In this document: positions 1-34,650 of the stretch, piece by piece
How positions within the stretch are numbered: the stretch's first letter is position 1
How the letters are laid out: the number at the start of each line of letters is the position of its first letter
Assembly: GCA_017882465.1 (NCBI GenBank)
Contig: JADGPN010000012.1
Location: 1-34,650 of the forward strand
Length of the DNA: 34,650 nucleotides
Direction: 5' to 3'
Source: Solirubrobacteraceae bacterium
Lineage (GTDB): Bacteria > Actinomycetota > Thermoleophilia > Solirubrobacterales > Solirubrobacteraceae
Program-made: the position numbers and the translations under genes
Notes under the pieces: model-generated
Seen by the model: the letters and a program-made list of their open reading frames with translations, nothing else
Databases searched by the model: none
Told to the model about the DNA's origin: nothing

Positions 1-692
1 CGCGGCGGCCCGCCCGGACGCGCGGCGCCGCCCCCGGGGCGGCCGGCCGTCGATGCGCCAGGACGGATCTGGACAGGAGGGCGCTTCGGCACGGGTGCCG
101 AGACCGGCGCCGCCGCCGGTTGCGGCAGAACCGCGGCGTGCTCGGTTCCGTTGGCGCCCGGGGCGGCCTGAGGCGGCGTCGCGACCGGCACAGCGGCCGG
201 CACGTGCTCAACCGGCGCAGCGACCCGGGACTGGGTGGAGATCAGCTTCGTGGCGGCGTTCAGCGGAGGAGCGCCGACTCCGGCCGGAGCGCTGGGCGCC
301 ATGGCCGCGAGCTGCCCGTGGTGGGAGGCCGAGATCTCGCCAACGCCCAGCGCTGCCACCGCCGCAGCCGAGATCGGTGCCGGGACACCCGCGGCGGAGC
401 CGGAGCCTGCCGCCGCGATCGGATTCGCCGCCTGACGAACACTGGCCACCGGTGCCGCCGGGCTCGGAGCGGGTGCCGGCCCTGCCTGCGTGAGCTGGGC
501 GACGCGCCGCTCGAGCTCCATGATGCGGGTCGCCGCTTCCTTGGCATGCTCGCGCAGCGAGGCCGTCTCCCGTGCCTGGGCGAAATACAGCAGCACGAGG
601 ATGGCCAGCCCGATGATCGAGGCGAAGCCGGCATCGGCGCCCACGGAATTGATGAAGTTGTGGACCGAGAAGGCGTTTTCGGTAAAGCCCAT
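1..692 (-). CDS. Single-pass membrane protein with Ala/Pro-rich tail, partial (runs off window start)
   Basis: Minus-strand reading from ATG at 692 gives MGFTENAFSVHNFINSVGADAGFASIIGLAILVLLYFAQARETASLREHAKEAATRIMELERRVAQLTQAGPAPAPSP..., open to the window edge. One TM segment, a short coiled coil, then an Ala/Pro-rich region. Missing from the supplied ORF track. Confidence 0.75.
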   Translation of the reverse strand, partial: MGFTENAFSVHNFINSVGADAGFASIIGLAILVLLYFAQARETASLREHAKEAATRIMELERRVAQLTQAGPAPAPSPAAPVASVRQAANPIAAAGSGSAAGVPAPISAAAVAALGVGEISASHHGQLAAMAPSAPAGVGAPPLNAATKLISTQSRVAAPVEHVPAAVPVATPPQAAPGANGTEHAAVLPQPAAAPVSAPVPKRPPVQIRPGASTAGRPGGGAARPGGPP

Positions 693-707
693 GTCTGCGC
701 TCGCAGT

Positions 708-2768
708 CTACGTTGCCATCCGGGCGGCTTGCGCCGGGGGCGCGCCGGCCCTGAGTTTGGACAATTTCGACACCTCTTCGGCGAGTGCGGCCGCATCCCC
801 TTCGAGCACCAGCAGGTTGATCTCGCCGAACGTCTTCTCCACCCATGGCGGGTCGAGTCGCTCGCGCTCGGCGCGGACGATCTTCTGCGCCGGAGTCGGC
901 TGCGGACGCTCGTAGGGATTGAACAGATCCTCATGGAGCTTCTCTCCGGCCCGCGCGCCGATGACCTCGATCACGATGTCGCGCTGCGGCTCGAGCCCCG
1001 AGAGGCTGATCATCGCCTTCGCGAGATCGATGATCATCACCGGCTCCCCCATCTCGAGCACGAACACCTCGCCGCTGCCCTCGCTCAGCGAACCGGCGCG
1101 GATGATCAGCTGCACCGCCTCGGGGATGGTCATGAAGTAGCGGCTCATGCGCGGATCGGTGATCGTGACCGGGCCGCCGGTGGCGATCTGACGGCGGAAG
1201 ATCGGCACCACCGAGCCCGACGAGCCCAGGACGTTGCCGAAGCGCACGGTCGAGTACGTGGTGCTCGGATGACGCGCGGCGGCTGCTTCGACCGCCCACT
1301 CCGCCAGCGCCTTGGAAGCGCCCATCACCGTCGCGGGCTTGACCGCCTTGTCGGTCGATACGAGCACGAAGGTGGCAACTCCGAGCTCACCGGCGATCCT
1401 GGCCACGAGCCTCGTGGCCAGCGCGTTGTTGCGCACGGCCTCGACCGGATTGAGCTCCATCATCGACACGTGCTTATAGGCGGCGGCGTGGAACACGGCC
1501 GCGGGCCGATGCTCGGAGAAGACCTCCCGCATCCGCTCCTCCTCCTTGCAGTCGGCGAGGACGGGCACGGCGGTGCGAACGTGACGCTCCTGCTCGAGCT
1601 CACGGAGAATCTCGAACAGGTTGTCCTCGGCGTGATCCACCAGCACGAGGCGCCGCGGTCCCACTCGCGCGATCTGCCGGCAGAGCTCGGCGCCGATCGA
1701 GCCTCCGGCGCCCGTCACCAGCACGACCTGGCCGCTCAGATAGGCCCCGACCCGCTCGAGCTCCATCAGCACGGGCTCGCGGCCGAGCACATCCTCCACC
1801 TGCACCTCGCGGAGCTGGCGCGTGACCTGCAGCTGACCCGACCCGTCCTGCAGCAGCTCGAACACCGTCGGGGTGGTGCGGACCGGGATCCCGCGCGCGC
1901 GGCACGCGGCCACGACCCGGGCGCGGACCGTTCCGGGCGCCGACGGGATCGCGATGATGACCTCGTCGGGCTCGACCTCATCGAGCACGCGCGAGAGCTG
2001 CTCGGCGCCGGTGGTGCCGAGCACCTTGAGCCCGTGCTCGTCCTTGATCCCCTGTTTGCGCGGATCATCGTCGATGAAGCCGACCGGGCGCAGCCGCAGC
2101 TGCGGGTTGCGGGCGAGCTCGCGGACGACCAGCCGGCCGCCCTGTCCGCCGCCGACGATCAGGACATCGCGCGCGTCGCGGGCGGCGCGGAAGTTGCGCA
2201 CTCGGCCCTCGACGACGAGGTGAACGAGGAACCTGGCGCCGATCAGCAGCGCCAGCGCCAGCAGCAGGAACAGCGCGATCACGCTTGCCGGCAGCGTCAC
2301 CGGGGCCGATACCGTGCTCACCTCGCTGTGGCGGAACTCGACGCTGGGTGGAGTCTGCACGGGATGCAGCAGCGCGATCGCTCCCACAATCACCAACGTC
2401 GCCACCACGGCGCCCTTGACCACGCCTTCGTAGTCGCGCTGGCCGACGAAGTTCCACAGTCGCTGGTAGAGCCCGAAGCCGGCCAGGACGATCAGCACCA
2501 CGGGCACGACCCACGGGATCGTGGCTTCGAACAACTCCTCGTACTGGGTCGGGACCGTGAAGTTGTCGAACCTCAGCCGGAAGGCGAGGAAATATGCGAG
2601 CGCGACCAGCATGCCGTCCACCACGATCTGGGGCAGGGAGTGGCGGTGAACGGGGAAGGCCGCGGATCTGATCCGCCGGCGCACGACCGGGATTCTAGGT
2701 GCTCCGGGAGACTGGTTCTGTTTGGGGTATGTGAGCGTCGTCCCCGGGCGATCCGCCCTGGCCGTCAC
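708..2768 (-). CDS. CapD/FlaA1-like polysaccharide biosynthesis protein (membrane-anchored NDP-sugar 4,6-dehydratase/epimerase)
   Basis: N-terminal TM helices, nucleotide-binding motif VLVTGAGGSIGAELCRQI, VFHAAAYKHVSMMELNPVEAVRNN, STDKAVKPATVMGASKALAE, VRFGNVLGSSGSVVPIF. GTG start overlaps the upstream stop. Confidence 0.9.
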   Translation of the reverse strand: MTARADRPGTTLTYPKQNQSPGAPRIPVVRRRIRSAAFPVHRHSLPQIVVDGMLVALAYFLAFRLRFDNFTVPTQYEELFEATIPWVVPVVLIVLAGFGLYQRLWNFVGQRDYEGVVKGAVVATLVIVGAIALLHPVQTPPSVEFRHSEVSTVSAPVTLPASVIALFLLLALALLIGARFLVHLVVEGRVRNFRAARDARDVLIVGGGQGGRLVVRELARNPQLRLRPVGFIDDDPRKQGIKDEHGLKVLGTTGAEQLSRVLDEVEPDEVIIAIPSAPGTVRARVVAACRARGIPVRTTPTVFELLQDGSGQLQVTRQLREVQVEDVLGREPVLMELERVGAYLSGQVVLVTGAGGSIGAELCRQIARVGPRRLVLVDHAEDNLFEILRELEQERHVRTAVPVLADCKEEERMREVFSEHRPAAVFHAAAYKHVSMMELNPVEAVRNNALATRLVARIAGELGVATFVLVSTDKAVKPATVMGASKALAEWAVEAAAARHPSTTYSTVRFGNVLGSSGSVVPIFRRQIATGGPVTITDPRMSRYFMTIPEAVQLIIRAGSLSEGSGEVFVLEMGEPVMIIDLAKAMISLSGLEPQRDIVIEVIGARAGEKLHEDLFNPYERPQPTPAQKIVRAERERLDPPWVEKTFGEINLLVLEGDAAALAEEVSKLSKLRAGAPPAQAARMAT

Positions 2769-3766
2769 AGGCCGCCGGCCGGGCCGGCCAGCAGATCGGC
2801 CAGGAAGGCCGGGTCGCGCCGGATCCTCGGCGGGCCTTCTGAGGGAACCCGTTTGGCCAGGACCACCTGTCCGGCGCTGTGCAGGCGCAGCAGCCTCCCG
2901 TCGGCGATCAGGCGCTCGTCGACGGCGCCGAGGCGTCCCTCGAACACGGTGAACACCGGCGTCCCGAGCGCGACCGCTTCGCGGTTCATCGTGCCTCCGG
3001 CCGAGACGACGAGGTCGGCGTGGGCGATCAGCGACTGGGCGTCGATCGCCCCGGCAGGGACGATGAATCCCCTGCCGGCGGTCAACTGCGCGCGCTGCTG
3101 CTCCGTGCGCGGGAAGACGACCGTCTGCGTCCCCCGCAACCGGTCGAGCACCTGGGAGAAGAGATCGTTCTCGAACCGGTGATAGAGCGAGACGACGGGC
3201 GGCGTGCGGACGACCGCGATCGGCTCAGCGAGGTCCAGGCCGAGCTGGGCGAGGATGCCCTCGTCGGGCTCGAAGTCGGCCAGGTAGTACTCCTCCTTGA
3301 GACCCGGGTAGGAGTGGATCTTCCGGCGCGCGCCGTACCGGGCCAGGCGCTCGGGCGGGATCGCGTCGGGGACCACCACCGCCTGGGCCAGGCGGCAGTT
3401 GACGTTGTGCTGCACGGTCGCCCACTCGTAGTCGAACGTCGTCGAGCAGGGGATGCGCAGCAGCGCCGCGGCCACCGTGATGTCATTGGACCCGTGGCCG
3501 ATGGCGAGGTCGAAGCGCCGCGGCCGCGCCCACCGGGTCAGCGCCACCGAGCGGTCGGCCAGGCCCCTCGCCTTGGCCGCCAGCCCGCCGCCGCGGTGAC
3601 GTCCGATGGTCGTGTGCGCGATCCCGAAGCGCTCGCACAGACCCAGTGTCTGAGCAAAGTCGCGCGCGGTGACCTCGACCTCGTGCCCATGCCCGCGGAG
3701 CTTGTCGATCACCGGCCGCAGCACGAGCACGTGCGGCGAGTTCGTGAAGTCGACCCAGACCTTCAC
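2765..3766 (-). CDS. DUF354 family protein (GT-B-like fold, surface glycan related)
   Basis: MKVWVDFTNSPHVLVLRPVIDKLRGHGHEVEVTARDFAQT... GHGSNDITVAAALLRIPCSTTFDYEWA is typical of DUF354. Confidence 0.8.
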   Translation of the reverse strand: MKVWVDFTNSPHVLVLRPVIDKLRGHGHEVEVTARDFAQTLGLCERFGIAHTTIGRHRGGGLAAKARGLADRSVALTRWARPRRFDLAIGHGSNDITVAAALLRIPCSTTFDYEWATVQHNVNCRLAQAVVVPDAIPPERLARYGARRKIHSYPGLKEEYYLADFEPDEGILAQLGLDLAEPIAVVRTPPVVSLYHRFENDLFSQVLDRLRGTQTVVFPRTEQQRAQLTAGRGFIVPAGAIDAQSLIAHADLVVSAGGTMNREAVALGTPVFTVFEGRLGAVDERLIADGRLLRLHSAGQVVLAKRVPSEGPPRIRRDPAFLADLLAGPAGGL

Positions 3767-4857
3767 CGCTGCCCGGTGGCGGCGGCGGCGGCGGCCACGA
3801 CCTCCCGCACCTGGTCACTGCTCAGCACCGGGCTCATCGGCAGTGCGATGTTGGTCCGGGCGAGCTCATCGGTCGCGGGCAGCTCGGTCGCCCGCGCCGC
3901 AAACGAGGCCATCGCGGGCTGGCGGTGGACGGGTGTCCGGTAGTACCCCCGGGCCCGCACGCCCCGCTCCGCCAGGCCGGCCAGGACGGCGTCGGCTTCC
4001 GGGTGAGTGACCACGTACAGGTGCCACGCCGGTTCGGCATCGGCCGGAACCGCGGGCAATCCGCAATACGTGCCCAGGCCCTGCTCCGCATACCCGCAGG
4101 CGGCTGCCCGACGTCCGGCCGCCCAGCCGTCGAGCTCGACCAGGAACAGGCGCAGGACCGCAGCCTGGATCTCGTCGAGGCGCGAGTTGTAGCCGATCTC
4201 CACGAACGTGGACTTATCCCGCGAGCCGTGAAAGCGCAGGGTCCGCGCGAGCTCGGCCACGTCGTCGTCGTCGGTCGCGATCGCCCCGCCGTCGCCGAGC
4301 GCTCCCAGGTTCTTGGAGGGGTAGAACGAGAATGTGGCCGCGTCGCCCAGCGCGCCCGCCCGGCGGCCGCCGAGGCTTGCCCCCGCCGCCTGCGCCGCAT
4401 CCTCGAGCACCGGTAGCCCGAGCTCGCGCAGCTCGGGCACCGGCGCCGGGCAGCCGAACAGATCGACCGCCACGATCGCCTTGGTGCGAGAGGTGAGCAC
4501 CGCACGCACGGTGTCCGGGGTGATGTTGCGCGTGGCCGGATCGACGTCGCAGAACACGGGTGTCGCGCCTGCGGTGGCTGCCGCTTCGGCCGTCGCATAG
4601 AAGGTCAGCGACGGCACGACCACCTCGTCCCCGGGCCGGATGCCGAGCGCGCGCAGCGCGATCGTGATCGCATCGGTCCCGTTCCCGACGCCGACCACGT
4701 GACGGACGCCGAGATAGGCGGCGAACTCGTGCTCGAAGGCGGCAACTTCGGGGCCGAGAATGAAGACCCCGCGTGCCATCACCTCGGCGATGCGCGCCTC
4801 GATTGCGGCGCGGAGCGGGCGCAGCGGCGTCACGGTGTCGAACAGAGGTACGGCCAT
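3763..4857 (-). CDS. DegT/DnrJ/EryC1/StrS family PLP-dependent sugar aminotransferase
   Basis: GVGNGTDAITIALRALGIRPGDEVVVPSLTFYATAEA, EDAAQAAGASLGGRRAGALGDAATFSFYPSKNLGALGDGGAI. ATGA overlap with the next gene. Confidence 0.93.
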   Translation of the reverse strand: MAVPLFDTVTPLRPLRAAIEARIAEVMARGVFILGPEVAAFEHEFAAYLGVRHVVGVGNGTDAITIALRALGIRPGDEVVVPSLTFYATAEAAATAGATPVFCDVDPATRNITPDTVRAVLTSRTKAIVAVDLFGCPAPVPELRELGLPVLEDAAQAAGASLGGRRAGALGDAATFSFYPSKNLGALGDGGAIATDDDDVAELARTLRFHGSRDKSTFVEIGYNSRLDEIQAAVLRLFLVELDGWAAGRRAAACGYAEQGLGTYCGLPAVPADAEPAWHLYVVTHPEADAVLAGLAERGVRARGYYRTPVHRQPAMASFAARATELPATDELARTNIALPMSPVLSSDQVREVVAAAAAATGQR

Positions 4858-4867
4858 CGGTCCGCGA

Positions 4868-4891
4868 ACCCTACTGGCGTGCCGCTACCCT
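4868..4891. promoter_or_regulatory. Back-to-back -10-like hexamers for the divergent aminotransferase and dedA genes
   Basis: Minus-strand TAGGGT (4873..4868), 10 nt before the ATG at 4857. Plus-strand TACCCT (4886..4891), 8 nt before the GTG at 4900. Confidence 0.45.
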
Positions 4892-4899
4892 TGACCGCC

Positions 4900-5568
4900 G
4901 TGTTGCTGCCCCTGGCCTCTGTCACCGACTCGCTGGTCACCCTGGCCACGCACATCATCCGAGATCTCGGGCTCGCCGGCGTGTTCCTGCTGACCCTGAC
5001 TTCGGCGACGATCGGGCTGCCCGGATCCGAGCCGACGATGCTGTTCGCCGGGTTCAACGTCTACGACGGCCACCTCACGCTCATCGGGATCATCGTCGCC
5101 GGCGTGATCGGGGACGTCGGCGGCGCCTGCGTCGCCTACGCGATCGGCTACTTCGGGCGGATCGAGGTGCTCGAGCGCCAGGGCAGCAAGCTGCACATGA
5201 GCAAGCGACGCCTGGACCGGGCGCACAGCTGGTTTGAGCGCTACGGCGCCCCGGTGATCTTCTTCTCCAGGCTGATCCCGGTCGTCCGAGCCGCATTCCC
5301 GTATGCCGCCGGAGTGGCCGAGATGCCATTCGCCCGCTTCTTCACCCTGTGCACCCTCGGCTCGATCGTGTGGATCACCGCCCTGGGCGTGCTGGGACGC
5401 GAGGTGGGCGGCAACTGGCAGACCTGGCGCCACCACCTGGAATACGTCGACTACCTCGGCGCTGCGATCCTGATCGGCCTGATCGTGTACCTGGTCGTCC
5501 GCCGCACGCGAGGTGGCGGTGGCGGGCCCGCCGCGGACGTGCCGCCGGCGGATGTCGTCTCCGACTAG
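4900..5568 (+). CDS. DedA family membrane protein (candidate undecaprenyl-phosphate translocase)
   Basis: DLGLAGVFLLTLTSATIGLPGSEPTMLFAGFNVYDG... GVIGDVGGACVAYAIGYFGR... FFSRLIPVVRAAFPYAAGVAEMPFARF: DedA/SNARE-assoc pattern. GTG 4900 preferred over the longer ORF because of the promoter position and overlap with the divergent gene. Confidence 0.88.
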   Translation: MLLPLASVTDSLVTLATHIIRDLGLAGVFLLTLTSATIGLPGSEPTMLFAGFNVYDGHLTLIGIIVAGVIGDVGGACVAYAIGYFGRIEVLERQGSKLHMSKRRLDRAHSWFERYGAPVIFFSRLIPVVRAAFPYAAGVAEMPFARFFTLCTLGSIVWITALGVLGREVGGNWQTWRHHLEYVDYLGAAILIGLIVYLVVRRTRGGGGGPAADVPPADVVSD

Positions 5569-6379
5569 CCCGGCCGGCCCACAGCTGTCGCTCGGGCACG
5601 CGCTCGCGCTGGGCGCCCTCCATGGACCTGCGGAGCTGCTGCCGATCTCCTCGTCGGGCCACATCACGCTGATTCCCTGGCTGCTCGAGTGGCGCTACTC
5701 CGAGCTCGATTCCGAGCTGCGCAAGTCCTTCGAGGTGGCACTTCACGCGGGAACGGCGGCGGCGCTGCTGATCACCCTCCGCGACGAGGTGGCCGACACC
5801 CTGGTCGGGATGAGCCTGCACCGGCTGGCCTTCATCGCCCTCTCGTTTGCGCCTCCGGCCGCGGTCGGCTACACGCTCGAGCGCCCGATCGAGCGCCGGC
5901 TCGGAACGCCGCTGACGATTGCCGCCGGGCTGATGGCCGGCTCGGTGGTGATGGCCCTCAGCGACCGCAAGCCGCAGAGCCGAACGACAGAGGAGGCGAC
6001 CCTGGCCGACGCGCTGTGGCTGGGGGCGGCGCAGGCCTGCGCGCTGATCCCCGGGGTGTCGCGCAACGGAGCGACGCTCGCTGCCGCCCGCCTGCGCCGC
6101 TTCACCCGCGCGGACGCCAACCGCCTCTCGCGCCACGTCGCGCTGCCGGTAATCGCGGGCGCGACGGTGCTCAAGACGGTGCGTCTGCGGCGCCGGGGCT
6201 TGCCACCGGGGGCAGCGCTGCCGTTCGCGGCCGGCGCGACCGCCTCGTTCGCGTCGACGCTCGGCTCGACGTGGCTGATCCGGCAGGTCGAGCGCGACCG
6301 TTCCCTGCTCCCCTATGCGCTCTACCGGGTGGCGCTCGCATCGCTGGTGCTAGCGCGGATGTCCCGATCCGGTGGTTAG
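5552..6379 (+). CDS. uppP: Undecaprenyl-diphosphatase (UppP/BacA)
   Basis: LHGPAELLPISSSGHITLIPWLL and IPGVSRNGATLAAARL are the BacA/UppP catalytic motifs. Overlaps the dedA 3' end. Confidence 0.92.
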   Translation: MSSPTSPAGPQLSLGHALALGALHGPAELLPISSSGHITLIPWLLEWRYSELDSELRKSFEVALHAGTAAALLITLRDEVADTLVGMSLHRLAFIALSFAPPAAVGYTLERPIERRLGTPLTIAAGLMAGSVVMALSDRKPQSRTTEEATLADALWLGAAQACALIPGVSRNGATLAAARLRRFTRADANRLSRHVALPVIAGATVLKTVRLRRRGLPPGAALPFAAGATASFASTLGSTWLIRQVERDRSLLPYALYRVALASLVLARMSRSGG

Positions 6380-6393
6380 GCGACAATGCGCCC

Positions 6394-7470
6394 GTGAGCG
6401 ACGCGTACGCAGCCGCCGGCGTGGACATGGCCCAGGCTGACCGCGGGGTCAGCGCGCTGGTCGACGTGCTGCGGACGATCGATACCGGGCGCGCGCCGCT
6501 GTCGGTCCCGCTCCCGGGCCACTACGCCAGCGTGATGCGGATCGCACCGGGACTCGGGGTGGCGCTGGCCACCGACAGCGTCGGCTCCAAGGTGATCGTG
6601 GCCGAGCAGGCCGGCCGGTTCGACACGATCGGGATCGACTGCGTGGCCATGAACGTGAACGACCTGATCTGCGTCGGCGCCGAGCCGATCGCGGTGCTCG
6701 ACTATCTCGCCGTCGAGCGGGCCGACCCCGACCTGCTGGTGGCCCTGGCCCAGGGTCTCAAGGCGGGAGCCGAGCAGGCGGGCGTGGAGATCCCCGGCGG
6801 AGAGGTGTGCCAGCTTCCCGAGGTGATCCGCGGGCATCCCTCCCCCTACGGCTTCGATCTCGTGGGCTCGGCCTTCGGAACCGTGGCGCTGGACCGAATC
6901 GTCGACGGCCGCGCCTGCCGGCCGGGCGATGCCCTGATCGGGCTCCCGTCGTCCGGAGTGCACGCCAACGGCCTCACGCTCGCCCGGCGGGCGCTGCTCG
7001 AGGACGGCGGCCTGGGGCTGGACGCGCGCCCCGCGGAGCTCGGAGGAGCGGACGTCGCCGACGCGCTGCTTGAGCCGACAGTGATCTATGTACGGGCCAT
7101 CCTGGAGCTCCTCGCCAGTGACATTCCGGTCCACGGCCTGGCGCACATCACCGGAGGCGGCATGCTCAACCTGCTGCGGATCGGGTCCGGCGTCGGGTAC
7201 GAGATCGACTGCCCGCTGCCGGTGCCCTCGGTGTTCAAGCTGATCGCCGAGCTCGGTGTCGTCGCCGCCGCGGAGATGTGGGAGGTGTTCAATATGGGCT
7301 GCGGCTTCTGCGCCACCGTGCCCTCCGATCGCGCCGCCGACGCCGTGGCGCTGCTCGGCGCCCACCATCCCGGCACCGCCCAGATCGGGCGGCTCACCAA
7401 TCGCGCCGGCACCGTGGCCATGCCCGGACTCGGGTTGGTCGGTGACTCGAGAGGGTTGCGGGCGGGGTAG
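6394..7470 (+). CDS. purM: Phosphoribosylformylglycinamidine cyclo-ligase
   Basis: SDAYAAAGVDMAQADRGVSALVDVLR, ATDSVGSKVIVAEQAGRFDTIGIDCVAMNVNDLICVGAEPIAVLDYLA, GLPSSGVHANGLTLAR, AHITGGGMLNLLRI. GTG start. Confidence 0.95.
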   Translation: MSDAYAAAGVDMAQADRGVSALVDVLRTIDTGRAPLSVPLPGHYASVMRIAPGLGVALATDSVGSKVIVAEQAGRFDTIGIDCVAMNVNDLICVGAEPIAVLDYLAVERADPDLLVALAQGLKAGAEQAGVEIPGGEVCQLPEVIRGHPSPYGFDLVGSAFGTVALDRIVDGRACRPGDALIGLPSSGVHANGLTLARRALLEDGGLGLDARPAELGGADVADALLEPTVIYVRAILELLASDIPVHGLAHITGGGMLNLLRIGSGVGYEIDCPLPVPSVFKLIAELGVVAAAEMWEVFNMGCGFCATVPSDRAADAVALLGAHHPGTAQIGRLTNRAGTVAMPGLGLVGDSRGLRAG

Positions 7471-7493
7471 GGCCGGCGGGCGGTCCCTTGTGA

Positions 7494-8966
7494 CTACGCG
7501 TACGGCACGAACCCCGGCAGCTCAAAGATCACCCGGGCCCCGCCGGCCGGGGCCCGCTCGACGCGGATCGAGCCTCCGTGGGCCTCGACGATCGCCTTCG
7601 CGATGGCGAGCCCGAGGCCGGCTCCGCCTGCGGAGCGGGCGCGGGCGCGATCGGCGCGATGGAAGCGATCGAACACGAGCTCCCACTCGGCCTCGGGGAT
7701 GCCGGGACCGTCGTCCTCGACGGCGATCTGGAGCCGGTCGCCGTGAGCCTTGGCGACGATCCGCACCAGGCCACCCGGGCGCGTGTGCGCGATGGCGTTC
7801 CGAGCCAGGTTGCGGATCACCTGCGCAGTGCGATCGGGATCCGCCAGGATCGTCCCGTGCGGGAGGGGCCCGAGCTCGAAGTGGCGGTCCGCGGTGGGAA
7901 CGAGCGCGTGGAACAGCTCGAGCAGGAACGGCTCGACATCGATCTCCTCGGGCCGCACCAGGTGGCCCTCATCGGAGCGTGCGAGCAGCAGCAGGTCCTC
8001 GACCAGGCGCTCCATGCGCTCGGTCTCGGTTCGCACCAGGCGGCCGACTCGCTCGACGTCCTCGGCCGTCGGCTGATCCTGGCGGGCCATCACCTCGAGC
8101 TGCCCGCGGATCGCCGTCAGCGGCGTGCGCAGCTCGTGCGAGGCGTCGGCGACGAAGCCGCGCTGGCGCGCAAACGCATCCTCGAGCCGGTCGAGCATGT
8201 GGTCGAAGGAGTCGGCCAGCACTCTCACCTCCCGCGGGGAGCCGTTGATCGCCATCCGGTGTGACAGGTCGCCGGCGTCCACGTCGGCCGCTGTGCGCGC
8301 CATCCGGCGCAACGGGCGGGACACGCCACTGGCCAGCGCATAACCGGCCACCAGCGAAGCGAGCAGCGCGAGCAGACCGGCCAGCAGGAATGTGCGGCTG
8401 ACGCCGTGCTGGGCCCGGCGGACGGCGTCGAGTGACTCCCCGACGCCGACGTCGGCCACCACCCGGCCGCCGCGAATGACCCGCTTCACGAGCAGGCGCA
8501 CGTCGCCGGCGTCGACGAGATCGACGGTGTGGAAGCCGGGCGGCGCCGTGCGCACCCGGGCAGCGGCGGAGCGCTCGCGCTCCTGAGTCGCGCTCGTCTC
8601 GAGCTCGGTCAGCGGATCGTTGGAGATGCCCAGCAGCTCCGGTTCGTTGCTGATCGTCGCGCCGCCGACGACCCGGGCCAGGAACAGCCTGGCGGACGCG
8701 CCGAACGACGGCTGGCGAGCGAGATAGGCCCGCACTTCGGCCTCAACCTGCGCCGGCTTGGTGGCGCTCGCGGGGATGCCGTCGCGGATGAAGGCCGCTG
8801 TGTCCTGCCGCAGGTCCTGATCGATCTCGCCCCTGACCTCGGCGCCCGTCCCGCGGTAGGTGACCACGAACGTCGCCGCGAGCGCGACGGCGACGATGAG
8901 TCCCAGGGCGATCGTCAGCCGCGCTCGGAGCCCGAGGCGCTCACTCAGGGTTCGCAGCCGGGTCAC
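7494..8966 (-). CDS. Two-component sensor histidine kinase (HAMP, HisKA, HATPase)
   Basis: VADASHELRTPLTAIRGQLEVM (H-box), NLARNAIAHTRPGG (N-box), VEDDGPGIPEAEW, GGAGLGLAIAKAIVEAHGG. GTG start at 8966 overlaps the response regulator stop. Confidence 0.93.
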   Translation of the reverse strand: MTRLRTLSERLGLRARLTIALGLIVAVALAATFVVTYRGTGAEVRGEIDQDLRQDTAAFIRDGIPASATKPAQVEAEVRAYLARQPSFGASARLFLARVVGGATISNEPELLGISNDPLTELETSATQERERSAAARVRTAPPGFHTVDLVDAGDVRLLVKRVIRGGRVVADVGVGESLDAVRRAQHGVSRTFLLAGLLALLASLVAGYALASGVSRPLRRMARTAADVDAGDLSHRMAINGSPREVRVLADSFDHMLDRLEDAFARQRGFVADASHELRTPLTAIRGQLEVMARQDQPTAEDVERVGRLVRTETERMERLVEDLLLLARSDEGHLVRPEEIDVEPFLLELFHALVPTADRHFELGPLPHGTILADPDRTAQVIRNLARNAIAHTRPGGLVRIVAKAHGDRLQIAVEDDGPGIPEAEWELVFDRFHRADRARARSAGGAGLGLAIAKAIVEAHGGSIRVERAPAGGARVIFELPGFVPYA

Positions 8967-9633
8967 GATCGCGGAGGCGATATCCGACCGATCGGACCGT
9001 CTCGATCGGCGCGGGCCGGTCCGCGCGGGCCAGCTTGCGGCGCAGGTACCCGACGTAGACCTCGACCACATTGGTGCCGGGATCGAAGTCGTAGCCCCAC
9101 ACCGCGCTGAGGATCCGCTCTCGGGTCAGCGCCTGGCCTGGGTGGCGCATGAAGTAGGCGAGAAGCTCGAACTCCCGCGAGGACAGCCGGACCTCCTCTC
9201 CGTCGCGCATCGCCAGCCTGCGGACGAGGTCAAGCTCGATCCCAGCCGCCTGCAGCTTGGTCGCGTCGTGCTGGCCGGGGGTGCGCAGATGCGCTCGCAC
9301 CCGCGCTGCCAGCTCCTCGAATGAGAACGGCTTGACCAGGTAGTCGGTGGCTCCCGCGTCGAGACCGGCCACGCGGTCGTCGATCTCGGCCCGCGCGCTC
9401 AGCACGATCACCGGCAGGGTCGGCTTGCGGCCACGGACCGCGGCGAGGACCTCGAGGCCGTCGCGGCCGGGCAGCATCAGGTCGAGAATGACGAGATCGA
9501 CGGGCTCCTGGAGCGCCCGGCGCTCGCCTTCGATCCCGTCGGGGGCGCACACGACCTCGAACCCCTCGGACTGCAGACCCCGCTGAACGAAGTCGGCGAT
9601 CGCGGGCTCATCTTCGACGACCAGAACTCTCAT
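8941..9633 (-). CDS. OmpR/PhoB-family response regulator
   Basis: MRVLVVEDEPAIADFVQRGL, LVILDLMLPGRDGLEVL, GATDYLVKPFSFEELAARV, winged helix ...SSREFELLAYFMRHPGQALTRERIL...VYVGYLRRKL. Confidence 0.95.
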   Translation of the reverse strand: MRVLVVEDEPAIADFVQRGLQSEGFEVVCAPDGIEGERRALQEPVDLVILDLMLPGRDGLEVLAAVRGRKPTLPVIVLSARAEIDDRVAGLDAGATDYLVKPFSFEELAARVRAHLRTPGQHDATKLQAAGIELDLVRRLAMRDGEEVRLSSREFELLAYFMRHPGQALTRERILSAVWGYDFDPGTNVVEVYVGYLRRKLARADRPAPIETVRSVGYRLRDRDPAANPE

Positions 9634-9786
9634 GAGTCCGAGGCATCGTAGGGAGTGGCTCCGATGACAGGTCTCTGATGCCGTCCGGCGGAGCGCTCTC
9701 GCCTCCGCTCGGGCTTTCGCGCCCCGAAGAAATCGGTGCATAGGGATGTGTACGACCTCCATGTGCCGCAAAATAGGCTGCACCAC

Positions 9787-11295
9787 ATGAGCACGCTCCT
9801 CGGCACGACGCTGAACGGCCGCTACCGGCTGGAGGCGCGGATCGGTTCCGGCGGGATGTCGACCGTCTACCGGGCGCTCGATGAGACGCTTCAGCGCCAG
9901 GTGGCGATCAAGCTGATGAACCGCGAGATCGCCAGCGATTCCGACCAGCTCGAGCGCTTTCGCCGGGAGGCTCGGGCGGTGGCCCAGCTGTCGCATCCGC
10001 ACGTCGTGGGCGTGATCGACGCCGGCGAGGACGAGGGCCGGCCGTACATCGTGTTCGAATACGTCGAGGGAGAGACGCTCAAGGAGCGGATCCGCCGCCT
10101 CGGCCGGCTGCCGATCGCCGAGGCCGTCGCGTACACGATCGAGATCGCGCGCGCGCTGGGCGCCGCGCATGCTCGCCACATCGTGCACCGGGACGTCAAG
10201 CCACAGAACGTGCTGATCGACGAGGAGGGCTCCGCCAAGGTAACGGACTTCGGAATCGCCCGGACGCTCGACGAGGAGGGACTGACGGCGGACGGGCGAG
10301 TGCTCGGGACCACCGACTACGTCTCGCCCGAGCAGGCATTGGGCCAGTACGTCAATGGCCAGTCGGACCTCTACTCGCTCGGCGTGGTGCTGTACGAGAT
10401 GCTGACCGGCGAGGTCCCGTTCAAGGGCGAGAACCAGGTCGCGGTGGCGATGAAGCACGTCCGCGAGGTGCTTCCCGATGTGCAGGCGAAGCGTCCCGAG
10501 CTCTCAGCCGCGCTGGCGGCCGTGGTTGACCGCGCCACCGCCAAGCGCCAGGAGGACCGCTACGCCGACGACGCCGAATTCATCGCTGACCTCGAGGACG
10601 TGCTGGCGATCGAGACCGCGCGCGCCGGAAGCGCGAGCGGTGAAGTCACGACTGTCCTGCGCACGCTGCCGTCCAGCACCCAGCGCCGGGTGCCGTTCCG
10701 GCTCAGGCATCGGGCGCTGACGGTGATCCTGCTCGTGGCGCTGGTGGCGGGATTAGCCGGCGGCGCCGTGTGGCTCGCGACGCGTACGCACCACGGCACC
10801 GGGCACCTGGCCGCGCCGGCGCCCGCCCGGACCGTGGCCGTGAGCCTGTGCCAGACCTGCGCGCACGACTACGACCCGCTGGGCGATCATGTCGAGAACC
10901 CCGGCGGTGTGAACAACGTCGTCGACCGCGACCTCAGCACGTACTGGCAAACCGAGACCTACTACAGCGGCAAGCTGGGCAACAAGCCGGGCGTCGGTGT
11001 CTACCTGGATGCCTCCCCGGGAACGAGGGCGACCAGGATCGAGATCGACACCCCGACTCCCGGCTGGAACGCCGAGATCTACGCCCGGAACACACCGCCC
11101 CCGCGCACCCTGCCCACCGGAGGCTGGCCCGACGGCTGGACCAAGGTCGGCGCTCGGAGCAACGTCGCCGGCAAGTCGTTGGTCGCGCTGAGCACCCGCA
11201 CCAAGTACGACTACTACCTGGTCTGGGTCACCCAGCTTCCGCCGCAGGGCCAGTTCGTCAGGATCTCGGAGCTGACGCTCTACGCGTACTCGTAG
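9787..11295 (+). CDS. Ser/Thr protein kinase with TM helix and discoidin/galactose-binding-like extracytoplasmic domain
   Basis: GSGGMSTVYRALDETLQRQVAIKLM, HIVHRDVKPQNVLI, VTDFGIA, SPEQAL; TM ALTVILLVALVAGLAGGAVWLA; ectodomain NNVVDRDLSTYWQTETYY...GVGVYLDASPGTRATRIEI...YYLVWVTQLPPQGQFVRISELTLYAY. Confidence 0.92.
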   Translation: MSTLLGTTLNGRYRLEARIGSGGMSTVYRALDETLQRQVAIKLMNREIASDSDQLERFRREARAVAQLSHPHVVGVIDAGEDEGRPYIVFEYVEGETLKERIRRLGRLPIAEAVAYTIEIARALGAAHARHIVHRDVKPQNVLIDEEGSAKVTDFGIARTLDEEGLTADGRVLGTTDYVSPEQALGQYVNGQSDLYSLGVVLYEMLTGEVPFKGENQVAVAMKHVREVLPDVQAKRPELSAALAAVVDRATAKRQEDRYADDAEFIADLEDVLAIETARAGSASGEVTTVLRTLPSSTQRRVPFRLRHRALTVILLVALVAGLAGGAVWLATRTHHGTGHLAAPAPARTVAVSLCQTCAHDYDPLGDHVENPGGVNNVVDRDLSTYWQTETYYSGKLGNKPGVGVYLDASPGTRATRIEIDTPTPGWNAEIYARNTPPPRTLPTGGWPDGWTKVGARSNVAGKSLVALSTRTKYDYYLVWVTQLPPQGQFVRISELTLYAYS

Positions 11296-11417
11296 AACCC
11301 GCGACCCGACGTACGCCCCAGCCGCCCGGAGGCGACCATGCGCTTGCGCAACGGGGGCGGCGCGTACTCGTCGCGCTTGAATTCCTCGTACAGCGAGTTG
11401 CAGACGTGAGCTTGATC
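11280..11417 (-). pseudogene. C-terminal remnant of a 3-hydroxyacyl-CoA (3-hydroxybutyryl-CoA) dehydrogenase
   Basis: Minus-strand reading ...DQAHVCNSLYEEFKRDEYAPPPLRKRMVASGRLGRTSGRGFYEYA* matches the recalled C-terminal signature of the family (YAPPPLLRRMVxxGRLGRKxGRGFYxY). No start codon or N-terminal domains between ddl and this fragment. Confidence 0.75.
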
Positions 11418-11458
11418 CCCGAAGCAGCACCTATCCGAAGCTCGGCCTATCGGGCGCG

Positions 11459-12460
11459 TCAGTACGCGTGACGGTGATCTTCCTCGAAGCGCTCGAGAGC
11501 AAGGTGTACGAGCAGATCCAGGACCTCGGCGTACGGAAGCCCACTGGCCTCGAACAACTTGCCGAACACGCTCGTGCGGGTGAACCCGGGCATCGTGTTG
11601 AGCTCGTTGACCAGCACCTCATCGCCCTCGACGAAGAAGTCGACCCGTGCCAGCCCGGAGCATCCGGCCCGCTTGAACGTACTCACCGCCAGCGCCCGCA
11701 CGCGCTCGCGAATCGGCTCGGGAATCCGTGCCGGGACCACCAGCTCCATGCCTCCGGCCGCGTACTTGGCCTCGTAGTCGTACCAGCCGCCGGCCGGGCC
11801 GGTCAGCACGATCTCCCCCGGCTGAGAGGCAACCGGGTCGTGGTTGCCGATCACCGAGCACTCGATCTCGAGCCCCGTGGCCCCCGCTTCGACGATCACC
11901 AGCGGGTCGTGCTCGAATGCGGTCGCGAGCGCCGGTCGCAGCTCTCCGGGCTCGAGGACGCGCACGATGCCCACCGAGGAGCCGAGACGGCAGGGCTTGA
12001 CGAAGACCGGTCGCCCGAGCTCGGCCAGCCCGGCCAGGACGAAATCCGGATCGGCGCGCAGCTGCTCCTCGCGCACCGCTCGATAGGCGACCTGGGGGAC
12101 GCCGGCCTGTCCCATCAGGTCCTTGAACAGCACCTTGTCCATGCACAGGGCCGAGGCCAGGACTCCAGCTCCCACGTAGGGGACCTCGAGACACTCCAGC
12201 AGGCCCTGGACCGTTCCGTCCTCTCCGAACGGACCGTGCAGGACCGGAAACACGACCTCGGCGCCGTCGAGGCCTCGCCCGGGCGTAACCGTGATCTCGG
12301 CTCCGTCCCGCCGCCAGACCCCGTCGCGGCCGATCTCGATCGCGAAGGGCCGGTGGCCCGCCGCGGCCAACCCGGCCAGGACCGATGCCGCAGACGCGAG
12401 CGAGACCTCGTGCTCCGATGAGCGCCCTCCACCGAGCACGGCTACGCGCCGGCCGGTCAT
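11459..12460 (-). CDS. ddl: D-alanine--D-alanine ligase
   Basis: VAVLGGGRSSEHEVSLASAASV, VFPVLHGPFGEDGTVQGLLECLEVPYVGAGVLASALCMDK, KPCRLGSSVGIVRV, ARVDFFVEGDEVLVNELNTMPGFT. ATGA overlap with the pknB stop. Confidence 0.95.
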   Translation of the reverse strand: MTGRRVAVLGGGRSSEHEVSLASAASVLAGLAAAGHRPFAIEIGRDGVWRRDGAEITVTPGRGLDGAEVVFPVLHGPFGEDGTVQGLLECLEVPYVGAGVLASALCMDKVLFKDLMGQAGVPQVAYRAVREEQLRADPDFVLAGLAELGRPVFVKPCRLGSSVGIVRVLEPGELRPALATAFEHDPLVIVEAGATGLEIECSVIGNHDPVASQPGEIVLTGPAGGWYDYEAKYAAGGMELVVPARIPEPIRERVRALAVSTFKRAGCSGLARVDFFVEGDEVLVNELNTMPGFTRTSVFGKLFEASGLPYAEVLDLLVHLALERFEEDHRHAY

Positions 12461-14418
12461 GTGGTGGTCGTCGGAGGCGGCGTCGTTGGCGTGGTGGTGG
12501 TGGTGGTGGTCTGCTTGAAGTGGCCGACGACGATCGTGACCGTGCTGCCCTTCTTGACCGTCTGACCCGAGACCGGACTCTGGGAGAGCACGATGCCGTC
12601 CTCGTTCTGCTTGCTCGTGTCGATCGTCTTCTGCGTGACCTTGAAGCCGGCCCCCGTCAGCGTGCCCGTTGCAGACGCCGCCGTGCTGCCCTTCACATCG
12701 GGCACGGTCGCGGTGCTCGGCGCCGTGGCGATCACGATGTTGACGGTCGAATTCGGCTTCACGTTCGAGCCGCCGCTGGGGCTCTGGCTGATCACGTTGC
12801 CCGGCGTCACAGTGCTCGATTCCTGCGAGGTCGAGGTGACCGTGAACCCGGCGCCCTGCAGCGTCGAGCTCGCCGTGGCTTGGCTCTGACCGGTCACGTC
12901 GGGAACGGGAACGGACGCCGGACCCGAGGAGACGAACAGCGTCACCGAGCTCCCGACCGGGAGCGACTGGCCCGACTGAGGATCAGTGCGGGTAGCGTCG
13001 CCCGGCGGAACCGTCGCAGACGCCTCGGTGATCGTCCGGCCGACCTTCAGGCGCTGCTGCTTGAGCTCCCGCTTGGCCTGCTGCTCGGTCAGCCCGGCGA
13101 CCGACGGTACGCTGACCGAGCCGGGGCCGTTGGACACGGTCAGGCTCACGGTCGAGCCGACGTCGGCCTTGAGGCCGGCGGCCGGATCCTGAGCGATCAC
13201 CGTCCCCGCGGAATGGTTGTCCTGGACGTAGAGCACGGCGATCGAGAAGCCGTCGTTCTGGAGCACGGTGCGCGCATCGTTGAGCGGCAGCGGAACCACG
13301 GTCGGGACGACCGCCTTGGCGGGCCGCGTGAGCAGGTACGCCGCGACGCCGGCGCCGGCCAGCAGCGCCACCGCCAGCGCGATCCACAGCCACGTGCCCC
13401 TCCGCTTTCGGTCCTCGGACACAGGCTCTTCGCCCTCGTCGGGAAGGACCGCGTCCTCGGGCCACGGCTGTGGCGCGGCTTCTGGCACGACCCCGGCGGA
13501 CGCCGCGATGGCCGGGTACTCGGCCGCGACCCCCGCCGCGATCCCGAGCGCCGTCAGCTCGGCGGTCCGCTGACCCTTGGCCCCGGCCACGATCTGAGCC
13601 CGCACCTCCTCGAGCACCGAGATCAGCTGGTCGGCGTCGGCCGGGCGACGGGCGCGATCCTTGTCGAGCGTCCACAGCACGACCCGCTCGAGCTCAGCCG
13701 GCACCGCCGGGGTGATCGCGCTGGGAGGCACCGGCGGCTCGGAGACGTGCTTGAGGGCAATCGTCACGGCTGCCTCGGCATCGAAGGGCACCCGGCCGGT
13801 GAGCAGCTCGTACAGCACCACCCCGATCGAGTACAGGTCCGATCCCGCGCTGACCACGTGGCCCTGGGCCTGCTCCGGGGAGAGATATTGGGCCGTGCCC
13901 ATGATCGACCCCGTCTCGGTCATGTCCGAGGCGCCAGCGCGCGCGATCCCGAAGTCGGTGACCTTGGCGTGATCGCTGTCATCGACGATCACGTTGTGCG
14001 GCTTCAGGTCGCGATGGATGATGCCCCGGCGGTGGGCGAACCGAGCGGCCTTGAGGATCTCCACGGTGATGTCGATCGCCCGTACCGGATCGAGCGGGGC
14101 CTCTTCGCGAATCAGCTGCTTGAGGGTGCGGCCGGGCAGGTACTCCATCGCGATGTAGTACGTCCCGTCGAACTCGCCGCGGTCGTAGACGCTGACGACG
14201 TTGGGGTGCTGCAGCCCCGCCGCCGCCTGGGCCTCCCGGCGGAAGCGCTCCACGAACCCCGCGTCCTCGGCGAAGCGGCGGTGCAGGAGCTTCAGGGCCA
14301 CCTTGCGGCCGAGCTGATGGTCCTCGGCCAGGAACACGTCGGCCATACCCCCCGATCCGAGGCGCGAGAGCACCTTGTAGCGATCGTCGACGAGCGTCCC
14401 GGGAGCGATCTCGGTCAT
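12457..14418 (-). CDS. pknB: PASTA-domain Ser/Thr protein kinase (PknB/Stk1-like)
   Basis: LVDDRYKVLSRLGSGGMADVFLAEDHQLGRKVALKLL, GIIHRDLKPHNVIV, VTDFGIARA; TM; about four PASTA-like repeats; Thr/Pro tail. Confidence 0.95.
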   Translation of the reverse strand: MTEIAPGTLVDDRYKVLSRLGSGGMADVFLAEDHQLGRKVALKLLHRRFAEDAGFVERFRREAQAAAGLQHPNVVSVYDRGEFDGTYYIAMEYLPGRTLKQLIREEAPLDPVRAIDITVEILKAARFAHRRGIIHRDLKPHNVIVDDSDHAKVTDFGIARAGASDMTETGSIMGTAQYLSPEQAQGHVVSAGSDLYSIGVVLYELLTGRVPFDAEAAVTIALKHVSEPPVPPSAITPAVPAELERVVLWTLDKDRARRPADADQLISVLEEVRAQIVAGAKGQRTAELTALGIAAGVAAEYPAIAASAGVVPEAAPQPWPEDAVLPDEGEEPVSEDRKRRGTWLWIALAVALLAGAGVAAYLLTRPAKAVVPTVVPLPLNDARTVLQNDGFSIAVLYVQDNHSAGTVIAQDPAAGLKADVGSTVSLTVSNGPGSVSVPSVAGLTEQQAKRELKQQRLKVGRTITEASATVPPGDATRTDPQSGQSLPVGSSVTLFVSSGPASVPVPDVTGQSQATASSTLQGAGFTVTSTSQESSTVTPGNVISQSPSGGSNVKPNSTVNIVIATAPSTATVPDVKGSTAASATGTLTGAGFKVTQKTIDTSKQNEDGIVLSQSPVSGQTVKKGSTVTIVVGHFKQTTTTTTTPTTPPPTTTT

Positions 14419-15857
14419 TTGCCCTCCGCCAGCAGCGTCTGCATGACCGCCTTGGCGATCGGGGCGGCGACCGTGCCACCGAAGCCGCCCTGAGTGCGCT
14501 CGACCGTGACCGCGATCGCCACCTGGGGATTCTGTACCGGTGCGAAGGCGATGAACCATGGCTGCGTCACGTTGGCGCCGGCGACCCCGACCGACGCGGT
14601 CCCGGTCTTGCCGGCGACCGTGATCCCGGTCAGGGCGGCGGCGGTCCCGGTGCCCTCCTGGACCACGTGGGTCATCATCTGACCGACGGCCTGTGCGGTC
14701 GACGGCTTCATCACCTGGGCGTAGGTCGAGGGCTTGATCGTTTGGACCGTGCGCCCGTCCTGGTCGACGACGCGGGAGGTGAGGTGCGGGACCATGAGCT
14801 TGCCGTTGTTGGCCACGGCCGAGGCCACCATGGCCATCTGCAGCGGGGTGACCTGGAGTCCACCCTGGCCGATACCGATGCGGCCGATGTCCTCGTTCGG
14901 GCTCCCGGGGGCATATGGACGGCCGTTGGGGGCGTAAGGGCGGCTGGCGTTCAGCTCATCCGGCGGGTAGTCGAGCGGCGGCTTCGAGTAGAAGCCGAAG
15001 CGCCGCATGTAGTCGGTCATCGTCTGGCGCCCGACCGTCTCGGCAACCTGAGCCCAGACGGTGTTGACCGAGAACGTTAGTGCGGTCGTCAGGTCGATGG
15101 TCCCGAAGCTCTGGTTGCCGTCATTGGACAGCGGAACTCCGGAGATCGTCACCGGTGAGTTGCCGTTCACCGTCGAGCTGGGGGTGAACTTGCCGCTGTC
15201 GATCGCCGCCACCGCGGTGAGCACCTTGAACGTCGAGCCCGGCGGGTAGCCGGCCTGGGTCGAGCGGTTGAAGGTCGAGGTGGTCGGGCCGGTCGCATCG
15301 GGCCGGTTGTCGTCATAGCTCGGGAGTGCCGCCATCACCAGCACGGCCCCGGTGCGCGGGTTGAGCGCCACGACCGAGCCCTTGGGGGAGCCGATCTGGG
15401 ACGCCGACTGCAGCTGCGCCGTCGCCACCTGCTGCGCCTTCGGGTCGAGCGTCGTGTCTACGTCGTCACCGACGCGCTGCGAGCCGCCGAGCTGGCCGAA
15501 GACGGAGCCCAGGCCCGTCTGCAGGCCGCGCAGCTCCGGGCCGCGCGAGCGCTCCAGTCCGGCGCTGCGACCGAATTCGACGATCGCATAGCCGACGGGT
15601 TGCGCGAACAGCGAGCGGGTCGGGTAGAAGCGCGTCCAGATCTGCCCCGAGGCGGGCACCGAACGGGCGAGGACCGTTCCGTCGTCGGCGATGATCTGGC
15701 CTCGCTTGATGCGCTGCTCGTCGATCAGCGTACGGCGGTTGAGCTGGTTGTTGTTGAGCGACGATGCCTCGAACACCGTCCAGCGGCTGGTCCAGCCGAT
15801 CAGCAGCGCGAACAGCACCACGATCAGCCCGAACAGGCGAATGATCGGGCCGCTCAT
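14415..15857 (-). CDS. pbpA: Class B penicillin-binding protein (PbpA/FtsI-like transpeptidase)
   Basis: TQAGYPPGSTFKVLTAVAAID (SxxK), FSVNTVWAQVA (SxN), VAGKTGTASVGV (KTG). ATGA overlaps with rodA and pknB. Confidence 0.93.
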   Translation of the reverse strand: MSGPIIRLFGLIVVLFALLIGWTSRWTVFEASSLNNNQLNRRTLIDEQRIKRGQIIADDGTVLARSVPASGQIWTRFYPTRSLFAQPVGYAIVEFGRSAGLERSRGPELRGLQTGLGSVFGQLGGSQRVGDDVDTTLDPKAQQVATAQLQSASQIGSPKGSVVALNPRTGAVLVMAALPSYDDNRPDATGPTTSTFNRSTQAGYPPGSTFKVLTAVAAIDSGKFTPSSTVNGNSPVTISGVPLSNDGNQSFGTIDLTTALTFSVNTVWAQVAETVGRQTMTDYMRRFGFYSKPPLDYPPDELNASRPYAPNGRPYAPGSPNEDIGRIGIGQGGLQVTPLQMAMVASAVANNGKLMVPHLTSRVVDQDGRTVQTIKPSTYAQVMKPSTAQAVGQMMTHVVQEGTGTAAALTGITVAGKTGTASVGVAGANVTQPWFIAFAPVQNPQVAIAVTVERTQGGFGGTVAAPIAKAVMQTLLAEGK

Positions 15858-17164
15858 GTCGCCTGCCGGGCGCGATCGGAGATGAGCAGGAGCAGCGCCA
15901 GCAGCACGAAGTTGGCCACGATCGAGGAGCCGCCATACGAGATGAACGGGAGCGTCACACCGGTCAGCGGGATCACCCGAGTCACGCCGCCGACGATCAC
16001 GAACACCTGCAGGGCGAACACCGCGCTCAGGCCCGCCGCCAGCAGGGTCGAGAACGAGTCGCGGGCGAGCAGGGCGGTCTTGAAGCCACGCGCCACGAAC
16101 AGCAGGTAGGTGAGGATCACCGCCACGCCGCCGAACAGCCCCAGCTCGTCCGTGATGACCGCATAGATCATGTCGGTCTGCGGCGCCGGCAGCAGATAGG
16201 CCACCGGATGGCTCCCGGGCACGGTGAGCGTCGCCTGGCCGAAGCCCTGTCCGAACATCCCTCCGGCGGCCTGGGCGAACATCGAGTTGGCGACCTGGAA
16301 ACTGCCGCCCGGGCGCGCGTACAGGGTCGGATCGAGCGGATGCAACCACGCCTCGACCCGGTCGTGGACGTGAGGGATGTGGGTTCCCAGGTACCAGGCC
16401 CCGAGACCGAACGCCAGCAGGCCCACGACGACGAACGACAACCGATCGGTCGCGACATAGAGCACCGCGAGCAGGCCGCCATAGAACATCAGCGACGAGC
16501 CGATGTCGTGCAACGTGATCAGGATCAGCATCCCGATGCCCCAGATCACGACCACGGGCCCGAAGTGCTTGAGCGGCGGAATCGTGACGCCGAGGATCCT
16601 TCGCGCCCCCATCACCATGACCTGGCGCGTGTCTCGCAGGTAGCTGGCCAGGAAGACGACGAAGCCGATCTTGGCGAACTCGGTGGGCTGGAACACGAAC
16701 ACTCCCGGGATCCGCACGCCCAGATAGGCCCCGTTGGCCTGGTATCCGATCCCGGGCAGGCGGGGCAACAGCAGCAGGCCGAGCGAGACGAAGGCGATGA
16801 TGTACCGGTACTGCTCAAGCTTGCGGTAGTCCCGGAAGACGATGACCGTGACCGCGAACAGAACCAGGCCGAGTACGAACCACTGGGCCTGCTGGCGGGC
16901 GTCGGTGGCGCTGATCCGGTAGACCATCACGATCCCGAAGCTCGCCAGCAGCGCCACCAGGGGAAACATGTAGGGATCCGCGTGCGGCAGCGTGATGCGG
17001 ATGAAGACGTGCCCGGCGACGCACAGGCCGAGGAAGATCGCCCCGTAGGTGAGCGACACGTTCGAGAGCACGTTCGAGCGCTGAATGAAGACGCCCGCAA
17101 AACCGGCGGTGACCAGCAGCGAGGCCGGGATCAGGCCGAGCAACTCACGGTTGCGCGCGCTCAT
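15854..17164 (-). CDS. rodA: FtsW/RodA/SpoVE family SEDS protein
   Basis: Polytopic; FQPTEFAKIGFVVFLASYL, LITLHDIGSSLMFYGG, LPAPQTDMIYAVITDELGLFGG, VTLPFISYGGSSIVANFVLLALLL. Confidence 0.94.
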   Translation of the reverse strand: MSARNRELLGLIPASLLVTAGFAGVFIQRSNVLSNVSLTYGAIFLGLCVAGHVFIRITLPHADPYMFPLVALLASFGIVMVYRISATDARQQAQWFVLGLVLFAVTVIVFRDYRKLEQYRYIIAFVSLGLLLLPRLPGIGYQANGAYLGVRIPGVFVFQPTEFAKIGFVVFLASYLRDTRQVMVMGARRILGVTIPPLKHFGPVVVIWGIGMLILITLHDIGSSLMFYGGLLAVLYVATDRLSFVVVGLLAFGLGAWYLGTHIPHVHDRVEAWLHPLDPTLYARPGGSFQVANSMFAQAAGGMFGQGFGQATLTVPGSHPVAYLLPAPQTDMIYAVITDELGLFGGVAVILTYLLFVARGFKTALLARDSFSTLLAAGLSAVFALQVFVIVGGVTRVIPLTGVTLPFISYGGSSIVANFVLLALLLLISDRARQAT

Positions 17165-17174
17165 CCGCGGACCC

Positions 17175-18440
17175 TCACCTCGACACCTGGCCGAGCTCGA
17201 GCGCCTTGACCAAGTTCGAGGCGTCCGATTGCGAGCGCAGGTGATGGTTGAGCAGCTGGCTGCGGCGATCGGCCGGGACGGCGGACACCGGGACGCCGGA
17301 CACGTAGTAGCTCTCGTAGAGCTTGATCCCGGCCGGCAGATCGTAGGGCAGGCCGCGGTAGATGGTCACGACCCCCTGCGAGTTGGTACCCACGAAGAAC
17401 AGCTGCCGACTGGCCAGCCAGCCGCCGCCGCCGAGCAGGAACAGGACAATCAGCGTCGACACCGCGGCCGCCACCGGTTTCCAATGGCGGCGGCGGCCGG
17501 TGGCCGGTGCGGACGGCGGAGGACCTTGCGTGCGGGCCAGGCGAGGCCGCCGGCGTCGCCGCGCCTCTGCCGCAGACGCGGCAGCGGCGGGCGCCGCGGG
17601 CGGGGTGCCGGCGGACGAGGTGGCGGTGTTCGCCGGGGCGGGTGTTCGCTGCGCGACGGCGCCACCGGCGACCTGCGGCGCCGTGATGCCGACCAGGGTC
17701 GGTTGATCGACGGCTGCGTCGGGGCCCACCTCCTCGAGCCGGAAGAGGACGACGGTGATGTTGTCGCGACCCCCGGCGTGGTTGGCCTCGTCGATCAGTC
17801 CCTGCGCCGCTTCCTCGAGCCCCGTGGAGCGAGCCAGGACCTCGGCGACCCGCTCGTCGGAGATCATCGACGTCAATCCGTCGCTGCACAGCAGGACGAT
17901 GTCGCCGGCCCGCAGCGGGTAGGTCCAGGTATCGACCGCGACGTCGGCCTCGGGCCCGAGTGCCCGGGTAATGATCGAGCGCTGTGGGTGCTCGGCGGCC
18001 TGCTCCTCGGTCAGCTTGCCGCGGCGCACGAGCTCGTCGACCAGTGAATGGTCCTGCGTCAGGCGCTCGAGCGCCCCGTCGCGGAACAGGTACGCGCGAC
18101 TGTCGCCGACATGGGCGATGGACAGGTCGTCGCGGTCGACATACGCCGCCGTCAGCGTCGTCCCCATGCCCGCGCGCTCCGGCTCGGTGCGGGACAGCTC
18201 GTGGATGCGCTTGTTGGCCTCGCGCGCGCGGCTGGCCAGCCGCTCCTCGGGGCTACCGTCCTCGGGCAGGCCCTGCTCGAACGTCTCCACCGCGATCCGT
18301 GAGGCCACCTCGCCGGCCTGCGCCCCACCCATTCCGTCCGCGACCACGAACACGGGGGAGCGCGCATAGGCGGAGTCCTCGTTGTCCCGGCGCTGAAGGC
18401 CGGTGTCGGTCTTGGCGACTGTCTCTGCGGCGCGGAGCAT
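17175..18440 (-). CDS. pstP: PP2C-family Ser/Thr phosphatase with C-terminal TM (PstP-like)
   Basis: KTDTGLQRRDNEDSAYA, FVVADGMGGAQAGEVAS, IAHVGDSRAYLFRDG, LLCSDGLTSMISDERV, GGRDNITVVLF. Confidence 0.94.
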   Translation of the reverse strand: MLRAAETVAKTDTGLQRRDNEDSAYARSPVFVVADGMGGAQAGEVASRIAVETFEQGLPEDGSPEERLASRAREANKRIHELSRTEPERAGMGTTLTAAYVDRDDLSIAHVGDSRAYLFRDGALERLTQDHSLVDELVRRGKLTEEQAAEHPQRSIITRALGPEADVAVDTWTYPLRAGDIVLLCSDGLTSMISDERVAEVLARSTGLEEAAQGLIDEANHAGGRDNITVVLFRLEEVGPDAAVDQPTLVGITAPQVAGGAVAQRTPAPANTATSSAGTPPAAPAAAASAAEARRRRRPRLARTQGPPPSAPATGRRRHWKPVAAAVSTLIVLFLLGGGGWLASRQLFFVGTNSQGVVTIYRGLPYDLPAGIKLYESYYVSGVPVSAVPADRRSQLLNHHLRSQSDASNLVKALELGQVSR

Positions 18441-18449
18441 CGTGAATCG

Positions 18450-18938
18450 TTACTGCAGGTAGGAGAACTCGCTGTCGCCGATCCGGATGCGGTCGCCGCT
18501 GTGCAGCGGCTGGGGTCCGGTGAGCGGCTGTTCGTTGAGGTAGGTGCCGTTGGTGGAGCCGAGATCCTCAATCACGATCACGTGTCCTTGCCGAGAGATA
18601 CGCGCGTGACGCGATGAGGCAAACGGATCCTCGAGCTGGATCTCGACATCCCCCCTGCCGAGAGTAGCGCCGTCGCTGAGGTCGTAGGCCACTCCCGGTT
18701 CGTGGCCGAGCGCGCGGTCGACCATCAGCCGTGGTTCGAACGCGTCGTCGAGCTCGCCGAGCCCCGAGGCCGCCGAGTACATCCCGGTCGCGTCCGCCGC
18801 AGGGGCTTCATCGGAGACGACCACCCCGCCGCGCCCGCGCCGCAGGTCCTTGAGGGCACTGCGCACGACCCACAGCAGGAACAGATACAGGACGGCGAGA
18901 AAGCCGAACTTGAGACCAACGGAGACGGGCTCGAGCAT
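18450..18938 (-). CDS. fhaB: FHA-domain membrane protein (FhaB/FipA-like)
   Basis: N-terminal TM; GDVEIQLEDPFASSRHARISRQGHVIVIEDLGSTNGTYLNEQPL FHA signature. Confidence 0.9.
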   Translation of the reverse strand: MLEPVSVGLKFGFLAVLYLFLLWVVRSALKDLRRGRGGVVVSDEAPAADATGMYSAASGLGELDDAFEPRLMVDRALGHEPGVAYDLSDGATLGRGDVEIQLEDPFASSRHARISRQGHVIVIEDLGSTNGTYLNEQPLTGPQPLHSGDRIRIGDSEFSYLQ

Positions 18939-18955
18939 CGCGTGACACCTCGCCG

Positions 18956-19714
18956 CTATTCCAGCTCGAACTTCATGACCGAAGTGCCGAGCTCGATCTC
19001 GTCACCCGGCTTGACGACCTGCGGACCCTCGATCCTGCGTCCGTTGAGACTGACGCCGTTGGTCGATCCGAGGTCGTTGACCACCCAGGAACCGCCGCGG
19101 GGCCGCACCTCGGCATGCTGGCGCGACACGTTCGGATCGCTCAGGACGACATCGCACTGGCGACTGCGCCCGATCGTGGCCCCGGCGGAGCCCACGACAA
19201 GCCGCTTCCCCTCGACCAGCAGCAGCGCGGTCTCGTTGCGCACCCGGGCCCGCTCCTCGAGCGGCTCGGCGACCCGATCGGCGCTCGAGTAGATCATCGT
19301 GCGCCCGGACTCCTCGGCCTGAGCCTCCTGGCCGGGCGCCTCGGCCGGGCGGACGATCCGCGTCTGGATGCCGAACTCGCCGAGCCCCAGGCGCCCGTCG
19401 GTCTCGAACTCGATCACCGGGCGCGAGAGCATCGCCAGGCGCTCGCGGCGCGCGTACTCGAGCAGGTATCCGGCCAGCTCACCGGCGAGCGCATCCTCGT
19501 AGCCGGAGAAACGGTCACGATCGGCAGGAGACAGGAATACCCGGTACTCGTTGGGCACATATGTGCGCGAGACCGAGAACGACTTGTGCTCCTCCATCTC
19601 CCGCGCGAGCTTACGAGCGATCTCGACCGGGCGCACCTCGGACCGGAAGGCACGGCTGAACGTCCCCTCGACGAGGCCGGCGATCTTACTCTCGAGGCTC
19701 TTGAGCACACTCAT
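18956..19714 (-). CDS. fhaA: DUF3662 + FHA domain protein (FhaA-like)
   Basis: MSVLKSLESKIAGLVEGTFSRAFRSEVRPVEIARKLAREMEEHKSFSVSRTYVPNEYRVFLSP (DUF3662), then IGRSRQCDVVLSDPNVSRQHAEVRPRGGSWVVNDLGSTNGVSLNGRRI. ATG at 19714; the longer track ORF runs through the neighbouring kinase gene. Confidence 0.93.
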   Translation of the reverse strand: MSVLKSLESKIAGLVEGTFSRAFRSEVRPVEIARKLAREMEEHKSFSVSRTYVPNEYRVFLSPADRDRFSGYEDALAGELAGYLLEYARRERLAMLSRPVIEFETDGRLGLGEFGIQTRIVRPAEAPGQEAQAEESGRTMIYSSADRVAEPLEERARVRNETALLLVEGKRLVVGSAGATIGRSRQCDVVLSDPNVSRQHAEVRPRGGSWVVNDLGSTNGVSLNGRRIEGPQVVKPGDEIELGTSVMKFELE

Positions 19715-19740
19715 GGCACGCCCCTGGGGGCAGGATGATG

Positions 19741-21609
19741 CTACGCAAGTCCGGCTTGCGACCGCCGCGACTGGCGGGCCGAGCGCCATGAGCGAGTGGC
19801 GAGCGGGGCGAGCGCGACAACGACGCTCGCGATCGCCCCGAGCACCGCGCCGCGCGGCGCCCCGTATCCGGGCGGTACGTGGGCGGCGCGCACCGCGGCC
19901 CCGGTGGCCGATACGAGCACGGCAGCCCAGGCCGCGACGCGGACCAAGTCGAGCGCGGGCGAGCGGCCGCGGACGACCCAGGGCAGCACCGCCGCACCGG
20001 CGCCCCACACCGCAGCCGGCAGCAGGATGCCCGAGGTGATCATCGGGCCGAGCACGTCGTGCACGGTCACCTGCAACGACCCCGTCCACACCGGCGGCGA
20101 GGGCATGCCGGGGGGACGACCGAGGTAGAGGGCGGTTCCGGCCAGCCGCTCGGCCAGCGCGATCCAGAGCCATCCCGTGATCCCGAGCGCGGCGCGCCGC
20201 CAGACGCCCCGGGCACGGCCGGCCAGTGCCGGCCAGGCGCCGGCCAGCCCGAGCACCCCCAGCGCCGGGGCTCCGACGCAGAGCGGCCAGGCCGAGGGAG
20301 AGAAAGGCAACAGCACGACGGGGATAAGGGCCCCCAGCGCCAGGCCCAGAGAGGCGCCGGGCTGATGATCGACCGCCAGCAGCACGCAGAGAGCGGCGGA
20401 CACGATCAGCCATCCGAGCCGCGGCAACGCAGCGACCAGCAACCCACCGAACAGACCCGCGGCCAGCGGGGCGACCGGGGAGGACTGCAGCAGATGGGAC
20501 ACCAGCGACCCGATGAGCGCGGCTGCGGCGCAGGCGGCGAGTACTCGCGCGCCGAGCGGGACCGGGCGCGGCGCGCGGGCGGCGGCGGCGGCCGGAGGAG
20601 CCTCGGCGGTGTCCTGCGCCGGCGCGCGAGGCTCACATGACTCGGGTCCAGCCGGCGCGGCGCGGCCGGCCGAGGCGATCTCGGTGCGCGGCCGCCAGGG
20701 GCCCGCGACCACGCCGGGGCGGTCCTGAACCCCCGCAAGCGACGCGGTGAGCGCGGCGCGCAGGTGCTCGATGCTCCCACGCTCGCGCGCGCGTGGGCGC
20801 AGGGCCTGGTCGATTCCCTGGCCGAGCTCGCGCGGCAGGTCCCGCCGCTGGCGCCGGAGTGGAGGCAGATGCGTGGCCAGGCGGCGTGCGTTCTGCGCCA
20901 GGGCCCCGGTTCGGATCGGGTTGAGGCCGGTGAGCGCCTCGTAGAGCACCAGAGCCAGCGCATACAGATCGGCGGCGGCGCCCGCCTCCCGTCCCTCGGC
21001 CTGCTCCGGCGCCATGTACGCCGCGGTGCCCACGACGTCGCCGGTGCGGGTCAGCGAATCGCCCCCGAGCACTCGCGCGACTCCGAAATCGGTCAGTTTT
21101 GCCACCTGGTCGCGCGTCGTGGGACGCGCAGGAACGAGAATGTTGGAGGGCTTGACATCACGGTGGACCACCCCCTCAGAGTGCGCGTGCGAGAGCGCGT
21201 CGCAGAGCGCGATCCCGATCGTGAGCACATCGCGATCCGAGAGACGGCCGGCCTGGAGCAGCTCGTCCAGGGTCGTGCCCCGCACCAGCTCCGAGACGAG
21301 GTAGGCACCTTCGTCGTCAGCGCCCGCCTCGTACAGCGTCACGATGCCCGGATGGGCCAGGCGAGCAGCCGCCCGCGCCTCGCGCTCGAAGCGGCCACCG
21401 ACGACCCGCTCACGCGCCACGATCTTGACCGCCACGTCGCGGTCCAGCCGCTCGTCTCGGGCCATCCACACGGTTCCGAACGCGCCTGCCCCGAGCCGGC
21501 GATGCAGCCGGTAGCGGTCGAGCACCAACGGCCCCGGCGGCGCCGCCCGGCGCTCGCGGGGTCCTCGGGTGGCCGGATCGCCCGCGGTGGAAAGCTCGCT
21601 TCGGGTCAT
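19741..21609 (-). CDS. Ser/Thr protein kinase with polytopic membrane C-terminal half
   Basis: LGAGAFGTVWMARDERLDRDVAVKIV, GVVHRDVKPSNILV, LTDFGVARV, MAPEQAEG; several hydrophobic helices after about residue 350. Confidence 0.92.
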   Translation of the reverse strand: MTRSELSTAGDPATRGPRERRAAPPGPLVLDRYRLHRRLGAGAFGTVWMARDERLDRDVAVKIVARERVVGGRFEREARAAARLAHPGIVTLYEAGADDEGAYLVSELVRGTTLDELLQAGRLSDRDVLTIGIALCDALSHAHSEGVVHRDVKPSNILVPARPTTRDQVAKLTDFGVARVLGGDSLTRTGDVVGTAAYMAPEQAEGREAGAAADLYALALVLYEALTGLNPIRTGALAQNARRLATHLPPLRRQRRDLPRELGQGIDQALRPRARERGSIEHLRAALTASLAGVQDRPGVVAGPWRPRTEIASAGRAAPAGPESCEPRAPAQDTAEAPPAAAAARAPRPVPLGARVLAACAAAALIGSLVSHLLQSSPVAPLAAGLFGGLLVAALPRLGWLIVSAALCVLLAVDHQPGASLGLALGALIPVVLLPFSPSAWPLCVGAPALGVLGLAGAWPALAGRARGVWRRAALGITGWLWIALAERLAGTALYLGRPPGMPSPPVWTGSLQVTVHDVLGPMITSGILLPAAVWGAGAAVLPWVVRGRSPALDLVRVAAWAAVLVSATGAAVRAAHVPPGYGAPRGAVLGAIASVVVALAPLATRSWRSARQSRRSQAGLA

Positions 21610-21750
21610 GGGGGGCTTTTCAACGCCGCGGCCCTTGTCCCTGCGGTCAGTCGGCCGCTCGAGGCTGCATGAGCGCTTACGAGATTCCCTTTCCAGCCGT
21701 CCCGGCAGTCATACTGAACGTTTCCGGATCCGGGAAGGAGCGAGAAAAGC

Positions 21751-22845
21751 TTGTCGTTCTTCGACGAGGCAGACGAGCCACGCACAGAGCCGCGTACACG
21801 CCGGCCCTCGGGGACCGGCCGCCGGCCGCCGAACCAGCAACAGTCGATCCAGGCGCGCCGCGCCGTGGCCGGCGTGGCCATTGTCATCATCCTGATCCTG
21901 ATCGTGCTGGGAGTCCACGGCTGTCAGGTCAGCGCCCGCAACAGCTCGCTCAAGGACTACAACAACAACGTCGCCTCGATCATCGCCTCGTCCGACAACA
22001 CCGGGCAGCAGTTCTTCAACCTGCTCTCCGGGGCCGGCGGCGCCAGCAATGCCCAGAACCTCACCAACCAGCTGAACCAGACCCGGGTCGCCGCTGACTC
22101 CCAGCTCAAGCACACCCAGTCGATCGACGTCCCCAGCGAGGTCCAGAACGCCCAGTCGAATCTCCTGCTGACGCTGACCATGCGCCGCGACGGGATCGCC
22201 AACATCGCCCAGCTGATCCAGCCGGCGCTCAGCAACACCAACAATCAGAGCGCGATCAACCAGATCGCCGCCAACAACGCGCGCTTCTACGCCTCCGACG
22301 TTCTCTACACGGACTACACGGCGACCGCGATCGCCGCCGCCCTGCACGCCGCCGGCGTCCCCGTCGGGCCCAACGGTGAGACGATCCCGTCCGGGCAGTT
22401 CCTGCCCGACCTCGGCTGGCTCAGCCCCGACTTCGTCGCCACGAAGCTCGGCGCCAGCAGCTCGCCGTCCACCTCCAGCGGCCCGGTGGCGCCCGGCACC
22501 CACGGTCACTCGCTTGACTCCGTGAGCGTCGGCGGGACAACCTTGCAGAGCGGCTCCACCAACACCATCCCCCGGACCCCGACCCCCAGCTTCACGGTCA
22601 ACCTCACCAACAGCGGGCAGAACAACGAGAAGAACGTGACCATCAAGGTGGCGGTCAGCGGCACCGGCGTCAGCGGGCAGACGGTCGTCCCGCAGACCAC
22701 CGCTGGGCAATCCACCTCCGCGACCGTTCCCCTCAACCAGTCCCCGCCGGCCGGCAACTACACCGTCACGGTGACCGTCAATCCGGTGCCCGGCGAGAAG
22801 AACACGGCCAACAACACGCAGTCGTTCCCGGTCACCTTCCAATAG
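21751..22845 (+). CDS. Membrane-anchored extracytoplasmic protein with CARDB/Ig-like C-terminal domain
   Basis: TTG start with AAGGAG upstream; TM AVAGVAIVIILILIVLGVHGC; C-terminus FTVNLTNSGQNNEKNVTIKVAVSGTG...PAGNYTVTVTVNPVPGEKNTANNTQSFPVTF. Confidence 0.8.
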   Translation: MSFFDEADEPRTEPRTRRPSGTGRRPPNQQQSIQARRAVAGVAIVIILILIVLGVHGCQVSARNSSLKDYNNNVASIIASSDNTGQQFFNLLSGAGGASNAQNLTNQLNQTRVAADSQLKHTQSIDVPSEVQNAQSNLLLTLTMRRDGIANIAQLIQPALSNTNNQSAINQIAANNARFYASDVLYTDYTATAIAAALHAAGVPVGPNGETIPSGQFLPDLGWLSPDFVATKLGASSSPSTSSGPVAPGTHGHSLDSVSVGGTTLQSGSTNTIPRTPTPSFTVNLTNSGQNNEKNVTIKVAVSGTGVSGQTVVPQTTAGQSTSATVPLNQSPPAGNYTVTVTVNPVPGEKNTANNTQSFPVTFQ

Positions 22846-22854
22846 ACCCCGGAT

Positions 22855-22882
22855 CGGCGGGCGCACCTCCACGCATCCGCCG
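22855..22882 (+). terminator. Possible hairpin terminator downstream of the CARDB-like gene
   Basis: CGGCGG (22855..22860) pairs with CCGCCG (22877..22882); no T-tract. Confidence 0.3.
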
Positions 22883-22902
22883 GGCCCTTATCCTTGCAGG
22901 CG

Positions 22903-23421
22903 GTGCACGATCTCACCAGCACGGCGGGAATCGTGGCGATCGCGGCTGCTGCGGTCGCCGTGCTGGCGCTCGCGCTCTGCGCCGGGCTGGCGGTGCGCCT
23001 GCGCCGCGTCCGCGCCGATCAGCGCGTGGTGCTCGGCGACCGGGGCCAGGATCTGGTCGAGCACGCGGCCGCGCTCGATCGTCAGTTCCAGGCACTTCAT
23101 CAGTACGTGGAGAACGCCGCCGCCGGCCTCACCGGGCGGATGGAGGCGGCGGAGTACCGGCTGGACGGTGTCATGGCATACCGGGCCCTGATCCGCTACG
23201 ACGCCTACGGCGAGATGTCAGGCCGCCAATCGACCTCGATCGCGTTGCTCGACGCGACCCGGTCGGGCCTCGTGCTCTCCTCGATCCACCATCGCGATCA
23301 GGCCCGCCTCTATGCCAAGCAGGTTCGTGACGGCCAGGCCGAGCTCGAGCTGTCTCCCGAGGAGAACGAAGCGATCAGGCTGGCGCTTCTGGGCGACGGC
23401 GACCGCCCAGCACCGGCGTAG
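22903..23421 (+). CDS. DUF4446-like membrane protein
   Basis: N-terminal TM; YVENAAAGLTGRMEAAEYRLDGVMAYRALIRYDAYGEMSGRQSTSIALLDATRSGLVLSSIHHRDQARLYAKQVRDGQAELELSPEENEAIRLAL. Confidence 0.8.
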   Translation: MHDLTSTAGIVAIAAAAVAVLALALCAGLAVRLRRVRADQRVVLGDRGQDLVEHAAALDRQFQALHQYVENAAAGLTGRMEAAEYRLDGVMAYRALIRYDAYGEMSGRQSTSIALLDATRSGLVLSSIHHRDQARLYAKQVRDGQAELELSPEENEAIRLALLGDGDRPAPA

Positions 23422-23436
23422 GCGTGGAGCAGAGCT

Positions 23437-24294
23437 TTGGTCGTCGGGTATTTCGGCCCAGAGGGCACGCACACGCACGAGGCGCTGATCGCGGCGACGG
23501 GCGGTCAGGTGCTCGAGCCGATGTCCTTCCCGACCATCCATGACACGGTGATGGCGGTCCAGGCGGGGACAGTCGAGCGCGCCTTGGTCCCGATCGAGAA
23601 CTCGATGGAGGGCTCCGTGAACGCGACGCTCGACGCCCTGGCGATTGAGGCCGCCGAGGTGGCGATCGTGGGGGAGGTGGTGCAGCCGATCGAGCAGTGC
23701 CTGATCGCGCGCGTCGCGCTGGACCTGGTTGAGATCGACACCGTCGTCTCCCACCCTCAGGCCAATGCGCAGTGTGCCCGCTTCATCCGCACCCACCTCC
23801 CGAGGGCAGCGGTCCTGGCTTCGAGCTCGACCGCCGACGCCGTCCGGCTAGTGGCCGACCACGGCGGGCCCTGGGCGGCGTTGGGCAACCGCCTCGCGGC
23901 CGAGCGCTATGGGTGTGTCGTCCTCCGCTCCGCGGTCGAGGACGTGCCCGGCAACGAGACGCGATTCGTATGGTTGGGGCCGGCCGGAGCGGCGCCCGGA
24001 CGCCCCGGCGCCGATGCGGATCCGATCGCTCCGTGGAAGACGGCGATCGTGTTCTGGGGTGCGGGGTCAGAGCACCCCGGATGGCTGGTCAGCTGCCTCT
24101 CGGAGTTCGCGCAGCGGGGAGTCAACTTGACCCGGATCGAGTCCCGCCCACGCCGGCTGGGGCTCGGGAGTTACATGTTCTTCGCCGATCTGGAGGGTCG
24201 CGACCGCGAGCTCGATGTCGCAGCGGCGCTGGCCGGGGTGCAGGCGCACGTCGACGTTCTGCGTGTGCTGGGATCATTCCCGGTTGCGGTATGA
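23437..24294 (+). CDS. pheA: Prephenate dehydratase with ACT domain
   Basis: VGYFGPEGTHTHEALIAA, VPIENSMEGSVNATLDAL, VVSHPQANAQCARFIRTHLP, GNETRFVWLG, ACT region GVNLTRIESRPRR. Confidence 0.95.
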   Translation: MVVGYFGPEGTHTHEALIAATGGQVLEPMSFPTIHDTVMAVQAGTVERALVPIENSMEGSVNATLDALAIEAAEVAIVGEVVQPIEQCLIARVALDLVEIDTVVSHPQANAQCARFIRTHLPRAAVLASSSTADAVRLVADHGGPWAALGNRLAAERYGCVVLRSAVEDVPGNETRFVWLGPAGAAPGRPGADADPIAPWKTAIVFWGAGSEHPGWLVSCLSEFAQRGVNLTRIESRPRRLGLGSYMFFADLEGRDRELDVAAALAGVQAHVDVLRVLGSFPVAV

Positions 24295-24408
24295 GTGCCC
24301 TGGTCCAGGAGGCGGCGCCTCGGTGGCGGGCCGTGCGGGGCGCGACCTCAGCCCGCTGGTCAGCTACATGACCGGAATCGTCTTTTCCCCCGGTAGACTG
24401 GCGCGATC

Positions 24409-24978
24409 ATGGCGAGTTCAGTACCACCAGCGCCATCGTGGTCCGCGCCGCTCTCAGAGCACCGGCGGCGCGGGCGTGAGGTTGGCCGGGTGCTCGTCTT
24501 GAACGCGACGTATGAGCCGATCAACGTCTGCACCGTGCGCCGCGCCGTCGTCCTGCTGCTCAAGGAGAAGGCCGAGGTCCTCGAGCACGCCGAGTGGGAG
24601 CTGCACTCCGCCACGAGCTCGATGTCCCGCCCGATGGTGATCCGCCTGGTCAGCTACGTCCGCATCCCTCGTGACACACACCGGCGCAAGATCACCCGCC
24701 GGGCCGTGTTCGCTCGCGACAACTGGACCTGCCAGTACTGCGGCGCACACTCCAACCTGACCGTCGACCACGTGATCCCCCGCTCCAAGGGCGGCGTCTC
24801 GAGTTGGGACAACATCGTCGCGTCCTGCGCGCCTTGCAACCGGCGCAAGGGCAACGCCCTGCCACGCCAAGCGGGCATGCAGCTGCTGACCCAGCCGCGC
24901 ACGCCGAGCCAGCACGTGTTCATCCAGGTCGCCAGCCCGACGATCCCCGCGGCCTGGCGCCAGTACCTGGCCGCCTGA
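24409..24978 (+). CDS. HNH endonuclease family protein
   Basis: VLVLNATYEPINVCTVRRAVVLLLKEKAEVLE ... RDNWTCQYCGAHSNLTVDHVIPRSKGGVSSWDNIVASCAPCNRRKGN. A later in-frame GTG start near 24490 is possible. Confidence 0.92.
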   Translation: MASSVPPAPSWSAPLSEHRRRGREVGRVLVLNATYEPINVCTVRRAVVLLLKEKAEVLEHAEWELHSATSSMSRPMVIRLVSYVRIPRDTHRRKITRRAVFARDNWTCQYCGAHSNLTVDHVIPRSKGGVSSWDNIVASCAPCNRRKGNALPRQAGMQLLTQPRTPSQHVFIQVASPTIPAAWRQYLAA

Positions 24979-24986
24979 ACGGCGGC

Positions 24987-25017
24987 GGAGGGCGTCCGGC
25001 ACGGCCGGACGCCCTCC
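24987..25017. terminator. Bidirectional hairpin between convergent HNH and phosphoesterase genes
   Basis: Perfect 14-bp inverted repeat GGAGGGCGTCCGGC-ACG-GCCGGACGCCCTCC between the two stops. Confidence 0.8.
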
Positions 25018-25032
25018 CCGCGAGCCGGCGGT

Positions 25033-27798
25033 TCAGCCGATGTCGATCGTCGGGCGACTGCGCCCCGGGACCTTGCTCGGAGGCAGGATGCTCAGATCTC
25101 CCGGATACGAGCGGACCCAGCCGGTGGCGGCGTACCAGTCGAGCCGGTTCAGCTGCGCCGGGTTCGCCTGATCCTCGGCCGGATGAGCGCCGCCAAATCG
25201 CTGGTGGGCGCTCCATGCGACCCACTGCCGGTACACCCCGATCTCCCTCGCCGGGATGTGGAGGACCGACTTGACCCGGGCGATATCCGCTTTGGCTGGG
25301 ACGTTGACGCCCAGAGTCAGCGGCACCCGGTTGGGCAACACGTCGAACGGAGCGAAGCTGGCGCGGTCGGTGAACGCGCCGAACATCGGCTCCGCCGCCC
25401 GGTCCTCCTGATTCATCGGCGGGATGCCCAGGATCTGCTCGATCGTCCTGACCACGTTGATCTGGGTGTAGTAGTGGTGATCGACCACACTGCGCTTCGC
25501 ATACGGGCTGGCGACCAGGATCGTGCTGCGGTGCCCGTCCACGTGATCGACACCGTTCTGCGGGTCGTCCTCGACGACGAAGATCGCCGAGTCCTTCCAG
25601 AACCGGCTGTGGGTGATGTCCGAGATGATCCGGCCGGTGGCCAAGTCGTTATCGGCAACCTGCGCGGTCGGGTACGGGTCGCCTGAGTTCAGCCCCGAGG
25701 TGTGATCGTCGGGAACCCACAGCAGGTTCAGGTTCGACAGGTTGCCGCTCTCCTCCGAGGCCTTGAAGGACCGCTCCCAGATATCGGTCCGGTACTGGTC
25801 GGGCACATCGAGGTCGAACCTCGGGTAGGCCCCGGCGAGGATCGCGTTCAGCGACGGGATGTCCGAATAGGTCCGATACGCGTCGATCGGCACCGGCAGC
25901 GGCCCGCGGGCCTTGCCCTCGAGGATCTGCGAGTCCTTGTACCACTGGGCCCAGGTGGGAGCGCCGGTGGCCGGGATGCTGAAGAAGTTCGCGTACTCGC
26001 CGAAGGCCGAGGCGGTCTTGCCGGCATGGGCGGCGGCGTTCCACAGGAACCCGTCCCGCTGGTAGGCGAGCGCGTCGCCGCCCTGGGCGGGATAGGAGCG
26101 GATGAAGGCCCCGAACTCCTTCTCGATGTAGTCGTTGGCATCGGCCTGCACCAGCCAGTTGTGGCCGTCGGCCGACAGCGTCCCGACGTCGTAGAAGTTG
26201 TCGAACAGCCCGAAGCGGTTCGCCAACGCGTGCTGATTCGGGGTGATCTTGTCGCCGAACTGAGCCAGGCTCGGGCTGCCGTTGCCCTTCGCGATGTCGC
26301 CGAAGACCTGGTCGTAGGTGCGGTTCTCCTTCACGAGCAGGAACACGTGCTTGATCTTCGACCGCTGGCCGAGACGGGCTGGGATCGGCGCCGGCGCGGT
26401 CTGCGTGTCCGCGGGCAGCGGGGGTAGACGGTTCCAGGCGTTGTTCTCGAACACCTGACGCGTGTAGCCGCCCAGAGCGCTGTCCGGGGGCGCGGCGAAC
26501 GTCGTCACCGAGCCGGTGTCGTCATAGGTGTTGTGGCCCGTGGCCCCATGGGTACCGGGGCCCTTCTCGATCGTCGAGGCGGGCCCGCGGGCTCCGATCC
26601 CCTTGTCGTTGGTCACCACGACCCTGCCGAGCGCCTGATCCATGGTCACGTTGACCGGATACCAGTCGGTGGGCAGCAGTCCCTGCAGCTGCACCGGCGA
26701 CGTGGGATCCTCGTAGCGATACTGGGCCAGGGCGTTGTCGCGGCCGATGCTGACGAGGATGTGATGGGCGTCGGGCATCGTGATCGCGTTCGGGTAGCTG
26801 CCCACCTTGGCCCCGGGCACCGGATTGACGTTGAACGTCTGCGTGACCTGCTGCTTGGCGGTGTCGATGATCGACACGCTGTCGTCGTTGGAATTGGCCA
26901 CGAACAGAGCCTTGTCGTGCAGATACAAGGCGGTCGGCTGGAGGCCGACCGGAATCGTCCCCACCTGCGCGCCCTTGGCCAGGCCCACGACCGACACCGT
27001 GCCCGTGTTCGCGGCTCCGGTCGACTTGTCGGAGACGATCGGCGTGCCGTCGGAGAGGTTGGTGAACTCACCGCCCGTCGCCGGGCGGCCGCCCTCGTTG
27101 GAGACGAAGGCCTGATCGCCGCTGATCACGACCTGGCGCGGCGCGTTACCGACCGGGATCTCGCTCAGCAGCTTGTTCGAGCTGGTGTCGATGACCCCGA
27201 GCGTGTTGTTCCCGTTCAGGGCGACGTAGAGCTTCGAGCCGTCGGCGGAGAGCGCCATCCCGGACGGGAGCGCATCGCCGTTCGGCCCTGAGAGCGGAAT
27301 CACCGTCGGTGACGAGACCGTCCCGTCGGCGGCGACGACGAAGCGCACGATGTCGGCAGACTGCGGGAACCACAGCGTCTTTCCATCAGCCGAATAGAGC
27401 GGCCCGTCGGGGCTGACCGTCCCGTCCCCGATCACGGGATCGCCCGTGCTGCCGGTGCCAACCTGCTGAACGGCCTTGCCGCTGCCCAGGTCGACGATCG
27501 ACAGGAAGCCGGTGAAGTTCTCCCAGGAGAGCGCCGCGACGTGCTTGCCGTCGGGGCTCACGGTGCTTCCGGTGATGCGGCCGTTGGTGACCAGTATGCG
27601 GTCGCCCACGGGCGAGATCCACTGGTTGGACGGGAGCAGGATGCGGTTGCCGAGCTGCTGACCGACCTGATCGTTCCCGAACGGCCCGATCCCGGCCGCG
27701 GCGGCCACTCCCACCGTCGCTGCGCACCCGAGCGCGCCGGTGGCGAGCACCGCGCCGGCCCGCGATCGCGTGAGTCTTATCGAGCGCCTTGTCTTCAT
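25033..27798 (-). CDS. Secreted YncE/YVTN beta-propeller fused to alkaline phosphatase-like phosphoesterase
   Basis: ATG 27798 with GGGAGG upstream; signal peptide; repeated propeller motifs (LPSGMALSADGSKLYVALNGNNTLGVIDTSSNKL); KIKHVFLLVKENRTYDQVFGDI, NHFGLFDNFYDVGTLSADGHNWLVQA-like region, FVVEDDPQNGVDHVDGHRSTILVASPYAK. Confidence 0.92.
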   Translation of the reverse strand: MKTRRSIRLTRSRAGAVLATGALGCAATVGVAAAAGIGPFGNDQVGQQLGNRILLPSNQWISPVGDRILVTNGRITGSTVSPDGKHVAALSWENFTGFLSIVDLGSGKAVQQVGTGSTGDPVIGDGTVSPDGPLYSADGKTLWFPQSADIVRFVVAADGTVSSPTVIPLSGPNGDALPSGMALSADGSKLYVALNGNNTLGVIDTSSNKLLSEIPVGNAPRQVVISGDQAFVSNEGGRPATGGEFTNLSDGTPIVSDKSTGAANTGTVSVVGLAKGAQVGTIPVGLQPTALYLHDKALFVANSNDDSVSIIDTAKQQVTQTFNVNPVPGAKVGSYPNAITMPDAHHILVSIGRDNALAQYRYEDPTSPVQLQGLLPTDWYPVNVTMDQALGRVVVTNDKGIGARGPASTIEKGPGTHGATGHNTYDDTGSVTTFAAPPDSALGGYTRQVFENNAWNRLPPLPADTQTAPAPIPARLGQRSKIKHVFLLVKENRTYDQVFGDIAKGNGSPSLAQFGDKITPNQHALANRFGLFDNFYDVGTLSADGHNWLVQADANDYIEKEFGAFIRSYPAQGGDALAYQRDGFLWNAAAHAGKTASAFGEYANFFSIPATGAPTWAQWYKDSQILEGKARGPLPVPIDAYRTYSDIPSLNAILAGAYPRFDLDVPDQYRTDIWERSFKASEESGNLSNLNLLWVPDDHTSGLNSGDPYPTAQVADNDLATGRIISDITHSRFWKDSAIFVVEDDPQNGVDHVDGHRSTILVASPYAKRSVVDHHYYTQINVVRTIEQILGIPPMNQEDRAAEPMFGAFTDRASFAPFDVLPNRVPLTLGVNVPAKADIARVKSVLHIPAREIGVYRQWVAWSAHQRFGGAHPAEDQANPAQLNRLDWYAATGWVRSYPGDLSILPPSKVPGRSRPTIDIG

Positions 27799-28015
27799 AG
27801 GTCCCTCCCCAGATTTTTGGATAGCTGAAGTCACCACCCGCGCGAGGCAGGTGGTGCACGCAATTGCTGCTACCGGCGTCGCTCGGCGGTCGAGCGGCGG
27901 TGAGGCATCCCCATCCGGCCCGCGACACGCTACGACCAGGACTCGGGAGCCGTGTGTTCATCTGGTGGCCGCGGTGTGACCTGTCAGCGGTCGGACTCGG
28001 CGCGTCCTTAACGGG

Positions 28016-28046
28016 CGAAGGGCGCCCTCGACGTGGGCGCCCTTCG
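28016..28046 (-). terminator. Strong hairpin ending the candidate small transcription unit downstream of gyrA
   Basis: Perfect 12-bp inverted repeat CGAAGGGCGCCC / GGGCGCCCTTCG with 7-nt loop; no clear U-tract. Confidence 0.6.
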
Positions 28047-28160
28047 CGGACATCTGGCTGCTTTCCGGGGCGGACTTGGTACGTACCGGAGGGACTAATC
28101 CCGGCGCCCACCACCGACGGTGTCTCGGGGGGACTCCGCTAAGCGGGGTCAGCCTCCGAC

Positions 28161-28205
28161 CTAGCGGCCGGACACCTCCAGGGTCCCGCAAGAACTGTCA
28201 GACAA
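28161..28205 (-). CDS. Candidate 14-aa peptide MSDSSCGTLEVSGR (TTG start)
   Basis: TTG TCT GAC AGT TCT TGC GGG ACC CTG GAG GTG TCC GGC CGC TAG, preceded by AGAAAGGAGGTGGTCC. Confidence 0.45.
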   Translation of the reverse strand: MSDSSCGTLEVSGR

Positions 28206-28209
28206 TGTC

Positions 28210-28225
28210 GGACCACCTCCTTTCT
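28210..28225 (-). promoter_or_regulatory. Extended Shine-Dalgarno: AGAAAGGAGGTGGTCC
   Basis: Plus strand GGACCACCTCCTTTCT differs by one base from the canonical 16S rRNA 3' end GGATCACCTCCTTTCT; the change gives a G-U pair in the duplex. Confidence 0.7.
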
Positions 28226-28237
28226 CTGGTATCTCGC

Positions 28238-28266
28238 AGAGTAGCGAACGCGGCGGGCGGTTTAAA
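28238..28266 (-). promoter_or_regulatory. Promoter-like element TTTAAA-N17-TACTCT
   Basis: TTTAAA at 28266..28261, 17-nt spacer, TACTCT at 28243..28238; about 7 nt to a TSS near 28231. Confidence 0.45.
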
Positions 28267-28340
28267 GAGGGTGGTGGTGCAGCCTGACCTCGGGCGTCGC
28301 TTCGGGGCAGGGTATTCGCGGCCGGGTCCGAGCCAGGTGG

Positions 28341-30956
28341 CTACTCTTCGGCCGTGTCCGGCTCGGGCTCGGTGGCCTCGTCGAGCTCCCCCTGGTCGCC
28401 CGCTTCGTCGTCGAGTGTGGCGTCGAGGTCGATGGTCTTGGTGCCGGTGGTGTCGTCGACCGAGAGGACTTCGGCGCCCTCGAGGACGGGGGCGGCGGTC
28501 TCGGCTTCGGACTCGATGACGAGGGCGACGGCGCTCACCTGGTCGTCGTCGCGGATGTTCATCACGCGGACGCCCTGCGAGGCTCGGCCATAGCGGTTGA
28601 TGCCTCGCACCGAGGTGCGCTGGACCATGCCGTTCTGGGAGATGAACACGAGCTCCTGGTGCTCGCGGACGACCAGCGCGCCGGCGAGGGCGCCCTTGTT
28701 CTCGGTCAGCGCGATCGTCTTGACGCCCATCGTGGCGCGGCCCTTGACCGGATAGTCGGGGATCGGCGTGCGCTTGCCGTATCCGTTCTCTGTCACCACG
28801 AGCAGCTCCTGGTCGTCACGAGCGACGTCCATGGCCAGTACGGCGTTGCCCTTCTGCGAGACGTTCATGCCGCGCACGCCGCTCGTGTCGCGCCCCATCG
28901 AGCGGACCGCGTCCTCGCTGAACCGGGCCGCCTGGCCCGAACGCGAGACCATGATGATGTCGTCGGAGCCGCTGGTGCGGCGGACGGCGATCAGCTCATC
29001 GTCGTCGCGGATGTTGATCGCGATGATGCCGTCGGCCTTGATCGGAGTGTTGTAGGCCAGGAACTCGGTCTTCTTGACGATCCCGTTGCGGGTCGCGAAC
29101 ACCAGGTACCTGCCCTCGGTGAAATCGCGCGTGGAGAGCACGGACTGGACACGCTCGCCCTCGCGCAATGGTAGAAGGTTGACCAGCGCCCGGCCCTTGG
29201 CGGTGCGCGAGGCCTCGGGCAGCTCGTACACCTTCAGCCGGTAGACCTTGCCCCGGTTGGTGAAGAAGAGCAGGTAGTCGTGGGTGGAGGTGACGAACAG
29301 GTGCTCGATGTAGTCGTCGTCCTTCATCTCCATCCCGGTGACGCCGATCCCGCCGCGGTGCTGCTGGCGATAGGTCGACAGCGGCAGCGACTTGATGTAG
29401 CCGGAGTGCGTGATCGAGATGACCATTTGCTGATCGGCGATCAGGTCCTCGATGTCGATCTCGCCCTCGGCGTGCGTGATCTCGGTGCGACGCGGCTCGC
29501 CGTAGGCTTTGGCGATCTCGGTCAGCTCGTCCTTGATCAGCCCGTTGACCAGCGCCTCGTCGCCGAGGATCTCGCGCAGCTCCTTGATCCGCTCGGTCAG
29601 GTCTGCGTGCTCCTTCTGGATCTTGTCCGCCTCCAGCGCGGTGAGCCGGCTCAGGGTGAGCTGCAGGATCGCCTGGGCCTGGATCACGGTCAGCTCGAAG
29701 CGCTCGACCAGGCCGTCGCGGGCGGTGGCGGGATCGCGCGAGCCGCGAATCAACGCAATCACCTCATCGAGGTTCTCGAGCGCGATCAGCAGGCCCTCGA
29801 GCACGTGGGCGCGTGCCTCGGCCTTGGCCAACTCGTCCTTGGTCCGGCGCACGATGACTTCGCGCTGATGATCGACGTAATGGCCGATTACCTCGCGCAG
29901 TGACAACGTGCGGGGCACGTTGTCGACCAGCGCGACCATGTTCACGCCGAACGTGGTCTGCATCGGCGTGTGCTTGTAGAGCTTGTTGAGCACGACCTTC
30001 GGGATCGCGTCGCGCTTGAGCTCGATCACGATCCGCATACCGTGGCGGTCGGACTCGTCGCGTAGATCGGAGATCTCCGGGATCTTCTTGTCGTGGACGA
30101 GGTCGGCGATCTTCAGGATCAGCCCGCCGTCGCCGCCCTTGCGCACCTGGTAGGGCAGCTCGGTGACGATGATCGCCTCCTTGCCCTGGCCGATCGGCTC
30201 GATGTGAGCCTTGGCCTGGACGCGTACGCGGCCGCGGCCGGTCGCGTACGCGTCCCGGATGCCCTCCCGCCCCAGGATCGTGCCCGCGGTCGGGAAATCC
30301 GGGCCTTTGATGTGGCGCACCAGCCCGTGGACATCGATGCCCGGGTCATCGATGTAGGCCACCGTGGCCCCGATCACCTCGCGCAGGTTGTGCGGGGGGA
30401 TGTTCGTGGCCATGCCGACGGCGATCCCGGTCGCACCGTTGACCAGCAGGTTGGGGAACCGCGCCGGCAGCACCACCGGCTCCTGCCGGGTGCCGTCGTA
30501 GGTCGGCGCGAAGTCGACGGTGTCGGCGTCGAGGTCGCGCAGCATCTCCGTGGCCAGGCGATCGAGGCGGGCCTCGGTGTAGCGCATGGCGGCGGCGCCA
30601 TAACCGTCGATGTTGCCGAAGTTCCCGTGTCCGTCGACGAGCGGGTGGCGCATCGAGAAGTCCTGCGCCAGGCGCACGAGCGTGTCATAGATCGACGCGT
30701 CCCCGTGCGGGTGGTACTTGCCCATCACCTCGCCGACGATCTGCGCGCACTTCACGTGCTTCCGGCTCGGCTGCAGGCCGAGCTCGTTCATCACGTAGAG
30801 CACGCGTCGGTGCACCGGCTTCAGGCCGTCGCGCACATCCGGCAGCGCCCGGCCCACGATCACCGACATCGCGTAGTCGAGATACGCGGAGCGCATCTCG
30901 TCCTCGAGCGCGCGCGGCTCGATGTTCCCTCCGCCGATGGTGTCGATCGTCGACAT
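28341..30956 (-). CDS. gyrA: DNA gyrase subunit A
   Basis: [90 protein letters not shown]-type GyrA box ([10 protein letters not shown]). Confidence 0.98.
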
Positions 30957-30959
30957 CGC

Positions 30960-33554
<2,595 letters not shown>

Positions 33555-33857
33555 TCAGAACGGCGCCGTGACGCATCTGAGTCGCTGGATCCTGCCGCGC
33601 TGAAGCGACGCGTTGAGTCGCTCCAGGATTGCCGGCGCCATCAGGTCGAGCTCCTGCGCCCAAACCGACGCGGAGCACGAGATCGTCAGCACCCCGGCGC
33701 GCTCTGAGGTCGGCTGCGCCTCCCCGGCGATCGACTCTCCCACCGCTCTCGGCCACTCGCGCTGGGCCTCGGCGAGCAGCGTGTCGGGAGCCAGCTGATC
33801 GCGGATCCGCTCGATCGCGAAGGTGGCCGGGCGGGGGCCACGACGGTGCGAGGTCAC
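33555..33857 (-). CDS. dciA: DUF721 protein (DciA-like)
   Basis: EREWPRAVG-type motif (AQREWPRAVGESIAGEAQPTSERAGVLTISCSASVWAQELDLMAPAILERLN), located between recF and gyrB as in other actinobacteria. Confidence 0.85.
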   Translation of the reverse strand: MTSHRRGPRPATFAIERIRDQLAPDTLLAEAQREWPRAVGESIAGEAQPTSERAGVLTISCSASVWAQELDLMAPAILERLNASLQRGRIQRLRCVTAPF

Positions 33858-34650
33858 GCCGCCACCGCTTCCTCGAGCACGCGGCCGGCCGACACCGCCA
33901 GACGGGTCACGCCGGGCGCCGACGCATGCGGAACATGCTCGAGGTCGGTGGTGGTGATCACCGACTGCCCGCTGCCGGTGCGCAGCAGATCGACGAGGGC
34001 GTGACGGCGCTCTCGGTCGAGCTCGCTCATCACGTCGTCGAGCAGCATGATCGGGGGCGCCATCCGGCTCGACGCTATCGCCTCGCGCTCGGCCAGGAGC
34101 AGGGCTAGGAGGGCCAGGCGCTGCTGGCCCTGCGAGCCGTAGGCGCGCAGCTCGCGCCCGGACCTCAACATCGCCAGCTCATCCCGATGCGGGCCGTGCC
34201 CGGTGAAGCCGCGTTCCAGATCTCCCTCCACCCGCTCGGCGAGCTCGGCCGCCAGCTCTTCCGGCGCCCGGGCGCGGGAGCGCGGGCGGTAGGCCAGCGA
34301 CGGCTCTCCGTCCAGGCCCAGGCCGCCGCACAGGCGGGTGAATGGATCCAGCAGCTCCTGCACTGCGCGTGAGCGATCGGCCATCAGGGCGATGCCGTGC
34401 CCGGCGAGCTGGGCATCCCAGGTGGACAGGGATTCGCGGCCTCCGCGGCCGACGCGAATCCGGCTCAGCAACGCATTGCGTTGAGCCAACGCCTGCCCGT
34501 AAGCGCGGCGAGTGCCCACGCGCGCGGGCCACAGCGCCGCGACGAGCTGGTCCAGATGCCCACGCCGGAGTGCCGGCGGCCCCTTGATCAGCTCCAGTCG
34601 ATCGGGCAGGAAGATGCTCACCAGCGGTCTGTCGGGGACGTCGACCATCC
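33854..34650 (-). CDS. recF: DNA replication and repair protein RecF, C-terminal part (runs off window)
   Basis: FTGHGPHRDELAML, SQGQQRLALLALLLAE, PIMLLDDVMSELDRERRHALVDLL. ATGA overlap with the DUF721 gene. Confidence 0.94.
   Translation of the reverse strand, partial: MVDVPDRPLVSIFLPDRLELIKGPPALRRGHLDQLVAALWPARVGTRRAYGQALAQRNALLSRIRVGRGGRESLSTWDAQLAGHGIALMADRSRAVQELLDPFTRLCGGLGLDGEPSLAYRPRSRARAPEELAAELAERVEGDLERGFTGHGPHRDELAMLRSGRELRAYGSQGQQRLALLALLLAEREAIASSRMAPPIMLLDDVMSELDRERRHALVDLLRTGSGQSVITTTDLEHVPHASAPGVTRLAVSAGRVLEEAVAA

What the first reader, a model, noticed from the sequence alone, without database searches (positions are those of the whole stretch)
28016..28266. Orphan small transcription unit downstream of gyrA with a near-complete anti-SD complement, a 14-codon ORF and a multi-hairpin body
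Seen directly on the minus strand: TTTAAA-N17-TACTCT, then AGAAAGGAGGTGGTCC (15 Watson-Crick pairs plus one G-U against the 16S 3' end GGAUCACCUCCUUUCU). A TTG follows 10 nt after GGAGG and opens MSDSSCGTLEVSGR*. About 145 nt of inverted repeats follow, ending in a perfect 12-bp hairpin. The layout suggests a self-standing structured RNA of about 215 nt. Inferred roles are a ribosome-binding regulatory RNA, a translated leader peptide controlling the downstream RNA, or a standalone micropeptide gene. I could not match it to a named RNA family.
Basis: partly seen in the sequence, partly recalled or inferred. Interest (0 to 1): 0.78.

Follow-up and report, generated by a model that had tools for sequence, protein, structure and literature searches.

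The report
Translated pseudoknot RNA of Actinomycetota
Next to gyrA sits the gene of a free-standing small RNA, found across much of the phylum Actinomycetota, that grips the ribosome unusually tightly, carries a 14-codon reading frame whose peptide hardly matters, and folds its coding sequence into a pseudoknot, so it looks like an RNA controlled by, or controlling, ribosomes rather than a peptide gene.

Summary
The element is not an orphan. Homologues occur in 54 of 61 genomes of the window's order and in at least 66 of 198 sampled Actinomycetota genomes, nearly always in single copy. It is a distant homologue of Rfam RF02471 (Ms_IGR-5, a small RNA of unknown function), below Rfam's threshold (20 versus 45 bits), linked by intermediates and a reciprocal model. 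The mini-ORF is real: an in-frame start in 159 of 160 sequences and a stop at a fixed distance from an internal GAGGTG. The peptide is not what is conserved: N-terminal codons show no codon-position bias, and one group uses another frame, giving GGGSS* instead of LEVSGR*, yet keeps the internal SD-to-stop distance. Covariation supports a fold that Rfam's model lacks: helices pairing the ORF's last codons and stop with downstream sequence, plus a pseudoknot between ORF codons (GGGAC) and a hairpin loop (GUCCC). Downstream genes differ and often converge, so it is not a leader. Best reading: a self-standing RNA whose fold and ribosome occupancy exclude each other, read through the act of translation. 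Homology and ORF are nearly certain; the mechanism is inferred (about 45%) and the target unknown.

The parts
28238..28243 (-). -10 promoter element TACTCT (TAnnnT)
   Evidence: Conserved at the same distance in relatives. TTTAAA at 28261-28266 fits a -35 but is not conserved.
28016..28230 (-). Whole RNA, about 215 nt, from the conserved ACCAGAG start to the end of the terminal hairpin; both ends inferred
   Evidence: Block conserved from about 28230 in relatives; no RNA-seq for this organism.
28210..28225 (-). Extended Shine-Dalgarno (SD1), AGAAAGGAGGTGGTCC
   Evidence: 15 WC + 1 GU with the 16S tail; nearly invariant.
28161..28205 (-). Mini-ORF, TTG...TAG, MSDSSCGTLEVSGR
   Evidence: In-frame start in 159/160 homologues against 8 and 18 in the other frames; stop exactly 5 codons after the GAG codon in 154/154.
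28173..28181 (-). Internal SD-like motif (SD2) CTGGAGGTG; its GGAGG ends 11 nt before the stop and 8 nt before the last sense codon
   Evidence: spacing 10-11 nt kept in homologues using another reading frame.
28182..28187 (-). 5' strand of pseudoknot PK1, GGGACC inside the ORF
   Evidence: Flanking pairs covary across the phylum; core compensatory changes in divergent families.
28091..28095 (-). 3' strand of PK1, GTCCC in the loop of hairpin P3
28168..28176 (-). Helix P1, 5' strand GGTGTCCGG (codons 10-13 of the ORF)
   Evidence: Pairs with 28119-28128; several standard pair types at columns 85/153; GGTGGCTGC/GCAGTCACC in Streptomyces and Mycobacterium.
28119..28128 (-). Helix P1, 3' strand CCGAGACACC
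28162..28167 (-). Helix P2, 5' strand CCGCTA, reaching into the stop codon
   Evidence: Compensatory changes such as CCGTTA/TAACGG in L046.
28136..28141 (-). Helix P2, 3' strand TAGCGG
28085..28105 (-). Hairpin P3 presenting GUCCC in its loop
   Evidence: All five stem pairs have compensatory changes; a GTCC-loop hairpin in 140/160 against 46 expected.
28148..28154 (-). Possible second long-range pairing, 5' strand GGCTGAC
   Evidence: Partner CAGCC 28056-28060; weak covariation, 87-92% of cells paired.
28056..28060 (-). Possible second long-range pairing, 3' strand CAGCC
28015..28048 (-). Terminal hairpin P4, probably the terminator; no U-tract follows
   Evidence: 8 of 11 counted pairs have compensatory changes.

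Best explanation
A free-standing, translated regulatory RNA, homologous to Ms_IGR-5. Shown by comparison: an extended SD complementary to the whole 3' tail of 16S rRNA; a mini-ORF of 10-16 codons kept in frame; an internal SD (GAGGTG) at a fixed distance from the stop; and a fold (P1, P2, pseudoknot PK1 with hairpin P3) whose 5' strands are the ORF's last codons and stop. Inferred: a 30S subunit docks on the extended SD and initiates, slowly where the start is UUG, CUG, AUC or AUU. The ribosome melts PK1, P1 and P2 and halts at the stop codon with the internal SD at ideal spacing (8 nt) for re-pairing to its anti-SD, so it lingers. Ribosome-bound and folded forms therefore exclude each other. 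The RNA reports, and at high abundance buffers, initiation-competent small subunits; the output is its own stability or accessibility and competition for the anti-SD. The peptide is a by-product.
For: Phylum-wide single-copy conservation. ORF: 159/160 in-frame starts against 8 and 18 in other frames, stop position fixed in 154/154. Translation rather than peptide: N-terminal differences 75/82/71 by codon position and equal synonymous counts in all three frames; other families of the same class, and L266, use another frame yet keep the internal SD about 10 nt from the stop. Fold: 95% of cells paired, 19 pairs with compensatory changes against 6.9 in shuffles and 5-11 when slid; PK1 flanks Watson-Crick in 91/134 against 47 and 78/134 against 38, no shuffle as high; core changes GTGACC/GGTCAC, AGACC/GGTCT, TCGACC/GGTCGA. 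Standalone: downstream gene convergent in 102 of 169 loci, no common downstream family. Published: ribosome footprints on Ms_IGR-5 homologues in M. abscessus and M. smegmatis (PMC4974804); own transcript in S. avermitilis (PMC8780764) and S. lividans (PMC8079986).
Against: No experiment on this organism. Some members have ordinary AUG or GUG starts, so slow initiation is not universal. Ribosome footprints could be passive binding. No trans target or phenotype is known. PK1 was not detected in the L251-L256 group, and several of the core compensations are individually no rarer than chance. The pattern used for the large collection fixed GGAC and GAGGTG, so their invariance in that set is partly ascertainment.
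Confidence: 0.45

Rival explanations
1. A conventional base-pairing small RNA whose real targets are other mRNAs; the ORF and SD are secondary.
For: Ms_IGR-5 is filed as an sRNA in Rfam; independent transcript, conserved loops.
Against: The most conserved unpaired stretch matches the 16S tail; the GUCC loop has a covarying partner inside the RNA; the ORF is kept in 159/160.
Confidence: 0.2
2. An untranslated 16S decoy: the SD titrates or regulates 30S subunits or pre-16S ends by pairing, without translation.
For: 16-nt complement to the full 16S tail, including the mature 3' end.
Against: Start codon, frame and stop are all selected.
Confidence: 0.13
3. A micropeptide gene: the 14-residue peptide is the functional product.
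For: Conserved ORF; MSDSS-like N-termini recur in several families; invariant T-x-E-V in the pattern set.
Against: No codon-position bias in N-terminal codons; invariant residues coincide with the RNA motifs GGAC and GAGGTG; other families encode GGGSS* in another frame.
Confidence: 0.08
4. A leader or attenuator of the downstream gene.
For: Leader-peptide-like ORF overlapping alternative pairings; in the window the next gene is co-directional, about 218 nt beyond the terminal hairpin.
Against: Downstream gene convergent in 102 of 169 loci, no common family; terminal hairpin between RNA and gene.
Confidence: 0.05
5. A gyrA 3' UTR or terminator with coincidental features.
For: Lies about 110 nt after the gyrA stop in this genome.
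Against: Own conserved -10; gyrA is absent from the neighbourhood in most other families.
Confidence: 0.01

Closest known systems
Ms_IGR-5 (Rfam RF02471), Actinobacteria sRNA, function unknown
   Same: Same order of parts: extended SD, short ORF, GGAC..GAGGTG..stop, P1 partner CACC, hairpin with a GUCC loop. Window-family homologue L048 (genome G035) scores 37.8 bits, E 4.8e-6; a model built from window relatives finds Streptomyces and Mycobacterium members.
   Different: Window copy scores 20 bits against a threshold of 45. Rfam's consensus pairs the SD with GCUGCC and leaves CACC unpaired; covariation supports GGUGNC/GNCACC and a pseudoknot instead.
CC2171 (Rfam RF01867), Caulobacter sRNA
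   Same: Extended SD GAAAGGAGGUGAUCC followed by a hairpin.
   Different: The match (21.4 bits, threshold 75) is no better than chance matches elsewhere in the genome (21.1, 21.0). A shared SD is not homology.
Attenuator leaders such as trpL (general knowledge) and cysteine-rich uORFs of mycobacteria (PMC4633059)
   Same: Short ORF whose translation competes with RNA structure.
   Different: No downstream target gene; no diagnostic codon cluster.
Translated or dual-function sRNAs such as SgrS/SgrT and RNAIII (general knowledge)
   Same: A small RNA that is also translated.
   Different: There the peptide is functional; here it is apparently not, and the ORF itself forms the tertiary structure.

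Membership tests
Ms_IGR-5 (RF02471) | Score at or above Rfam's gathering cut-off (45 bits) | tested here: not met
   20 bits, E 0.021; nothing at gathering threshold. Filed as a distant homologue, not a member by Rfam's rule.
Ms_IGR-5 (RF02471) | Homology through intermediates and reciprocal search | tested here: met
   RF02471 hits the same loci as the window RNA's homologues in G035 and G041; model R1 finds RF02471 loci in Mycobacterium and Streptomyces.
Ms_IGR-5 (RF02471) | Rfam consensus helix between the SD and GCUGCC | tested here: inconclusive
   Rfam's model draws it, but the GGUG(G)CUGC-type strand pairs better with downstream GCAGNCACC / GACACC in both groups; the Rfam helix was not scored separately.
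Ms_IGR-5 (RF02471) | Independent intergenic transcript | not testable with these tools
   Reported for S. avermitilis and S. lividans; no RNA-seq for this organism.
CC2171 (RF01867) | Score at or above the gathering cut-off (75 bits) and above genome background | tested here: not met
   21.4 bits against background 21.1 and 21.0.
Cis-acting leader / attenuator | Conserved co-directional target gene downstream | tested here: not met
   Downstream gene convergent in 102, co-directional in 67 loci; no common family.
Micropeptide gene | Amino-acid-level purifying selection | tested here: not met
   Codon-position differences 75/82/71 in N-terminal codons, no synonymous excess; different peptide and frame in L251-L256.

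The most novel reading that the evidence does not exclude
A phylum-wide, peptide-independent 'ribosome gauge': a free-standing RNA that captures initiating small subunits with a full-length anti-SD duplex, is read through a dummy ORF ending at a second SD placed for anti-SD re-pairing at the stop, and toggles a pseudoknot by ribosome passage. It would tune the supply of free 30S subunits or the balance between leadered and leaderless mRNAs, which are common in this phylum. An RNA regulator whose ORF is conserved only as a ribosome track, with no cis target, would be a new kind.
Probability: 0.25. Interest if true: 0.88.

Novelty: new variant of a known kind. Interest (0 to 1): 0.66.

Why it matters
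Ms_IGR-5 has been listed as a small RNA without a function. The comparison gives it a testable anatomy (extended SD, dummy ORF, second SD at the stop, pseudoknot made of codons), widens it to actinobacterial lineages that Rfam's threshold misses, and suggests that the act of translation rather than the peptide is what is selected. Model hosts such as Streptomyces and M. smegmatis carry a copy, so simple deletions and point mutations can test it.

Tried and rejected
Rfam at gathering threshold: nothing. tRNA/tmRNA: none. CC2171: background level. Viral contigs: no match to the phylum pattern. SD tail GGUCC pairing with the ORF's GGACC (drawn by RNAalifold) is possible here but cannot be the universal pairing: in 20 sequences whose SD tail is AUCC or UUCC, 19 keep the GUCC-loop hairpin. 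A generic shuffle test for the pseudoknot on the 20 loci not chosen by the pattern was weak (16 against 9.8 expected); against loops of other families, 5 of 11 non-GGAC cases reach 10/194 or better and the rest do not. Literature searches for a function, for a name at the mycobacterial locus, or for an anti-SD sRNA in Actinobacteria found none. The original Ms_IGR-5 paper, looked up by a DOI from memory, was not found in the library.

Full report
Observation. The 16S tail was verified in four relatives. The gene upstream is gyrA, after gyrB. The RNA folds better than 200 shuffles (z -2.9).

It is not an orphan. BLASTN finds it in 54 of 61 genomes of the genus, family and order. My rough chance estimate for that scan is below one hit. 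The pattern occurs in 55 of 397 sampled genomes, one copy each, with none for the reversed control, and in no viral contig. A covariance model built from the window's relatives (R1) matches 66 of 198 genomes and 58 of 146 genera.

Relation to Rfam. The window copy scores 20 bits against RF02471, below the cut-off of 45, but its homologues in G035 and G041 are hit by RF02471 at E 8e-7 and 0.002 at the same places, L048 scores 37.8 bits, and R1 in return finds RF02471 loci in Mycobacterium and Streptomyces. So it is a distant homologue of Ms_IGR-5, not a member by Rfam's own rule. CC2171 is a coincidence of the SD: equal-scoring matches occur elsewhere in the genome.

The ORF. Of 160 distinct sequences, 159 have a start codon 6-13 nt after GGAGG in frame with GAG GTG and no stop before it; the other two frames give 8 and 18. 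Starts are TTG, CTG, ATG, GTG, ATC and ATT; in the window's own family and order they are almost all TTG, CTG, ATC or ATT. A stop (TAG, TGA or TAA) lies exactly five codons after the GAG codon in 154 of 154. Among nearest-neighbour pairs, differences in the N-terminal codons fall evenly on the three codon positions (75/82/71) and synonymous counts are about the same in all frames: the N-terminal amino acids are not visibly under selection. In other families of the same class (L251-L256) the frame through the motif differs, giving peptides such as LHSTSGGGSS*, yet the internal SD still lies 10 nt before the stop, against 11 elsewhere; L266, from outside the class, shows the same frame. What is kept is start, frame, stop and the spacing of the internal SD, which puts the last sense codon 8 nt after GGAGG in the window, a normal SD-to-P-site spacing. 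The GAGGTG invariance in the pattern-selected set is partly ascertainment; the BLAST, Rfam and R1 hits, not chosen by that motif, nearly all show it too.

The fold. On 39 sequences the proposed pairs are 95.1% standard, with 19 pairs showing compensatory changes against 6.9 in shuffles and at most 11 when slid. P1 pairs GGUGNC of the ORF with GNCACC; P2 pairs CCGCUA, reaching into the stop, with UAGCGG; P3 is a hairpin, and P4 the terminal hairpin. A GUCC-loop hairpin exists in 140 of 160 sequences against 46 expected. The pairs flanking GGAC/GUCC covary: 91 of 134 Watson-Crick against 47 expected, and 78 of 134 against 38, with no shuffle as high. These shuffles do not correct for relatedness, so core changes matter more: in divergent families the core becomes GTGACC/GGTCAC, AGACC/GGTCT or TCGACC/GGTCGA; tested against other families' loops, some of these are rare by chance (3-10 of 194) and others are not. 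An outer helix around P3 of at least 8 bp is seen in 66 of 135 against 10 in shuffles. RNAalifold draws an alternative pairing of the SD tail GGUCC with the same GGACC, possible in the window but not in 20 sequences with other SD tails, 19 of which keep the GUCC hairpin. A switch between the two is conceivable where both exist.

Context. Downstream genes converge on the RNA in 102 of 169 loci and belong to no common family; upstream is gyrA in many of the window's relatives, a pabC-like gene in mycobacteria (assigned by reading the protein, not scanned), others elsewhere. It is therefore a stand-alone gene. Many members outside the window's class have an A-tract and TTG at -35. Published data on relatives: independent transcripts in S. 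avermitilis (PMC8780764) and S. lividans (PMC8079986), and ribosome footprints on Ms_IGR-5 homologues in M. abscessus and M. smegmatis (PMC4974804).

Mechanism. Shown by comparison: strong SD, selected ORF, dispensable peptide sequence, internal SD at fixed distance from the stop, codons forming helices and a pseudoknot, no cis target. Inferred: ribosome and fold exclude each other; the ribosome lingers at the stop through the internal SD; the RNA reads or buffers initiating small subunits. Unknown: the output. I give 0.45 to this mechanism and above 0.95 to the homology and the conserved ORF.

Noticed in passing
L139 (Acidobacteriota MAG, 6505-6552 -) and L149 (Spirochaetia MAG, 1232-1278 -): The only two of 80 listed pattern hits outside Actinomycetota, both in MAGs; misbinning or transfer not resolved. 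R1 scores 89 and 34 bits.
   Followed up: partly
RF02471 consensus structure: Rfam's Ms_IGR-5 model pairs the SD with GCUGCC and leaves the CACC strand unpaired, at odds with the covariation found here; its structure line holds no pseudoknot.
   Followed up: partly
L251-L256 (other families of the window's class): Homologues whose ORF runs through the internal SD in another frame (GGA GGT ... GGGSS* and similar) and in which the GGAC/GUCC pseudoknot was not found.
   Followed up: partly
Upstream of Streptomyces, Mycobacterium and Nocardioides copies (e.g. L108, L159, L165): A-tract followed by TTG at -35 and TAnnnT at -10, reminiscent of strong stable-RNA promoters; not seen in the window's genus.
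   Followed up: no
L051 and L044, loop of helix P2: Large insertions in the apical loop; in L051 a repeated GGCGGAACGTTGTCCCGCCGAGCACCGACCC unit, suggesting that this loop tolerates expansion.
   Followed up: no
window 24409-24978 (+) and neighbours of the RNA in related genomes: An HNH endonuclease gene near the RNA here; the second-largest cluster of neighbouring genes (31 members, upstream or downstream) looks HNH-like from its sequence, not scanned.
   Followed up: no
window 25033-27798 (-): Next gene downstream: apparently secreted 921-aa protein with beta-propeller and phosphoesterase matches.
   Followed up: no
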